This document shows, in pieces, positions 1 through 64,000 of a DNA stretch of 64,000 nucleotides. Under the pieces are notes generated by a model. The model made no database searches. It was not told the DNA's origin and was given only the letters and a program-made list of their open reading frames with translations. Position 1 is the first letter of the stretch, and every line of letters starts with the position of its first letter. This DNA comes from Aestuariispira ectoiniformans. GTDB lineage: Bacteria > Pseudomonadota > Alphaproteobacteria > UBA8366 > Aestuariispiraceae. The position numbers and the translations under genes are program-made. The DNA is taken from contig NZ_CP062788.1 in NCBI RefSeq assembly GCF_025136295.1, forward strand, positions 2,931,588-2,995,587, written 5' to 3'.

Positions 1-697
1 AGTTATAGAAGCTTTCCGGCATGGACAGAACCGGCTGCTTCAGATGGAAGCGGACGGTATAGTCATCCACTTTTTCCACAGCTCCCGCAATACCGCGTTT
101 TTCCTTGATCGGGTTACCGTTTTCATCCTTCTTGCCGGTATCGACTTCTTCCACCATGGCATCGAACAGCCCCAGGTTGGAAGAACCGGTGGCTGGGTCC
201 AGCCAGCGATTGACTGTGTGGACGACGTCATCGGCGCCGAAGTCATCACCGTTAGACCAAGTAATGCCCTTGCGCAGATAGAAGGTCCAGGTCTTCAGAT
301 CATCGGACGCTTCCCAACGCTCAGCAAGATACGGACGCGTGATGTTGTCAGCACCGGTCAAGGCAAGATGTTCAACGATGAATCGGGCGACATTCGACTT
401 CTGCACCCAGGCGAAAGTCGCCGGATCCGTCATTTCCTGGACAGCCATGGAGACGCGAAGCGATCCACCGGGTTTTCCCTGGGCCACGGCCTGGGGAATG
501 AAATGTTTGCCGGTCAGCACTCCCGCCATGGAATAGGCAGCCGTGGCGGACATCCCCAGCAGAGCGGAGGTGCGCAAGAATTCACGCCTGTCGACCAGGC
601 TTTTTTGCAATTGGTTGGCTAGTTCAGGAATATACTCATGGATATCGCCCCCTAGTTGCCTTGTGACGCGTCCAATATAGCGTTTGGTATTCCGCAT
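1..697 (-). CDS. Peptide-type ABC transporter substrate-binding protein, Tat-exported, C-terminus outside window
   Basis: Reading the minus strand from ATG at 697 gives an open frame of 232 codons that runs off the window. A good ribosome site (GAGGGAGA) lies just upstream. The N-terminal 60 residues hold a twin-arginine signal, D-R-R-E-F-L-R, followed by a short hydrophobic stretch, so folded export by Tat is expected. The mature start (GKPGGSLRV) and later blocks ([49 protein letters not shown]) are the N-lobe of the SBP_bac_5 family, which feeds peptides or similar solutes to Opp/Dpp-type ABC importers. The permease and ATPase genes presumably lie to the left. Substrate cannot be told from this fragment. 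Confidence 0.88.
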
Positions 698-1006
698 TCG
701 CAGTCTCCCTCATGGCTAGTCAAGGCGGTCAGGTGAAAACACGGGCACAAGCGATCAGCATGCCGCTGACCCCTGAAAATCTTTCTTTAAAATCTTGATA
801 AAAGGCTTTTTTCACGCCTTGCCCTGTCTTCGACCTTAATCGGTTCATCCAGACCGCTAATCGATTATGCTTGTTGACTACAAGCCTCCCTAGTGCCCAA
901 GAATTTGAACACTAATCAAATTTGTAGTCAAATAATTAACCCTACTAATATCTTGTTTCCCCCAGGCTATGTCGTAAAAGCGTCAAGGGTATAAACAAAA
1001 TATCAA
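698..1006. other. Intergenic region upstream of the peptide-binding protein gene
   Basis: No gene was found in this 309-base AT-richer stretch. It must hold the promoter of the leftward binding-protein gene and the 3' end of the PhnD-like transcript. Its one clear structure is a 10-bp inverted repeat described separately at 874-931. Confidence 0.7.
874..931. repeat. Separated perfect 10-bp inverted repeat, candidate operator pair
   Basis: TTGACTACAA at 874-883 and its exact reverse complement TTGTAGTCAA at 922-931 are 48 bp apart start to start. Each arm has a TTG-N4-CAA form like half or full operators of small dimeric repressors. The pair lies upstream of the leftward peptide-binding gene and downstream of the XRE/PhnD-like pair. 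Function is inferred from position and symmetry only. Confidence 0.4.
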
Positions 1007-1804
1007 TTACGCGACACTTGTGTTGCATATACGATCATAGGATTTCAAGGGAAGTACGTGAACATTTTTTAAAAATAAGTCTTGCCTTGCCTCACATAAA
1101 GACTCATTGAGAACAACAGCTTGAATGGAGTCCCGCAGAATTCCAAGCATCTCATCGTCATGAACCAGAGACGTAATATAGGGAAGTGCCGGAGCGACCG
1201 GAGATTGCTCCAGAATGCGTAAATTCGACACCTCCTCCGGTGCGAAGCGGGCGATCAACGCGTAGGTCACGCAGTCGATGGCACAAAGATCCGCCTCGCC
1301 TTCCGAGACCATCGCCATACTCCACCGGTGCCCCCCGCTTTCGGAGATGGCGGAAAAGAATTCGTCCGGATCACAACCGGCTGCTGCCTGCGTCATCCAG
1401 CGAACGGTATTGAACCCCGATTGCGAGCCGCGCTCGTTAAAAGCAAAAGAAGCGCCCCGAATATCGTTAAAACTTTGGAATGGCGCATCCTGTCTGACAA
1501 GCAGGAAACTGCAATAATCTCCTGCATCGGAACAGCCCGGAGCGGTGTAAACCGGTGTGGCAAGATACCGGACCTTTCCGCGCAAAGCATGGGTGAGCGG
1601 ATAGCCGCATGTTTGTGAGAAAAGCAACGCCGGATCACACCAATGGGCAAGAAGATCCGGAATAGCCTCCGCACGTGCATAATTCACCGGGATGTCCAGA
1701 TCGGGCTTTCTCGCCAATATTTCTGTTCGCAATGCCGACCAGATCGCCGCCGTTGCCTCAGCAACGGGCTGAAAGTCATACATCGGCAGACTGGCAAACA
1801 TCAT
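1007..1804 (-). CDS. PhnD-like phosphate/phosphonate-binding-family protein without signal peptide
   Basis: The 265-residue protein has the look of PhnD/SsuA-type periplasmic binding proteins: an early MYDFQPVAEATAAIWSALR segment, a middle block DIRGASFAFNERGSQSG with the serine/glycine loop typical of phosphonate binders, and VSEGEADLCAIDCVTYAL, the part that recognises a bound oxyanion or small ligand in the family. It lacks any hydrophobic leader, so it should stay in the cytoplasm. Its ATG overlaps the stop codon of the upstream XRE regulator gene by 4 bp, so the two are translated together. A cytosolic binding protein paired with a regulator suggests ligand sensing rather than import; this is inference. 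No permease or ATPase gene is next to it. Confidence 0.8.
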   Translation of the reverse strand: MMFASLPMYDFQPVAEATAAIWSALRTEILARKPDLDIPVNYARAEAIPDLLAHWCDPALLFSQTCGYPLTHALRGKVRYLATPVYTAPGCSDAGDYCSFLLVRQDAPFQSFNDIRGASFAFNERGSQSGFNTVRWMTQAAAGCDPDEFFSAISESGGHRWSMAMVSEGEADLCAIDCVTYALIARFAPEEVSNLRILEQSPVAPALPYITSLVHDDEMLGILRDSIQAVVLNESLCEARQDLFLKNVHVLPLKSYDRICNTSVA

Positions 1805-2661
1805 GAGAAGCTTTCCTCTTTCAATCGGACAAAATAGTCCGCCGCTTCATTCGCCTGAACCACAGCTCCACGGACAAGATTGTCAAAATGGTCGGTCAGG
1901 CTCCGCACATGCTCCCTCGTGTTGAACACATAATACATTTGCCCGATGTAAATGACGGCCCGCTTGGGCCCGAAAACGGTATATGGCGCGGCATAATGGG
2001 TTAGTCCGTCAAACAGGAACAAACGCAGCTTTGGATAAAGTTCCCGCAACACCTCTATCATGCGGTCCAGTTGCTCCATACGCTCGTCGTCAGTCAGGCC
2101 GTTCCACAGACCGACGCCGCTTGCAAAAGTCTCAAAGACCTGTCGGGGCGCACAAATTTCCATATCCGCATCTGGCATTCTTGTGTAGGCCAGCCTGCGC
2201 TCGGAAGCCGCTATCGCCCGGCTGCTGCTGCTGGCCGCAAAGTCCCGATACTCATGACGTAAAACAGCTTCTGTTTTCATCAGATCAGGCAAACCATTCG
2301 GCACATAGCGGATTTTATAGCCAACGGCCTCGTTATGCCATTGGACCAGCCCTTCATCGGTTGGCGTATTAGAGCTGGGTGTAATCTGCATGGATTCCTG
2401 CAGGATCGCCGCCCCCAACCTGGCTTCGGAACTCAGGCCCATCAGCCAGTCCACACTAACCTGAAGGGCCATGGCGATGGCCGCGACCGTGTCCGCACGC
2501 GGCAACCGGTCGTTATCAAGGGCCAGAAGCTGTGAAAGCGTTGACCGGTCAACACCGGCCTGTCGAGCCAGGGACGATTGATTGAACCCACCACTTTCCA
2601 TTGCCGCCACCAGGCGTGTTCTGAAAAGCCGCACCATATTCTGTCGATCTTGTGTTCTCAT
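1801..2661 (-). CDS. XRE-family transcriptional regulator with C-terminal domain of unknown function
   Basis: Residues about 10-75 form a Cro/C1-type helix-turn-helix: FNQSSLARQAGVDRSTLSQ is the recognition region, followed by LPRADTVAAIAMALQVSVDWLMG. Such regulators bind DNA as dimers. The remaining 200 residues contain no domain I can name; they are rich in aromatic residues (YAAPYTVFGPKRAVIYIG) and include a region predicted to be mostly helical. The stop overlaps the start of the PhnD-like gene (TCAT, 4 bp), so this is the first gene of a two-gene operon. The divergent intergenic region toward the desaturase gene carries inverted repeats that may be its operator. Confidence 0.85.
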   Translation of the reverse strand: MRTQDRQNMVRLFRTRLVAAMESGGFNQSSLARQAGVDRSTLSQLLALDNDRLPRADTVAAIAMALQVSVDWLMGLSSEARLGAAILQESMQITPSSNTPTDEGLVQWHNEAVGYKIRYVPNGLPDLMKTEAVLRHEYRDFAASSSSRAIAASERRLAYTRMPDADMEICAPRQVFETFASGVGLWNGLTDDERMEQLDRMIEVLRELYPKLRLFLFDGLTHYAAPYTVFGPKRAVIYIGQMYYVFNTREHVRSLTDHFDNLVRGAVVQANEAADYFVRLKEESFS

Positions 2662-2693
2662 ATCCCTGCACTAACTGACGAGAACGATATTGA

Positions 2694-2752
2694 AACGTGA
2701 TTATTCTAACAGATGGTTATTTTTATCACCATTCTGATTATATTATCACGTT
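2694..2752. promoter_or_regulatory. Inverted repeats between divergent XRE and desaturase genes
   Basis: AACGTGAT at 2694-2701 is the exact reverse complement of ATCACGTT at 2745-2752. Between them lies a shorter inverted pair, ATGGT/ACCAT, around 2713-2732, and TTATCAC occurs twice, 20 bp apart. The site lies in the 170-180 bp region from which the XRE gene leaves leftward and the desaturase gene rightward, as expected for autoregulation by the XRE protein. No binding consensus is known to me, so the assignment is by position. Confidence 0.35.
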
Positions 2753-2845
2753 CTGCGGCAAGTTGTTATCAATCACTCATTGCCGCTCTATCCGCTTCCG
2801 CTCAAGCTACAGAAACAAAAAAGATTTTAGGCTTTGGGCGTACAG

Positions 2846-3805
2846 ATGAAGAGTTTTTGGGACCGTTGCGAAATTCCGACCTGGCTGGTCATAGTCACCG
2901 TCCATCTTGGGTGGTTTCTGCTGACATATTTTCGCAATGAAGTACCCATAGCCATGCTGGTCACCTTGGGGGCAACCCTCACCTGTTGGCATATGCACCT
3001 CCAGCATGAAATTCTCCATGGCCACCCAACGCGCTGGAAAAGACTGAATGAGGTCTTCGCCTATCTCCCCGCCGCCCTGTGGCTCCCATACCCCATTTAT
3101 CGGGACAGCCACATCATCCACCACGAAACACCGGAACTGACGACACCTGGCAGCGATCCGGAAAGCTATTATTGGACAGCTCAGCGGTGGCAGTCACTCC
3201 CCTGGCCTGTGCAGCAACTTCTGACCTTCAACAATTCAGTCCTCGGCAGATTTTTGATCGGCCCGTTCCTCACCGTCGGGCAGTTCTGGTATCATGAATT
3301 ACAGCGCTTCGGTCAGGGCAACTTCCGTTCCCTGCCGGCTTGGTTGGGCCATGCCGTTGTGATGACCGCGATGATTTTGTGGCTGACGAAAGTTTGCGAC
3401 TTCCCCATTGGTCTTTACATTCTCACCTTCGCCTGGCCGGGTACTGCCCTTGCCCTGCTTCGGTCCTACCTGGAACACCGTCCCGCTCCCAATGGCGACG
3501 AGCGAACAGCCATCGTGGAGAATTCTCCGGTATTCAGCCTGCTATTTCTTAACAACAACTATCATGTGATCCATCACGATCACCCTGGCATGCCCTGGTA
3601 TCGCATAACGGCCTTCTACCGTGCCAATCGCGCAAAAGTGCTGGAAAAGAATGGCGGTTATGTTTTTGACGGCTATTATGATGTCTTCAGGCAATACCTG
3701 CTGGTCCCGAAAGACCTGCCTTCTCATCCGGGCCCGTCCCTGGCGGCAAGCCCGCTGGGCGTTACCGCCGTCAATAATCAAGCGGCTTGTGACGTAAAGC
3801 CGTGA
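2846..3805 (+). CDS. Membrane fatty acid desaturase / hydroxylase family protein
   Basis: The 319-residue membrane protein carries the three histidine boxes of the di-iron desaturase/hydroxylase superfamily: HEILHGH near residue 54, HIIHHE near 92, and HVIHHDHP near 245. These bind the two irons that activate oxygen. Hydrophobic segments near the N-terminus (LVIVTVHLGWFLLTYF) and mid-protein (TAMILWLTKVCDFPIGLYILTFAWPG) give about four membrane spans. It probably introduces a double bond or hydroxyl into an acyl or terpenoid chain; the exact substrate is unknown. I chose ATG 2846; an in-frame TTG at 2834 would add four residues. It stands alone, divergent from the XRE regulator gene. Confidence 0.82.
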   Translation: MKSFWDRCEIPTWLVIVTVHLGWFLLTYFRNEVPIAMLVTLGATLTCWHMHLQHEILHGHPTRWKRLNEVFAYLPAALWLPYPIYRDSHIIHHETPELTTPGSDPESYYWTAQRWQSLPWPVQQLLTFNNSVLGRFLIGPFLTVGQFWYHELQRFGQGNFRSLPAWLGHAVVMTAMILWLTKVCDFPIGLYILTFAWPGTALALLRSYLEHRPAPNGDERTAIVENSPVFSLLFLNNNYHVIHHDHPGMPWYRITAFYRANRAKVLEKNGGYVFDGYYDVFRQYLLVPKDLPSHPGPSLAASPLGVTAVNNQAACDVKP

Positions 3806-3985
3806 CAACGGAGCAACATCGGAGAAAAAAGTCGTGGTTGTAGTCCATATCTATAGATCGCATCCCTACTATTCTCTTGCGTGCGATCCCTGTTTTATCG
3901 TACATCAGATGTGTTTAAGAAACTAACCTGGCTTTCTACTGCCGTTCGACGACCTGCACGACGATTCCCAGCGTTACTTTCTACC

Positions 3986-4010
3986 GTTTTGGTGCATGGT
4001 GTACCAAAAC
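3986..4010 (+). promoter_or_regulatory. Stem-loop in the leader of the cold-shock gene
   Basis: GTTTTGGTGC (3986-3995) pairs with GUACCAAAAC (4001-4010) with one G-U pair and a 5-base loop, giving a 10-bp hairpin. It ends 20 bases before the AGGAG ribosome site (4031-4035) of the cold-shock gene. Cold-shock messages are known for structured, temperature-responsive leaders, so this could be a leader element; a DNA operator is the alternative. There is no T-run, so it is not a terminator. Confidence 0.45.
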
Positions 4011-4040
4011 ATCCTAACCTTGACGCAATGAGGAGTTGTC

Positions 4041-4250
4041 ATGGCTACCGGTACTGTTAAATGGTTTGATACCACCAAAGGCTTTGGGTTCATTCAGCCG
4101 GACGAAGGCGGCAAAGACGCTTTTGTTCACATTTCCGCTGTTGAGCGTTCCGGCCTGAGCGGTCTGAACGAAGGCCAGAAAATCTCCTATGAACTGGTTG
4201 AAGGTCGCGGTGGTCGTATGGCTGCCGAGAACCTGAGCATTGTTGACTAA
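4041..4250 (+). CDS. cspA: Cold-shock domain protein (CspA family)
   Basis: The 69-residue protein is a single cold-shock (OB-fold) domain of normal length. It starts MATGTVKWF and has the two RNA-binding motifs KGFGFI (RNP1) and FVHIS (RNP2), with the ending MAAENLSIVD typical of alphaproteobacterial members. Such proteins bind single-stranded RNA and DNA and melt secondary structure, as RNA chaperones. A strong AGGAG site precedes the ATG, a hairpin lies in the leader, and a strong terminator follows, so it is a single-gene unit. Whether it is truly cold-induced cannot be read from the sequence. Confidence 0.96.
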   Translation: MATGTVKWFDTTKGFGFIQPDEGGKDAFVHISAVERSGLSGLNEGQKISYELVEGRGGRMAAENLSIVD

Positions 4251-4276
4251 CAACGCTCCCAGCATCTGAGATGCGA

Positions 4277-4308
4277 AAAGCCCCGGGATTTTCCCGGGGC
4301 TTTTTTTA
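4277..4308 (+). terminator. Rho-independent terminator after cspA
   Basis: GCCCCGGGA (4280-4288) and TCCCGGGGC (4292-4300) form a 9-bp GC-rich stem with a 3-base loop. A run of seven T follows and A residues precede it. It ends the cold-shock transcript before the Nudix gene. Confidence 0.93.
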
Positions 4309-4402
4309 TGCCCCGCTTTTCTGTCAACAAGACTTGCAGCCGACCGTTCCTTTCGCCACCCTTCCCTTACCAGCCAAACAGATCACATACGGTAAAATTC
4401 AC

Positions 4403-5032
4403 ATGAAAGATTCAACGCGTTTCCACTACAAGGATGTCAAACTCGTCAGCCAGGAGACCTGTTTTCAGGGATATTTCCGAATGGATCGCCTCACAGTCCG
4501 CCACCCGACCTTTGAAGGCGGCCTGTCGGACGACATCAGGCGCGAGGTTTTTGTGCGAGGCAATGCAGTTGCCTGCCTCCCCTATGACCCTGTCAGTGAC
4601 AAGGTTGTCCTGATTGAGCAGTTCCGCGCAGGTGCCTATGCCAACGGACGAGAGGATTGCTGGCTGATAGAGCCGGTTGCCGGGATCATAGAACCGGGCG
4701 AAACTCCGGAAGAGGTTGCTATTCGCGAAAGCCTCGAAGAGGCAAATTGTGAAATACTCGATCTGGTCGAGGCTGGCCGACACCTGACAAGCCCTGGCGC
4801 CATGGATGAAGAGGTCGTTCTTTTTATCGGCCGTTGTGATGCAGACAAAGTCAATGGCATCCATGGATTGGACGAAGAAGGTGAAGATATCCGTGCATTC
4901 TCAATTGATTTCCAATCTGCACTGGATGCTGCAATGCACGGAAAAATAAGTAATATTCTGACTGTCACGACACTTTATTGGCTGGCATTGAACAGAGATG
5001 ACTTGCGTCTGCAGTGGGAACGACCTAAATAG
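4403..5032 (+). CDS. Nudix hydrolase, ADP-ribose pyrophosphatase type
   Basis: The 209-residue protein fits ADP-ribose pyrophosphatases (NudF/TrgB group), which split ADP-ribose into AMP and ribose 5-phosphate. The Nudix box spans about residues 92-114: G, five residues, E, seven residues, RE, then EE, the magnesium-binding core. The last conserved glycine is replaced by asparagine (EEAN). Upstream of it are LIEQFRAG and WLIEPVAG, the substrate-binding blocks of the ADPR group, and the PGAMDEE motif follows as in this family. The ATG at 4403 was chosen because the family starts about 50 residues before VREVF-like strands; frames further upstream run through the cspA terminator. Confidence 0.88.
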   Translation: MKDSTRFHYKDVKLVSQETCFQGYFRMDRLTVRHPTFEGGLSDDIRREVFVRGNAVACLPYDPVSDKVVLIEQFRAGAYANGREDCWLIEPVAGIIEPGETPEEVAIRESLEEANCEILDLVEAGRHLTSPGAMDEEVVLFIGRCDADKVNGIHGLDEEGEDIRAFSIDFQSALDAAMHGKISNILTVTTLYWLALNRDDLRLQWERPK

Positions 5033-5063
5033 AATGTGGTTTACATAAAAGGACACAAAAGTA

Positions 5064-6062
5064 ATGGAATATCGGGAAGACTTTGTTGACGCGATTGGCA
5101 ACACACCGCTGATCAAGCTGAGAGGCGCGTCCGAATTGACCGGCTGCACCATTCTGGGAAAGGCAGAATTCCTGAACCCAGGCGGCTCGATCAAAGATCG
5201 CGCAGCAAAAGCAATCATTCTCGATGCGGAGAAGAAGGGCCTGTTACGCCCGGGTGGCGTCATTGTTGAAGGGACCGCAGGCAATACGGGCATCGGTCTG
5301 GCGCTTGTCGGCAACGCGCGCGGCTATCGCACTGTGATTGTAATCCCGGAAACCCAGTCGCAGGAAAAGAAGGACATGCTTCGCCTCGCAGGTGCCGACC
5401 TTCGCGAAGTCCCCGCTGTGCCCTATAAAGACCCGAACAACTATGTGAAAGTTTCCGGGCGCCTCGCCGAAGAAATGGCGGCAACTGAAGAAAACGGGGC
5501 CATCTGGGCCAACCAGTTCGACAATACCGCCAACCGCCAGGGTCACTTTGAGACAACCGGTCCGGAGATCTGGGAGCAGACCGACGGCAAGATCGACGGC
5601 TTCATATGTGCTGTCGGGACCGGTGGCACGCTTGCCGGTGTGGCTATGGCCCTGAAAGAGCGTAGCAAAGACGTTGTCATCGGCATCGCCGACCCGAATG
5701 GCGCGGCGCTTTATAACTATTACGCCCATGGCGAACTAAAATCCGAAGGCAGTTCAATCACCGAAGGGATCGGCCAGGGACGTATCACGCAAAACCTGGA
5801 AGGTCTTGAGATTGACGAACCCTTCCAGGTGAGCGATGCCGAGGCCCTGCCCGTTCTATTTGACTTGCTCAAGAAAGAAGGCCTTTGCCTGGGCGGCTCC
5901 TCTGCCATCAACGTGATGGGAGCGATCAAACTGGCCAAGAAGATGGGGCCGGGCAAAACAATTGTCACTCCGCTTTGCGATTCCGGAACCCGGTATCAGA
6001 CCAAGCTGTTTAACCCGGAATTCCTGTCCGGTCTGGGATTGCCGACGCCATCCTGGATGTAA
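5064..6062 (+). CDS. cysK: Cysteine synthase A (O-acetylserine sulfhydrylase)
   Basis: This PLP enzyme of fold type II makes cysteine from O-acetylserine and sulfide in the cytoplasm. The catalytic lysine is K44 in NPGGSIKDR. The substrate loop TAGNTGIGL starts at T71, and the phosphate-gripping loop GTGGTLAG lies near residue 180. At 332 residues it is slightly longer than the usual 310-320 and ends in GLPTPSWM, a tail common in alphaproteobacterial copies. It follows the Nudix gene by 31 bp and is ended by its own terminator. Family members with this extended sequence have also been annotated as cystathionine beta-synthase-like, but CysK is the better reading. Confidence 0.9.
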   Translation: MEYREDFVDAIGNTPLIKLRGASELTGCTILGKAEFLNPGGSIKDRAAKAIILDAEKKGLLRPGGVIVEGTAGNTGIGLALVGNARGYRTVIVIPETQSQEKKDMLRLAGADLREVPAVPYKDPNNYVKVSGRLAEEMAATEENGAIWANQFDNTANRQGHFETTGPEIWEQTDGKIDGFICAVGTGGTLAGVAMALKERSKDVVIGIADPNGAALYNYYAHGELKSEGSSITEGIGQGRITQNLEGLEIDEPFQVSDAEALPVLFDLLKKEGLCLGGSSAINVMGAIKLAKKMGPGKTIVTPLCDSGTRYQTKLFNPEFLSGLGLPTPSWM

Positions 6063-6087
6063 CCCTCCATCCTGCAATTTACCCCGA

Positions 6088-6121
6088 AAGGCGTGGTCTC
6101 TTCCGCGCCTTTTCCTTTTTG
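6088..6121 (+). terminator. Terminator after cysK
   Basis: AAAGGCGTGG (6088-6097) pairs with CCGCGCCTTT (6104-6113) with one G-U pair, followed by a T-rich tract (TTTTCCTTTTT). Confidence 0.82.
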
Positions 6122-6206
6122 GCCAATGTGTCGGGACATTTTTTACGTTGACCCGTTGGTGCTGAACCCCAAGTTTTATGGCAAATAAATCATAACGGGG
6201 ATCATC

Positions 6207-6923
6207 ATGACCGAAGCGCTGTTTAGAGACGACGCCTATCTCAAAGAATGCGATGCAACAATTGTCTCTGTGAATGACCGGGGCGGCATCGTACTCGATA
6301 GAACCGTTTTCTACCCGACCGGCGGTGGTCAGCCAGGGGACAGCGGCACCCTCACCTGCGCCGACGGAACAACAATCGAGATTGCAACGACAGTCAAAGG
6401 TGACACGCCGGACGAAGTCGTTCATGTGCCGGAAGAAGGCCAGCCCCTGCCCGCCGCGGGCACGAAGGTGAACGCCGAGATTAACTGGGCCAAACGCCAT
6501 AGGTATATGCGCATGCATACGGCAATGCATCTGATGTGTTCTGCCGTGCCTTGCGGCGTCACGGGTGGTCAGGTTGGCGCGGAGAAAAGCCGTCTGGACT
6601 TCGATATCGGGGACACAACACTCGACAAAGAGGCTATTGAGGCGGCAATCAATGCACGCATCCAGGAAGATCATGCAGTCACCAGCCAGTGGATTTCCGA
6701 CGAGGAGCTGGATGCCAACCCGGACCTTGTCAGGACCATGTCCGTTCAACCGCCCAGAAGCTCCGGCCGTATTCGTTTGATGAAGATCGGCGATGATATC
6801 GACTTACAGCCCTGTGGCGGCACGCACGTCCGCCAGACCGGTGAAATCGGGCCGATTAAAATTGCGAAGATCGAAAACAAAGGTAAACGCAATCGCCGCG
6901 TCAATATCGTCTTCGACGAATGA
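6207..6923 (+). CDS. Alanyl-tRNA editing protein (AlaX)
   Basis: The 238-residue protein is a free-standing editing domain that removes serine or glycine wrongly attached to tRNA-Ala. It shows the zinc site of the AlaRS/ThrRS second additional domain: HTAMH near residue 104 and CGGTH near 198. The N-terminal barrel carries the FYPTGGGQPGDSG motif (residues about 33-45), the substrate-recognition signature of AlaX-M and AlaRS. Length matches the AlaX-M group. It is a single gene with its own promoter region, converging on the PAS gene; its terminator lies inside the 3' end of that gene. Confidence 0.93.
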   Translation: MTEALFRDDAYLKECDATIVSVNDRGGIVLDRTVFYPTGGGQPGDSGTLTCADGTTIEIATTVKGDTPDEVVHVPEEGQPLPAAGTKVNAEINWAKRHRYMRMHTAMHLMCSAVPCGVTGGQVGAEKSRLDFDIGDTTLDKEAIEAAINARIQEDHAVTSQWISDEELDANPDLVRTMSVQPPRSSGRIRLMKIGDDIDLQPCGGTHVRQTGEIGPIKIAKIENKGKRNRRVNIVFDE

Positions 6924-6924
6924 C

Positions 6925-7434
6925 CTAGGTAAGTCGTACCGGCAAGGGGCAGTCGATATCCGTAAAGGATGCTGCCCCTTTTATTGTTGTAAGATGCAGG
7001 GCCAGGAAGCCACAGGCCTCTTCGCCCTCACGCCCAAAGGGCAGTAGCAACCGCTCGTAGAAGATCAGTGCATTGTCGACTGTATTACGCAGGAATGAAT
7101 GGTAGCTGGGGGACTTGTTCGCAATCGCGTCCTCATATTCTCTTTGCAGCCAGTCATAAGCATCTTCGCCGAAAATCTCGTCCAGATAACGCCCGCTCAC
7201 ATCTGCGCCGATTACCTCACTGAGCGCCTGGCCAACGAACTGATAACGATACCGCCGGGTATCAGCGCCGCTATTTTCGACGTCTATCCAACAGATATTG
7301 GGCAAAAAGTCTGCAAATTTATCTAATGAAAAGTCCTCCGGACCAGGCAACTCGCGATTTCCCTTCAGGCCAGCCCAGATATCTCTGAATCGCGTTAAAG
7401 TCGGATGCAGTCTGCTCGGCAAATTCTTTGGCAT
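6925..7434 (-). CDS. PAS-domain protein (PAS_5 family)
   Basis: About 169 residues with a single PAS-like domain of the kind frequent in Rhodospirillales genomes: LHPTLTRFRDIWAGLKGNRELPG at the start, then FLPNICWIDVE, the RYRYQFVGQALSEVIGADVSGRYLDEIF strand-helix unit typical of PAS, and FYERLLLPFG near the end. Small stand-alone PAS proteins of this family have no known enzymatic part and probably sense a signal or bind a partner. ATG 7434 gives the start closest to homologs; an in-frame GTG at 7455 would add seven residues. It converges on alaX, with stops 1 bp apart. Confidence 0.75.
   Translation of the reverse strand: MPKNLPSRLHPTLTRFRDIWAGLKGNRELPGPEDFSLDKFADFLPNICWIDVENSGADTRRYRYQFVGQALSEVIGADVSGRYLDEIFGEDAYDWLQREYEDAIANKSPSYHSFLRNTVDNALIFYERLLLPFGREGEEACGFLALHLTTIKGAASFTDIDCPLPVRLT
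6944..6987 (+). terminator. Terminator of alaX located within the convergent PAS gene
   Basis: AAGGGGCAG (6944-6952) and CTGCCCCTT (6972-6980) form a 9-bp stem with a 19-base loop, followed by TTATTGTTG. The stem overlaps the last codons of the convergent PAS gene. Confidence 0.7.
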
Positions 7435-7700
7435 CTGATGCAAACACGGCCTCACTCAAGAAAATACATTGGTCCTCTATTTCATCAGAGATATTGGCAG
7501 CCTCAGCCTAAAATAAGGTTAATGGGTTCACATTCGAAAAGTTTTTCTTTTTTTGTTTCACAGCTCTAGCCCAACGAAGCAATAATTTCAAAATACCGAC
7601 AACATCCGTATTTTCTTTTCGCACGGAGAATAGATTTTGAATGCAAACTCTCGGAAAGAGGGCTAAACAGCAAACTTAAAAAGGCACTGGGGGCTTACCG

Positions 7701-8552
7701 ATGACATATACAAACCCGAATGCACTGGTCGAAACATCATGGCTGGCAGATCATCTGGACGACCCGAAGGTCATCATTCTGGACGCCAGTTGGCACCTTC
7801 CGACAGTTGATCGGGATGCAAAGGCTGAATTTCAACAACACCATATCCCCAACGCCCGCTTTTTTGATATCGACGATGCATCGGATCGGGCCAGTGCACT
7901 TCCGCATATGCTGCCATCGCCGGACGGTTTTGCTGATTATGTTTCAGCCCTCGGCATCGGTAATGACAGCCATGTCGTTGTCTATGACAGCTATGGCCTG
8001 TTCTCTGCGGCGCGCGTCTGGTGGATGTTCCGGGTTTTTGGTCATGACAATGTCTCCATTCTCAATGGCGGCCTACCGAAATGGGAGATGGAAACCCGTC
8101 CCCTGACGGACGCACCAACGGCATCATCCCAGCACCCCTTCAACGCTGTATTCAGGCCCAAGATGGTGCAGTCTATTGACGATATTCAGGATAATTTAAC
8201 CCACGGGCAGCGAAAGATTCTGGATGCGCGTTCCCTTGCCCGCTTCCGTGGTGAGGCTGCAGAACCCCGCCCAGGCATACGATCCGGACATATCCCGGGT
8301 TCCGCATGCCTTCCATTCGATCAGTTGCTTGATCCGGCAAGTAAAACTTTGCTACCGGCCGAGACAATTGAGCAATTGTTCGACGGTGCCGGTATCGACA
8401 ATCAGATGGCTGTCACCTGTAGCTGCGGAACCGGCGTGACAGCCTGCGCCCTCGCCTTTGGCCTGCACCTTATCGGCAATGACGATGTTGCCGTCTATGA
8501 CGGCTCCTGGACCGAATGGGGCGGCCGTAGCGATACACCGGTAGAGGTCTGA
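7701..8552 (+). CDS. sseA: 3-mercaptopyruvate sulfurtransferase
   Basis: Two rhodanese domains fill the 283 residues: an inactive N-terminal one (residues about 8-130) and a catalytic C-terminal one (about 160-280). The active-site cysteine is C242 in the loop C-G-T-G-V-T-A, the variant that marks mercaptopyruvate rather than thiosulfate sulfurtransferases. The enzyme moves sulfur from 3-mercaptopyruvate to cyanide or thiols and takes part in cysteine breakdown. A second cysteine lies two residues before it (C240). The gene heads a short run with an acetyltransferase gene (4 bp apart) and alanine dehydrogenase, so amino acid breakdown is a likely theme. Confidence 0.93.
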   Translation: MTYTNPNALVETSWLADHLDDPKVIILDASWHLPTVDRDAKAEFQQHHIPNARFFDIDDASDRASALPHMLPSPDGFADYVSALGIGNDSHVVVYDSYGLFSAARVWWMFRVFGHDNVSILNGGLPKWEMETRPLTDAPTASSQHPFNAVFRPKMVQSIDDIQDNLTHGQRKILDARSLARFRGEAAEPRPGIRSGHIPGSACLPFDQLLDPASKTLLPAETIEQLFDGAGIDNQMAVTCSCGTGVTACALAFGLHLIGNDDVAVYDGSWTEWGGRSDTPVEV

Positions 8553-8556
8553 CCTC

Positions 8557-9036
8557 ATGACGCTGGAAATTCGCGCGATCCGGGATCAGGACATCGAAGA
8601 CATTGTCTCCCTCTGGCACAAATGCGGTTTAACACGCCCATGGAACAATCCGCATAAAGATATTGATATTGCAAGAGAAGAGCCCTCAAGTGAAATTCTG
8701 GTAGGCATTCAGAATTCGGATATCGTCGCCAGTGTCATGTGCGGCTTCGACGGCCATCGTGGCTGGCTTTACTATGTTGCTGTCGATCCCGGTTGCCGCG
8801 GCAAAGGGTTTGGTCGGGAGATCACGATTGCGGCTGAAAACTGGTTGCGCGACCGGGGAGCCCCAAAGGTTGAGCTGATGATCCGGGATGACAATTTCAC
8901 CGTTCGGGACTTCTATCACAGTGCCGGTTATACCGTCGAACCACGCATCGTCATGGCCAAATGGCTCAAAGAACCACCGGCTCCTCAAAAAGAGACAAGC
9001 CAGGTAACAAAAACGCCCGCACTAGAACAGGAATAA
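8557..9036 (+). CDS. GNAT-family acetyltransferase (YpeA type)
   Basis: The 159-residue protein is a GNAT acetyltransferase. The acetyl-CoA pyrophosphate loop is RGKGFGRE after strand WLYYVAVDP, residues about 75-95, followed by VELMIRDDN and DFYHSAGY, the usual C-terminal GNAT blocks. The start WHKCGLTRPWNNP matches the YpeA group, whose substrate is unknown. A charged, low-complexity tail follows residue 140. It is only 4 bp after sseA and 3 bp before the alanine dehydrogenase gene, so the three are probably one transcript. Confidence 0.87.
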   Translation: MTLEIRAIRDQDIEDIVSLWHKCGLTRPWNNPHKDIDIAREEPSSEILVGIQNSDIVASVMCGFDGHRGWLYYVAVDPGCRGKGFGREITIAAENWLRDRGAPKVELMIRDDNFTVRDFYHSAGYTVEPRIVMAKWLKEPPAPQKETSQVTKTPALEQE

Positions 9037-9039
9037 GCA

Positions 9040-10137
9040 ATGATTGTTGGCATCCCGAAGGAAATCAAATCCCAGGAAGGCCGTGTCGCCCTTTTGCCGG
9101 AGCAGGTTTCTACGCTGACTGCAAACGGCATTCAAGTGAATGTGGAAACCAATGCCGGGCTTTTGTCAGGTGCCGGGGACGCCGACTATCACAAGGCTGG
9201 CGCCAATATCTGTGGCGACGCCGCCTCAGTATTCGCCAACAGCGACCTTATCGTGAAGGTTAAGGAATTCCAGCAAAGTGAATATGCACTTCTGCAGGAA
9301 AAGCACGTTCTTTTCACCAATATCCACCCGGCGGCCACCCCCGAACAGGTCAATGTATTACTGGACAAGGGATTAACCGCCATCGCAGCCGAAGACACCC
9401 ACGAATTCGGCTCACCCAACTGTGCCCTTGCTGGAGAAGTGGGTGCTTTCGAAGGAATACGGCTCTGCATGGCGCCCCATGGTGGCACCGGGCGTCATTT
9501 CCTTCCTCACTATGGCTCTTCTCCGATAAAAGCAGCCGTCATCGGTCTTGGGAACGTCGGTCGTGGTGCCTTGCGCACCCTGCTATCTCTGGGCTGTGAG
9601 GTTGTAGGCTTTGATATCAGCAATGGTATTCGCTATCGCACGGAACAGGATTGGGACAGCCGCAATTTCTCAACCGCGGATATTGACGATTTTGCAAAAC
9701 GAATGGATGAATTCGATCTTGTCGTTAACTGCGTGCTCTGGCCCAAACATCGCGAAGACCATCTGATAAGCCGACCTCAGCTTTCACAGTTGAAACAGAC
9801 CTGCGTCATCGCCGATATTTCCTGTGATGAGGGCGGCGCCATTGAAACCTGCCGCCCGACGAAATGGGAAAACCCTACTTATCGAGAAGAAGGCATTCTC
9901 CATTTCTGTGTCGACAATATCCCTGGTGCGGTTCCGGTTGCGGCCAGCGCCGGTTATGGGCGGTCTTTGTTGCCCCATATTGAAAATATCGTCGCCAACG
10001 GTTGGAAGGAAGCCTGCAAATCCTCGCCATGGCTGGCGCGTGGATTGGTTTGCGCGGAGAGAACCCTCGTCCACGCAGAGACAGCCCGCATTCAAAACCG
10101 GGAACGGGTTGATACAGGCGCGTTTCTGGCCCGCTAG
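9040..10137 (+). CDS. Alanine dehydrogenase family protein
   Basis: The 365-residue protein belongs to the alanine dehydrogenase/transhydrogenase family. It begins [23 protein letters not shown], the classic N-terminal block with the substrate-binding arginine and lysine regions, and has a Rossmann site [21 protein letters not shown] near residue 167. The C-terminal half keeps [15 protein letters not shown], typical of alanine dehydrogenase. The enzyme would oxidise L-alanine to pyruvate and ammonia with NAD. The sequence departs from canonical Ald (for example [15 protein letters not shown] instead of the usual LLIPGAKAP-like block), so a related amino-acid dehydrogenase is possible. Its stop overlaps the stop of the convergent oxidoreductase gene (CTAG). 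Confidence 0.8.
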
Positions 10138-11240
10138 GTCAATAATTCAACGACGTGATCTGCAATTGCCAAAGAGGATGTCAGCCCCGGTGACTCAATG
10201 CCGAAGAGATTGACCAGCCCGTTCACGCCATGCGTATCCGGACCTTGGATCATGAAGTCTGCAGCCGCCTCACCGGGGCCTACGATTTTCGGGCGAATGC
10301 CCGTATAGCCGGGTTGCATTGCGCCATCCTCAAGGCCAGGCCAGTAGGTGCGAATGGCATCGTAGAAATCCTGGCCGCGCGCCTCATCCATCTCATAGTC
10401 AATTTCGTCAATCCATTGCGTATCCGGTCCGAATTTGGCCTGCCCGCCCAGATCAAGGGTTATATGCACCCCCAACCCGGCCTGATCGGGCATTGGATAG
10501 ACAAGATGGGTAAAGGGTGCAGCCCCCGCCAATGTGAAATAACTACCTTTGCAGTAGAATTCATCCGGAACCGTATTCTTTGGCAGGCCATGAAAAGACC
10601 GGGCGAGTGCGGGCGCATGTAATCCTGCACAATTAATGACCTGCGTCGCCTGCAGCGCCATTGGAGATTCGCCCCCGACCAAAACACGAATTCCGTCTTT
10701 TCGGACTTCAGCCCTTTCCACCGGGCTTTGAAGAGCCACCATTGCGCCATGGCTTTCCGCTTCCCCTAACAAGGACAGCATAAATGCATGCGAATCGACG
10801 ATACCGGTAGAAGGCGACAACAACGCAGCGACACAGGATAACTGTGGCTCGAGCATCGTTGCCTCATGTGCGGAAAGCCATTGCAGATCATCGACCCCAT
10901 TGGCCGCAGCCTTGCCTTTCAATGCTTCGAGAGCGGAAAGCTGACTGTCATTGGTTGCCACGATCAATTTGCCGCAGCGTCTGTAGGGCACACCGTGGCT
11001 GTCGCAATAAGTATAAAGGGCTTTTTTCCCGGCAACGCAGAATCGTGCTTTCAGGCTGTCTTGCGGATAATAAATCCCCGCATGGACAACCTCGCTGTTG
11101 CGCGCACTGGTTTCCGTCCCGATGGCGTCTGCGGCCTCAAGAATGATGACTTCACGCCCCTCACGCGCCAGGGCGCGTGCGACCGCCAGGCCCACAACGC
11201 CCGCGCCAATCACAACCGTGTCGATAGAGGCCGTTTCCAT
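10134..11240 (-). CDS. FAD-dependent oxidoreductase, L-2-hydroxyglutarate dehydrogenase-like
   Basis: A 368-residue DAO-superfamily flavoprotein. The FAD site is [20 protein letters not shown] at residues about 9-28 with an acidic residue after the next strand. The [15 protein letters not shown] block near residue 45 is the signature of the L-2-hydroxyglutarate oxidase (LhgO/YgaF) branch. KGSYF near 230 and [12 protein letters not shown] near 315 fit the same branch. These enzymes oxidise L-2-hydroxyglutarate to 2-oxoglutarate and pass electrons to the respiratory chain or oxygen. The ATG has an AAGGTGA site upstream. The neighbouring metC is divergent. Confidence 0.85.
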
Positions 11241-11346
11241 ACTCGTGTCACCTTACTTGCTCCGCCAATCACCCGCTGCTATCACGGAGGCAGAGCAATA
11301 TCAATCCAGGTGGCTTTCGAACACCTGCCAACCAACAGGGACACTC

Positions 11347-12504
11347 ATGAAGGACGATAGTATTCTGACGCATGCCGGTCGCCACCCGAAACAGAACCAT
11401 GGTGTGGTAAACCCGCCCGTCTATCATGCCTCGACAATTCTTTTCCCGACATTGGACACCTTCTATGGCCGGGATAAATCCATCAAGTCGACCTATGGCC
11501 GCAAAGGGACACCGACCGTCTTCTCCCTGCAGGACGCCGTCTGTGAACTGGAAGGCGGACACGGCACAATTCTCGCCCCGTCAGGCCTCGCGGCGGTAAC
11601 AGCGGCCATTCAGGCCTGCACGAAGGCCGGGGACCATGTCCTGATACCCGACAGCGTTTATGCCCCTACCCGCATGTTCATGGATCAGACTCTGGCCCGG
11701 TTTGGGGTTTCTGCCGAATATTATGATCCGACGATCGGCAGCGGAATCGAAGCACAGGTCAAACCGGAAACCAGCGTCATCTTCATGGAAGCCCCCGGCT
11801 CCTGGACTTTTGAAATGCAGGATGTGCCTGCAATCGTCGACGTTGCCAAAAAGCACGACATTATCACGATCATCGATAATACCTGGGCCGCCGGATATTT
11901 CTTCAAACCGCTGGCTCTGGGCGTGGACATTTCGGTACAGGCCGCCACAAAATATATCGTCGGGCATTCCGACACGATGATGGGCGTGATCACCTGTAAC
12001 AAAGAAACCTTCCAGCGGGTTCAGGACATGGCCTTCCTGTCGGGCATGTGCGCCGGTCCCGACGATGTCTATCTCGCCCAACGTGGCCTTCGCAGCATGG
12101 GAACGCGCCTGCGCCAACATCACACCAATGGCATCAAACTGGCTGAATGGTTGCAACAGCGTCCCGAGGTCCTTCGTGTCATGCACCCGGCCCTGCCCGA
12201 CGATCCGGGCCATGCGCTCTGGAAGCGGGACTTCACCGGTGCCTGTGGCTTGTTTGGCTTTGTTATGAAGTCTGTCGAAGAACGGCAATTGGCCGCCATG
12301 ATGGACAATATGAAGTTCTTCGGCATGGGCTATAGCTGGGGCGGTTTTGAAAGCCTGCTGATCCCGACAAACCCGGCCAGTGTCCGCACGGTCACCAAAT
12401 GGGACGTTGAAGGCCAGTCTATGCGTATCCATGTGGGCCTGGAAGATTTCGACGATCTGATAGCTGATCTAGAAGCCGGTTTTGACCGGCTGGCAAAAGC
12501 ATAG
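11347..12504 (+). CDS. metC: Cystathionine beta-lyase
   Basis: A 385-residue Cys/Met-metabolism PLP enzyme (fold type I). The PLP lysine is K202 in AATKYIVGHSD, the family signature. The start THAGRHPKQNHGVVNPPVYHASTI and YGRKGTPTVF match MetC, which splits cystathionine to homocysteine, pyruvate and ammonia in methionine synthesis. YSWGGFESL near residue 325 is also typical of MetC. ATG 11347 was chosen because residues before it are unlike the family and overlap the divergent oxidoreductase gene. With cysK and sseA, it adds to the sulfur amino acid genes of this arm. Confidence 0.92.
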   Translation: MKDDSILTHAGRHPKQNHGVVNPPVYHASTILFPTLDTFYGRDKSIKSTYGRKGTPTVFSLQDAVCELEGGHGTILAPSGLAAVTAAIQACTKAGDHVLIPDSVYAPTRMFMDQTLARFGVSAEYYDPTIGSGIEAQVKPETSVIFMEAPGSWTFEMQDVPAIVDVAKKHDIITIIDNTWAAGYFFKPLALGVDISVQAATKYIVGHSDTMMGVITCNKETFQRVQDMAFLSGMCAGPDDVYLAQRGLRSMGTRLRQHHTNGIKLAEWLQQRPEVLRVMHPALPDDPGHALWKRDFTGACGLFGFVMKSVEERQLAAMMDNMKFFGMGYSWGGFESLLIPTNPASVRTVTKWDVEGQSMRIHVGLEDFDDLIADLEAGFDRLAKA

Positions 12505-12522
12505 ACTTAAGAGGGGGTTAAA

Positions 12523-13311
12523 ATGCGCTGGCTGCACGTTTTTCTGACTGTTCTTGGTCTCTCTTTTGCCCTGCCACACGGTGCCTCGGCAAAAGAAGAC
12601 ACAATCTTGATATTTGCCGCGGCAAGTACGCGCAATGCTGTCGAAGAAGCAGTCGGCGCATTTACACAAAAAAGCGGGGAAACCGTTCTGGTCTCTTATG
12701 GCAGCAGTGGAACTCTGGCACGCCAGATTGCCGCCGGGGCCCCCGCCGACCTCTATATCTCCGCCAATCAGAAATGGGTGGAATGGTTGCAGAAAGAGGC
12801 CCCCGGGTCATTTGCCAAACTTTCACCTTTTGCCAGTAACAGGCTGGTTCTGATCCAGCCGAATGACGGTGCACCACAGCTACATCTGAATGCATCTCTG
12901 GGCGAAAAATTGGGAGACAGTCGTATTGCCGTCGGCAACGTCACCCACGTCCCTGCGGGAATGTATGCGCAGGACGCGCTCAAGTCCCTTGGACTATGGG
13001 ATAATCTGAAAGACCACCTGGCCCAGACAAAGGACGTCCGTGCCGCCCTTGCCCTGGTGCAACGCGGTGAAGCAAGCGCCGGGATCGTATACCAGACCGA
13101 CGCGGCCATCACAGATGGTGTTCGCGTTGCAGAGCAAATCCCCGAATCCGCCCACGATCCCATCCGCTATTTTGTTGGCGTGTTGTCTTCGGGTGAGAGG
13201 AAAGTAAAACAAGCATCTAATTTCTTTGATTTTTTGCTTTCTCCGGACGGACAATCCTATTTCAGGAAATATGGTTTCCAACCGTTAGGGATCAATGCTC
13301 CGAATGGATAA
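12523..13311 (+). CDS. modA: Molybdate ABC transporter, periplasmic binding protein
   Basis: The 262-residue precursor has a cleavable signal peptide (residues 1-24, ending GASA). The mature part begins with ILIFAAASTRNAVEEA and has VLVSYGSSGTLARQI, the two serine-containing loops that hold molybdate or tungstate in ModA. VTHVPAGMYAQDAL and SAGIVYQTDA further support this. Its stop overlaps the start of modB by 17 bp, and modC follows, giving a complete importer. It could supply the molybdopterin enzyme encoded by coxSLM 12 kb away. No ModE regulator gene is seen nearby. Confidence 0.94.
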   Translation: MRWLHVFLTVLGLSFALPHGASAKEDTILIFAAASTRNAVEEAVGAFTQKSGETVLVSYGSSGTLARQIAAGAPADLYISANQKWVEWLQKEAPGSFAKLSPFASNRLVLIQPNDGAPQLHLNASLGEKLGDSRIAVGNVTHVPAGMYAQDALKSLGLWDNLKDHLAQTKDVRAALALVQRGEASAGIVYQTDAAITDGVRVAEQIPESAHDPIRYFVGVLSSGERKVKQASNFFDFLLSPDGQSYFRKYGFQPLGINAPNG

Positions 13312-14005
13312 CCTCCTAACCCCAATGGAGATGGACGCCCTGCTGCTCAGCTTGCGTGTGGCGACCGTCAGCATTGCGGTTGCCCTGCCGATTGCCCTGG
13401 CCTTTGCCTGGCTGTTTGCACGTTGTCATTTTCCAGGTAAGTCTCTCCTGATCGGCATTATTCATCTACCGCTCATCCTGCCGCCCGTGGTGATCGGTTA
13501 TGTCTTGCTGATCCTGCTGGGCAGGAAAGGCATGATTGGCGCATTTCTGTATGACTGGTTCGACATAACCCTGGCCTTTACCTGGAAAGGTGCAGCCATC
13601 GCGGCCGCCATTGTCGCCTTCCCTTTGATGGTGAGATCGATGCGACTGTCCCTGGAGGCTGTCGACCGCGGTCTGGAAGGAGCCGCCCGCACCCTGGGGG
13701 CCTCATCCCGCAGGACTTTTTTGACAATCACGGTTCCACTGATGATGCCGGGTATCCTGACCGCGCTGATTCTAGGATTTGCGCGGGCCTTGGGGGAATT
13801 TGGAGCAACAATCACCTTTGTTTCCAATATTCCGCGCCAGACACAAACCCTGCCGCTGGCGCTTTATACCCTGACCCAGACGCCGGGTGAAGAAGCCGGT
13901 GCAACAAGGCTTGCCGTGATATCCGTTGCCGTTGCCCTGGTTGCAATGGTGGCGGCGGAGCTCCTGGCAAAACACCTTCAAAGTGAAGGCAAGGGGGCAG
14001 GATGA
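13295..14005 (+). CDS. modB: Molybdate ABC transporter permease
   Basis: A 236-residue inner-membrane permease with about five spans. The cytoplasmic coupling loop EGAARTLGASSRRTFLTITVPL (residues about 128-149) is the EAA motif that contacts ModC. FARALGEFGATITFVSNIP is the well-known ModB segment. ATG 13295 lies in the end of modA; ATG 13304, three codons later, is an equally possible start. The end overlaps modC by 4 bp. Confidence 0.94.
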   Translation: MLRMDNLLTPMEMDALLLSLRVATVSIAVALPIALAFAWLFARCHFPGKSLLIGIIHLPLILPPVVIGYVLLILLGRKGMIGAFLYDWFDITLAFTWKGAAIAAAIVAFPLMVRSMRLSLEAVDRGLEGAARTLGASSRRTFLTITVPLMMPGILTALILGFARALGEFGATITFVSNIPRQTQTLPLALYTLTQTPGEEAGATRLAVISVAVALVAMVAAELLAKHLQSEGKGAG

Positions 14006-15099
14006 TACGGATCAACGTCAAGAAGACCCTGCCCGGCCTTTCCCTGAACGCAAGTTTTGAGTCCGATCATGCAAAGGTAACCGCCGTATTCGGCAAGTCG
14101 GGCTGCGGCAAGACCACATTGGTCAATATGATTGCGGGGCTTGTAAAGCCGGATGAGGGTCTCATCCAGATCAACGACCTTGTGCTGTTTGACTCACAAA
14201 ACAGGGTCAATCTGCCTCCTGAAAAACGCAAGATCGGCTATGTGTTCCAGGATGGCCGCCTGTTTCCTCATATGACCGTCAAGAAAAACCTTCTTTATGG
14301 CGCCCGGTCGGACGTACAAAGCGTAACCGGCCTCAAGGACGTGGTCCGTCTGCTCGATATAGACCCCCTTCTCAATCGCAAGCCGGCGCGCCTGTCTGGC
14401 GGAGAGAAACAACGCGTTGCGATCGGACGGGCACTACTGTCCAATCCTCGCCTGCTGCTTATGGACGAGCCCCTCGCCGCATTGGACAGCGACCGTAAGG
14501 CGGAAATCATGCCCTTCATCGAACGTCTGCGCGATGAACTGGGCATTCCAACGATCTATGTCAGTCACGCTATGGAAGAGATCATCCGGCTTGCCGACCT
14601 CATGGTCATCATGGATGCAGGAAAGGTCGCCGCCGTCGGATCGGTCGAGGCTCTCTCCACAAATCTCGACCTACAGCCGATCACCGGACAGCAGGAGGCA
14701 GGGTCCGTCCTTACCGCCAAGATTATCAGTCATGACGGTGATTTACATCTCAGCCAACTGGAAATTCAGGGCGGCAGTGTCCTGACCGTGCCCCTTCTGC
14801 ACCGCCCGGTCGGCACCGCACTGCGTATCCGCATCCAGGCGCGCGACGTCATCCTGTCGCTACAGCCACCAACACAGATCAGCACCCTGAACCGGCTGCA
14901 GGGAACGATCACGGAAATTCGCAAAGGCAAGGGTCCCCACGCCGATATCATGATTGACATTGGACAACCCCTTTGGGCGCGGATCACCCAGAAGTCCGTC
15001 AATGATCTCGGGTTAATGCCCGGCCTTAATATTCATGCCCTGGTGAAATCAGTGGCAATCGACCGCCAAAGCCTAGGCACAAGGCGATCTGCTGATTAG
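14002..15099 (+). CDS. modC: Molybdate ABC transporter ATP-binding protein
   Basis: The 365-residue ATPase has Walker A GKSGCGKTTL (near residue 33), signature LSGGEKQRVAIGRALL (near 132) and Walker B LLLMDEPLAALD. A C-terminal regulatory TOBE/Mop domain (about 290-355) binds molybdate and can shut transport. It energises the ModB permease. The start overlaps modB by 4 bp (ATGA), so the three mod genes are one operon. No terminator hairpin is obvious before the cyclase gene 41 bp downstream, so read-through is possible. Confidence 0.95.
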   Translation: MIRINVKKTLPGLSLNASFESDHAKVTAVFGKSGCGKTTLVNMIAGLVKPDEGLIQINDLVLFDSQNRVNLPPEKRKIGYVFQDGRLFPHMTVKKNLLYGARSDVQSVTGLKDVVRLLDIDPLLNRKPARLSGGEKQRVAIGRALLSNPRLLLMDEPLAALDSDRKAEIMPFIERLRDELGIPTIYVSHAMEEIIRLADLMVIMDAGKVAAVGSVEALSTNLDLQPITGQQEAGSVLTAKIISHDGDLHLSQLEIQGGSVLTVPLLHRPVGTALRIRIQARDVILSLQPPTQISTLNRLQGTITEIRKGKGPHADIMIDIGQPLWARITQKSVNDLGLMPGLNIHALVKSVAIDRQSLGTRRSAD

Positions 15100-15140
15100 A
15101 CTGATGGCACAGGCATTCTTTAGGAGTGGATTGTCTAGTC

Positions 15141-16364
15141 ATGAGCATATCACTATCCGCCGAGGAACAAGCACGGATCCTCGTGCATGACACCGAAGGC
15201 TGGCCATTGGCCCCTATCATTGACTGGCTGTATAGCGCGGATGCGAAAATCCCGGACGCGCAGCTTTTCCTCGAACAGTTTTCGAAGCGACTGATCGACG
15301 TTGGCGCGCCTGTTAATCGCTTTCGCTATTCCTTCTGGACGATCCATCCTCAATTGGCCGCAATTTCCTATATCTGGGAAAAAAACCGCCCCGGCATCGA
15401 AATGTTTGAAGTTCCTCATGGGATTCGCGAAACCTCGTCCTTCATCGGCAGTCCTGCGCAAGCCGTCGATAACTCAGGCAAACCTGCCCGGTACCATCTG
15501 GAAAAACTGGACCTTAGCAAAGAGCATCCCGTCCTGGCCGAAGTCGCAGCCATGGGAGCCACGGATTATCTTGGTATCCCGCTCACGGCAGTAAACGGTG
15601 AATTCCAGTCTGCATTCGTGTCCACAGATCGCCCGGGCGGCTTCACTGATTGTGATATCGCCAAGCTCATAAGACTGGCTGACTTCCTGCAGCCCAAATT
15701 GGATGTCCTGTCTGCCTACCGTTCCGCGGTAGAACTGCTGAACACTTACGTTGGGCAGCGCACCGGCCAACGCATCCTCAACGGTCAGATAAAACGGGGC
15801 GATGGAGAAACCATCAAGGCCGCCCTTTGGTTCAGCGACCTGCGTGACTTTACCGAGCTGTCGGAAAACCTGCCCGCCGATGAGCTTCTGGCTTTGTTGA
15901 ACAGCTATTTCGAGTTTGTCTTTAATGCCGTGGATGCCCATGGCGGCGAGGTACTACGCTTTATCGGAGATGCGATGCTGATCGTTTTCACCGAAGAGGC
16001 GGCAGGGTCGCTTGAAATGGCATGTGAAGCAGCCCTTAGCGCAGCAGAAGAAGCCTTCGCCAACCTCGCAAAACTCAACGAAAGGCGGTTTGGAGAGGGA
16101 AAACCTGAAATTCGGTTTGGTGTCGGGCTACACAAAGGCACAGTGATTTACGGAAATGTCGGGGCGCCGTCCCGGCTGGATTTCACAGTCATGGGCCCGG
16201 CCGTCAACCGAACCGCACGCCTGGAAAGCCTGACGAAGGAGCTGGCCTGCCCCATGCTTTTCTCACGGGAGTTTGCGCAATATACCGGGCGGTCCGTTAC
16301 CTCACACGGGTATCACCACCTGAAAGGTGTTGCCGCCCCGCAGGAGGTATTCTCTCTTGTCTGA
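15141..16364 (+). CDS. Class III adenylate/guanylate cyclase with N-terminal sensory region
   Basis: The 407-residue protein has a C-terminal class III cyclase domain (residues about 215-400). The metal-binding aspartates are in ALWFSDLRDFTEL and RFIGDAMLIVF; LDFTVMGPAVNRTARLE carries the purine and transition-state residues. It makes cAMP, or possibly cGMP, from the triphosphate. Residues 1-200 resemble a GAF-like region (DYLGIPLTAVNGEFQSAF) and lack membrane spans, so this is a soluble sensor cyclase. ATG 15141 is preferred over GTG 15126, which has no room for the AGGAG site. Its last codons overlap the next gene, giving a coupled pair. Confidence 0.9.
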   Translation: MSISLSAEEQARILVHDTEGWPLAPIIDWLYSADAKIPDAQLFLEQFSKRLIDVGAPVNRFRYSFWTIHPQLAAISYIWEKNRPGIEMFEVPHGIRETSSFIGSPAQAVDNSGKPARYHLEKLDLSKEHPVLAEVAAMGATDYLGIPLTAVNGEFQSAFVSTDRPGGFTDCDIAKLIRLADFLQPKLDVLSAYRSAVELLNTYVGQRTGQRILNGQIKRGDGETIKAALWFSDLRDFTELSENLPADELLALLNSYFEFVFNAVDAHGGEVLRFIGDAMLIVFTEEAAGSLEMACEAALSAAEEAFANLAKLNERRFGEGKPEIRFGVGLHKGTVIYGNVGAPSRLDFTVMGPAVNRTARLESLTKELACPMLFSREFAQYTGRSVTSHGYHHLKGVAAPQEVFSLV

Positions 16365-17538
16365 CAGCCCAGAGGACAAGAATAATAACTTCTTTTATCA
16401 GAATATTCCGGCCTTCGAGGGTTTCAGCGGCGTCACCCTTCTTTCCAATTATCACAGTACCCCGGATAGCTGGCATATAGTCATAGCCGATGTGGTGAAT
16501 TCCACCCGCGCCATAGAGCAAGGCCGCTACAAGGACGTGAATATGATTGGCGCGGCAAGTATTACAGCCGTCCTCAACGTCACGTCCCAGTTTGATATTC
16601 CATATGTTTTTGGTGGAGATGGCGCCACATTGCTCGTCCCGCCTTCCGCAGTCCAAGCAGTGGAAACAGCGCTTGCGCAATTGCAGAACCTTGCCGATCG
16701 CCAATTGCGGCTCAAACTGCGCGTCGGCCATACATCCATTCACAACATACGCAGCCTGGGGCACGACATCCTAGTCTCCAAACTGGCACTGTCGCCCAAC
16801 AATCACCTAGCCATGTTCACCGGTGGCGGAATCGCCGCGATGGATCGATTGCTCAAAGAAAATAGCCCCGACATTACAATCTTGCATGGCGATGAGGGAC
16901 AAATCCCGCCGGACCTGAGTGGGCTCTCCTGCCGTTGGGAGCCCCTTGAAGCGGTCCGCGGAACAATGCTGTCCATTCTCATAAACCCTTTGGGCGCTTC
17001 AACGGCTCATCGCACCCAAATTGTCGGACAGGTCCTGGAAGATCTCGCGGCATTCCTATCCGAAGACCTGGAGCAGCGGCGTCCCACATCTGAAACCAAC
17101 ATGCGCCTGCGCTGGCCGCTCAGAAATCTTTGGCTGGAAGCCATAATGACGAGAGGTTCCAGGTCGTCTCTCAGGCGTTATTTGGGAGTATATGTAAACT
17201 CACTCATCCAGAAGTTTCTGGATATCTTCAATTTGAAACTGGGTGATTTCAATGCGCCCGTCTATCGTAACGAGCTACGGGCCAACACCGATTTCCGGCG
17301 TTATGACGATACCTTACGCCTAATCCTGGACTGCTCACGTGACGAGGCTGCGAGAATTGAGGACCTGTTGGAGAGTTATAGGTCAGAAGGCCGAATCTCC
17401 TATGGCCTTCACATATCCTCCAGAGCCCTGATGACCTGCCTGGTCTTTTCATTAAGCGACCACAGGCACATCCATTTCATTGACGGCGCCGACGGAGGTT
17501 TTGCGCTGGCCGCCAAGAAAATAAAAGATACGAAATAG
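16357..17538 (+). CDS. DUF3095 family protein with cyclase-like motifs
   Basis: The 393-residue protein matches the DUF3095 family, whose function is not established. It probably starts at TTG 16357, which has an AGGAGG site 9 bases upstream (16342-16347) and overlaps the cyclase stop by 8 bp. Two blocks recall a diverged class III cyclase core: HIVIADVVNSTRAIEQG near residue 43, with an aspartate where cyclases bind metal, and PYVFGGDGATLLVP near 83, like the second aspartate strand. The C-terminal 200 residues are helical. Coupling to a true cyclase gene suggests a partner, regulator or second cyclase; this is inference. The next feature downstream is tRNA-Arg. Confidence 0.8.
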   Translation: MSDSPEDKNNNFFYQNIPAFEGFSGVTLLSNYHSTPDSWHIVIADVVNSTRAIEQGRYKDVNMIGAASITAVLNVTSQFDIPYVFGGDGATLLVPPSAVQAVETALAQLQNLADRQLRLKLRVGHTSIHNIRSLGHDILVSKLALSPNNHLAMFTGGGIAAMDRLLKENSPDITILHGDEGQIPPDLSGLSCRWEPLEAVRGTMLSILINPLGASTAHRTQIVGQVLEDLAAFLSEDLEQRRPTSETNMRLRWPLRNLWLEAIMTRGSRSSLRRYLGVYVNSLIQKFLDIFNLKLGDFNAPVYRNELRANTDFRRYDDTLRLILDCSRDEAARIEDLLESYRSEGRISYGLHISSRALMTCLVFSLSDHRHIHFIDGADGGFALAAKKIKDTK

Positions 17539-17546
17539 GAAAGTAA

Positions 17547-17623
17547 TGGCGACCCCGGCAGGGCTCGAACCTGCAACCTGCGGTTTAGAAGACCGCTGCT
17601 CTATCCAGTTGAGCTACGGGGCC
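17547..17623 (-). tRNA. tRNA-Arg (anticodon TCT)
   Basis: A complete 77-base cloverleaf reads on the minus strand. Acceptor arm GGCCCCG pairs with CGGGGTC, the D-arm begins TAGCTCAACTGGATAGAGC, the anticodon loop CTTCTAA is closed by CGGT/ACCG, and the T-arm is GCAGGTTCGAGCCCTGC. G73 and an encoded CCA end it. The TCT anticodon reads AGA/AGG arginine codons. Confidence 0.97.
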
Positions 17624-17675
17624 ACAACCTTTTCGCCGGAAATCACCTCAAGTCCCAATCAATCAAAAAAAGGGA

Positions 17676-17981
17676 TCAATGGGTCCAGGGATACATCCGG
17701 TCAGAGGCAAAATTGGCGGCATAAGACTTTGGCTTCACAGTACGGGTTTTCTCCTCCTGAATGGTGTAGGAGAAACCGCGTTTCTTCGCGTAGGCGATTG
17801 CTTCGTCTTTGGTGGCGAAGTAGAGGCGAACCTGTTTATTGGTATCGGAGGAACCAACCCACCCGATCAGCGGATCCGGTGTCGGCGCATCGCTCGGTTC
17901 GAACTCAAGAATCCAATCTTTCGCCTTACCCCATCCAGACTGCATAGCCGTCTTGGCCGGTTTGAAGATACGGACTTCCAT
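17676..17981 (-). CDS. NDUFS4-like accessory subunit of respiratory complex I (ETC complex I family)
   Basis: The 101-residue protein matches the 18-kDa accessory subunit of NADH dehydrogenase (NDUFS4/AQDQ), found in mitochondria and alphaproteobacteria. It begins RIFKPAKTAMQSGWGK, continues with DWILEFEP, PDPLIGWVGSSDTNKQVRLYF and EEAIAYAKKRG-like sequence, and ends KSYAANFASDRMYPWTH, the ending shared across the family. It sits on the matrix/cytoplasmic arm of complex I near the NADH module and helps stabilise it. The gene lies between two tRNA genes in the same direction, 41 bp after tRNA-Pro. The main nuo genes are elsewhere. Confidence 0.93.
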   Translation of the reverse strand: MEVRIFKPAKTAMQSGWGKAKDWILEFEPSDAPTPDPLIGWVGSSDTNKQVRLYFATKDEAIAYAKKRGFSYTIQEEKTRTVKPKSYAANFASDRMYPWTH

Positions 17982-18022
17982 TGATCCCGAGCTCCGCTTA
18001 ATTGTTGCCCCAGTTAGGAAAG

Positions 18023-18099
<77 letters not shown>

Positions 18100-18139
18100 A
18101 TACAAGTATTTCCGCGGCTTAGGTACTGATTTTACGGAC

Positions 18140-18180
18140 GTTTGGCAAGGAATAAATGAGGCAAAAATCCCTTGCCAAAC
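18140..18180. repeat. Long inverted repeat between lipoprotein and tRNA-Pro genes
   Basis: GTTTGGCAAGG (18140-18150) and CCTTGCCAAAC (18170-18180) are perfect 11-bp arms around 19 bases. It sits 23 bp after the stop of the leftward lipoprotein gene and 40 bp before tRNA-Pro. It could be a terminator for the lipoprotein transcript, although no clear T-run follows on either strand. Confidence 0.5.
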
Positions 18181-18202
18181 ACCACGTCGTAATCACAGCC
18201 CC

Positions 18203-18877
18203 TTAACCGACAACGTCAAAGGATTGTTCAGCACGATCACGCAATGCCCCCGACAGCGAATTGGCGCCGCCACCCGTTGTCTTGAAGCCACCATTACCAT
18301 CGCAAGCCTGCTCATTTCCCTGCAATGATTCGACATAGGCGATATCGACAAAACGCCCCAGTTCATCCGGCAGTTCACTCGCAAAAATCTGCAGATAGTG
18401 ATCGCCGCTCGTATCAAAACCGGCCGCATTGAGAACTCGCCGGTATGAAGATGCAACGGCCCATTCATCCGTTTGTTTGCCGGACAGGCAATAACTCACG
18501 GTATTGAACTGCTGACGGCCAACCGTTACCACGCTGCCCGGGCCAATGTCGCGTTTTTCAGGCCCGTCCACCAATGTAACAATGACCTGGCTTTCGGGCG
18601 TCCCCACTTCATTCCCGACATAGGTCCAGCTTTTGCCCCCTCCAAGGAGATCGGACTGTATGTTTCCATCGGCTACGAGGTCATAGCGGTAGCTTACATT
18701 CACCAGTGGTGCTTCCGGCAAAATCTTGTCCAACCGGTTCCAGCGGTCGATCGTATTCCCCGAAACTGTCGGAGTACTCGCGCTGCAAGCCCCAAGCGTG
18801 ACAGCAAAGGTCAACAGACAGGCGGCCTTAACCCCAGCGCCCGCTCGTGAATTTTGTTTTAGATAATTAGCAGCCAT
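18203..18877 (-). CDS. Predicted lipoprotein of unknown function
   Basis: The 224-residue protein has a lipoprotein signal: positive N-terminus, hydrophobic stretch LLTFAVTL and a lipobox ending G-A-C near residue 31, so it should be lipidated and anchored to the inner or outer membrane. The mature part has no family I recognise. It contains four later cysteines or more (SYCLSG, EQACDGNGG), which could form a disulfide, and predicted beta strands such as LVNVSYRYDLV and SQVIVTLVDG. It is directly downstream of the DUF192 gene (9 bp), so both are probably co-transcribed. Confidence 0.75.
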   Translation of the reverse strand: MAANYLKQNSRAGAGVKAACLLTFAVTLGACSASTPTVSGNTIDRWNRLDKILPEAPLVNVSYRYDLVADGNIQSDLLGGGKSWTYVGNEVGTPESQVIVTLVDGPEKRDIGPGSVVTVGRQQFNTVSYCLSGKQTDEWAVASSYRRVLNAAGFDTSGDHYLQIFASELPDELGRFVDIAYVESLQGNEQACDGNGGFKTTGGGANSLSGALRDRAEQSFDVVG

Positions 18878-18886
18878 CGCCGGTCC

Positions 18887-19354
18887 TCAGAATTCAGTTC
18901 CGAATATTGAATGAAGTACCCGATCCCCGACCTCGATGCCAAGTTTTTCAGAAACCCCGCCACCGATCTCCAGTACCGCACGGACATCGCCCACAGACGC
19001 TATCGGTTCCAGCGACTGAGGAACCGTCCTTCGTTGTATTTTCTCAATCGTCCCATCGGCCCGGATGAACAGCATATCCAGGGGGATCAATGTATTTTTC
19101 ATCCACATGGCAACGCGCGCCGGATGCCCATAGTCGAACAGCATACCCGCATCTTCAGCCAGTGTTTCCCTGAACATCAGGCCCTGCGCCCTTTGTGCAT
19201 CCGTCAGTGCGATTTCGATCTGGAAGTGGTGTTGCTGCCCGCTCGATTCGATCGCAAGCTCCCCTTGAGCAAATTCATTTGCCTGTCCAACAGTCATCGG
19301 AACAAAAAGCAACAGTGCAAACAACCATACTGCTTTGACAGCACGCACACCCAT
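18887..19354 (-). CDS. DUF192 family exported protein
   Basis: The 155-residue protein has a signal peptide (residues 1-25, ending GQANEF) and one DUF192 domain: ALTDAQRAQGLMFRETLAEDAGMLFDYG, then VAMWMKNTLIPLDMLFI, and AVLEIGGGVSEKLGIEVGD near the end. This compact beta-barrel family is widespread, usually exported, and has no firmly known function. It precedes the lipoprotein gene on the same strand by 9 bp; the Atm1-type exporter gene is 107 bp upstream. Confidence 0.9.
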   Translation of the reverse strand: MGVRAVKAVWLFALLLFVPMTVGQANEFAQGELAIESSGQQHHFQIEIALTDAQRAQGLMFRETLAEDAGMLFDYGHPARVAMWMKNTLIPLDMLFIRADGTIEKIQRRTVPQSLEPIASVGDVRAVLEIGGGVSEKLGIEVGDRVLHSIFGTEF

Positions 19355-19461
19355 AACCTCGCCTGTATCTATTTATCTGAAATCCATACGGAAATTATCT
19401 CTCAGGCACTGACAGGCTTCAAGAGAATAAAGGGGGTTCGTGATCCCCTGGATGGCGTTTC

Positions 19462-21288
19462 CTAGTCATCTGCTAGCACCGCATCGTCGCGTTCCTGCTG
19501 GCGAGCCCACATTTCAGCGTAAACGCCCTGTTGATCAAGAAGGGCCGCATGGGTTCCCCGTTCGACAACCTGCCCGTTATCCATCACCAGAATCTGGTCG
19601 GCGTCGACTACAGTCGACAGGCGGTGTGCAATAATCAATGTCGTTCGCCCGCGGCTGACCTCTTTCAGGCTGTACTGAATTTCCCGCTCCGTTGCCGTAT
19701 CAAGTGCACTTGTCGCTTCGTCGAACAACAGGATTCGCGGTTGTTTGAGGATGGTTCTGGCAATCGCGACGCGCTGTTTTTCCCCGCCGGACAATTTCAG
19801 TCCACGTTCCCCTACGACGGTATTGTAACCATCCGGTAGACTTGCAATGAAGTTATGGATCTGCGCCATGCGTGCAGCCTCTTCCACATCCTCCCGGCTC
19901 GCGTCGGGCCGTCCGTAGGCAATGTTGTAGTAGACAGTATCGTTGAACAGAACGGTATCCTGTGGAACGATTCCGATAGCCGCCCTCAGGGATTCCTGCG
20001 TTATATCGCGGATATCCTGACCATCAATGGAAACACTGCCATCATCTATGTCATAGAAGCGGAACAGCAAGCGACTGATCGTCGATTTCCCGGCGCCGCT
20101 CGACCCGACAATTGCCAGCGTATGGCCCGACGGAACCTCGAAACTTACCCCCTTGAGAATTGGCCGCCTAGCATCATAGCCGAATTTGACGTCATCAAAG
20201 CGGAGTGTGCCAGCAGTAACATCCAGTTTCCTGGCATCCGGCTTGTCCGCAACTTCCTGCGGCACCCGCATCAGGACGAACATATCTTCCATATCGGTCA
20301 GGGACTGTCTGATCTGCCGATACACAAAGCCCAGGAAGTTCAGCGGCAGATACAACTGAATGAGGTAGGTATTGACCAGGACGAAATCGCCAACGCTCAT
20401 CGTACCGTTCACGACCCCCTGCCCGGCCATCGCCATAAGCAGGACAAGCCCCACAGCGATAATGCCACCCTGGCCGATATTGACCAACGACAGACTGGTC
20501 AGCGACCGCACGGCCGCATCCTCATACCCGCGCATGGCCTTGTCGAACCGCTGTGCCTCGTGCCCTTCGTTGCCGAAATATTTAACCGTTTCAAAGTTCA
20601 GGAGACTATCGATGGCCTTGGTGTTGGCTTCGGTATCCTTATCATTCATCTCGCGCCGATATTTCAGGCGCCATTCGGTCACATAAAGCGTGAAGGCGAT
20701 ATAGGAGACGATGGTCACAAAGGTGACCAGTGCAAAGCGCCAGTCGAAAAGCTTCCAGAGCAAGCCGCAGACCAACACGATTTCGAGCAATGTCGGTAGA
20801 ATATTGAACAGCGTGAAGTTCAAAAGAAACTCAATCCCCTTCACGCCACGTTCAATCACGCGGCTGAGGCCACCGGTTTGCCGTTCCAGATGGAAACGCA
20901 GAGACAAGGCGTGCAAATGCTGAAAAACCTCCAGCGCGACAACACGCGTCGCCCGCATTTTAACACGGGCAAAAAAGGCCTCCCGAAGTTCCTGGAAGAC
21001 CACGGTCATCAGGCGCGCCAGCCCATAGGCCAAAAGCAAGCCGATCGGCAGGGTCAGCGCAACTGAGTGCTGCGGGCTTAAAATGTCGACGGCATCTTTG
21101 AAGAACAGAGGAACGATAACATTGGTAACCTTGGCAAGCACAAGACACGCCAGTGCGATTACCACACGGACGCGCAGGCCAAACTCTCCGACCGGCCAAA
21201 GATAGGGTAAGAGCGATTTCAATGTGTACCAGTGATGATACCGGCGGCTCTCACCTTTATCGTTCTTATCCTGTGAAAAACCCTGCAT
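19462..21288 (-). CDS. Atm1/ABCB7-type ABC exporter (fused permease and ATPase)
   Basis: The 608-residue half-transporter has six membrane spans (residues about 40-330) followed by an ATPase. Walker A is GSSGAGKSTISR, the signature LSGGEKQRVAIARTILK and Walker B ILLFDEATSALD. The N-terminal HWYTLKSLLPYLWP and the segment RVIERGVKGIEFLLNF in the membrane domain are characteristic of Atm1/ABCB7/HMT1, which export glutathione polysulfide or metal-glutathione conjugates. It acts as a homodimer in the inner membrane and links to iron-sulfur homeostasis and metal tolerance. ATG 21288 has GGGGACC just before it. Confidence 0.93.
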   Translation of the reverse strand: MQGFSQDKNDKGESRRYHHWYTLKSLLPYLWPVGEFGLRVRVVIALACLVLAKVTNVIVPLFFKDAVDILSPQHSVALTLPIGLLLAYGLARLMTVVFQELREAFFARVKMRATRVVALEVFQHLHALSLRFHLERQTGGLSRVIERGVKGIEFLLNFTLFNILPTLLEIVLVCGLLWKLFDWRFALVTFVTIVSYIAFTLYVTEWRLKYRREMNDKDTEANTKAIDSLLNFETVKYFGNEGHEAQRFDKAMRGYEDAAVRSLTSLSLVNIGQGGIIAVGLVLLMAMAGQGVVNGTMSVGDFVLVNTYLIQLYLPLNFLGFVYRQIRQSLTDMEDMFVLMRVPQEVADKPDARKLDVTAGTLRFDDVKFGYDARRPILKGVSFEVPSGHTLAIVGSSGAGKSTISRLLFRFYDIDDGSVSIDGQDIRDITQESLRAAIGIVPQDTVLFNDTVYYNIAYGRPDASREDVEEAARMAQIHNFIASLPDGYNTVVGERGLKLSGGEKQRVAIARTILKQPRILLFDEATSALDTATEREIQYSLKEVSRGRTTLIIAHRLSTVVDADQILVMDNGQVVERGTHAALLDQQGVYAEMWARQQERDDAVLADD

Positions 21289-21332
21289 GGTCCCCTACCA
21301 CTCCCCAAAGCAAAACAAGCATAAACTGAAAT

Positions 21333-21360
21333 GGCGGCGCTCTGCTATCAGAACGCCGCC
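21333..21360 (-). terminator. Strong hairpin after the antiporter gene
   Basis: GGCGGCG (21333-21339) pairs with CGCCGCC (21354-21360), and TCTG with CAGA inside, giving an 11-bp stem with one mismatched pair and a 4-base loop. It lies 31 bp past the stop of the leftward antiporter gene and 45 bp before the exporter start. T-run is short (ATTT), so termination may be partial. Confidence 0.55.
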
Positions 21361-21391
21361 AATCAGGTCCGGATCATTTCCGATGTTCTTA

Positions 21392-22840
21392 TCAGAAGAA
21401 CAGGAAGGTCACTGCAACGAAACAGGGAACCAGGATCGCACCTGACCACAGCATATAGCCGAAGAAACTGGGCATGCTGATGCCGCGTTCTTCCGCGATC
21501 GACCGAACCATGAAGTTCGGTGCATTACCGATATAGGTGTTGGCGCCCATGAATACAGCCCCTGCCGAAACGGCCAGAAGGGTATTGGCCAGCGGCCCCA
21601 TCAAATGGCCTGCATCGCCACCGGCCGTATTGAAGAACACCAGATAGGTCGGCGCGTTATCCAGGAAGCTGGACAGGAAACCGGTTGCCCAGAAATACAT
21701 GTAGTTCACGGGCTCGCCATCCGCACTGACGGCGGAGATCACCGGCTCCAGCGCCCCTGCAGTACCGGATTTCAAAATAGCGATCGCCGGAATGATCGTG
21801 ATGAAGATAGCCGAGAACAGTTTCCCCACTTCGATGATCGGGAACCAGGAAAATCCGTTCGCCATACGGCTTTGCAGGCTGGTGAATTTCCAGGACAACC
21901 CTGCGATTACAAGCAGCAGGACATCACGGGCGACATTCTGAATTTCAATATGAACATGGAACAGGTCGAAGGCGATCCCCGGTTTCCAGATTCCGCTGAG
22001 AAGAACGGCGGCGACGATACCGGCCAGGAAGAGGATATTAACCCCGCCTTCGATTTTCAGGCCGTCCGGCTCATTTTCATGCGACTGCTCCGGGAGATCG
22101 CCCTCTTTGCGGTAGTAATAGCTATCCAGAATATAGAAGACCACCAGAAGGATGACCGAAACAAACGCCATCGGCTTCAGCATATGTATCGTCGGCCAGA
22201 AGAAATCCACCCCCTTCAGGAACCCCAGGAACAGGGGCGGATCGCCCAACGGTGTAAGGGAACCGCCGATATTGGCGACAAGAAAGATGAAAAAGACAAT
22301 CACATGAACCCGGTGCGTACGCCATTCATTGGCCCGAATGACCGGACGAATGAGCAACATTGCGGCACCCGTTGTGCCCATCCAGCTTGCAATCACAGTG
22401 CCGATTAACAGCATCAGCGTGTTTACTGCCGGTGTTCCCTGCAATTTCCCGCGCAGCCTGACACCGCCCGCAACGGTGAAGAGCGAAAACAGCAAAATAA
22501 TGAAAGGCAAATATTCCAGAAAGAACACATGCAGCGCTTCAAACAGCGCAAGCTGCCAGCCATAAAAAACGGTGAACGGCACAATAAAAGCCAAAGCCCA
22601 AAAGGCAGAAACCTTGCCGAAATGATGATGCCAGAACCGGTCGGCGACCAGCGGGAAGACTGCAATTGAAAGCAATATCCCTGCGAAGGGTATCGCCCAA
22701 TAGATCCCGAGTTCCGCCCCATCAAGATGGGGTGCACCAGCACCGGCGGCCTGTGCTGACATGGTCGTCAAAAAAAAGGCGGCTAGTCCCGCCGTCAAAC
22801 GCAATGCGCTTCGGAGCATTCCCCTGCCCTCGTCTACCAT
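21392..22840 (-). CDS. Sodium:proton antiporter, NhaD/citrate-transporter superfamily
   Basis: A 482-residue membrane protein with about 12 spans, preceded by a probable signal-like segment (residues 9-31). It shows the ion-transporter-superfamily motifs IASWMGTTGAAMLLIRPVI (near residue 150), NIGGSLTPLGDPPLFLGFL (near 190) and, in the second half, LSSFLDNAPTYLVFF and FMGANTYIGNAPNFMV. The repeat of these two loops is the pseudo-symmetric substrate site of NhaD/ArsB-type carriers. It likely expels sodium in exchange for protons, fitting a marine or brackish life. ATG 22840 has CAGGAAC upstream. Confidence 0.88.
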   Translation of the reverse strand: MVDEGRGMLRSALRLTAGLAAFFLTTMSAQAAGAGAPHLDGAELGIYWAIPFAGILLSIAVFPLVADRFWHHHFGKVSAFWALAFIVPFTVFYGWQLALFEALHVFFLEYLPFIILLFSLFTVAGGVRLRGKLQGTPAVNTLMLLIGTVIASWMGTTGAAMLLIRPVIRANEWRTHRVHVIVFFIFLVANIGGSLTPLGDPPLFLGFLKGVDFFWPTIHMLKPMAFVSVILLVVFYILDSYYYRKEGDLPEQSHENEPDGLKIEGGVNILFLAGIVAAVLLSGIWKPGIAFDLFHVHIEIQNVARDVLLLVIAGLSWKFTSLQSRMANGFSWFPIIEVGKLFSAIFITIIPAIAILKSGTAGALEPVISAVSADGEPVNYMYFWATGFLSSFLDNAPTYLVFFNTAGGDAGHLMGPLANTLLAVSAGAVFMGANTYIGNAPNFMVRSIAEERGISMPSFFGYMLWSGAILVPCFVAVTFLFF

Positions 22841-22969
22841 AAGTTCCTGTTCGTCCGCAGATAAAGGTCAACTAAGTGCGACCTGTCAACAGACACGGTA
22901 TTTGTTTTCCTGTTTACCCGATTCGACCGCCCGGTAGGAGTCCGCCCTTATCACGGCAAATATATGGGA

Positions 22970-23506
22970 TCAGACACGGTTGGTCGGTTTGGCCGTCGCC
23001 TTGGCGCCCGGAACCCATTTTTGAAGCTTGCGGCCATCCTTGGTGACAATTTTCTTCTGCGCCTTCCGCCGTTCCGAATCCATACCCGAAAAGAAACGGA
23101 CAATTTCCTCAAACGGGATTTCTTCGTTCAGACCGCGCTTGATCGCACGTTTGTAGATATCGTGATACTGGATCTGCTTGTTGATATAGTCCGTTGCGTG
23201 ATGGCAATACTTGCGCCATATCCGCGACAGGAAATGCTCGATTTCCGGCGGCAACGGAACCGATGGAACCTTTGGCCGCCCCAACTCGAAGATACGAAAG
23301 ATATTGGGTTCTACCGGACCTGTTTCATCGGCAATGAACGTTGCAGGCATAAGCTTTCGCCCATAATACATGGCCGCATAGGACCCCTGCGCAATGTAGA
23401 GCAGACGCTGCAGCTTCTGTGGCTGCAGATACAAATCCTCCCGGCGCGCCTGGTCCGCAAACCAGTTCGCTACATCAACTGCTGACTGTACCGCCGGTGA
23501 CGGCAT
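22970..23506 (-). CDS. Panacea-domain protein (DUF4065, SocA-like)
   Basis: The 178-residue protein begins with a Panacea domain: DVANWFADQA followed by LYLQPQKLQRLLYIAQGSYAAMYYGRKLMP is the family's K-LQ-LLY/A signature, and GPVEPNIFRIFELG is the second block. In SocA and PanA systems this domain serves as antitoxin or proteolytic adaptor. Here neither neighbour looks like a toxin: an antiporter gene lies downstream and coxG is divergent. The basic C-terminal tail (RRKAQKKIVTKDGRKLQKW) is unusual and could bind nucleic acid or a partner. It has a strong ribosome site (AGAAGGAGTG). A housekeeping adaptor role is plausible. Confidence 0.85.
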   Translation of the reverse strand: MPSPAVQSAVDVANWFADQARREDLYLQPQKLQRLLYIAQGSYAAMYYGRKLMPATFIADETGPVEPNIFRIFELGRPKVPSVPLPPEIEHFLSRIWRKYCHHATDYINKQIQYHDIYKRAIKRGLNEEIPFEEIVRFFSGMDSERRKAQKKIVTKDGRKLQKWVPGAKATAKPTNRV

Positions 23507-23727
23507 TTCACACTCCTTCTGGAAACGACCGTATCTTTTCTGTCACCTGTTTCTTTTTCTTATATTACCGATAAAAGCGCTGAGTCGCCATTGTCTTCAA
23601 GGTCCAAATCCGGTTGTGCGCGCGACCTTGCGACAACTGCAACAAGCCATTACTGTCTAGCAGGTGCGTCGCTTCGACATTTTTCGAACGCATAAGAACA
23701 AATAAGAATTTACGGGAGTTGACCTTA

Positions 23728-24378
23728 ATGGAAATGACGGGTGAACAACTGATCCCCGCGGATCGGCAACGGGTTTGGGATGCATTGAATGATCCGGAAG
23801 TCCTGAAACAGTGTATTCCCGGATGCCAGACGCTTGAACAAACAGGCGACAATGGTTTTGAAGCAACCGTTCAGGCCAAGGTCGGCCCGGTAAAGGCAAA
23901 GTTCAAAGGGGCCGTGACCCTTTCCAACATCAACGCCCCCACCAGCTATACCATCAGCGGTGAAGGCAAAGGCGGGGCTGCTGGCTTTGCAAAGGGCAGC
24001 GCGGATGTCACCCTTGAAGATGCGCCGGAAGGCACATTGCTAAAATATGCGGTCGACGCCAAGGTTGGCGGCAAACTTGCCCAGATTGGCTCCCGGCTGA
24101 TTGACTCCAGCGCCAAGAAAATGGCCGGAGACTTCTTCCAGGAGTTCTCGAATGCCCTCGGCACCCCTGCTGAAGAAGCCGAGACGCCCGTGGAGGCGGC
24201 AGCGCCTGCACAACAGGCAGCACCGGCCGCAGCCGCTGCGGTAAAATCTGAAAAGAAAGAAGAAAAAGAGGAATCGCCCTATGTGCCCATTCTGGGGCTG
24301 CATCCCTTTGTCTGGACAGTTGGGCTGATCGCCATTGTGATCGCGCTGATTTTCGCTTTCTCCGGCAGTGGACATTAA
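23728..24378 (+). CDS. coxG: CoxG-type membrane-anchored SRPBCC protein
   Basis: The 216-residue protein has an N-terminal SRPBCC fold of the CoxG family (residues 1-150): MTGEQLIPADRQRVWDALNDPEVLKQCIPGC is the signature start, followed by FEATVQAKVGPVKAKF and the glycine-rich GEGKGGAAGFAKGSADVTL. A 40-residue Ala/Pro/Glu-rich linker leads to a single C-terminal membrane span (FVWTVGLIAIVIALIFAF). CoxG recruits CO dehydrogenase-type enzymes to the membrane and supports quinone access in characterised systems. ATG 23728 has a GGGAG site. It is separated from coxS by a terminator and has its own promoter region. Confidence 0.9.
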   Translation: MEMTGEQLIPADRQRVWDALNDPEVLKQCIPGCQTLEQTGDNGFEATVQAKVGPVKAKFKGAVTLSNINAPTSYTISGEGKGGAAGFAKGSADVTLEDAPEGTLLKYAVDAKVGGKLAQIGSRLIDSSAKKMAGDFFQEFSNALGTPAEEAETPVEAAAPAQQAAPAAAAAVKSEKKEEKEESPYVPILGLHPFVWTVGLIAIVIALIFAFSGSGH

Positions 24379-24412
24379 CTCAACCGATCTAAATTCAAGA
24401 CGCAATGATTGG

Positions 24413-24453
24413 ACGGCCCCGCAGTTTCAAACAACGGGGCCGTTTATATTTTT
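24413..24453 (+). terminator. Terminator after coxG
   Basis: ACGGCCCCG (24413-24421) pairs with CGGGGCCGT (24435-24443) over a 13-base loop, followed by TTATATTTTT. It isolates coxG transcription from coxS. Confidence 0.88.
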
Positions 24454-24486
24454 GTCTGATGAGCAAAAGACTTACTAAATGCGGCA

Positions 24487-24539
24487 CGCTACAACTGTAG
24501 CGGTTAACACTTGACCTGAAATCAAAGCAGTCCCACACT
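24487..24539 (+). promoter_or_regulatory. Candidate promoter and 16-bp palindrome before coxS
   Basis: A perfect dyad, CGCTACA-AC-TGTAGCG, spans 24487-24502. Nine bases later is TTGACC (24511-24516), a good -35, and CACACT (24534-24539) sits 17 bp further as a poor -10. A dyad just upstream of a promoter with a weak -10 is the usual place for an activator. The coxS ATG is at 24615. Confidence 0.45.
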
Positions 24540-24614
24540 CTTAACCATAAAGAATCACGCTTCTGCGGGACCAGCAGAACCGGGGTAATATCTTATGATC
24601 AGGGAGGATGCCGA

Positions 24615-25082
24615 ATGACGACCATCTCGATGACGGTCAACGGCAAACAGGTATCGGCCGACGTCGAACCGCGTATGTTGCTGTCCGATTTTATCCGTGA
24701 AAACCAACATCTGACCGGCACGCATATCGGATGCGACACCAGCCAATGCGGCGCCTGTGTCGTTCATCTGAATGGAAATTCAGTCAAAAGCTGTACCATG
24801 CTGGCCGTTCAGGCCGATGGCGCGGAAGTCACGACCATTGAAGGCCTGGCTGACGGGGACATGCTTCACCCTATGCAGGAGGCTTTCCGTGAGAACCATG
24901 GCTTGCAATGCGGTTTCTGCACGCCGGGCATGGTGATGAGCGCCGTGGACCTCGTGACCAAGAACCCGAATATTTCGGAAGCGGAAATCCGTGAGGGCCT
25001 GGAAGGCAATATCTGCCGCTGTACCGGCTACCACAATATTGTGAAGGCGGTTAAGGCCGGTGCGGACGCCATGCGCGGCTGA
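24615..25082 (+). CDS. coxS: CO dehydrogenase-like small subunit, two [2Fe-2S] clusters
   Basis: The 155-residue protein is the iron-sulfur subunit of a xanthine-oxidase-family molybdenum hydroxylase. The plant-type cluster is held by CDTSQCGAC and a cysteine after VKSC (residues about 42-62). The second cluster sits in the helical domain with CGFCTPG (near 101) and CRCTGY (near 136). The chain passes electrons from the Mo site on CoxL to FAD on CoxM. It is the first gene of coxS-L-M. ATG 24615 follows GGGAGG. No signal peptide is present, as expected for a cytoplasmic enzyme. Confidence 0.95.
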
Positions 25083-25159
25083 ACGAACCGAAAAACATCC
25101 AAATCCATGCAAGAATAAAAGTCAGAAAATGACGGATCAGAGAATTGGGAGAAGAAGTG

Positions 25160-27529
25160 ATGAGTGACACGGGGATCGGCGCATCAGTGCGCCGTAAAGA
25201 AGACTTTCGTTTCCTCACAGGCCAGGGAACCTATACCGACGACATCAACCGGCCAGGACAGACCTACGCCTATATCCTGCGCAGCCCCCATGCCCATGCC
25301 AAAATCAATGGCATCGACAAGAGCGCGGCTGAACAGGCACCGGGCGTGATCGCCGTCTTTACCGGTGACGATATGCAGGTTGGCTCCATTCCCTGTGGTT
25401 GGGGCGTAAACAACAAAGACGGCAGCCCGATGAACGAACCGGCGCACCCGCCCCTCGCACAGGGCAAGGTCCGCTATGTGGGCGATCAGGTTGCCGTGGT
25501 TATTGCAGAAACCTATGCCCAGGCGAAGGACGCCGCCGAAAGCATCGAGGTCGATTACGAAGAGCTGCCTGCCGTTGTAAATATGGAACAGGCACTGCAG
25601 AGCGCGACCCTTGTTCATGACGACGCGCCGGGCAACCTCTGCTACGACTGGGAAATCGGTGATGCAGCAGCAGTAGATGCCGCCTTTGCAAAAGCAGACC
25701 ACGTCACAAAGCTGGATATCGTTAACAACCGTCTGATCCCCAATGCGATGGAACCGCGTGCGGCGATTGGTGACTATGATACCGCAACCGGCGAACATAC
25801 TCTCTTCACAACCAGCCAGAACCCGCATGTCATCCGTTTGCTGATGGGCGCATTCGTCCTGCAGATTCCGGAACATAAGCTGCGCGTGGTTGCCCCCGAC
25901 GTTGGTGGCGGATTTGGGTCGAAAATCTATCACTATGCCGAAGAAGCCATCGTGACCTGGGCGGCTGAAAAGATCAGGCGTCCGATCAAATGGCACGCGG
26001 AGCGGTCTGAAAGTTTCATGTCCGACGCCCATGGCCGCGATCACATCACCCATGTGGAACTGGCGCTGGCCTCCGACGGAACATTCCTCGCCCTTAAAGT
26101 GGACACCAAGGCCAACATGGGGGCCTATCTGTCCACCTTTGCAACCTGCGTACCCACCTATCTCTACGCGACGCTGCTGGCCGGCGTATATAAAACGCCT
26201 GCTATCCACTGTAACGTCAGGTCTGTTTTCACCAACACAGTGCCTGTGGACGCCTATCGGGGCGCCGGACGACCGGAAGCCACATATCTGATTGAGCGTG
26301 TTGTGGACCGGGCCGCACGGGAAATGGGGATGGATCAGGCAGAATTGCGCCGGAAAAACTTCATCCCGACAGACGCCTTCCCCTATCAGACCCCCGTTGC
26401 CCTGCAATATGACTCCGGTGACTATTTCACAACGCTGGATCAGGCACAGAAACTGGCGGATGTTGCAGGTTTCCCTGCGCGCAAGGCTGAAGCCGTCAAA
26501 CGGGGTAAGCTGCGCGGCCTTGGTTATTCCACCTATCTGGAGGCCTGTGGCATCGCGCCAAGTGCGGTTGTCGGCTCCCTCGGCGCACGTGCCGGGCTGT
26601 TTGAATCGGCCAATATCCGCGTTCATCCGACCGGTTCGGTCACGGTCTATACCGGATCGCACAGCCATGGTCAGGGCCACGAGACAACCTTCGCACAACT
26701 GGTATCCGATACCCTCGGCATTCCAATCGAAAATGTGGATATCAGCCATGGCGACACCAACAAGGTTGCTTTCGGTATGGGAACCTACGGCTCACGCTCA
26801 CTTGCAGTGGGTGGCGAGGCGATTATGAAAGCCCTGAACAAAGTTGTTGATAAGTCTAAGAAAATTGCCGCTCACGTGTTGGAGGCAGACGTTGCCGACC
26901 TTGAGTTCAAAGACGGCAAATTCACTGTTGCCGGAACAGACAAGGAAATGGCGTTTGGCGACGTTGCGTTGACGGCCTACGTCCCGCACAACTTCCCGCA
27001 CGAAGAGTTGGAGCCGGGACTTGAAGAACAGGCTTTTTACGACCCCATGAACTTCACCTATCCCGGTGGTTGCCACATCTGCGAGGTGGAAATTGACCCG
27101 GATACCGGCGTGACGGAAGTCGTCAACATGACGGCGGTCGACGATGTCGGACGTGTCATCAACCCCATGATTGTCGAAGGACAGGTTCATGGCGGCATTG
27201 CCCAAGGGATCGGGCAGGCCCTGCTAGAGACCTGCAGCTACGATGATGACGGTCAGCTCTTAAGCGGTTCCTACATGGATTACACCATGCCACGGGCCGA
27301 CAACCTGCCGGACTTCAAGGTCGCCACGGCGGGCACGCTATGCACCCATAACTCCCTTGGCGTCAAAGGCTGTGGCGAGGTTGGCGCAATCGGATCACCG
27401 CCAGCGGTCATCAATGCCGTGGTCGATGCTTTGTGGGACTTGGGCATCCATGACATTTCCATGCCCGCCACGCCGCAAAAGGTCTGGCAGGCCATCCACG
27501 ATGCACAGATGCCCCAGGCCGCAGAATAA
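25160..27529 (+). CDS. coxL: Molybdenum hydroxylase large subunit, form II CO dehydrogenase-like
   Basis: The 789-residue subunit binds molybdopterin cytosine dinucleotide. It begins [19 protein letters not shown], as do CoxL proteins. The active-site loop reads AYRGAGR (residues 365-371), the form II pattern, and not AYXCSFR, whose cysteine holds copper in true form I CO dehydrogenase. [13 protein letters not shown] (MPT binding) and [16 protein letters not shown] (catalytic glutamate near 745) are intact, so the enzyme should be active. Substrate is unknown: aldehydes, purines, nicotinate-like rings or slow CO oxidation are all possible for form II. ATG 25160 follows a purine-rich GAAGAAG site; a TTG at 25145 is less likely. 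Confidence 0.93.
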
Positions 27530-27544
27530 CGAGGACACAGACAC

Positions 27545-28342
27545 ATGTATGAATTCAACTATAAGCGCGTCTCCTCTGCCGCCGATGCGGCAACGGCGCT
27601 TGCCGCTGCCGACGACGGTAAAATCGTCGCTGGCGGCATGACCCTGATACCGACGCTAAAGCAACGTCTGGCACAGCCAAGCGACCTGATCGACCTTGCC
27701 GGATGCAGCGACCTTGTCGGGATTACGGTGGACGGAGATGCCGTCACCATAGGCGCCATGACAACCCATGCCGCCGTCGCTTCTTCCAAGGACGTTGCAC
27801 AGGCCATCCCCGCCCTTGCCGATCTGGCGGGAAATATCGGTGATGCCCAGGTGCGCAACCGTGGCACCATCGGCGGTTCGATCGCCAACAACGATCCGGC
27901 AGCGGATTATCCCGCAGCCTGTCTTGCACTGGGCGCAACAATTGTGACGACCAAGCGGGAGATCGCGGCTGACGATTTCTTCACCGGCATGTTTGAAACC
28001 GCCTTGGACGAAGATGAGATCATCACGTCTGTCCGCTTTCCGAAACCCGCGGCTGCGAATTACCAGAAGTTCGCCAACCCGGCGTCACGCTATGCCATGG
28101 TTGGCGTGATGGTTGCCAAAACCGGTGGTGGTGTTCGCGTCGCCGTAACAGGTGCTGGACAGGACGGCGTTTTCCGGGCCGGTGATATCGAGGCCGCGCT
28201 GAGTGGAAATTTCTCCGCCGATGCGGTGGACAGCTCCTCCATCTCGGTTGATGACCTTAACAGCGACATTCACGCCAGTGCAGAGTATCGACAGCATCTG
28301 ATCGGTGTGATGGCGAAACGTGCTGTTGCTGCGTGCAGCTAA
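27545..28342 (+). CDS. coxM: CO dehydrogenase-like medium subunit, FAD-binding
   Basis: A 265-residue FAD subunit of the molybdenum hydroxylase. The two FAD-binding motifs are [14 protein letters not shown] (residues about 31-44) and [18 protein letters not shown] (near 111-127), standard for CoxM/XdhA-type FAD_binding_5 domains. The C-terminal CO_deh_flav_C domain begins about residue 170. It takes electrons from the iron-sulfur centers of CoxS and hands them on, probably to quinone. It is 15 bp after coxL, and a strong terminator follows it. The S-L-M order is the one usual for form II clusters. Confidence 0.94.
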
Positions 28343-28364
28343 CACGGTCGAGCCGTGACGACAG

Positions 28365-28399
28365 GCGCCTCGTCCAATTTGGGCGGGGCGCTTTATTTT
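28365..28399 (+). terminator. Terminator-like hairpin after coxM
   Basis: GCGCCTCGTCC (28365-28375) pairs with GGGCGGGGCGC (28381-28391) with two G-U pairs around a 5-base loop, followed by TTTATTTT. It may uncouple the abundant structural subunits from the accessory genes coxDEF. Confidence 0.8.
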
Positions 28400-28487
28400 G
28401 ATTTGTAAGGCCCCTCCTCTTTGAAGCGCTGGCGCAAAGCCTTATGTTAGGGATCAGGCCTTTAACTCACGTAACGAGCCAAAGCAT

Positions 28488-29408
28488 ATGAGCATTTCCG
28501 CCCTGCCCGCCTCCGTTGACGATACTCTGGACATGCTGTCCGGTGGTCAGTATGTCGCCGACCGGTCCCTATCGACGGCCCTTTATCTGTCGCTCAGTCT
28601 CAACCGCCCGTTATTCCTTGAGGGCGAGGCAGGTGTCGGCAAGACGGAAATCGCAAAGGTCCTTAGCAAACAGCTTGGCCGTCGTCTCCTGCGCCTGCAG
28701 TGCTATGAAGGCCTGGATGTCAGCTCCGCCGTGTACGAATGGAACTATGCCCGTCAGATGGTGGAGATTCGCCTTGCGGAAGCACAGCATGACCGCCCCC
28801 GGGAAAGCCTGGAATCGAACCTCTTTTCAGAACGCTTTCTCGTCAAACGCCCGATCCTGCAGGCGTTGGAAGATACAGGGGAAGGTCCTGCAATCCTGCT
28901 GATCGACGAATTGGACCGGACTGATGAGCCTTTCGAGGCTTTCCTTTTGGAGGTTTTGTCGGACTTCCAGGTGACGATCCCGGAACTTGGGACCGTTCGC
29001 GCCAAAGAACCGCCGATTGTGATCATCACATCCAACCGGACCCGTGAAATCCACGACGCCATCAAACGGCGATGTTTTTACTATTGGGTCGACTATCCCG
29101 ATGCGGAGCGGGAATTGGAGATTCTGGGTGTGAAGGCCCCGCAGGTCGGCGAAAACCTGTCCAGGCAAATCGTCGCCTTCGTGCAGAAGCTCCGGAATAT
29201 GGACCTGTTCAAGCAGCCGGGTGTCGCAGAGACCATCGACTGGGCCCATGCCCTGACCCAGTTGAACCATCTGGCGCTCGATCCGCAAACCGTCAATGAC
29301 ACATTGGGCACCCTGCTGAAATATCAGGATGACATTGCCCGCATCCAGGGGTCTGAGGCCAGCCGCCTTCTGGAAGAGGTTAAATCGGAACTGAACGGGG
29401 CGAACTGA
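28488..29408 (+). CDS. coxD: MoxR-family AAA+ ATPase, CoxD-like maturation factor
   Basis: The 306-residue ATPase has Walker A GEAGVGKTEIAKVL (near residue 45), Walker B AILLIDELDRTDEPFEAFLLEVL and sensor VIITSNRTREIHDAIKRRCFYYWVDYP. This sequence set is that of CoxD/MoxR proteins. In Oligotropha, CoxD helps insert copper and sulfur at the Mo center of CO dehydrogenase; in a form II system it probably serves general cofactor maturation together with CoxE. It is separated from coxE by 1 bp. It is soluble, with no membrane segment. Confidence 0.92.
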   Translation: MSISALPASVDDTLDMLSGGQYVADRSLSTALYLSLSLNRPLFLEGEAGVGKTEIAKVLSKQLGRRLLRLQCYEGLDVSSAVYEWNYARQMVEIRLAEAQHDRPRESLESNLFSERFLVKRPILQALEDTGEGPAILLIDELDRTDEPFEAFLLEVLSDFQVTIPELGTVRAKEPPIVIITSNRTREIHDAIKRRCFYYWVDYPDAERELEILGVKAPQVGENLSRQIVAFVQKLRNMDLFKQPGVAETIDWAHALTQLNHLALDPQTVNDTLGTLLKYQDDIARIQGSEASRLLEEVKSELNGAN

Positions 29409-29409
29409 C

Positions 29410-30675
29410 GTGCCTGATAAGAATGCCCCTGCCCCCAATCTGATCCTCGGCGAAGCCGACGGCGGGCGGCTGGCCGACAACATCATGCATTTCGGTCGTG
29501 TTTTGCGCCGCGCAGGCCTGCCGGTCGGGCCCGGCAAAATTCTGGACGCCATCAATGCCGTCACGACAGTTGGTGTGACCTCGCGAGAGGACTTCTATTG
29601 GGCACTGCATGCCGTTTTTGTCAACCGGCGGGACCAGCGAGAGGTCTTCGACCAAGCCTTCCACGTTTTCTGGCGCAATCCCAATTTGCTCGAAAAGATG
29701 CTTTCCGTGCTCCTCCCCAGCTTCAAGGGTGACGAAGTCACACAACAGGAGAGCACTTTGTCCCGCCGCGTAGCAGAAGCAATGGCACAGGAACAATCGA
29801 AGGAAGGCGAAGGCAGTGAGAGCGCCGAACAGGAAGAAGAGCTGGAGCTTGACGCAACACTGACCTTTTCCGGTCGCGAAGTCTTGAACAACAAGGACTT
29901 CGAAAAAATGACCACCCAGGAACTGGCAGAGGCCCGCGATAGCATAAAGCGATTGCTCCTGCCGCTGGGGAAAGTCAAAACCCGGCGTTTCGAACGCCAT
30001 TCCACCGGTCCCAAACTGGATATGCATGCAACGATGCGGGCCTCCGTCCGTCGTGGCGGCGATATGATTCTCATGCGGCGCAAGCGCCCACGCCAAATTC
30101 CGCCCCCGTTGGTCATTCTTTGCGACATATCGGGTTCAATGGACCGCTATGCACGGATGTTGCTTCATTTCATGCATGCGCTGACCAACGACAGGGATCG
30201 CGTTCATACATTTCTGTTCGGCACGCGCCTGACCAACATCACGCGGTATCTGCGCTACAAAGACCCGGATGATGCCATTGACCGGGTGACCGAGGCTGTC
30301 GAGGACTGGTCCGGTGGGACGCGTATTGGGCAAACGCTCCATGACTTCAATAAAAACTGGTCCCGGCGTGTCCTGGGCCAAGGCGCAGTTGTTCTGCTAA
30401 TCACGGACGGGCTGGACCGTGACGGGGCTGCGGGGCTATCTGACGAGATGGCACGGTTGCATCGCTCCTGCCGCCGGTTGATCTGGCTGAACCCTCTCTT
30501 GAGATATGACCAATATTCCCCAAAATCATTGGGGGCGCGGGCCATGATGCGGCATGTGGACGAGTTTCGTCCCATCCATAATCTGGAAAGCCTCAGCCAA
30601 TTGGCAGACGCATTGAAACATGATCATGGCATGTCCCGACAGGACATGGCCCGATGGAAAGAGATGGCAGCATGA
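29410..30675 (+). CDS. coxE: VWA-domain protein, CoxE-like partner of MoxR
   Basis: The 421-residue protein starts at GTG 29410, right after coxD. The N-terminal half is the VWA_CoxE region with a long acidic linker (EGEGSESAEQEEELELD, near 134-150). The C-terminal VWA domain has an intact metal-ion site: CDISGSMDRYARM (near 238), and LLITDGLDRDGAAG (near 330). CoxE proteins work with the CoxD ATPase as a chaperone pair for CO-dehydrogenase-type enzymes. The end overlaps coxF by 4 bp (ATGA). Confidence 0.92.
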   Translation: MPDKNAPAPNLILGEADGGRLADNIMHFGRVLRRAGLPVGPGKILDAINAVTTVGVTSREDFYWALHAVFVNRRDQREVFDQAFHVFWRNPNLLEKMLSVLLPSFKGDEVTQQESTLSRRVAEAMAQEQSKEGEGSESAEQEEELELDATLTFSGREVLNNKDFEKMTTQELAEARDSIKRLLLPLGKVKTRRFERHSTGPKLDMHATMRASVRRGGDMILMRRKRPRQIPPPLVILCDISGSMDRYARMLLHFMHALTNDRDRVHTFLFGTRLTNITRYLRYKDPDDAIDRVTEAVEDWSGGTRIGQTLHDFNKNWSRRVLGQGAVVLLITDGLDRDGAAGLSDEMARLHRSCRRLIWLNPLLRYDQYSPKSLGARAMMRHVDEFRPIHNLESLSQLADALKHDHGMSRQDMARWKEMAA

Positions 30676-31733
30676 CGACCACGAAAAACGATGCACAGAA
30701 CCATCACGCAACCTTCAATGATATTCCCGAACAGGCCGCACGTTGGCTGAATGAAGGTCACAAGGTTGCCCTGGCAACCGTGGTCCAGACATGGGGATCA
30801 TCCCCCCGCCCCGTCGGCAGCCAACTCGCCGTTAATGAAAGCGGCGCTTTTGTCGGGTCCGTTTCCGGTGGCTGCATTGAAGGTGCGGTCGTCACAGAAG
30901 CCCTGGATATCATGGAGAGTGGCCGTCCAAGCCTGCTGGAATTCGGCGTTGACGACAGCATGGCCTGGGAGGTTGGCCTGGCCTGCGGAGGCACAGTGAA
31001 AGTGTATGTGGAGGCGCTGAATGCCGATGACAGGCAAATCCTGGACAATCTGCTTGAAAAAAGGCGCGCGGCCAAACCCGCGACATTGGTGACCGACGTG
31101 ACAAGCGGGCAGCAATGCCTGATTTCCAATGATGAAAAATCCGGACCTCTTAACCCTCCCGCCGCAATCACGGCGCTTTGCGCCGACGTCCTGCGACAGG
31201 ACAAGAGCCGCCTGGTCGAACTAGGCGATCAGCAATTCTTCCTCCAGGCTCATAATCCGCCGCTGCGTCTCTTCATTATCGGTGCGGTGCACATCAGTCA
31301 GGCTCTCGCACCGATTGCCTCGCTGGCCGGTTACGAGGTTATTCTCGTCGACCCGCGGCAAGCCTGGGCCACGGAAGAGCGATTCCCGGCGATCCATATC
31401 GACCAACGCTGGCCGGACGATGCCCTTGAGGGGCAAAGCCTTAACAGCCGAACCGCAGTCGTCACCCTGACCCACGACCCGAAACTTGACGATCCTGCCT
31501 TGGAAAAAGCACTTCGTTCTGACGTTTTCTACATCGGTGCATTGGGAAGCAAGAAGACCCACGCAAAACGGGTTGCGCGATTACAGGACGCAGGCTTCAC
31601 GGAAGATGAGATCAACCGGATAGATGCCCCTGTCGGTCTTGATATCGGCGCGGTATCCCCGGCGGAAATCGCGGTTGCGATCATGGGGCAGATAACGCTT
31701 TCGCTTCGTGGCCCCAAACACGCCAACGGATAA
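30672..31733 (+). CDS. coxF: XdhC/CoxI-family Mo-cofactor sulfuration and insertion protein
   Basis: The 353-residue protein has an N-terminal XdhC/CoxI domain (TVVQTWGSSPRPVGSQLAV and VSGGCIEG, residues about 36-74) and a C-terminal Rossmann domain (LRLFIIGAVHISQALAPIA, then DVFYIGALGSKKTHAKR). XdhC-type proteins bind molybdopterin, protect it, assist sulfuration of the Mo atom, and hand it to the large subunit. The start ATG 30672 overlaps the coxE stop; an alternative ATG 30654 would add six residues. The gene is 8 bp ahead of the MoCF/MobA-type fusion gene. CoxF/CoxI naming follows the neighbourhood. Confidence 0.9.
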   Translation: MTTTKNDAQNHHATFNDIPEQAARWLNEGHKVALATVVQTWGSSPRPVGSQLAVNESGAFVGSVSGGCIEGAVVTEALDIMESGRPSLLEFGVDDSMAWEVGLACGGTVKVYVEALNADDRQILDNLLEKRRAAKPATLVTDVTSGQQCLISNDEKSGPLNPPAAITALCADVLRQDKSRLVELGDQQFFLQAHNPPLRLFIIGAVHISQALAPIASLAGYEVILVDPRQAWATEERFPAIHIDQRWPDDALEGQSLNSRTAVVTLTHDPKLDDPALEKALRSDVFYIGALGSKKTHAKRVARLQDAGFTEDEINRIDAPVGLDIGAVSPAEIAVAIMGQITLSLRGPKHANG

Positions 31734-31741
31734 CGCAGCCC

Positions 31742-33361
31742 ATGAAATTCACCGATACGCCTATTGGAGAAATTCCCGTCGGGGCTATCCTCGCGCACTC
31801 CACATCGCTTGATGGAAAGCGCTTGAGTAAGGGGCACCGGTTGACAGAGGACAATCTCCGATCCCTTCAGGCAGCAGGCACAAAAAGCGTTGTCGTTGCA
31901 ATTCTGGAAGCCAGCGATATTCACGAAGATGAGGCTGCCGACCGTCTTGCATCCGCCGTTCAAGGTACTCATACCACCTCCTCCGGCGCTTTCACCGGAC
32001 GATGCAACTTGTTTGCCGATGTAGACGGCCTGCTCTGCCTGGACGAAAGCGCGATCACGTGTATCAACCACGAAGATGAGTCCATAACGATCGCCACTTT
32101 GCCGAATTATACACGCGTATCGCGTAAGCAAATGGTGGCAACGATCAAGATCATTCCTTTTGCGGCTCCAAAGACAGCGTTGTCCCACTGTGAAGCACAT
32201 GCAACCGAAAATGCCATCACCGTTCACCCCTTCCGGGCCCTGCGCTGTGCCGTCGTTCAAACGACGCTGCCCGCCACGAAATCCTCTGTCCTGGACAAGA
32301 CCATGGACGTCTTGCGGCAACGGGTTGAAAGTCTGGGCGGTTCGATCACAAAAGAGATACGCTGCCCCCATGACAGCAATCAGCTGTCCCGGGCGCTCAC
32401 AACGCTTCATGCGGAGCGCCCCGATGTCATCCTGATTACCGGGGCATCCGCCATTACCGATCGCCGGGATGTTCTACCCAACGGTCTTGAATTAGCAGGC
32501 GGTAGCGTCATTCATTTTGGCATGCCGGTTGATCCGGGCAATTTATTGCTTTTGGGGCGTTACGAGGATCTGCCGGTGATCGGGATGCCAGGATGCGCGC
32601 GCTCCCCCAAAACAAATGGTTTTGACTGGGTTCTGCAGCGCGTCTTCGCAGGCCTCATACCGACACGTGATGAAATGATGGATATGGGCATTGGCGGCCT
32701 GCTGAAGGAAATCCAGACCCGCCCGCAACCACGTAATGAGGTGGCACGTAAAGAGGATGCAACGCAGCCCAAAGTGACCGGCCTTGTCCTGGCTGCCGGG
32801 CAATCAACGCGAATGGGTGCGGAAAACAAGCTCACCTCGGAAATCCGGTCACAGACGATGGTCTCCCATGTGTTACAGTCCCTTAAGGACTCGCAGGTCC
32901 GCTCTATTCTCGTTGTCACCGGCCACAATCACAAAGAAATCGAGGCCGCTGCCGCTGAGTTCCGGCCGGTTTTTGTTCACAATCCTGACTACGCGGAAGG
33001 GCTTAGCACCAGCCTAAAACGTGGAATTTCTGCCGTGCCGACTGACTGTGATGCGGTTTTGGTTTGCCTGGGCGATATGCCTTTTGTGCCTGCGGAAATC
33101 ATGGACAGGCTCATTCAAGCCTACAATCCGACGGAAGGTCGCATCATCTGCATTCCCACCATTGACGGCAAACGCGGCAATCCGGTTTTGATCGGCCGGC
33201 GCTTCTTCCCTGAAATCCATGAGATAGCCGGTGACAAAGGAGCCAAGGAGCTTATCCGAGACTATGCGGATTACGTCTGTGAAGTCCCTGTCGATGACCA
33301 ATCCGTGTTGATTGATATCGATACACCGGAAGCTCTGGCGCGATACCGCAACAGCGACTAG
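31742..33361 (+). CDS. Fusion of MoCF-like molybdopterin-binding domain and MobA/MocA-like nucleotidyltransferase
   Basis: The 539-residue protein joins two functions. Residues about 1-340 form a MoeA/MogA-related domain: LDGKRLSKGHRLTEDN at the start and the ITGASAITDRRDVLP block in the middle resemble the molybdopterin-binding fold. Residues about 350-535 form a MobA-like NTP transferase: TGLVLAAGQSTRMG holds the nucleotide, VCLGDMPFVPAEIMD carries the metal-binding aspartate, and GKRGNPVLIGRRFF follows. It most likely adds CMP to Mo-molybdopterin, giving the cytosine dinucleotide that CoxL-type enzymes need. It ends the cox accessory operon, 8 bp after coxF. Confidence 0.86.
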   Translation: MKFTDTPIGEIPVGAILAHSTSLDGKRLSKGHRLTEDNLRSLQAAGTKSVVVAILEASDIHEDEAADRLASAVQGTHTTSSGAFTGRCNLFADVDGLLCLDESAITCINHEDESITIATLPNYTRVSRKQMVATIKIIPFAAPKTALSHCEAHATENAITVHPFRALRCAVVQTTLPATKSSVLDKTMDVLRQRVESLGGSITKEIRCPHDSNQLSRALTTLHAERPDVILITGASAITDRRDVLPNGLELAGGSVIHFGMPVDPGNLLLLGRYEDLPVIGMPGCARSPKTNGFDWVLQRVFAGLIPTRDEMMDMGIGGLLKEIQTRPQPRNEVARKEDATQPKVTGLVLAAGQSTRMGAENKLTSEIRSQTMVSHVLQSLKDSQVRSILVVTGHNHKEIEAAAAEFRPVFVHNPDYAEGLSTSLKRGISAVPTDCDAVLVCLGDMPFVPAEIMDRLIQAYNPTEGRIICIPTIDGKRGNPVLIGRRFFPEIHEIAGDKGAKELIRDYADYVCEVPVDDQSVLIDIDTPEALARYRNSD

Positions 33362-34266
33362 CCCGCAGCCTGCTTTTCCAACACAGCCTTTGGCATCGAA
33401 GATAACAGGTTGCGATCAAGGAAGTCGGAGAGATGATCAGCCATACCATGGCTGTATAGATTGTCATGCCCGGCCTGCGGCAGGACAACGAATGAGGCAT
33501 GGCGCGGCGCTTTCTCATGCAGTACTTGGGCAAACCGGATTGGAATGACGCGGTCCTCGCCACCATGAACGATGAGAATTGGAATATCCAGCTTCCCAAT
33601 CAGTTCCGTAGAATCAAATCTATCATGAACCAGCCATTTTGCAGGCATATACCAGTATACCGACTGCGCAACGTCGGCGATGCTGGAATATGGTGCCTCA
33701 AGCACCAGTGCGGCCGTTTTGCGTCGATTGGCCAAAGCCACGGCAACACCTGTTCCGAGGGACTCCCCATACACAACGATCTGATCACTTTGAACACCTT
33801 TGGACAGCAACCAGTCATAGCTGGCGGCGGCATCGGCGACTAACGCCTCTTCCGATGGCGCGCCCTCCGCACCGGCGTTATACCGGTAGGACGGGAAAAG
33901 CAGCCCATAGCCTCTGCCGGCGAAATACTGCGCGCGGTCTGCACGCCCGGCAATGGAACCTCCATTGCCGTGGAAATAGAGAACAACCTTGCCCGACGGC
34001 TCCTTAGGCGGTTGCCACCAGCTAAAAAGCGATAGACCGTCATGCGAGGGGACTTCAACCGATGTGGCCCTGAAAAGCCCATATGCAGCCGGGATGGGGC
34101 GTTCATCGGTCGGATGATACATCAACCGTCTTTGCGCGATAAACAGCAACGTCATCAGCGCGACATAGGCTCCGCCCCCAACGAGTAGAAGGTTGGTCAA
34201 GACTGATGGCACCACTTTCCCTTTCCGTGCATCCGACGTTACAATGATATTTAATCTTTTCCTCAA
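33358..34266 (-). CDS. Membrane-anchored alpha/beta hydrolase (BEM46/ABHD13-like)
   Basis: The 302-residue protein has one N-terminal membrane span (residues about 25-45, LLLVGGGAYVALMTLLFIAQRR) and then an alpha/beta hydrolase domain. The oxyanion loop is YFHGNGGSIAGR, the nucleophile elbow GESLGTG (serine near 164), an aspartate in HGGEDRVIP and a histidine in AGHDNLYSHG complete the triad. RRLMYHPTDERPIP near the start is typical of BEM46/YfhR-type hydrolases with unknown lipid-like substrates. Its stop overlaps the convergent cox fusion gene by 4 bp. An internal GTG at about residue 18 could be the real start. Confidence 0.85.
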   Translation of the reverse strand: MRKRLNIIVTSDARKGKVVPSVLTNLLLVGGGAYVALMTLLFIAQRRLMYHPTDERPIPAAYGLFRATSVEVPSHDGLSLFSWWQPPKEPSGKVVLYFHGNGGSIAGRADRAQYFAGRGYGLLFPSYRYNAGAEGAPSEEALVADAAASYDWLLSKGVQSDQIVVYGESLGTGVAVALANRRKTAALVLEAPYSSIADVAQSVYWYMPAKWLVHDRFDSTELIGKLDIPILIVHGGEDRVIPIRFAQVLHEKAPRHASFVVLPQAGHDNLYSHGMADHLSDFLDRNLLSSMPKAVLEKQAAG

Positions 34267-34408
34267 TTAAGAGAATGCTTTTAGCCGAAATTAATGTTCT
34301 TGTTCACTCAGAAATCAATATTGTATCGTGACGCCAACAAGTTAGTAAGGGGCCCGGCTGGCAACGCCGGAACCGGATCAACGAAGACCAATACAGGTAC
34401 CAAATCGG

Positions 34409-34792
34409 ATGAGTGATATTTCTCGTGACGAACTCAAGGCGCATCTATCTGCCGTAGAGGCACAAGTTCGCGCCGCATTGCGTATCGTGGCCGCCGAATC
34501 GAAATCGGTCCAACAAGCGCATGGATCCCTTCGCGCGGATTTGTCCTCGGCTTTGGTCCGTCTGCAAAGCGACATGACATCCGGTCATCAGGACCTGGAC
34601 AACAAATTGAACAAACTGATATCCGACGTGCAATCGCTGGAACGCAACCGCAAGATCACCAGCGGCTTTTTGGCGGCACTCGTCCTTATCGCAGGCATTG
34701 CCATTGGCATGGTCGCAGGAGGAAGCTGGGTCGTCATGCAAAGCCTGCCTACCGGCCCGGAGACGCATCAGGGCATGTCTGACGCGTCATAA
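34409..34792 (+). CDS. Small coiled-coil membrane protein of unknown function
   Basis: The 127-residue protein is not one I recognise. Residues 1-88 are predicted to be helical with heptad-like spacing of leucine, valine and alanine (LKAHLSAVEAQVRAALRIV, LRADLSSALVRLQ, LDNKLNKLISDVQSLE), consistent with a coiled coil. One membrane span follows (FLAALVLIAGIAIGMVAGG, about 86-105) and a short polar tail. The shape resembles small scaffold or phage-holin-like proteins, but context gives no hint. It stands between two oppositely oriented genes as a single transcription unit. Confidence 0.7.
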   Translation: MSDISRDELKAHLSAVEAQVRAALRIVAAESKSVQQAHGSLRADLSSALVRLQSDMTSGHQDLDNKLNKLISDVQSLERNRKITSGFLAALVLIAGIAIGMVAGGSWVVMQSLPTGPETHQGMSDAS

Positions 34793-34817
34793 CCCCATGG
34801 CGTGACTGCAAATCTCC

Positions 34818-35879
34818 CTATCGCTTCATTACTGCACAATAATGGCCGCCAGCCTTTATCTGCCTGCACAGGCGTTCGGCCTGTTTGTGATCGCTGATCG
34901 GCCCGGCCAGAAGTCGGGTGTAGACACCCTTCCCCGGTATATCGACACGTTTCCCCATATGACCAAGGCCCTGTAGTTCCGTGCGATATTTCTTCTGCAA
35001 CTGGGTCCAGCTCGGTTCCAGGTTTTCCGGATGTTTGTAAGACTCGAGATGGATCACGTAACCGCCGCCCGCAGGCGCCATGGCCATCTTATTTTCTTTT
35101 GGCTCAGTAGCGGGCTTCACCTCAGGTTTGGGCATGATTGCCTGCTTTTGCGTGGCCGCAGGCTTTTTAACCATTTCAGGCTTTTTTTCCATCTTCATAT
35201 TGCTGGGTACGATCTGTCCGACCACGGTATCGCCACGCTGATACCCGACGAGCATATTGCTGTTCACAGCACCACTTTTGGGATTGCTGTTGTCGAAGCG
35301 AACGGCATAACCGACTTTCGGCGCATAATAGAGCGAGATCACTTCCTGTTCCCGTCTCTTGCAGTCGACTTTGAACGTATCAAACTCACCTGCGGGAACT
35401 GTAACCTTCTGCTGCGATGCGACCTTGCAGGACCAATCGTATTCCCACGCATAGGGCGGCTTGTCCGTGTCCACTGTCGAGGTGAATGTCATCTGATTGC
35501 CAACTTCCAAAGGGAACATTTCGCCCTGAAGATTGCTGATAAGCCGCTTTCCCTGGCCATATGTTTTATTCTCCCACTCAACATTGGGGAGCAGAGGATT
35601 TCTGGGACGAACCTGACGGGCACCGGTTTCACTCACCATTATAACCCTGTCATCTTTCACGCCAGTCACACGCCAGACGACATCTGGCGAATCAAAGCGA
35701 AAACTGTCGCCAACCTGAAGTCCCGGATAAGTGCGACGCTGATCTTCGGTAAAATCATGTTGAGGCATCTCCTGCATTTCAGTTTTTGCCTGTTGGGGCG
35801 CCTGGCTGCTACAGGCCGCAACAGCAAGAGTTCCCGCCAAGGAGAAGCAAATCCCAACACCCCGAAATATCACCGCCAT
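34818..35879 (-). CDS. Lipoprotein with C-terminal SPOR domain
   Basis: The 353-residue protein has a lipoprotein signal (residues 1-23, lipobox V-A-A-C). The mature part has two repeated-looking segments built around GDSFRFDSPDVVWRV and VGNQMTFTSTVDTDK, then a proline/lysine-rich linker (near 225-270, rich in PKPEVKPATEP). The last 75 residues form a SPOR domain: YVIHLESYKHPENLEPSWTQL, VYTRLLAGPISDHKQAERLC. SPOR domains bind denuded peptidoglycan at division sites, so this is an envelope protein likely to act at the septum. It is divergent from the CHASE2 cyclase gene. Confidence 0.85.
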   Translation of the reverse strand: MAVIFRGVGICFSLAGTLAVAACSSQAPQQAKTEMQEMPQHDFTEDQRRTYPGLQVGDSFRFDSPDVVWRVTGVKDDRVIMVSETGARQVRPRNPLLPNVEWENKTYGQGKRLISNLQGEMFPLEVGNQMTFTSTVDTDKPPYAWEYDWSCKVASQQKVTVPAGEFDTFKVDCKRREQEVISLYYAPKVGYAVRFDNSNPKSGAVNSNMLVGYQRGDTVVGQIVPSNMKMEKKPEMVKKPAATQKQAIMPKPEVKPATEPKENKMAMAPAGGGYVIHLESYKHPENLEPSWTQLQKKYRTELQGLGHMGKRVDIPGKGVYTRLLAGPISDHKQAERLCRQIKAGGHYCAVMKR

Positions 35880-36085
35880 TTTCTCATCTCTCTAAAAAAT
35901 CCGCGTCCCTGATCCTATCGCCTTTTATCTCTTTGGAAATCCCCTTTGGGTTTTGTGTCACGGCTTTTTAACAGTTAGACAAGAGAAACACACCTAACCC
36001 TCTATCAAACAAGGTAAATTTGGGGCATTCTTGGTAAGTTCATCTGAACTCACCAAGACTTTGATGACGAGGCCCCGGGAAAGAC

Positions 36086-38362
36086 ATGGTTTCCCCCAGA
36101 CAAGTATTATCACTACGTCCCTTCACGCAGCACGCCGCCCGCTGGTGGTCCCGTGTCGGCATTCTCGTCGCCTCCGCGCTCATAATCCTGGCGGCGGCAA
36201 CGCGCCTGTGGGACCCTCTCCCGGTTGAAACCCTGCGCCTCAAGACCTTTGATTTCTACAACCGCCTGCTGCCACGCCCGCGACTGGAAAATTCGCCAGT
36301 TGTCATTGTCAACATCGACGAGAAAAGCCTCGTTGAATTCGGACAATGGCCATGGCCCCGCACCCGCGTGGCAAGACTGCTGGCATCTTTGCGCGATGCA
36401 GGCGCCGCCGTCGCCGGTTTTGATATCGTGTTTGCCGAAGAAGATCGCACCTCGCCGGATGCAATCGCCAATTCGCTACCGGGCCTGAACGCCCCGGTCA
36501 GGGAGAGCCTGCTTTCCCTGCCCAGCAATGACGAACGTCTGGCCCGCATCATGAAAACCTTTCGGACCGTATTGGGACAGGCCGCAGGGAAAGACGACAC
36601 GGGAGACCTCCCCGATGATGCCGCCTCGGCGACTTCGGTCAAAGGAATACGAACACTGGGGCCGGCCGGCAAAGAACCATCAGACTTTCTGTTCAGTCAT
36701 CCAAGCCTGATCGGAAACATACCGGTCCTTGAAGAGAATGCATTGGGCCGGGGTATCTTTTCCGTCGCCGACGAGGTGGATGGCGTCGTGAGGCGCGTCC
36801 CGGTCATCACAGACGTCGCGGGTGTCCTCAAGCCCGCCTTGACGTTGGAGATGCTACGCGTCGCCTTTGCGGGCAACAGTATCTTCCTCACCATGGACCA
36901 AGCCGGTCTTGTCGATGTCGGCCTGCAAACCTCAAGGGGCGATTTCCGGGTGCCTGTTGACGAGAAAGGACGTGTCTGGGTCTATTTCTCGGAGCCGGAC
37001 AATCTTTCTAAAGACAACAGCCACTTCTACATTTCCGCAGCCGACATCCTCAACAAAGAGGTGCCTCCCGAACGGCTGGCAGGAAAGCTTGTTCTTATAG
37101 GAACCAGTGCTGCAGGGCTTCTGGATATCCGGGCAACTCCGATTTCAGCCCGATTGCCGGGGGTCGAAGTACATGCAAACCTGCTCGAGACCATTCTGAC
37201 GCAGAACTTCATCCAGTATCCGCCTGAAATACGCGTCCTTGAACTGGCCATGATCATAATCCAGGGCGCGATCATGATCCTGCTGATCCCACGCATCGGG
37301 CCTGTCTGGACCTTGGCCGGACTTCTTTTGCTGGGCGGAAGCCTGATCGGGACAAGCTGGTATCTATTTGAAGAATACAAAATACTCGTCGACGTTACCT
37401 ATCCGGGTATCGTCGTCGCAATCCTTTTTGCGGTCCTGACTTTCACCAACTATGCACGCGATGCCGTGGAAAAGCGGCAGGTACGCAGTGCATTCAGCCA
37501 ATATCTGTCCCCTGACGTGGTCGAACAGCTGGCAAAACACCCGGAACAGCTCAAACTAGGCGGAGAAACGCGCTATATGACGTCCCTGTTTTGCGACGTC
37601 CGTGGATTCACGACAATTTCAGAACAGTTCAAGCAAGATCCGCAAGGCCTCACCAGCTTACTGAACCAGCTATTAACGCCTTTGACTGAAGCTATCCTTC
37701 GCAGGAATGGGACAATCGACAAATATATGGGCGATTGCGTCATGGCATTCTGGAACGCACCGCTTCTCGACCCGGACCAGGAAGCACATGCCTGTCAGGC
37801 GGCACTGGAAATGCTGCGTCAGTTAGACCAGGTGAATGAAACCCGTAGCGACGCCGAACCTCTGAAAATCGGGATCGGCATCAACAGCGGAGAATGCGTC
37901 GTCGGCAACATGGGGTCGGACCAACGCTTTGACTATTCCGTCATTGGCGACGCGGTGAACCTCGCCTCCCGGTTGGAAGGACAATCCAAAACCTATGGTG
38001 TGGATATTATCGTCGGCCCCGATACGGCCGCCGCCGTCACAGACAAATTCGCCCTTGCCGAACTCGACATGATTGCCGTCAAAGGCAAATCGGAGGCAGT
38101 AAAAATTTATGCACTTATTGGAAACTTCAATTCAATAACTCATGAACATTTCCAGGAGTTTACCAAAGAACACTCAGAGTTTCTCTCAGCCTACAGAGGG
38201 CAGAACTGGGCCTCGGCAAAAGAACATCTGCAAAATTGCCGACAACATCTTTCAGGACGTCTGGATGCCTATTATGACCTTATGGCTCAACGCATCAGCC
38301 TTTTTGAAACGACGCCACCGCCCTCCGACTGGAACGGTGTTTTCGAGGCAACCAGCAAATAG
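36086..38362 (+). CDS. CHASE2-domain adenylate cyclase
   Basis: The 758-residue membrane sensor has one N-terminal span (residues about 27-47), a large periplasmic CHASE2 domain (about 60-390; VVIVNIDEKSLVEFGQWPWPR is its hallmark start), three spans (about 392-465) and a class III cyclase domain (about 490-660). The metal aspartates (SLFCDVRGFTTIS; YMGDCVMAFW), the base-selecting lysine in TIDKYMGD and the transition-state pair in NLASRLEG are all present, so it should make cAMP. An 80-residue helical tail follows. The signal sensed by CHASE2 is unknown. It is a single gene, divergent from the SPOR lipoprotein gene. Confidence 0.94.
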   Translation: MVSPRQVLSLRPFTQHAARWWSRVGILVASALIILAAATRLWDPLPVETLRLKTFDFYNRLLPRPRLENSPVVIVNIDEKSLVEFGQWPWPRTRVARLLASLRDAGAAVAGFDIVFAEEDRTSPDAIANSLPGLNAPVRESLLSLPSNDERLARIMKTFRTVLGQAAGKDDTGDLPDDAASATSVKGIRTLGPAGKEPSDFLFSHPSLIGNIPVLEENALGRGIFSVADEVDGVVRRVPVITDVAGVLKPALTLEMLRVAFAGNSIFLTMDQAGLVDVGLQTSRGDFRVPVDEKGRVWVYFSEPDNLSKDNSHFYISAADILNKEVPPERLAGKLVLIGTSAAGLLDIRATPISARLPGVEVHANLLETILTQNFIQYPPEIRVLELAMIIIQGAIMILLIPRIGPVWTLAGLLLLGGSLIGTSWYLFEEYKILVDVTYPGIVVAILFAVLTFTNYARDAVEKRQVRSAFSQYLSPDVVEQLAKHPEQLKLGGETRYMTSLFCDVRGFTTISEQFKQDPQGLTSLLNQLLTPLTEAILRRNGTIDKYMGDCVMAFWNAPLLDPDQEAHACQAALEMLRQLDQVNETRSDAEPLKIGIGINSGECVVGNMGSDQRFDYSVIGDAVNLASRLEGQSKTYGVDIIVGPDTAAAVTDKFALAELDMIAVKGKSEAVKIYALIGNFNSITHEHFQEFTKEHSEFLSAYRGQNWASAKEHLQNCRQHLSGRLDAYYDLMAQRISLFETTPPPSDWNGVFEATSK

Positions 38363-38377
38363 CAGGTCCGATTGACG

Positions 38378-40291
38378 CTAGGCGTTCTGCAGCAATTCTT
38401 CAAAGTCGGTCAGCATCCCTTGAACCTGTTCGTCAAAAATCTGATAGAAGTACGTCAGGAAGGCCTGTCGTTTATCCTGCGGTAGCCTGCGAAGATAAAA
38501 ATAGCCGAACTGGACCATCAGCAGCACAGTGCCACTGTTCAACGCCTGTGCGGCGGCCTGATAGACATCGTCTTTTTCGTCCAGAACATCGCGTAAATCA
38601 TTGTAAAAGGAAAAGAAATCGCCTTTCCTGATCTTTTGGAAGTTGTCATGCCACCTCTCCACCGCCTGACGATAGTGACTTACCGTTTCAGGAATTGGAT
38701 AGTCACCAGCCCGATAATTCGTCAGCGCCTCATGCATTTCTGCGACGAGGGAAACGACTGACGAATCACTATCAGCCAACCGCACAAGGGTCGGCTGCAA
38801 GGGAATTGCACCCTCAATTTTTGCGCCGTCGCTGCAGTTGAAGAAGCGTGTTGCGGGATTCTGTGCAATCAGATTATGGAAGAATATCCGCGTGAACATG
38901 AACAAGGCATTGCTATAGACCTTTTCGCGGAAATTACCCGGAACCTCCTGGTCCATCGGCAACATTCCCAACCCGCTTTGCCAGAAAGAATCCTTCGATC
39001 GCAGATAGGTGGAATCGACGGAATGATGCTTTTCCTTGGTGATTGCCCCAAGATCCACCCCGAACAGATATATCCGCCCTGCCCTCATGCCCATGGCAAT
39101 CCGGCAGGCAAAATTCGCAACGGTCGCACCGGTATCCAGTGCCTTATGTTTACCGCAGAACAAAAGCGACGACGTCAACGACTGCCTGAACACAAAAGAA
39201 ACATGGTCAAATTCCGCCGGAATACGCGGGTCCACGGTCGGCGAGGCAATCAGGTGAATTCCGGAAAAGTCATGCCCGCCTTCCTTGTGGGATTGCACCG
39301 CTTTGTAAACAATCGGCAGGTTTTCCGTCTCACAATGGATATGCGGCTTGATCCCCGCACGCAAAAGCACGCCGAGTCCCGTCCCCGCGCTCATGATCAC
39401 GGCGTTGTCCTGATTGGCTTTTATAGCCTCAAGGGACTGGTCCACCGACGGCCCGCTTCCAACGATAAAGAAGGTTTTTCCACTTAGCGGACTGTCGCTA
39501 TCCAGATCATCAAATATGGAGAAGTCATGCTGCGCAAGATTTGCCCGCGCATGGCGGAACATCACACATTCGTCGTCGAAGAACCCTTCCGACATGGCAA
39601 GACTGGGCAACATATCCCGAAACAGGTCATGCGCCTTGTCCAGAACCGGGCTGCGGTAATGCTGGAAACCGTATGAGCCATCTATCAGGCCAAATTGCCG
39701 CCCCCGCAACGCCTTAAAGGCCGCATTCGCCAGAGTGACCGGGTCCCCGTCCACAATGAAATGAATGGCCCCGTTACGACGGTCCAGCGCCTCGAATATC
39801 GGTGTCCAATCCTGCACCGTCATGCTGAGCGCCAGGAACTCCCAGAATTGTTCCACCACGATCAGGTCACGGAAATCCAGCGCCTCGATCAGCCTTGGCA
39901 GATGAAGTCCCATCCCCACGCCAAAGCTCAGCAAATAGCCTGCGTCCAGGTCCTCCAGGCTGTTCGCCTGTTCATTGTCTGTCGCCCCAAATTTTTCAAA
40001 GACCTTTTGGTATAGCTCTTCTTCACGATTGAGGTAGACGCTGCCGAACATGGGTGGCTGAACATAGAACCTCGACGGTTTCCCCAGGTATTGCGCAACC
40101 TGATGATCGCTATAGGCGGCGGCACTGCCCTGATAGAACAGGCTGTGACCGAGATTGATATTCAGATCCTCTCCCGCCCCATGCAGCAGCCCGTCCGGCA
40201 GTTCTACGCCCTGCAGATGGTCAGCAATTCGATTGTGACCAAAGCGGCGCAGTTGGGACAGATTGCTTGAAAAATGATCTTTGGAGGGCAC
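38378..40291 (-). CDS. Motility accessory factor-like protein (Maf/DUF115, 6-hydroxymethylpterin-fold domain)
   Basis: The 637-residue protein matches the Maf/DUF115 family. The core block is FFIVGSGPSVDQSLEAIKANQDNAVIMSAGTGLGVLLRAGIKPHI (about 268-312), the DUF115 nucleotide-sugar site, followed by SFVFRQSLTSSLLF and YLFGVDLGAI. The N-terminal third (LSFGVGMGLHLPRLIEALDFRDLIVVE) is the accompanying region. Maf proteins transfer pseudaminic or legionaminic acid to flagellin and are normally next to flagellin or sugar-synthesis genes; here they are absent, so the acceptor is unknown. Length is usual for the family. It is convergent with the CHASE2 cyclase gene (15 bp). Confidence 0.85.
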   Translation of the reverse strand: MPSKDHFSSNLSQLRRFGHNRIADHLQGVELPDGLLHGAGEDLNINLGHSLFYQGSAAAYSDHQVAQYLGKPSRFYVQPPMFGSVYLNREEELYQKVFEKFGATDNEQANSLEDLDAGYLLSFGVGMGLHLPRLIEALDFRDLIVVEQFWEFLALSMTVQDWTPIFEALDRRNGAIHFIVDGDPVTLANAAFKALRGRQFGLIDGSYGFQHYRSPVLDKAHDLFRDMLPSLAMSEGFFDDECVMFRHARANLAQHDFSIFDDLDSDSPLSGKTFFIVGSGPSVDQSLEAIKANQDNAVIMSAGTGLGVLLRAGIKPHIHCETENLPIVYKAVQSHKEGGHDFSGIHLIASPTVDPRIPAEFDHVSFVFRQSLTSSLLFCGKHKALDTGATVANFACRIAMGMRAGRIYLFGVDLGAITKEKHHSVDSTYLRSKDSFWQSGLGMLPMDQEVPGNFREKVYSNALFMFTRIFFHNLIAQNPATRFFNCSDGAKIEGAIPLQPTLVRLADSDSSVVSLVAEMHEALTNYRAGDYPIPETVSHYRQAVERWHDNFQKIRKGDFFSFYNDLRDVLDEKDDVYQAAAQALNSGTVLLMVQFGYFYLRRLPQDKRQAFLTYFYQIFDEQVQGMLTDFEELLQNA

Positions 40292-40416
40292 AGGTTTCGG
40301 CTCCTTACCTCGAGATGTGAGGCGGTATTGTAGGCTTAATACTGCTCATATCCTGCCTCTGGCAGCCCATAAAATCAATATTTCTCAGCCTGTTACAAAA
40401 TCATGAAAAAAGAATA

Positions 40417-40446
40417 TTGACTCAGAACCCATGCCGTTTTCATACT
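40417..40446 (+). promoter_or_regulatory. Candidate promoter of the hut operon
   Basis: TTGACT (40417-40422) and CATACT (40441-40446) are spaced 18 bp apart. The -10 overlaps the HutC-type palindrome, so a bound repressor would block polymerase. Confidence 0.5.
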
Positions 40447-40459
40447 TGTATATACAAGT
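40444..40459. promoter_or_regulatory. HutC-type operator, perfect 16-bp palindrome
   Basis: ACTTGTATATACAAGT is a perfect dyad with the TGTATATACA core known for HutC of the GntR/HutC family. It lies 22 bp before the GTG of the binding-protein gene and overlaps the candidate -10. Because hutC is in the same operon, autorepression is expected, relieved by urocanate in characterised systems. Confidence 0.82.
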
Positions 40460-40480
40460 TGCAATTTGGGAGAATGTGCC

Positions 40481-41629
40481 GTGAAAAATATGACAAGCAA
40501 ATTGGCCGCCTTGGCCATACTGGGAGCCGTAACCGCCACGCCCGCCTGGGCCGACAGCGTCAAAATTGGCATGAACGTGCCGCAAACCGGATTCGCCGCC
40601 GCAGACGGAAACTCTGCCCTGATCGGCGCGCAATTGGCTGTGGAACAGGCCAACGCACAGGGTGGTATCAATGGCAAGCAAGTGGAACTGGTTGTCTACG
40701 ACGATCAGGCTTCCCCGAAAGAAGCAGTGCCGATTGCCAACAAGCTGATCGAAAAGGACGGGGTTGTTGCAGCAGTTTCCGGAAGCTATTCCGGTGCGAC
40801 GCGCGCCGCAGCCGGTATTTTCCAGGCCGCTGGCGTCCCCTACATTTCCGCTTATGCAATTCACCCCGACATTACCCGCTCCGGCGACTATGTCTTCCGA
40901 ACTTCCTTCATGGGCGAGGTCCAGGGACATGCCGGTGCCAAGCTGATCGGCGACACGCTGGGCAAAAAGCGTGTTGTCCTGATCACGCTGAAAAATGACT
41001 TCGGCAAATCCCTGGCCGCCGGTTTCAAGGAAAAGGCCGCGGATTTCGGAATCGAAATCGTCAACGAATACGAATATTCCATCAAGGACCGTCAGTTCGG
41101 CCCGATCGTCAGCCGGGTGCGCGCTGACAACCCGGACGCCATCTATGCCTCGGGTTATTTCTTCACCGCCGGTCCGTTGGTCTCGCAGCTGCGTGCCGCA
41201 GGTGTCGAAGCGCCGGTTATCGGTCAGGAAGGCTACGACTCGCAGAAGTTCATTGAAATCGCAAAAGATGCTGCGGAAGGCGTGATCATCACCACCTCCC
41301 TCGATCGCGATTCCAAGTCCGAAGAAACAAAGTCCTTCATTCGCGAGTTCCAGAAAAAGGCTGGTTACGAAGCGGATATGGTGGGGGCTTCCGGCCATAC
41401 TGCCGTCAAGGTCCTGATTGACGCCATGCGCCGTGCAGGTACGGACGACAAAGCTGCGATCCGCGATGCTATCGCCAGTGCAAAGGTAACTGCATCCACG
41501 GGCACCATCACCTTCAACAAACTGGGTGAAGTCCGCAAAGACGTGCAGGTTCAGATCGTGAAAGGTGGGCAGTGGCATCACCATTCCACAATCAGCGATG
41601 AAAAGCTGCTGGCTCCGCCGGCTGAATAA
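40481..41629 (+). CDS. LIV-type ABC transporter binding protein, hut operon
   Basis: The 382-residue precursor starts at GTG 40481, 7 bases after a GGGAGA site, and carries a signal peptide ending PAWA. The mature part is a Leu/Ile/Val-binding fold: VKIGMNVPQTGFAAADGNSALIGAQLAVEQANAQGG, VSGSYSGATRAAAGIF (ligand serines and threonines), YVFRTSFMG and the C-terminal hinge. In this operon it should bind histidine, urocanate or a relative, since the transporter genes sit between the HutC operator and the histidine-breakdown genes. Ligand is inferred from context only. A hairpin follows the stop. Confidence 0.88.
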   Translation: MKNMTSKLAALAILGAVTATPAWADSVKIGMNVPQTGFAAADGNSALIGAQLAVEQANAQGGINGKQVELVVYDDQASPKEAVPIANKLIEKDGVVAAVSGSYSGATRAAAGIFQAAGVPYISAYAIHPDITRSGDYVFRTSFMGEVQGHAGAKLIGDTLGKKRVVLITLKNDFGKSLAAGFKEKAADFGIEIVNEYEYSIKDRQFGPIVSRVRADNPDAIYASGYFFTAGPLVSQLRAAGVEAPVIGQEGYDSQKFIEIAKDAAEGVIITTSLDRDSKSEETKSFIREFQKKAGYEADMVGASGHTAVKVLIDAMRRAGTDDKAAIRDAIASAKVTASTGTITFNKLGEVRKDVQVQIVKGGQWHHHSTISDEKLLAPPAE

Positions 41630-41639
41630 TCAAGGCTTG

Positions 41640-41685
41640 AGGGGCCTGACATAACATCGGGTCCCTCCCTTCAGTTTCTTTTTTG
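41640..41685 (+). terminator. Weak hairpin between binding-protein and permease genes of hut operon
   Basis: AGGGGCCTG (41640-41648) pairs with CGGGTCCCT (41658-41666) with two G-U pairs, followed by a T-rich tract to 41685. Probably partial termination or mRNA end protection that raises binding protein over permease. Confidence 0.5.
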
Positions 41686-41690
41686 GCGGG

Positions 41691-42566
41691 ATGTTTCAAA
41701 CCATCATGTTGTATCTTGAATTATTCACACAAGGGCTTGTACAGGGTAGCATTTATGCCCTGATCGCGGTGGGCCTGACACTGGTATACGGCCTGCTCCG
41801 TATCCTTCACGTCGCCCATGCCGGCCTCTTCACTTTGGGAGGATACCTCGGTGTCCTGATTACCAACCAGACGGGCAGTCTGGGCCTTGCACTGGTCGTG
41901 TCGATGATCGTCGTCGGCGTATTGGGCATGGCTATTTATCGCCTTTGCTATCAACCCATTCTTGATAAACCGCCTTATGTCGCACTGATTGCTTCCATTG
42001 GTCTTTTCATCGCCATGGAAGAAATCTACCGCATTGTCTTCGGTCCGTTCGGTATTTCCTACGAAAACCCGCCGCTGCAAGACAGCCTGCCGATTGCCGG
42101 TATGTATATCAAATCCGGTGAGGCCGTTACGGCGATTGGCGCTCTGGCGCTGATCGGTATCCTCGCCCTTTTGGCGACCAAGACACGATTCGGAACCGCC
42201 TGGCGCGCCACGGTCACCGATCCGGAAATGGCAGAAAGCTTCGGTATCAACCCGGTCAAAGTCCGCTATATGAACTTCTTCATCGGTTCCGCCCTGGCGG
42301 GTGCTGCCGGTGTCATGGTTGCACTGCTGAATAACCTGGTCGAGCCGACCATGGGGTCCGTCCCAAGTTACAAGGCGCTCGCGATTATCGTTTTGGGAGG
42401 CTTGGGAGACGTACGTGGCACACTGATTGCCGCCCTGGCATTGGGTGTCGTGGAGGCCTTCGGGACAATCTACCTGGGTGATTTTCTCGATCGTGACGCA
42501 ATTGCCTTCGCCTTCCTTATCCTGGTTCTCATGATCCGGCCTCAGGGCCTGTTCGGGAGGGCATGA
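41691..42566 (+). CDS. LIV-type ABC permease LivH-like, hut operon
   Basis: A 291-residue inner-membrane permease with about eight spans. LFTQGLVQGSIYALIAVGLTLVYGLLRILHVAHAGLFTLGGYLGVLI is the LivH start, and FFIGSALAGAAGVMVALLNNLVEPTMG carries the coupling helix; the end GVVEAFGTIYLG...IRPQGLFGRA is typical. It pairs with the LivM-like subunit as a heterodimer. ATG 41691 or 41706 could be the start. It overlaps the next gene by 4 bp. Confidence 0.92.
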   Translation: MFQTIMLYLELFTQGLVQGSIYALIAVGLTLVYGLLRILHVAHAGLFTLGGYLGVLITNQTGSLGLALVVSMIVVGVLGMAIYRLCYQPILDKPPYVALIASIGLFIAMEEIYRIVFGPFGISYENPPLQDSLPIAGMYIKSGEAVTAIGALALIGILALLATKTRFGTAWRATVTDPEMAESFGINPVKVRYMNFFIGSALAGAAGVMVALLNNLVEPTMGSVPSYKALAIIVLGGLGDVRGTLIAALALGVVEAFGTIYLGDFLDRDAIAFAFLILVLMIRPQGLFGRA

Positions 42567-43444
42567 CCATGTTTGAAATCGGTGCTTACGAACTGACCCT
42601 TATCACCACCATGGGCATTGCGGTCACCTTCGCACTCAGCCTGAACCTGATTACAGGCTTCTGCGGGCAGATCAGCCTGGGCCACGCCGCATTCTACGGC
42701 GTCGGGGCCTATACCTCCGCCATGTTGACAAAGGCTGGCATCCCCTTCCCCCTGGCAATCATCGGCGCAGCCGCGATGGCCAGCATCATTGGTGTCATCG
42801 TCGGCCTGGCCTCGCTGCGTGTCCGTCATGACTTCCTCGCTATCACGACAATGGGCGTCGGCTTCCTTTTCCTTGGAATAGTCCGAACCTGGGACTTCCT
42901 TGGTGCCGAAATGGGGATTGCAGGTATCCCCGGCAGCGGCCTGGACAAATCGGGCTATGCAATCCTCGTGATTGTCATTGCCGTCGTGGTCGCCCTGTTC
43001 AGCCTCTATGTCAAACGCTCCTGGATGGGTTATGTCTTCGACGCAATCGCCGACGATGAAGATACCGCCCGCGTTATCGGTATTGACGTTGCCCGTTACA
43101 AACTGGCCGCTTTTGCCATGGGAACCGCACTGGCGGGCGTCGCCGGTGCCCTCTACACCCATCAGGTACGCTTTATCGACCCGGCAAGTTTCAGCTTCGT
43201 CGAATCCATCACAGTGCTGTCCATGGTTGTCATTGGCGGCATCGGTTCAGTCTGGGGCGTTATTTTCGCCGCTGGGGTATTGAGTGTACTGCCACAGTGG
43301 TTCCAGTTCATTGATGACTTCAAGCTGCTTGTTTACGGCGCGCTCCTCTTCGCCGTCATGCGTTTCAGCCCCGGCGGCGTTGCCGGCATGGTCAAAGCCC
43401 TGCGCGGCGACAAAAAGAACACCAAGAAGGAGGCAGCCGCATGA
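42563..43444 (+). CDS. LIV-type ABC permease LivM-like, hut operon
   Basis: A 293-residue permease with about nine spans: LSLNLITGFCGQISLGHAAFYGVGAYTSAML is the LivM signature start, and the coupling loop is DDEDTARVIGIDVARYKLAAFAMG. SVWGVIFAAGVLSVLPQWF and RFSPGGVAGM form the end. It completes the translocation channel with the LivH-like subunit. Both ends overlap neighbours by 4 bp. Confidence 0.92.
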   Translation: MTMFEIGAYELTLITTMGIAVTFALSLNLITGFCGQISLGHAAFYGVGAYTSAMLTKAGIPFPLAIIGAAAMASIIGVIVGLASLRVRHDFLAITTMGVGFLFLGIVRTWDFLGAEMGIAGIPGSGLDKSGYAILVIVIAVVVALFSLYVKRSWMGYVFDAIADDEDTARVIGIDVARYKLAAFAMGTALAGVAGALYTHQVRFIDPASFSFVESITVLSMVVIGGIGSVWGVIFAAGVLSVLPQWFQFIDDFKLLVYGALLFAVMRFSPGGVAGMVKALRGDKKNTKKEAAA

Positions 43445-44205
43445 GCACGCTCCTCTCCGTCAAGAACGTAACGGTCCGCTTTGGTGGCATCTGCGCCGTC
43501 GACAGCGTTTCCTTCGATGTGAACCAAGGTGAACTCCTTGGTTTCATCGGGCCAAACGGTGCGGGCAAGACGACGATGATGCGCACCATTACCGGTGTAG
43601 TCACCCCGGACGAAGGCAGCATCATGCTCCGCGATAAGGAGTTGATCGGCCTGAAAACCCACGAGCGGGTCCGGCTGGGCATGGGATTGTCCCAGCAGAT
43701 CGTCAAACCGTTCCGCAATATGACCGTTCTGGACAATATTGCCCTGGCGGCGGGTGCGGCCAAAACGAAAGCGCCACTTTCCGCACTCTTCACCCGTCAC
43801 AAGGACGAAGAACGCGAGAAAGCCCGCGCCCTGCTGCAAACCGTCGGGATTGCCGAGGCCGCGGATGCCGATCCGTCCAACCTGCCTTTGGGCTTTCTGA
43901 AACGCCTGGAGGTAGCTCGCGCCATGGCCCTTAAACCGGACCTCCTGTTACTGGACGAGCCGCTTGCCGGTCTCAACCATGCAGAGGCACAGAAACTTGC
44001 GGACACGATCCAGGCCATCAACAAAGGCGGAACGACAATCATTCTGATTGAACATAACCTGGGCGAAGTCATGCGGATTTGTAACCGGCTGGTTGTTCAG
44101 GACAACGGCCGGAAAATCGGCGATGGCGCACCTGAAGACGTAATGTCGGACCCCATCGTTCGTTCAGCCTATCTCGGTGAGGAGGTCGACCATGCTGCAG
44201 CTTAA
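43441..44205 (+). CDS. LIV-type ABC ATPase LivG-like, hut operon
   Basis: The 254-residue ATPase has Walker A GPNGAGKTTMM, Walker B LLLDEPLAGLN and a switch histidine in IILIEHNLGEVM. The ABC signature is unusual for the family: LPLGFLKRLEVARAM, with F-L in place of the common Q-Q after glycine. It energises uptake with the LivF-like subunit. It overlaps the LivF-like gene by 14 bp. Confidence 0.93.
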   Translation: MSTLLSVKNVTVRFGGICAVDSVSFDVNQGELLGFIGPNGAGKTTMMRTITGVVTPDEGSIMLRDKELIGLKTHERVRLGMGLSQQIVKPFRNMTVLDNIALAAGAAKTKAPLSALFTRHKDEEREKARALLQTVGIAEAADADPSNLPLGFLKRLEVARAMALKPDLLLLDEPLAGLNHAEAQKLADTIQAINKGGTTIILIEHNLGEVMRICNRLVVQDNGRKIGDGAPEDVMSDPIVRSAYLGEEVDHAAA

Positions 44206-44911
44206 GAATCTCACTTGCGGCTATGGCGCATTGCAGGCGGTGCACGGGCTTGATCTGGATATCCCCGAAGGATGTGTCTTCGCACTCCTGGGCCCAAACG
44301 GTGCAGGCAAATCATCGACGCTTATGTCCATTGCCGGTCACGTGGATGTGTTTTCCGGCCAGATCATCTTCGACGGCCAGGATATTACCGCCATGCCTGC
44401 CCGCGAACGGGTGCGCCAGGGCATCGCCATTGCGCCGGAAGGACGTCGTCTGTTCCCGGACCTGACGGTTATAGAAAACCTCACGGTCGGCGGCTACAGC
44501 CGCCCCGCGGCTCGGGAGAAGGCTAACCGGGAGATGGTCTTCGACCTGTTCCCACGCCTTGCAGAACGCCAGACCAGTCATGCTGGCGCCCTGTCCGGCG
44601 GAGAGCAGCAGATGCTGGCCATCGGCCGCGCCCTCATGACGGAACCCAAGTTTCTGATGATTGATGAGGTTTCCCTTGGGCTCATGCCAAAGGTCGTGGA
44701 CATATGTTACAACGCTGTCAGCCATCTGCGTTCGAAAGGCATGACCATTCTGCTCGTTGAACAGAATACCAGTCGTGCCCTGGCCGTGGCGGACCGGGTC
44801 TGTGTCCTGGAGTCCGGCAGTCCCGTCTGGCAAGGCACGGCAGAAGACGCCCGGCAGGACAGCAGCCTGATCGACGCCTTTCTTGGACTTTCCAAGGAGG
44901 ATGCGGCATGA
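44192..44911 (+). CDS. LIV-type ABC ATPase LivF-like, hut operon
   Basis: A 239-residue ATPase: Walker A GPNGAGKSSTLM, signature LSGGEQQMLAIGRAL, Walker B LMIDEVSLGLMP. ATG 44192 follows the strong site GAGGAGGT (44179-44185) inside livG, so I prefer it to GTG 44177. LivF-type features include IAPEGRRLFPDLTVIENL. It overlaps hutC by 4 bp, which ties transporter and regulator production together. Confidence 0.93.
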   Translation: MLQLKNLTCGYGALQAVHGLDLDIPEGCVFALLGPNGAGKSSTLMSIAGHVDVFSGQIIFDGQDITAMPARERVRQGIAIAPEGRRLFPDLTVIENLTVGGYSRPAAREKANREMVFDLFPRLAERQTSHAGALSGGEQQMLAIGRALMTEPKFLMIDEVSLGLMPKVVDICYNAVSHLRSKGMTILLVEQNTSRALAVADRVCVLESGSPVWQGTAEDARQDSSLIDAFLGLSKEDAA

Positions 44912-45645
44912 CTGAGACGCCAGCCATTCCCCGCTATAAAATGGTGCGTGACCATATCGTTCGGAATATCCGCTCCGGGCGCTGGAAAGCCGACAGCAAG
45001 ATTCCTTCTGAAAATGAATTCGTGAAGGAATTGGGTGTCAGCCGCATGACGGTCAACCGCGCCTTGCGTGAACTGACGGCGGAAGGCGTTCTGCGCCGGG
45101 TGCAGGGCGTTGGCAGCTTTGTTGCCGGCCCCCAACCGCAGTCTGTCCTGCTGGAACTTCGCAACATTGCCGACGAAATCCGCTCACGCGGAAACAAGCA
45201 CCACTCCGAATTGCTTCTTCTGGGCAAGGAAGAGGCCAGCGAGGAAGTTGCAGAGGATATGAATATCTCGCAGGGCGATGCGGTTTTTCATTCCATCCTC
45301 GTACATTACGAAAACGACATTCCGGTCCAGCTTGAAAATCGCTATGTCAACGCGACGATTGCTCCCGGTTATATGGATGTCGACCTGACCAAAGTTACGC
45401 CCAACGAGTATCTGGTCAAAACCGTTCCGGCCGATGAGGTCGAACATATCGTTGAAGCAACGCTTCCCAGTGAATTTACCCGGCGCCACCTTCAGATGGG
45501 CGAAAAAGAACCCTGTCTGTTGCTACACCGGCGCACGTGGTCTTCCGGCCAGGTGGTTTCCAAGGCCCGGCTCTCCCATCCGGGCAGCCGATACCGCCTG
45601 GGCGCATATTTTCAATCATCCCCCAACCGGCCAACCGGTGATTAA
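44908..45645 (+). CDS. hutC: Histidine utilization repressor HutC (GntR family)
   Basis: The 245-residue protein has an N-terminal GntR winged helix-turn-helix (residues about 8-75: KMVRDHIVRNIRSGRWKAD, then SRMTVNRALRELTAEGVLRRVQGVGSFV) and a C-terminal UTRA ligand-binding domain (about 95-240; PVQLENRYVNATIAPGYM is a HutC block). HutC represses hut genes and releases DNA when urocanate binds. The gene lies inside the operon it should control, between the transporter and hutU, with a 4-bp overlap upstream. The matching operator is at 40444-40459. Confidence 0.94.
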   Translation: MTETPAIPRYKMVRDHIVRNIRSGRWKADSKIPSENEFVKELGVSRMTVNRALRELTAEGVLRRVQGVGSFVAGPQPQSVLLELRNIADEIRSRGNKHHSELLLLGKEEASEEVAEDMNISQGDAVFHSILVHYENDIPVQLENRYVNATIAPGYMDVDLTKVTPNEYLVKTVPADEVEHIVEATLPSEFTRRHLQMGEKEPCLLLHRRTWSSGQVVSKARLSHPGSRYRLGAYFQSSPNRPTGD

Positions 45646-45660
45646 TCAAAAGTAAGGACT

Positions 45661-47343
45661 ATGGTGATGAGTACCAACACACGCCTGGACAATACACGTG
45701 AAATCCGTAGCCCCCACGGTTCCGAACTGACGTGCAAAAGCTGGCTGACCGAAGCGCCAATGCGCATGCTGATGAACAACCTCGACCCGGATGTCGCAGA
45801 GCACCCGCATGAGCTGGTGGTTTACGGTGGTATCGGCCGTGCGGCCCGCAACTGGGACTGCTATGACAAAATCGTTGCGACCCTCAAAGACCTGAACGAT
45901 GACGAAACCCTGCTGGTTCAAAGCGGCAAGCCCGTCGGCGTTTTCCCGACTCACAAGGATGCACCGCGTGTTCTTATTGCCAACTCCAACCTGGTGCCGC
46001 ATTGGGCAACCTGGGAACATTTCAACGAGTTGGATGCCAAGGGCCTGATGATGTACGGCCAGATGACGGCCGGTTCCTGGATTTATATCGGTAGTCAGGG
46101 CATCGTCCAGGGCACCTATGAAACCTTTGTGGAGATGGGCCGCCAGCATTACGGCGGGGACCTCAAAGGCAAATGGGTTCTGACGGCGGGCCTCGGCGGA
46201 ATGGGCGGCGCTCAACCTCTGGCGTCGACCATGGCCGGTGCAAGCATGCTCGCCATCGAATGCCAGCCGAGCCGCATCGACTTCCGCCTGCGTACCGGTT
46301 ACCTGGACAAGAAGGCGAATACGCTGGACGAAGCGATGGCCATGATCAATGAAGCCGTTGCCAAAGGCGAAGCCGTTTCAGTCGGCTTGCTGGGGAACGC
46401 GGCTGAAATTCTGCCGGAAATGGTAAAGCGTGGAATCAAACCGGATGCGGTAACCGACCAGACATCCGCCCATGACCCGGTCAATGGCTATCTTCCTGCC
46501 GGATGGACGCTGGACAAATGGACGGACCTGCGTGAGCGCGACCCGGAAACGGTCGCCCGTGAAGCCAAGAAGTCCATGGCGGTTCATGTTCAAGCCATGC
46601 TGGATTTCCAACAGATGGGCATCCCGACTTTCGACTATGGCAACAACATCCGTCAGATGGCCCTGGAAGAAGGCGTGCAGAACGCATTCGATTTCCCCGG
46701 ATTTGTTCCTGCCTACATCCGCCCCCTCTTCTGCCGTGGTGTTGGCCCCTTCCGCTGGGCGGCACTCAGTGGTGACCCGGAAGACATCTACAAGACCGAC
46801 CAGAAGGTCAAAGAGCTGATCCCGGACGATCCGCATCTGCATAACTGGCTGGACATGGCCCGCGACCGCATCCACTTCCAGGGCCTGCCCGCCCGGATTT
46901 GCTGGGTCGGTCTGGGACAGCGTCATCGCCTGGGCCTCGCCTTTAACGAGATGGTCAAAAATGGTGAATTGAAAGCCCCGGTTGTCATCGGTCGCGATCA
47001 CCTGGACAGCGGCTCTGTCGCCAGTCCGAACCGCGAAACGGAATCCATGATGGATGGCTCGGATGCCGTATCCGACTGGCCGTTGCTGAATGCCCTGCTG
47101 AACACTGCCGGTGGTGCAACCTGGGTCAGTCTGCATCACGGCGGTGGCGTCGGGATGGGCTTCTCCCAGCATTCCGGCGTGGTGATTGTCTGCGACGGCA
47201 GCGACGATGCCGCCAAACGCGTCGGTCGTGTCCTGTGGAATGACCCGGGAACAGGCGTCATGCGTCACGCCGATGCCGGTTACGAAATCGCCAAGGAATG
47301 CGCCAAGGAACAGGGCCTGAAACTGCCCATGCTGGAGGACTGA
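45661..47343 (+). CDS. hutU: Urocanate hydratase
   Basis: The 560-residue enzyme adds water to urocanate to form imidazolonepropionate, the second step of histidine breakdown. Canonical blocks are all present: the tightly bound NAD site [11 protein letters not shown] near residue 178, [13 protein letters not shown] near 275, and the active-site [19 protein letters not shown] near 445. Length is usual (about 555). Two ATG codons (45661, 45667) follow an AAGGA site; either could start. It is 15 bp after hutC and 3 bp before hutH. The hutI and downstream genes are not in the window. Confidence 0.98.
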
Positions 47344-47346
47344 TCC

Positions 47347-48879
47347 ATGTCCAGGAAGATTGTTATTCGCGCTGGGGAGCTGACGCTCCCCGACCTGCGC
47401 GCCATCTACAAAGGTGCGAAATTCACGCTTGATGGCGGGTCCCGTGCGCAGGTGGATGCCTCGACCCAGACCGTGAACAATATCATTGCCGCCGACGAGA
47501 CCGTTTACGGTATCAATACAGGCTTTGGCCGTCTGGCCCGCACAAGCATCCCGGCGGAACGTCTGAAGGACCTTCAGCGCAATCTGGTGATGTCCCATGC
47601 AACGGGAACCGGCGAGTTGCTGTCCGACGATACGGTCCGCCTTATCATGGCGCTCAAGGTCAATGCACTGGCCCGCGGCCATTCCGGCATTCGCTGGGAA
47701 GTCCTGCAGGCCATGGAGAAGCTGATCGACGGTGACGTCTATCCCTGCATTCCGTCGAAAGGCTCTGTTGGCGCGTCGGGCGACCTTGCTCCCCTCGCCC
47801 ATATGTCTACGGCCCTGATCGGTGTTGGTAACGTTCGTCACAACGGTACCGTTATGCCTGCCGAAGAAGGGCTGGCCAAGGTCGGGCTGAAGCCAATTGA
47901 CCTGGGACCGAAGGAAGGGCTGGCCCTGCTCAACGGAACACAGGTCAGCACGGCACTGGCACTGGCGGGCCTGTTCGAGGGAGAAGACGTCTTCTCCGCC
48001 GCCATGGTGGCCGGCGCCCTGTCCGTCGATGCGGCGAAAGGGTCCGATGTGCCCTTTGATCCGCGTATTCAACTGGTCCGCGGCCATCGCGGCCAGATTG
48101 ATGTTGCGTCTGTCTACAAGACACTGCTGAACGGTAGTGGTATCCGCACCAGCCATCTGGGCTGCGACCGGGTTCAGGACCCCTATTCCCTGCGCTGCCA
48201 GCCACAGGTCATGGGGGCCGCCCTGGATCACCTTCGTTTCACGGCCCGGACCTTCGCAACAGAAGCCAACGCCGTATCGGACAACCCGCTTGTATTTACC
48301 GAAGAAGGCGATGTGATCTCCGGTGGTAATTTTCATGCCGAACCGGTTGCCATGTCTGCCGACGTTCTGGCTATTGCCTTGTCTGAGGTCGGCAGCATCT
48401 CCGAACGTCGGATCGCCTTGTTGATGGACCCAGCCCTGAGTGGCCTGCCTGCCTTCCTGGTGGAAGACGGTGGCGTCAACTCCGGTTTCATGATTGCCCA
48501 GGTAACCGCAGCGGCGCTGGCGAGCGAGAACAAGACGCTAGCCCATCCGGCCAGCATCGATTCCCTGCCTACATCAGCAAACCAGGAAGATCATGTTTCC
48601 ATGGCGACCTTTGCCGCACGGCGACTGGGTGACATCGCAGATAATGTCCGCGGCGTTATCGCCGTGGAACTGCTCTGCGCCGCACAAGGCGTAGACTTCC
48701 ACAAACCGCTTAAAACGTCACCCAGTCTTAATGAGGCTATGATTGCAATTCGCAAAGTTGCCCCCCATTACGACAAGGACCGCTATTTCCATCCGGATAT
48801 CGAAGCGGTGAAGGCTCTGATCCGGGAAGAAACCTTCCTGAAACTGATGCCAGACGGGTTGCTGCCCAGCGTCAGTTAA
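47347..48879 (+). CDS. hutH: Histidine ammonia-lyase
   Basis: The 510-residue enzyme removes ammonia from histidine, giving urocanate. The catalytic MIO prosthetic group forms from Ala143-Ser144-Gly145 in [26 protein letters not shown] near residue 55 holds the catalytic tyrosine, and NPLVF near 313 and QEDHVSM near 414 are family blocks. Length and motifs are normal. As the last gene of the operon it is followed by a terminator. Its product urocanate is the inducer that releases HutC. Confidence 0.98.
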
Positions 48880-48905
48880 AGCCTTATTGGCGATTTTGGC
48901 CTTAA

Positions 48906-48942
48906 AACAAGCGTCACAGAGAAAGTGGCGCTTGTTTTTTTT
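48906..48942 (+). terminator. Terminator of the hut operon
   Basis: AACAAGCGTCAC and GTGGCGCTTGTT form a 12-bp stem with one G-U pair and a 7-base loop, followed by eight T. Ends at about 48942. Confidence 0.93.
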
Positions 48943-48998
48943 GGTATTCATCGACCTAAATGGTTATGCAAAACAAGAAAATATAAGGCAGTTCGCCA

Positions 48999-49562
48999 AT
49001 GACAACGCAGCGCGGCACATTATTTCTGGTGGTCGGCCCTTCAGGCGCCGGTAAAGACAGCCTGATTCAGGCCGCCAAGGCCCGTCTGGCAAACGACAGC
49101 CGTTTTGTCTTTCCGCCACGCATCATTACCCGCGCCAGCCCCTTACCTGGTGAAGACTACATTCATAGCCCCCAGGACGGGTTCCAGATGGCGGAAGAAG
49201 GCAATGCTTTCATGCTGCACTGGCATACCTACGGTCACGCCTATGGTATCCCCGGCTACGTCAGCCAGTATCTGGACCAGGGCCGACATGTCATTGTGAA
49301 CAGTTCCCGGGATTGCATCACTGACGCGATTGCACGGTTTTCCCCCGTCATCGTGTTCGATATTCACGTGGCCATGCCCACGGCCTTCCAACGATTGAAA
49401 GAACGCGGCCGGGAAGACGAGGAAGAAATCGCCAAACGTTTGAAACGTTATGACCACCCGATACCAGACCATGCCACGCTGGTAACAATTGACAACAACG
49501 GTCCGTTTGAAGCCTCGGTGCAGGCGATCGTCTCCAGGCTGCTGGCTGTGGCTGGCGACTGA
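48999..49562 (+). CDS. phnN: Ribose 1,5-bisphosphate phosphokinase PhnN
   Basis: The 187-residue kinase is guanylate-kinase-like: Walker A VVGPSGAGKDSL (near residue 12), then RIITRASPLPGEDYIHS and HWHTYGHAYGIPG, the PhnN-type substrate loop. It phosphorylates ribose 1,5-bisphosphate to PRPP, the last step of the C-P lyase route or a bypass to PRPP. Other phn genes are not adjacent, so it is a stand-alone copy. ATG 48999 is supported by the family start. prfC follows after 99 bp. Confidence 0.9.
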   Translation: MTTQRGTLFLVVGPSGAGKDSLIQAAKARLANDSRFVFPPRIITRASPLPGEDYIHSPQDGFQMAEEGNAFMLHWHTYGHAYGIPGYVSQYLDQGRHVIVNSSRDCITDAIARFSPVIVFDIHVAMPTAFQRLKERGREDEEEIAKRLKRYDHPIPDHATLVTIDNNGPFEASVQAIVSRLLAVAGD

Positions 49563-49661
49563 CTTTCACCACTGCATCAACCCGCCAGGCGATAGCTTTC
49601 CCTTGATCCCATACGATACAGGGACTAGATAAGGCCGGTTCTTGAGAAATGGAGTAAACCT

Positions 49662-51236
49662 GTGACCCAGTCTGCGCAGGCGGCAGCCAAGCGCCGCACT
49701 TTTGCAATTATCTCCCACCCGGATGCCGGTAAAACAACGCTTACAGAAAAGCTGTTGTTGATGGGGGGTGCCATTCACCTGGCCGGTGAGGTCAAGGCGA
49801 AGGGTGAACGCCGTCGCGCACGTTCGGACTGGATGAAGATCGAACAACAGCGTGGCATCTCCGTTACAACATCCGTCATGACCTTCGAATATGACGGGGT
49901 CACCTTTAACCTTCTCGATACGCCGGGCCACGAAGACTTCTCCGAAGACACCTTCCGCACCCTGACCGCCGTCGACAGCGCCATCATGGTCATCGATGCC
50001 GCAAAAGGTATCGAGCCGCAGACCCGCAAACTGTTTGAAGTCTGCCGCCTGCGTGACATTCCGATCATCACTTTCATCAACAAGATGGACCGCGAAGCGA
50101 AAGATCCGTTCGAATTGATGGACGAAATCTCGGAAACGCTGGCTCTGGACTGTGCACCGATGGTCTGGCCCGTCGGCATGGGCCGTGAGTTCAAAGGCGT
50201 TTACGATCTGGCCAACAAACAGATGTTGAAAATCGTCGACGGCGGTGAGGAAATCATCGACACCTCTGGTCCCGACGACGACAAGCTTGGCGAGATCATT
50301 CCCGAAGAATTGCTTCTGACCTTGCAGGAAGAAGCCGAGCTTGCTTCCGAGGCCTGCCCCTCTTTCGACAAGGAAAGCTATCTGGAAGGTCACCTGACGC
50401 CGGTGTTCTTTGGCAGCGCCTTGAGGAATTTCGGTGTGCGGCCGTTGCTGGACTGCGTCGGCCAGCGAGCACCTTCTCCCCGCCCACAGCCAAGTGACGC
50501 GCGGATCATTGAACCGGGCGAAGATAAAGTCACCGGCTTTGTCTTCAAGGTGCAGGCCAATATGGATCCCAATCACCGCGACCGTATTGCCTTCATGCGC
50601 CTCTGTTCGGGCAAGTTCAAACGCGGCATGAAACTCAAGCATGTGCGCAGCGGCAAACCGATCGCCATTTACAACCCGATCATGTTCTTTGCGCAAAGCC
50701 GCGAATTGGCGGAAGAAGCCTGGCCCGGCGATATCATCGGCGTGCCTAACCATGGGACATTACGCGTCGGCGATACGTTGAGCGAAACAGAAAACGTCCG
50801 CTTCACCGGCATTCCAAACTTCGCACCGGAAATTCTGCGCCGTGTTCGCCTCGATGACCCGATGAAAGCCAAACACCTTCGCAAGGCCCTGGAAAGCCTC
50901 GCCGAGGAAGGTGTGACGCAGGTCTTCAAACCGCAGCTTGGCGCCAACTGGATTGTCGGCGTCGTCGGCCAGCTTCAGTTGGACGTCCTGACCACGCGCA
51001 TCGAACAGGAATACGGTATCAAGGTCGGCCTGGAAACAGCACCTTATGAAACCGCGCGTTGGATTTCTGCAGATGACACAAAGCAGATCGAAAAATTTAT
51101 GGATTCCAATCGGTCTGCCATGGGTGAAGACCGCGACGGTGCCCCCGTCTTCCTGGCCAGAAACATGTGGGAGTTGAATCACCAGGTCCAAAACTGGCCG
51201 GATATTCACTTCGACAAGACACGCGAGCGCGCCTAG
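49662..51236 (+). CDS. prfC: Peptide chain release factor 3
   Basis: The 524-residue GTPase starts at GTG 49662. The G motifs are SHPDAGKTTLTEKLL (G1), the ISVTTSVMTFEYDG switch I region, LDTPGHEDFSEDT (G3) and FINKMDREAKDP (G4), all intact. The MEW-like residues LDCAPMVWPVGMG and the GANWIVGVVGQLQLDVL C-terminal block separate RF3 from EF-G. It recycles RF1 and RF2 from the ribosome. A terminator follows 50 bp downstream. Confidence 0.98.
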   Translation: MTQSAQAAAKRRTFAIISHPDAGKTTLTEKLLLMGGAIHLAGEVKAKGERRRARSDWMKIEQQRGISVTTSVMTFEYDGVTFNLLDTPGHEDFSEDTFRTLTAVDSAIMVIDAAKGIEPQTRKLFEVCRLRDIPIITFINKMDREAKDPFELMDEISETLALDCAPMVWPVGMGREFKGVYDLANKQMLKIVDGGEEIIDTSGPDDDKLGEIIPEELLLTLQEEAELASEACPSFDKESYLEGHLTPVFFGSALRNFGVRPLLDCVGQRAPSPRPQPSDARIIEPGEDKVTGFVFKVQANMDPNHRDRIAFMRLCSGKFKRGMKLKHVRSGKPIAIYNPIMFFAQSRELAEEAWPGDIIGVPNHGTLRVGDTLSETENVRFTGIPNFAPEILRRVRLDDPMKAKHLRKALESLAEEGVTQVFKPQLGANWIVGVVGQLQLDVLTTRIEQEYGIKVGLETAPYETARWISADDTKQIEKFMDSNRSAMGEDRDGAPVFLARNMWELNHQVQNWPDIHFDKTRERA

Positions 51237-51289
51237 AAAGCGACAAAATACCGCTGGAATGCTGCATTTCAAAGTGAAAACAGGATACC

Positions 51290-51321
51290 AACTCCCGCCT
51301 CATCAGGCGGGAGTTTTTTTA
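51290..51321 (+). terminator. Terminator after prfC
   Basis: ACTCCCGCCT (51291-51300) pairs with AGGCGGGAGT (51305-51314), a 10-bp stem with a 4-base loop followed by seven T. Confidence 0.94.
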
Positions 51322-51453
51322 TATGATTCCGGCTTTCATCCAGCATGGTTAAAAGCCCCTTAAAATTCCCATTTCCACCATATTAAAACTAATATACCGA
51401 ACAACCTAATCAATTGAACTTACTACCACTTCTTGCGAAACGGTGATTTACGG

Positions 51454-51459
51454 TTGACA
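51454..51459 (+). promoter_or_regulatory. Candidate -35 element of dppA
   Basis: A perfect TTGACA box lies 138 bp before the dppA start in the intergenic region. The matching -10 is degenerate, so this is a suggestion only. Confidence 0.3.
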
Positions 51460-51597
51460 CTGCAACCACCTCATGATGATTCTTTACACCTAAATTACAC
51501 GGGAGGGACCGTGGAGTGTCGCGCAACCCTCACCTGGACAAAACGCAACGAAAACAAAATCGTGAGCACATAGTTTCACTTTTCGAGGGAGAATACA

Positions 51598-53190
51598 GTG
51601 AAAACAAAACTGCTTTCCGCCGTCGCTGGCATTGGTATTGCCATGGCGGTAACCGCCGGTGCACAAGCAAAGACCCTGGTCTATTGCTCAGAGGGTAGCC
51701 CGGAAGGCTTCAACCCGTCCCTGTTCACGGCAGGTACGACCTTTGATGCCTCTTCTCGCCAGATTTACAACAAGTTGGTGGAATTCAAGCGCGGCACGAC
51801 CGAAATTCGTCCGGCGCTGGCTGAATCCTGGAACATCAGCAACGATGGCCTGGAATACACCTTCCACCTGCGCAAAGGTGTGAAATGGCAGACCACGGAC
51901 TTCTTTACGCCGTCGCGTGAATTCAACGCTGACGACGTGGTCTTCAGCTTCAAGCGCCAGTGGGATCCGGAAAACCCGTATCACAAGGTTTCCGGCGGCT
52001 CCTATGAGTATTTTGAATCGATGTCCATGCCGACGTTGATCAAGGACATTGTCAAAGTTGACGATTACACGGTGAAGTTCATTCTCACCGAGCCGCAGGC
52101 GCCGATGATTGCCAACCTGGCAATGGATTTCGCCTCCATCATGTCCAAGGAATATGCGGACAAGATGTTGGAAGCCGGCACGCCTGAACAGCTTGACAAC
52201 AAGCCGGTTGGCACGGGTCCGTTCACCTTCGTCAACTATCAGAAAGACGCGCAGATTCGCTACAAGGCGAACCCGGATTACTGGGAAGGCAAGGCACCGA
52301 TCGATCGCCTGATCTTCTCCATCACCCCCGACGCTTCCGTTCGCTATCAGAAGCTGAAGGCCGGTGAATGTCACGTTATGCCTTATCCGAACCCGGCAGA
52401 CATCCAGGCGATGAAAGCCGATCCAGACATCAACCTGATGGAAAAAGAAGGCCTTAACGTTGGCTATCTCGCTTACAACAGCCTGAAAGCACCGTTCGAT
52501 AACCCGAAGGTCCGTAAGGCCCTGAACATGGCGATCAACAAGAAAGCCATCATCGACGCAGTCTTCCAGGGCGCTGGTAAAGTTGCAAAGAACCCGATTC
52601 CGCCGACAATCTGGTCCTACAACAACGCCACAAAAGACGACCCGTATGATCCGGATGCAGCCAAGAAAATGCTGGAAGAAGCTGGTGTAAGCGGCCTCTC
52701 CACCAAAATCTGGGCAATGCCGGTACAGCGTCCGTACAACCCGAACGCGCGTCGTATGGCCGAACTGATCCAGGCTGACTGGGCGAAAGTAGGCGTCAAA
52801 GCCGAAATCGTTTCCTACGAATGGGGTGAATACCTCAGCCGTTCCAAGGACAAAAACCGTGACGGCGCGGTCCTGTTGGGCTGGACCGGTGACAACGGCG
52901 ACCCCGATAACTTCCTGGCAGTCCTGCTGGGTTGTGACGGCGTTGGTGGTTCCAACCGTGCACAGTGGTGCTACAAGCCTTTCGAAGACCTGATTCAGAA
53001 GGCTAAACAGGTTTCCGACCCTGCAGAGCGTACCAAGCTCTACGAACAGGCACAGCTTGTATTCAAAGAGCAGGCTCCGTGGGCAACCATTGCACACTCT
53101 GTCGTTTACGAACCGGTTCGCAACGAAGTCAAAGACTATCGGATCGACCCGTTCGGTGGCCATATCTTCTACGGGGTTGACCTGAAGTAA
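51598..53190 (+). CDS. dppA: Dipeptide ABC transporter binding protein
   Basis: The 530-residue precursor starts at GTG 51598, just after GGGAGAATACA, with a signal peptide ending AQAK. The mature start [20 protein letters not shown] is the classic DppA block; [25 protein letters not shown] and [20 protein letters not shown] follow the SBP_bac_5 pattern. [17 protein letters not shown] and the C-terminal [18 protein letters not shown] also match enterobacterial DppA, which binds dipeptides and heme or ALA in some species. Length is typical. A hairpin after the stop separates it from dppB. Confidence 0.92.
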
Positions 53191-53215
53191 GATATAACGC
53201 CTTAAAAACACTATA

Positions 53216-53250
53216 AAAAACGGGGAAGGTTTCTGGCCTTCCCCGCTTTT
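53216..53250 (+). terminator. Hairpin between dppA and dppB
   Basis: CGGGGAAGG (53221-53229) pairs with CCTTCCCCG (53237-53245), followed by a short T tract (CTTTTG). It may end most transcripts after dppA or protect its mRNA, allowing excess binding protein. Confidence 0.78.
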
Positions 53251-53280
53251 GCTATATAAGCACGTAAAGTCAGGATCGTT

Positions 53281-54297
53281 ATGATACGGTTTATCTTCAC
53301 AAAGCTGGGGCTCCTCATCCCCACTTTCCTGGGGGTTACCATGATTGCATTCGGTTTCATTCGAATGCTACCCGGTGACCCTGTGGAACTTCTCGCCGGC
53401 GAACGCGGCGTATCCCCTGAACGACACGCCGAACTGATGTCTGCCCTGGGCTTCGACAAACCCATCTGGCAGCAGTATTTCGTCTTCCTAACAGACCTTC
53501 TTCACGGCGACTTCGGTGTCTCCTTCACCACGAAGCAGCCCGTTCTGGAAGAATTCCTCATTCGCTTCCCTGCCACTCTGGAGTTGGCGCTGTGTGCGAT
53601 TATCTTCGCGACACTCCTGGGCTTGCCCGCTGGCATTATTGCTGCGGTCAAACGCGGCTCTGCCTTTGACCACACTTTGATGGGCATCTCCCTGGCCGGC
53701 TATTCAATGCCGATCTTCTGGTGGGGGCTTTTGCTCATCATTTTATTCTCCAACCCCGACATGCTGGGCTGGACGCCGGTTTCGGGCCGGATTTCCGCGC
53801 TATTCTGGGTTGAACCGACAACGGGTTTCATGCTGATCGACACATTGCTCAGCGATGAAAAAGGGTCCTTCCTCTCCGCCGCTAGCCACCTCATCTTGCC
53901 AACCATTGTTCTTGGCACGATTCCGATGGCGGTTATTGCGCGTCAGACCCGTTCCGCGATGCTTGAGGTTCTGGGCGAAGACTATGTCCGCACGGCCAAG
54001 GCCAAGGGTCTCTCGCCTGCGCGGATCATTGGTGTGCACGCCCTGCGTAATGCCCTGATCACCGTTATCACGGTCATCGGCCTTCAGGTTGGTGTGTTGC
54101 TGGCCGGTGCAATTTTGACAGAGACTATTTTCGCTTGGCCCGGAATTGGAAAATGGATGGTCGATTCCATTTCCCGCCGCGACTATTTCTCCGTCCAGGG
54201 CGGTCTTATCCTGATCGCGGCCATCGTCATGGTCGTCAACCTGATCGTTGACTTCATGTACGGCCTGATCAATCCGCGCATCATGCATACGAGGTAA
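53281..54297 (+). CDS. dppB: Dipeptide ABC transporter permease
   Basis: The 338-residue permease begins MIRFIFTKLGLLIPTFLGVTMIAFGFIRMLPGDPVELLAGERG, the N-terminal span and region common to DppB/OppB. About six spans follow; the coupling loop EVLGEDYVRTAKAKGLSPARIIGVHALRNALI lies near 230-260. It forms the inner-membrane pore with DppC. The next gene starts 5 bp later. Confidence 0.95.
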   Translation: MIRFIFTKLGLLIPTFLGVTMIAFGFIRMLPGDPVELLAGERGVSPERHAELMSALGFDKPIWQQYFVFLTDLLHGDFGVSFTTKQPVLEEFLIRFPATLELALCAIIFATLLGLPAGIIAAVKRGSAFDHTLMGISLAGYSMPIFWWGLLLIILFSNPDMLGWTPVSGRISALFWVEPTTGFMLIDTLLSDEKGSFLSAASHLILPTIVLGTIPMAVIARQTRSAMLEVLGEDYVRTAKAKGLSPARIIGVHALRNALITVITVIGLQVGVLLAGAILTETIFAWPGIGKWMVDSISRRDYFSVQGGLILIAAIVMVVNLIVDFMYGLINPRIMHTR

Positions 54298-54302
54298 TTG
54301 GT

Positions 54303-55223
54303 ATGAGCACAGTCGACGCTGGAACCAAGCAAGACCAGATCAGCCAACCCAAAAGTGTTTTGCGTCAGCAACTGCGTGAGTTCTGGTTCTATTTCTCGGA
54401 AAACAACGGCGCCGTTATCGGCCTGTTTTTCCTAATCTTCATTGTCCTGATGGCAGTCTTTGCGGACTTCGTCTCCCCGCACAGTCCGAGTGAGCAGTTT
54501 CGTGATTTCCTGCTCATCCCACCGGCATGGCAGGAAGGCGGCAACTGGTCCTTCATTCTGGGCACGGATGCTGTTGGCCGTGACGTCCTGTCCCGTGTCA
54601 TCCATGGATCGCGGTATTCACTGTACACAGGTGTAATTGTCATCGCCGTAACCCTCACCGTGGGCATCTCCCTTGGTCTGACAGCCGGCTTCATTCGTGG
54701 CTGGTATGAAACCTTGGTAATGCGCCTTATGGACATCATCCTCTCGGTACCTAGCCTGCTGATGGCCTTGGTCCTGGTTGCCGTCCTCGGGCCGGGCCTT
54801 CGCAATGCGATGATCGCGATCTCCATCACTTACCTGCCCCACTACGTTCGTCTGGCCCGTGCGTCCGCCGTATCGGAAAGCGCCCGTGACTATGTCACCG
54901 CCAGCCGCGTTGCCGGTGCAGGCAAGCTGCGTTTGATGTTCATCACCATTCTGCCCAACTGTATGGCGCCGCTGATTGTGCAAGCCACGCTCAGCTTCTC
55001 AACCGCCATTCTCGATGCGGCCGCTCTGGGCTTCCTGGGCATGGGGGCACAGCCGCCGACACCGGAATGGGGCACCATGCTGGCAGCAGCGCGTGAATTC
55101 ATCCTGAGCGCCTGGTGGGTCGTTACCTTCCCGGGCCTGGCTATTCTTCTCACCGTGCTGGCAATCAACCTGATGGGTGATGGCCTGCGCGATGCGCTCG
55201 ACCCGAAAATGAAGAGGTCGTGA
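54303..55223 (+). CDS. dppC: Dipeptide ABC transporter permease
   Basis: The 306-residue second permease has a long polar N-terminus with the OppC_N segment (LREFWFYFSENNGAVIGLFFLIFIVLMAVFAD) and then HSPSEQF and FILGTDAVGRDVLSRVIHGSRYSL, the DppC hallmark. The coupling loop VSESARDYVTASRVAGAGKLRLMFITILPN follows. About six spans. DppD starts 3 bp downstream. Confidence 0.95.
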   Translation: MSTVDAGTKQDQISQPKSVLRQQLREFWFYFSENNGAVIGLFFLIFIVLMAVFADFVSPHSPSEQFRDFLLIPPAWQEGGNWSFILGTDAVGRDVLSRVIHGSRYSLYTGVIVIAVTLTVGISLGLTAGFIRGWYETLVMRLMDIILSVPSLLMALVLVAVLGPGLRNAMIAISITYLPHYVRLARASAVSESARDYVTASRVAGAGKLRLMFITILPNCMAPLIVQATLSFSTAILDAAALGFLGMGAQPPTPEWGTMLAAAREFILSAWWVVTFPGLAILLTVLAINLMGDGLRDALDPKMKRS

Positions 55224-55226
55224 TCC

Positions 55227-56231
55227 ATGAGCTTACTCGATATTAAAAACCTTACAGTCGAGTTCGAAACCGCCCATGGCATGTTCCGTGCCGTCGACGG
55301 GGTCGACCTCGAGGTAAATGAAGGCGAAATCGTCTCCATCGTCGGGGAATCCGGTTCCGGTAAATCCGTGTCTATGCTGGCCCTTATGGGACTGCTGCCC
55401 TGGACAGCGAATATCACCGCCGACCGGATGACATTCGACAACATTGACCTGCTCAAGATTTCGCAACGCGACCGCCGCAAGATCATCGGTAAAGACATTG
55501 CCATGATCTTCCAGGAACCGATGACCAGTCTGAACCCCTGCTTCACCGTTGGGTATCAGATCATGGAAGTCATGAAAAAACACCTGGGCGGCACCCGCAA
55601 GGAACTGGAAAAGCGGGCGATTGAGCTGTTGGGGATGGTCGGTATTCCGGCTCCGGAAAGCCGTCTCAAGACCTATCCCCACCAGATGTCCGGCGGGATG
55701 AACCAGCGTATCATGATTGCCATGATGATCGCCTGTAACCCTCGCCTGCTGATCGCCGACGAGCCGACCACGGCTCTCGACGTGACCATTCAGGCCCAGA
55801 TTCTGGAGCTGTTGGTCGAACTTCAACAGGAAAAGGGCATGGCGCTCGTGCTGATCACCCATGACATGGGTGTGGTTGCCGAGACCGCACAGGAAGTCGT
55901 CGTCCAGTATGCAGGTCAGCAGGTGGAGCGCCAGCATGTTAAAGGGCTGTTCGATGCCCCGCAGCATCCTTACACCCACGCCCTGCTCAGCGCCCTTCCG
56001 GAACGCGTAACCGGTAACCGGTTGCCGTCCATTCCGGGCGTTGTCCCAGGTCTGCTGGACCGTCCGACAGGCTGCCTTTTCAATCCGCGTTGCCAGTTTG
56101 CAACGGAGCATTGCCGTCAGGTAGCTCCCGAAAAACACACAGGCGTGCTTTGCCACTACCCCCTTGTGGACGGCAAACCGACGGGGCATCCGGACTTCGA
56201 TAAAGCGAAAGCAAGCGGAGGGAATGCATAA
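55227..56231 (+). CDS. dppD: Dipeptide ABC transporter ATP-binding protein
   Basis: The 334-residue ATPase has Walker [17 protein letters not shown], signature [16 protein letters not shown] (the LSGGQ motif is MSGGM here) and Walker [14 protein letters not shown]. The C-terminal oligopeptide-transporter segment [15 protein letters not shown] carries cysteines that in DppD homologs bind a [4Fe-4S] cluster. It works with DppF; the stop overlaps the dppF ATG by 1 bp. Confidence 0.94.
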
Positions 56232-57211
56232 TGAGTGCAGAAACTGTACTGCAAGCGAGCGACCTTCGCCGCTACTATGAAGTCAAAGGCGGACTGTTCA
56301 GCAAAGGCGGAACTGTCAAAGCGCTGGACGGCGCCAGCTTTAACCTGGAAGCCGGAAAGACGCTTGCCGTCGTCGGTGAATCCGGTTGCGGCAAGTCGAC
56401 CCTGGCTCGTCTGGTAACCCTGATCGAAGAGCCGACCGAGGGTGAATTGACACTGGGTGGCATGGATGTCCTGAAGGCGCATTCGGCAGAAGACCGCCGG
56501 AAACTTCGCCAGATGGTGCAGATCGTGTTCCAGGACCCATACGGCTCCTTGAACCCGCGCCAGAAGATCAGCACGATCCTGGAGGAACCGCTCAAGATCA
56601 ACACGAATATGTCGTCGTCGGAACGCCGCGAGGCCGTTCTGTCCATGATGTCCCGTGTTGGTTTGCGTCCGGAACAGGCGGATCGCTATCCGCATATGTT
56701 CTCCGGTGGACAGCGTCAACGTGTCGCCATTGCACGTGCGCTGATGCTAAAGCCGAAAATCATCATCCTTGACGAGCCTGTGTCCGCCTTGGACGTGTCC
56801 ATCCAGGCACAGGTCCTGAACCTGCTGGCAGACCTGCAGGAAGAGATGAATTTGGCTTTCCTCTTCATCTCTCATGACCTGTCGGTGGTGCGTCATATCG
56901 CCGACGATATCCTGGTCATGTATCTGGGGCGTCCGGTTGAACGCGGAACGCGGGATGAGATTTTCGCCAACCCGCAGCACCCTTACACGCGCGCCTTGCT
57001 GTCCGCCACACCGATGGCCGACCCGCATCGCAAGCGGGAGCGGATCAAACTGACGGGCGAACTGCCCTCACCTTTGAACCCGCCGACCGGCTGTCCGTTC
57101 CACCCCCGCTGCCCACTGGCCAATGACCGGTGTCACAGCGAGGTTCCCTATCTGAAATCTGCCGGCGGGTCCGAAGTATCCTGCCATGCGGTTGAGGAAG
57201 GCCGGAACTGA
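56231..57211 (+). CDS. dppF: Dipeptide ABC transporter ATP-binding protein
   Basis: The 326-residue ATPase has Walker A GESGCGKSTLARLVTLIE, signature FSGGQRQRVAIARALM and Walker B IIILDEPVSALDV. The C-terminal block GCPFHPRCPLANDRCH contains the clustered cysteines of OppF/DppF. It completes the importer and is followed by a strong terminator. Confidence 0.94.
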   Translation: MSAETVLQASDLRRYYEVKGGLFSKGGTVKALDGASFNLEAGKTLAVVGESGCGKSTLARLVTLIEEPTEGELTLGGMDVLKAHSAEDRRKLRQMVQIVFQDPYGSLNPRQKISTILEEPLKINTNMSSSERREAVLSMMSRVGLRPEQADRYPHMFSGGQRQRVAIARALMLKPKIIILDEPVSALDVSIQAQVLNLLADLQEEMNLAFLFISHDLSVVRHIADDILVMYLGRPVERGTRDEIFANPQHPYTRALLSATPMADPHRKRERIKLTGELPSPLNPPTGCPFHPRCPLANDRCHSEVPYLKSAGGSEVSCHAVEEGRN

Positions 57212-57227
57212 TCAAGGCTGACTAATA

Positions 57228-57256
57228 CAAAGGCGGGCTCCAGGGCCCGCCTTTTT
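57228..57256 (+). terminator. Terminator of the dpp operon, possibly shared
   Basis: AAAGGCGGGC pairs with GCCCGCCTTT across a 6-base loop and is followed by TTTCTTTTT, all between the dpp operon and the convergent RidA-formamidase gene. The A-run on the other side lets it work for both directions. Confidence 0.9.
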
Positions 57257-57270
57257 CTTTTTGGCTTACA

Positions 57271-58470
57271 TTATTTGGCTTCAATCGCGTCCAGCGCCGC
57301 CCTGAATAGCGGCGATTCCGGTTCGTTTAGTCCCTCCACTACAGTGAAGTGATGACGCCCCGGCATTTCGACCCAACGAATATCCGCCTTTCCTTCCCAC
57401 GCTCGCGCCAACAATGCGGACTGCCGATGAAATTCTGCGCTCTCGTCACCGCCAACGGCCAGGGTCACGGGCAGAGCATAGGCTGGTGACTTGTTCACCA
57501 CACTGTTCAGGTCAGCACCGGCTTCTGTCAGTTCAAGAGCGCGGTTCATGCCGGTAAAACGAAGCGGCTCCAGGTCGAAAAGGCCGGAAATCAGGATCAC
57601 ACTCTTGATCAGATCATGCGGCAAGGAAGAAGCGCGCGCAGACCAGTCTGTTGCCGCCATCATCCCGCCCAGATGTCCACCCGCCGAATGTCCGGAGAGA
57701 TGGATTCTCTGGTTGTCGTACCCCCATTTCTCCGCCTGCTTATACAGCAAGGCACAGGCGTCCCGGCACTGCTCTACAATCCGTTCGACAGGCACAGTAG
57801 GGCAAAGGCCGTAATTCGGCAGAGCGACCGCAACACCACTGTCGAGCAAGGCCTCCAGCAGGAAACCATGATCCAGTTTGTCCATTGCCTGCCAGTACCC
57901 GCCATGAATGAATACATGCAGAGGCGGTGTTACGCCGTCATGCCGGTCCGGGACAAATATGTCTATTTTTTCCAGAGGGCCGTCACCATAGGCGATCTCC
58001 GCCGTGCGACGCTCCCGAAACTTCTCCCCCCTGCTCCGCCATTCAGCAAAGATATCCATATGATCCGGCACCGCGGCGCGCGCACTGTATTCACGGTTCA
58101 GGGCCGCACGGGTGAAATCCTTATAGACAGTCTCTTCGGGATCTGTCGGACTGAGGTGGGCAAATCCCTCAACACTGACAAGCGCCTCCTGCGCCAGCAT
58201 TTCCCTGTTCACAGAAACAACGAAATCAGGGATATTGCCGCCCAGAACCTCGCGAAACATCAGATCACGGGCAACGGGATCCTGGTCCCAATCCGCTGCG
58301 TCACGGAGTTGAACAGAAACCGTCTGGAGATGCGGCGGCATCGCGCCCTGCGCGGCCAGGGCCTTGCTCATGTTGATCAGGGCCTGACGCCATTGGGAAA
58401 GAAAATCCGCCCCCTGACCTTCCAGTCCGTAAACTTCGCCTGACCGTATTTCGCTCATAGTCTCGGTCAT
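57271..58470 (-). CDS. RidA-like domain fused to kynurenine formamidase-type alpha/beta hydrolase
   Basis: The 399-residue protein has two domains. Residues about 10-125 resemble the RidA/YjgF fold (GQGADFLSQWRQALINMSKAL; ALVSVEGFAHL), but the conserved substrate arginine expected after the IP dipeptide is replaced (IPDFVV). Residues about 145-399 match animal/yeast-type kynurenine formamidase (AFMID): the oxyanion loop HGGYW at 189, nucleophile S262 in GHSAGGH, FDLEP, D342 in GGDESAEFHRQS and the catalytic histidine in RHHF (373/374). It probably hydrolyses N-formylkynurenine or a related N-formyl or ester compound. The ATG is 3 bp after livF, so it belongs to the LIV operon, which begins in an ACMSD-family gene. 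Confidence 0.85.
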   Translation of the reverse strand: MTETMSEIRSGEVYGLEGQGADFLSQWRQALINMSKALAAQGAMPPHLQTVSVQLRDAADWDQDPVARDLMFREVLGGNIPDFVVSVNREMLAQEALVSVEGFAHLSPTDPEETVYKDFTRAALNREYSARAAVPDHMDIFAEWRSRGEKFRERRTAEIAYGDGPLEKIDIFVPDRHDGVTPPLHVFIHGGYWQAMDKLDHGFLLEALLDSGVAVALPNYGLCPTVPVERIVEQCRDACALLYKQAEKWGYDNQRIHLSGHSAGGHLGGMMAATDWSARASSLPHDLIKSVILISGLFDLEPLRFTGMNRALELTEAGADLNSVVNKSPAYALPVTLAVGGDESAEFHRQSALLARAWEGKADIRWVEMPGRHHFTVVEGLNEPESPLFRAALDAIEAK

Positions 58471-58473
58471 GTT

Positions 58474-59178
58474 CTATACCCCCAGATACCGATGTCCCAA
58501 CTCGGGATCAGCCAACAGGTCCGAAGACGTGCCGGACCACGCAATCTGCCCTTTCTCCATAATGAAATGCCGGTCAGCAATCTTCGCAAGGGCGTCAATA
58601 TTCTTGTCGATAACTAGAATTGACTGCTTTTCCGCCTTCAAAGCCTCCAGGCAGCCCCAAATCTCGTCACGGATCAGCGGTGCCAGACCTTCGGTGGCCT
58701 CATCCAGAATGAGAAGCTTGGGATTGGTCATAAGAGCGCGGCCGACAGCCAACATCTGCTGTTCTCCGCCAGACAGCGAATTCCCCATCTGACTGGCCCG
58801 CTCTTTCAATCGGGGGAACAGGTCATAGACGCGTTCCAGCGACCAGCCTTCCCGCCCATTACCCGTCTTGCGTGCCGTCGCCAGCAGGTTTTCACGCACC
58901 TGCAAAGTGGGGAATATCTGACGGCCTTCCGGCACCAACCCCAAACCGAGGCGTGCGATTTTGAAGGGCGGGCTCTTTTGAACCTCCCGTCCATCAAAGC
59001 AAACCCGACCGGCTTTTGGCGGTGTCAGTCCCATGATCGAACGAACGGTCGTCGTCTTTCCCATTCCGTTCCGGCCCATCAGGGTCACAACTTCCCCCGC
59101 CTTCACTTCAAGACTGGCACCAAACAGGACCTGGCTTGGGCCGTAGGCGGTTTCAATGCTATCAACAACCAGCATCAT
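58474..59178 (-). CDS. LIV-type ABC ATPase LivF-like, second importer
   Basis: The 234-residue ATPase has Walker A GRNGMGKTTTV, signature LSGGEQQMLAVGRAL and Walker B LLILDEATEGLAP; LGLVPEGRQIFPTLQVRENL is the LivF type. Upstream it overlaps livG by 4 bp and downstream the RidA-formamidase gene begins 3 bp after its stop, so they form one operon. Confidence 0.93.
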   Translation of the reverse strand: MMLVVDSIETAYGPSQVLFGASLEVKAGEVVTLMGRNGMGKTTTVRSIMGLTPPKAGRVCFDGREVQKSPPFKIARLGLGLVPEGRQIFPTLQVRENLLATARKTGNGREGWSLERVYDLFPRLKERASQMGNSLSGGEQQMLAVGRALMTNPKLLILDEATEGLAPLIRDEIWGCLEALKAEKQSILVIDKNIDALAKIADRHFIMEKGQIAWSGTSSDLLADPELGHRYLGV

Positions 59179-59927
59179 GCTTCCTCCCCAAGATAGGCTT
59201 GGCGGACTTGCTCATTATTTCGAATGGCATCGGGGGTTCCGGTGGCAATCGTATGGCCATAGACCAGCACGCTGATCCGGTCAGCCAACGCAAAAACCGC
59301 ATCCATGTCATGTTCAACCAACAGCATGGTTACCTTGCCGCGCAGTCGTTGCAAAACATCGACCATGCTTTGCGATTCCTCTACCCCCATGCCTGCCATC
59401 GGCTCATCCAGCAGCAACATGACAGGTTTCATCGCCATCGCCATGGCAAGTTCCAACTGACGCTGCTCGCCATGCGCCAGATTTCTTACCAGTTCGTTCG
59501 CGCGAGCGGCCAGACCAACGGTTTCCAGGGCCTCGAAAGCCGGGTCCCTGAGTTCCTTTTGCTTGCGGGCCTTTTTCCAGAATTTGAAGCTGTGCCCTGT
59601 ATGGGCCTGCACTGCCATGGCGACATTATCCAATGCCGTGAAATTAGGCAGCACAGAAGTGATCTGGAAAGAACGCGCCAGCCCCAGATGCGGGCGTTGA
59701 TGCACCGGCATATCGGTAATGTCATGACCATCGAAGAGGACAACGCCCTCGTCAGGCGTCAACTCGCCCGATAACTGTGAGATCAGCGTCGTCTTGCCCG
59801 CCCCATTCGGGCCGATCAGGGCATGGATATGCCCCTTTTCCACCGAAAGGTTCAGGTCATCCGTCGCTTTCAGCGCACCGAAGCTCTTCCGAAGGCCTTT
59901 GACGTCAAGCATGATTTCCTCAACCAT
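59175..59927 (-). CDS. LIV-type ABC ATPase LivG-like, second importer
   Basis: A 250-residue ATPase: Walker A GPNGAGKTTLISQLSGE, signature LAHGEQRQLELAMAMA, Walker B LLLDEPMAGMG. ATG 59927 is preferred because a near-perfect AGGAGG site lies 6 bases upstream; a longer reading would overlap livM by 56 bp. With ATG 59927 the overlap is only 8 bp. It energises uptake with the LivF-like partner. Confidence 0.93.
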   Translation of the reverse strand: MVEEIMLDVKGLRKSFGALKATDDLNLSVEKGHIHALIGPNGAGKTTLISQLSGELTPDEGVVLFDGHDITDMPVHQRPHLGLARSFQITSVLPNFTALDNVAMAVQAHTGHSFKFWKKARKQKELRDPAFEALETVGLAARANELVRNLAHGEQRQLELAMAMAMKPVMLLLDEPMAGMGVEESQSMVDVLQRLRGKVTMLLVEHDMDAVFALADRISVLVYGHTIATGTPDAIRNNEQVRQAYLGEEA

Positions 59928-60930
59928 CTTCCGCCTCCTTGCCGACGAGAATCCCGTAGATACCGCGCCGTGCATAAAGAACGATGATGATCAGCAAGGG
60001 GCCGAAAATGAACCGCCAATGTTCCTTCATTCCGTCCAGACCGATCGCCTCCAGTCCCTGGGGAAGGAATTCCTCCATCATCAGGAAGGCGACCGCCCCG
60101 AAAACCGGGCCGTAAAGCGTACCGATCCCGCCCAGGATGACCATGACCATGATCTCACCGGACTTGCTCCAATGCAGGATATCAGGGCTGACAAATTCAT
60201 TCTGGTTGACCATCAATGCCCCGGCCAAACCGGCCCCGGCCCCCGCAATGATAAAGGCCACCAGCTTGTATTGCATCACCGGGTAGCCTAGTGCCGCCAT
60301 ACGGCGTTCATTCTGTTTGCAGCCGCGAATAACCATGCCGAAGCGGGAATTCACCACCTGACGACATAGGAACAGGAAACCGATCAGGGCGACAAAACAG
60401 ATGTAGTAGAAAGTGACATCATCATGCATGTCGAACCCGAAAAACTCGTTCCGGTCATACAGCACCAGCCCATCATCCCCGCCATATTGCTCCAGCGAGA
60501 TGAAGAAGAAAAACAGCATCTGGGCAAAGGCCAGCGTGATCATAATAAAATAGACGCCACCGGTCCTCAGGCTGAAAAAACCGATGACCAAAGCGGCGAC
60601 TGCGGCCAGGATAACAGACGCAACCCAGGCGAAAGGTGCAAAGTTGCTCCCCTCCATGCCGAAGATCGTGCTGCCGTCAAAACTGTGAAAAGCCAGAATT
60701 CCCGTCACATAGGCGCCAACGCCGAAAAAGGCTGCATGACCGAAACTGACCATCCCGCCATACCCCAGGATCAGATCCAGACTGATTGCAGCCAGAGCAT
60801 AAATCAGCACACGGCTGAAACTGAAAACCAGAAAGGTGTGGCCGCTGGCTTCTGCAATTGCCGGTAACAAAGCCAGCGCAAGCAGGCTCAGGCCGACGAC
60901 AATATTCTTGCGTGTTAATTTATCAGTCAT
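59920..60930 (-). CDS. LIV-type ABC permease LivM-like, second importer
   Basis: A 336-residue permease with about nine spans: ISLDLILGYGGMVSFGHAAFFGVGAYVTGIL is the LivM block, and the coupling loop NERRMAALGYPVMQYKLVAFIIAG lies near 210-235. The extra loop FHSFDGSTIFGMEGS after the third span and the tail KEAEDG are seen in importers of aromatic acids. It forms the pore with the LivH-like subunit, whose gene overlaps by 8 bp. Confidence 0.92.
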   Translation of the reverse strand: MTDKLTRKNIVVGLSLLALALLPAIAEASGHTFLVFSFSRVLIYALAAISLDLILGYGGMVSFGHAAFFGVGAYVTGILAFHSFDGSTIFGMEGSNFAPFAWVASVILAAVAALVIGFFSLRTGGVYFIMITLAFAQMLFFFFISLEQYGGDDGLVLYDRNEFFGFDMHDDVTFYYICFVALIGFLFLCRQVVNSRFGMVIRGCKQNERRMAALGYPVMQYKLVAFIIAGAGAGLAGALMVNQNEFVSPDILHWSKSGEIMVMVILGGIGTLYGPVFGAVAFLMMEEFLPQGLEAIGLDGMKEHWRFIFGPLLIIIVLYARRGIYGILVGKEAEDG

Positions 60931-61837
60931 GGGCCGGGAACAAGCCTTTCGGACGCCAGATCAGGACGAGCGCCATCAACAGGTAGATCGCCATGGATGA
61001 TACCCCCGCACCAATGCCGTCGGCCTGTGCCGGGGGAAGGAAGAGTTTGAGCATGTTCGGCAAAAAGGCACGCCCCAGGGTATCGACAAGTCCGACGAAT
61101 ATTGCACCGACCAGCGCACCGCGGATGGACCCGATGCCGCCGATCACGATGACAACGAAAGTCAGAATGAGGATGCTTTCCCCCATCCCTGCTTCGATTG
61201 AACTGGTCGGACCGGCCATCACACCGGCCAGCCCCGCAAGCAATGCGCCAAAGCCGAAGACCAAGGTGTAAAGAAGGCGAATGTCAACGCCCAGCGCGCC
61301 AACCATCTCGCGATGGGTCGCACCGGCACGGATCAACATGCCGATCCGCGTTTTTGAAATCAGGAAATAAAGCGAAACCGCCACCAGCAGGCCAACGGCC
61401 AGCACCACCAGCCGGAAGACCGGGTACGGCACGCCGGGGATAATCTCAACCAGCCCCTGCAGCATTTCCGGTACGTCCATTGCAACCGGATTGCGCCCCC
61501 AGATCATGACGGTCGCTTCGTTAAAAAATAGGATCAGACCGAATGTTGCCAGAACCTGGTCCAGGTGATCGCGGGCATAAAGCTTTCGCATCACCAGGAA
61601 TTCCATGACCATTCCAACAATCGCCGCAGCCGCCAGGGCAGCCAAAAGGCCCAGGAAAAACGATCCACTGGCCATGGAAACCGTGGCTGCCACATAGGCC
61701 CCGATCATATAAAGTGACCCGTGAGCCAGATTGATGACGCCCATGATCCCGAAGATCAGGGTCAAGCCACCGGCCAGCAAAAACAAGGTCACGCCGAGCT
61801 GAAGCCCGTTGAGCATCTGCTCCAGAAACAAAATCAT
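60923..61837 (-). CDS. LIV-type ABC permease LivH-like, second importer
   Basis: A 304-residue permease with about eight spans. LNGLQLGVTLFLLAGGLTLIFGIMGVINLAHGSLYMIGAYVAATV is the family start, and ALVGAIFVGLVDTLGRAFLP the C-terminal pore part; ends IWRPKGLFPAHD. The binding-protein gene is 91 bp upstream, with a hairpin between. Confidence 0.92.
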   Translation of the reverse strand: MILFLEQMLNGLQLGVTLFLLAGGLTLIFGIMGVINLAHGSLYMIGAYVAATVSMASGSFFLGLLAALAAAAIVGMVMEFLVMRKLYARDHLDQVLATFGLILFFNEATVMIWGRNPVAMDVPEMLQGLVEIIPGVPYPVFRLVVLAVGLLVAVSLYFLISKTRIGMLIRAGATHREMVGALGVDIRLLYTLVFGFGALLAGLAGVMAGPTSSIEAGMGESILILTFVVIVIGGIGSIRGALVGAIFVGLVDTLGRAFLPNMLKLFLPPAQADGIGAGVSSMAIYLLMALVLIWRPKGLFPAHD

Positions 61838-61893
61838 TTGCGTGTACCGACAGGAAAAACAGAGATAGTGACAGCCGCAGCTGCCGGACGAAC

Positions 61894-61916
61894 GGGTGAC
61901 GCCAGTGGCGTCACCC
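61894..61916 (-). terminator. Perfect hairpin between binding-protein and permease genes
   Basis: GGGTGACGCC and GGCGTCACCC form a perfect 10-bp stem with a 3-base loop, 12 bp after the binding-protein stop. No T-run follows on the minus strand, so mRNA 3'-end protection is more likely than termination. Confidence 0.65.
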
Positions 61917-61928
61917 TAAAGCACGTCC

Positions 61929-63101
61929 TTACATGCTGCAGTCTTTGGCATAGACGTCCATGTGATCTTTGAGGACCACGCCAACCGTCTTGTTCACCAA
62001 AGTACCGTCTGCCTGTTTCTCAACGATACGGCTGTACCAGTCGTTAATCGGGTGATTGTTCTGGGCAAATTTAAACTTGCCGCGGACTGACTCAAAATCA
62101 GCCTTTTTCAAAGCCTTACGCAAGCCTTCCTTATCCGACACATCACCATTCACAGCCTTCAGAGCACTGGCAATCAACTTGGCGGTATCGTACCCCTGGG
62201 ACGCATAAACCGTCGGCACGCGATTGTATTTGGCGTTGAACCCGGCCAGGAACTTTTTGTTCGCAGCGTTGTCCAGGTCGTGGTTCCAGTGCGATGCACT
62301 GCGGACACCAACTGCCGCATCCCCGACTGCCGCCATGATTTTCGCATCCATGGACGGAGCCGCAACGACCAGCGGCGTCGTATCCTTGAAGCCACCCTGA
62401 TCATATTGTTTCAGGAAGTTGATCCCCATGCCGCCCGGCAGGAAGTCAAAAACCATTTCCGGTTTTGCGTCACGGATCTGGGCCAGTTCCGCAGAGTAAT
62501 CGGCCTGCCCCAGCTTGGTATAGACCTCGCCTACGATTTCACCACCAAACTCACGTTTGAAACCGGCAAGCGCATCGCGACCGGCCGGATAGTTCGGCGC
62601 AAGGATAAACGCTTTTTTGTAACCGAGCTGCTTGGCATAGGCACCGGCCGCTTCATGCAGCGTGTCATTCTGCCAGGATGCAACAAAGTAATTCTGATTA
62701 CATTTCTTGCCCGCAAAGAGACTGGGGCCTGCATTCGGGCTGACATAAATTTTGTCTTCGCGCAGAACAGACGGAACAACCGCACCGGCCACATTGGAGA
62801 AGATAATACCGGTCAGAATCTCAGCACCGTCACGCTTCATGAAGCGCTCCGCCAGCTGTTTGCCCGTACCGGGCTTCCGCCCGTCGTCTTCGACCAGGAC
62901 TTCAACGGGAACACCGCCCAGTTTACCGCCCTCTTCCTCGACGGCCAGCATAAAGCCGTCACGAACGTCCTGCCCCAAATAACCGGCTCCGGTCGACAAA
63001 GTGGTAACCATGCCAATCTTCACAGCATCAGCAGACAGTGCTGGTGAAGCCATTAATGCGACACCTGCTGCTACTCCGAGCAGCATTTTTGATAATTTCA
63101 T
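61929..63101 (-). CDS. LIV-type ABC binding protein, second importer
   Basis: The 390-residue precursor has a signal peptide ending PALSA. Mature protein starts DAVKIGMVTTLSTGAGYLGQDVRDGFMLAVEEEGGKLGG, a start seen in binding proteins for aromatic or branched compounds. GIIFSNVAGAVVPSVL carries ligand contacts, and YVSPNAGPSLFAGKKCNQNYFVASWQND is a longer loop with a cysteine. A family-typical C-terminus ends DHMDVYAKDCSM with a probable disulfide. Gene context (ACMSD-like and formamidase-like enzymes) suggests kynurenine, formylkynurenine, 3-hydroxyanthranilate or a similar aromatic ligand; this is inference. Confidence 0.88.
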   Translation of the reverse strand: MKLSKMLLGVAAGVALMASPALSADAVKIGMVTTLSTGAGYLGQDVRDGFMLAVEEEGGKLGGVPVEVLVEDDGRKPGTGKQLAERFMKRDGAEILTGIIFSNVAGAVVPSVLREDKIYVSPNAGPSLFAGKKCNQNYFVASWQNDTLHEAAGAYAKQLGYKKAFILAPNYPAGRDALAGFKREFGGEIVGEVYTKLGQADYSAELAQIRDAKPEMVFDFLPGGMGINFLKQYDQGGFKDTTPLVVAAPSMDAKIMAAVGDAAVGVRSASHWNHDLDNAANKKFLAGFNAKYNRVPTVYASQGYDTAKLIASALKAVNGDVSDKEGLRKALKKADFESVRGKFKFAQNNHPINDWYSRIVEKQADGTLVNKTVGVVLKDHMDVYAKDCSM

Positions 63102-63152
63102 TCTCGCCTCCTAGTTCCTCAGATCATTTTTATTATTTTAAGCTTAAACTAT

Positions 63153-63169
63153 CCGATATCCGATATCGG
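63153..63169. promoter_or_regulatory. Overlapping CCGATATC repeats / CCGATATCGG palindrome
   Basis: A perfect 10-bp palindrome CCGATATCGG (63160-63169) is joined to a direct copy of CCGATATC (63153-63160). It lies between the ACMSD-like gene and the binding-protein gene. An AT-rich stretch follows toward the binding-protein start, so a promoter-proximal operator is likely. Confidence 0.4.
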
Positions 63170-63171
63170 CG

Positions 63172-64000
63172 TCAAGCAGTAGACGCGGCAATCATATCGG
63201 CTTGCGTGAGCGCTAGCCACTGCCGTGCATTGCCGGATAGCATTTTTTTCCTTTGTCCCAGAGACAGATAAGGGTTTTCCCTGATCAGGCGTCCCATCTG
63301 TTGCTCCCCCAGGGGAAAAGGATAGTCCGTCCCGAACATGACGCGATCCTCCCCCATAACATCCGCTAGCAGCTTCAATGCCCCATCATCAAAAACCGCG
63401 GAATCCACATAGAAACGGTTCACATAGGATGACGGCGGGCTCGGGCAATCCTGCCGTACGATATCCCGGTGCCGCCAGGCGTTATCCACGCGGCCCAACA
63501 AATAGGCAAAGCTCCCCCCACCATGGGCGAAACAGATGCGCAGACTGTCCGGCAGCCGTTCAAACGCCCCGGACAAGATCAGGGACAGAATGGACAATTG
63601 AGTTTCGGCCGGCATGGCGACCAGCCAGGGCAGCATATATTTGGGCATTCGATCCCGCGCCATCATATCCCAAGGGTGGACAAGGACGGCAGCCCCAACA
63701 TCCGCACAATGCTGCAGAATTGTAATCAGCCCTTCGTCATCCAGGTTCTTGTCGCCGACGTGGTTACCGATCTGCACCCCCAGATGACCACAGGCCACGG
63801 CACGCGACACCTCCTCACAGGCCAGGTCGATATCCTGTAGAGGAACCTGCGCCAGGGCCCTCAGACGCCCTCTACCACGCTCACATAGCGCCAAGGCCGC
63901 ATCGTTAAAGATCTTTGCACATTCCAAAGCCTGTTCGGCGGGCCGCTCATAGGCGAATAACACCGGCGTAGCACAAATGAGCTGCATATCCACGCCGTCA
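63172..64000 (-). CDS. ACMSD-family amidohydrolase (aminocarboxymuconate semialdehyde decarboxylase-like), N-terminus outside window
   Basis: An open minus-strand frame enters from beyond the window and stops at 63172, giving 275 residues or so. It matches ACMSD closely: [57 protein letters not shown], and [14 protein letters not shown] hold the later zinc ligands (H in HPWD, H in FAHGGG, D in GTDY). The first H-x-H metal motif is missing only because the N-terminus is cut off. ACMSD decarboxylates 2-amino-3-carboxymuconate semialdehyde, a step in tryptophan/3-hydroxyanthranilate breakdown. The importer genes follow after 70 bp on the same strand. Confidence 0.9.

Follow-up and report, generated by a model that had tools for sequence, protein, structure and literature searches.

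A conserved fusion of a shortened RidA-like domain to an AFMID-type hydrolase, closing a transporter and 3-hydroxyanthranilate operon of Aestuariispira ectoiniformans

The window analysed here is a stretch of 64,000 nucleotides of the Aestuariispira ectoiniformans genome (contig NZ_CP062788.1, positions 2,931,588 to 2,995,587). Toward its end, a 399-codon frame runs from ATG to stop without an internal stop (Table 1); the initial annotation had read both a RidA-like part and an AFMID-type formamidase in it, and this one frame does hold a RidA-like domain and an AFMID-type hydrolase, with the minus strand now added. The genome has one copy of this gene. Its ATG lies 3 nt past the stop codon of the preceding gene, which encodes a LivF-type ATPase. 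At its other end, a palindromic terminator-like stem separates it from a convergent, plus-strand transporter operon of the oligopeptide/dipeptide type (51598-57211: a family-5 solute-binding protein, two permeases and two ATPases). A 275-aa plus-strand frame that lies antisense to the fused gene (57616-58443) is taken to be a shadow frame.

The operon extends past the window end, where (at L128:1760-5277) the ACMSD-like gene is joined by genes for a 3-hydroxyanthranilate dioxygenase, a standalone RidA and a 2-hydroxymuconic-type semialdehyde dehydrogenase. The order is thus: semialdehyde dehydrogenase, RidA, 3-hydroxyanthranilate dioxygenase, ACMSD-like protein, Liv transporter, fused gene. 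The dioxygenase scores 277 bits against an NCBIfam cut-off of 220, and the aldehyde dehydrogenase passes the threshold of the model for 2-hydroxymuconic semialdehyde dehydrogenase. By general knowledge of the pathway, the ACMSD-like protein would be expected to serve as ACMSD, the aldehyde dehydrogenase as aminomuconate semialdehyde dehydrogenase and the standalone RidA as 2-aminomuconate deaminase. A link of the fused gene to 3-hydroxyanthranilate and 2-aminomuconate genes had been proposed from the window sequence, and the dioxygenase, the semialdehyde dehydrogenase and the RidA presumed to be of the 2-aminomuconate deaminase type, all found beyond the window, bear it out.

Table 1. Features of the fused gene and of the operon that it closes (window coordinates)
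Feature	Coordinates	Strand	Basis or remark
Palindromic terminator-like stem	57229..57254		between fused gene and convergent plus-strand transporter operon
Fused gene, RidA-like domain and AFMID-type hydrolase, 399 aa	57271..58470	minus	last gene of operon
AFMID/KFase-type alpha/beta-hydrolase domain, residues 113-399	57274..58134	minus	profile and structure comparison
H374, invariant, probable catalytic histidine	57349..57351	minus	alignment
E343, invariant acid, probable third triad member	57442..57444	minus	alignment
Nucleophile S262 (GHSAGG)	57685..57687	minus	alignment
HGGYW oxyanion-hole motif, residues 189-193	57892..57906	minus	alignment
Shortened RidA-like domain, residues 9-101, strand-helix-strand-helix-strand-strand, without N-terminal hairpin	58168..58446	minus	profile and model
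F83, RidA substrate-arginine place (Met in nearly all standalone relatives)	58222..58224	minus	alignment
LivF-type ABC ATPase	58474..59178	minus	gene preceding the fused gene
LivG-type ABC ATPase, start codon uncertain	59175..59975	minus	sequence reading
LivM-type permease	59920..60930	minus	sequence reading
LivH-type permease	60923..61837	minus	sequence reading
Periplasmic binding protein (Peripla_BP_6)	61929..63101	minus	domain match
ACMSD-like amidohydrolase (Amidohydro_2), cut by window end	63172..64000	minus	domain match

The C-terminal part is an alpha/beta-hydrolase by domain search: it matches Abhydrolase_3 (E 4e-15) and BD-FAE (E 5e-19). Its nearest solved structures are 9n8r and 2pbl (Z 36-39, 30-36% identity); Drosophila kynurenine formamidase ranks after these (Z 30-31 over 275-279 residues, 22% identity). 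The AFMID-type motif set of the initial annotation stands with one correction: HGGYW (H189-W193), S262 and H374 are invariant among the 18 fused proteins collected, while the conserved acid that follows S262 is not D342 but E343, which does not vary in the 18 fused or in 43 aligned sequences. The alignments suggest that S262, E343 and H374 probably form the catalytic triad. RidA is not the sole fusion partner of such hydrolases: a 527-aa frame of a SAR324 metagenome-assembled genome (L051:6343-7926) joins one to a LivF ATPase.

Identifying the N-terminal part takes more than its own sequence. Residues 1-144 by themselves score 14.8 bits (E 0.029) against Pfam Ribonuc_L-PSP (PF01042), below the cut-off of 27.3, so that the single sequence is no proof of a RidA relationship. 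The family of sequences says more. Comparing 18 fused N-domains with five standalone RidA proteins by hhalign gives a probability of 98.1 and E 9.8e-14 over 74 columns, and the fused N-domain profile picks up standalone frames of 130-200 aa across the Alphaproteobacteria (down to E 1.5e-15) and across the phylum as well; a PDB profile search identifies these standalone proteins as RidA (E 5.5e-17). AlphaFold predicts the whole fused protein with a pLDDT of 89.6 and a pTM of 0.91, the N-domain lying mostly at about 80-90. When the N-domain is modelled alone, from fused sequences only (pLDDT 70.6), RidA/YjgF structures head the lists of both structure comparisons (Foldseek E 3e-5; best Z 9.9), and residues 23-128 of E. 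coli YjgF (1qu9) align to residues 5-103 of the model with Z 9.5. Searching PDB sequences with the N-domain profile places cytochrome b562 chains first (E about 0.02) and the YjgF protein HI0719 at E 0.17; the cytochrome match is judged to be chance, because the structure and profile-profile comparisons agree on RidA. On these comparisons of profiles and of a predicted structure, assignment of the N-terminal part to RidA is confirmed. The chance that residues 1-140 would prove unlike RidA, which was raised when the domain was proposed, did not materialize; what has changed is the extent of the domain, which occupies about residues 9-101 instead of 10-125.

The domain is an incomplete RidA. Both the alignment and the model begin at the strand after the N-terminal hairpin, and the fused N-domains accordingly lack the region that holds the conserved tyrosine. 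None of the 18 fused proteins has the PAR motif, and the place of the substrate arginine is taken by other residues (F83 here), as had been noticed from the window sequence. At the catalytic-glutamate position the fused family has E, D, S, A, T or R; A. ectoiniformans retains a glutamate (E101). The hairpin, including GY.NG, is retained in about 40 standalone relatives, as is VEIEATAV; nearly all of these proteins have methionine at the substrate-arginine place. The fused proteins conserve P45, R73, E74 and G78 (R73 invariant, E74 nearly so), and R73-E74 correspond to a Y-R-E/D motif of the standalone Rid relatives.

If the fused domain lacks so much of a RidA active site, is it a decaying remnant? 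This is rejected: dN/dS of the N-domain lies between 0.08 and 0.60, below 1 in all nine fused-gene pairs, and exceeds that of the C-domain in each pair. Purifying selection implies that the domain still matters. It is maintained, though probably not as a classical deaminase: catalysis appears unlikely, because the domain has neither the first hairpin nor a substrate arginine and the catalytic glutamate is unconserved in the family. Some residual activity is possible in the A. ectoiniformans protein, since it keeps E101. That glutamate, together with the 2-aminomuconate chemistry of the pathway and the purifying selection in related fused pairs, is what speaks for a bifunctional enzyme whose RidA domain would act on a downstream enamine or imine (2-aminomuconate or its semialdehyde). 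The missing tyrosine hairpin and arginine and the variable glutamate weigh against it, as do the separate RidA in the operon and the lack of a profile match between the N-domain and that RidA (a single-sequence test), and we consider it improbable. A role as a second 2-aminomuconate deaminase, at which the initial annotation had hinted, is likewise disfavoured by the separate RidA and the lost residues; the fused domain also groups with another Rid subfamily. RidA proteins bind small ligands at subunit interfaces, and the N-domain might instead sense an aromatic amine and tune the hydrolase allosterically. Conservation of P45, R73, E74 and G78 in the 18 fused proteins and the match of R73-E74 to the Y-R-E/D motif would fit such a module, but the absent strands take away part of the usual site, and its chances are also slim.

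A frame error or chimera is ruled out, since 18 diverged proteins have the same layout. Of 14 sampled genomes of the family to which A. ectoiniformans belongs, 12 carry the full-length fusion (its own and 11 of 13 others); three Halomonas and three Hyphomicrobiales with the fusion came to light when named genomes were scanned. Even samples of 385 genomes of the class and 398 of the phylum yield it only in the own family, and it is on that account rare. When 68 hydrolase domains are placed in a tree, a single branch sets off those of the 18 fused proteins from the rest (one change; SH-aLRT 95, in a quick tree made without bootstrap). The fusion is thus genuine, conserved in Alphaproteobacteria and Halomonas, and rare; collecting homologues had been proposed as a check, and they keep the N-terminal part.

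The operon context travels less well. Three Hyphomicrobiales have the fused gene after a Liv operon in the same order, with a 3-hydroxyanthranilate dioxygenase homologue nearby; most other family members have it in unrelated neighbourhoods without a dioxygenase nearby. With the operon's own ACMSD-like gene as query, no match was found in the neighbourhoods that were read for other fused genes, and the idea that the fusion always stands near ACMSD genes falls. At a second locus of genome G001 (L046:7529-14895), a 3-hydroxyanthranilate dioxygenase homologue and TRAP-like transporter genes occur together with a stretch similar to the hydrolase, and this stretch shares its strand with an 870-aa frame.

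Where did the RidA part come from? Its closest relatives are a standalone Rid subfamily of 2-aminobenzoyl-CoA (anthranilate) clusters (L031, L092, L108 and L160, for example). Of 18 neighbourhoods read for this subfamily, 11 contain genes of that cluster, such as homologues of the 2-aminobenzoyl-CoA monooxygenase or of the aminobenzoate-CoA ligase (named from sequence reading and homology to Bradyrhizobium loci), some with a Liv-type transporter in addition. Members with methionine at the substrate-arginine place lie inside such clusters at L160, L161, L162, L167, L169, L170, L171 and L173-L176. Several arrangements may hint at how the fusion came about: an unfused RidA frame ends at the start of a standalone AFMID-type hydrolase (L092:9564-9986), a standalone RidA gene stands directly upstream of another (L176:7619-7996), each in the order of the fusion, and in G003 and G005, the family members that lack the fusion, the two genes are separate but share an anthranilate cluster that includes a Liv transporter. 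Given these arrangements, the joining of neighbouring RidA and hydrolase genes would be the simplest origin.

What the hydrolase acts on is a separate question. The initial annotation's name, kynurenine formamidase, is apt for the AFMID-type fold and motifs, but may be wrong for the substrate. In A. ectoiniformans a classical KynB (275 bits, cut-off 223) is encoded next to tryptophan dioxygenase, at a distance of over 1 Mb from the fused gene, and a kynureninase lies elsewhere in the genome; three genomes with the fused gene and a 3-hydroxyanthranilate dioxygenase (G099, G101, G103), drafts or metagenome assemblies among them, yielded neither tryptophan dioxygenase nor kynureninase. The name is doubtful on both counts, and they also suggest that in its own operon the enzyme may act on an acylated (hydroxy)anthranilate. 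An analogue for such chemistry is Amq, the N-acetylanthranilate amidase of quinaldine degraders, as cited in PMC3534580.

The C-domain could, for all that, simply be the N-formylkynurenine formamidase of tryptophan breakdown, with RidA as an accessory and the 3-hydroxyanthranilate neighbours finishing the same pathway. Its fold is that of Drosophila kynurenine formamidase, in one genome (G043) the gene immediately after tryptophan dioxygenase encodes a standalone homologue, and A. ectoiniformans possesses tryptophan dioxygenase and kynureninase. The Halomonas genomes with the fusion have both these enzymes, and a KynB-type cyclase was not found in them; the Halomonas fused enzyme could, for this reason, be an N-formylkynurenine formamidase. 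Against this as a general account stand the distant KynB of A. ectoiniformans and the gene absences in G099, G101 and G103, to which two further genomes (G007, G012) add, neither kynureninase nor tryptophan dioxygenase having been found there either (several of these genomes are drafts and may be incomplete). Nor was a kynurenine monooxygenase, as source of 3-hydroxyanthranilate, recognised among the three FAD_binding_3 matches of A. ectoiniformans at E <= 1e-10, which read as UbiH-like, PnpA-like (by closest solved structure) and 2-aminobenzoyl-CoA monooxygenase; this falls short of full exclusion. On balance the tryptophan account appears unlikely, though it deserves more credence than the active or the ligand-sensing RidA.

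The reading that we prefer, with somewhat better than even confidence, is an aryl-formamidase of a (hydroxy)anthranilate pathway that carries a structural RidA domain. A two-domain enzyme would close the transporter and 3-hydroxyanthranilate operon; its serine hydrolase would take a formyl or other small acyl group off an ortho-amino aryl compound, which could be N-formylkynurenine, although in this operon an N-acylated (hydroxy)anthranilate imported by the Liv-type transporter is the likelier substrate; and the freed amine would enter the route of dioxygenase, ACMSD, semialdehyde dehydrogenase and deaminase. The N-domain would have been captured from a RidA gene of the anthraniloyl-CoA-cluster type adjoining such a hydrolase gene. 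Without its first hairpin and ligand arginine it would probably serve in assembly or capping of the hydrolase and not in deamination. A bolder version, which we think rather unlikely, has the RidA domain repurposed as a cap or ligand-sensing module and the hydrolase newly specific for acylated 3-hydroxyanthranilate; if true, this would add to the catabolism of aromatic amines a new enzyme with two domains, apart from tryptophan degradation.

The conserved, single-branch fusion would connect Rid proteins with the hydrolysis of arylamides during (hydroxy)anthranilate breakdown. It also carries a warning: AFMID-like bacterial hydrolases should not be annotated as kynurenine formamidases by fold alone. 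The Rid subfamily of the 2-aminobenzoyl-CoA clusters, for its part, may deaminate the enamine that the 2-aminobenzoyl-CoA pathway yields (on this product see PMC3534580). Fusions of Rid domains with each other have been described (PMC4433059); a fusion of RidA with an AFMID-type hydrolase is not mentioned in the literature searched, in keeping with the early impression that no such pairing had been described.

How, then, does the fused protein compare with known systems? With the Drosophila kynurenine formamidase (PDB 4e11/4e14/4e15), of AFMID type, it has the fold and the HGGYW and GHSAG motifs in common; the Drosophila enzyme has no RidA domain, the acid of the fused protein is a glutamate, and the operon context differs. 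Closest in solved structure are two standalone bacterial hydrolases, 2pbl of Silicibacter and 9n8r (Lipase 1 of Pseudomonas chlororaphis), both without an N-terminal RidA domain. We know of no Amq fused to RidA. That enzyme, cited in PMC3534580, belongs to the alpha/beta hydrolases and has an acylated anthranilate as its substrate, within an anthranilate pathway; the analogy drawn with it is a functional one. The 2-aminomuconate deaminase AmnE (PMC6742747, PDB 6izh) shares with the fused protein the Rid family and the pathway neighbourhood, but the presumed member of its type is the operon's standalone RidA, to which the fused N-domain, as a single sequence, has no match. With the RidA/YjgF family at large the N-domain shares its fold, having lost the N-terminal hairpin, had its arginine replaced and become joined to a hydrolase. 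Nearest of all in sequence, with the Y-R-E/D motif in common, are the standalone Rid proteins of the 2-aminobenzoyl-CoA clusters: complete RidA proteins with hairpin, catalytic glutamate and methionine at the arginine place, and unfused.
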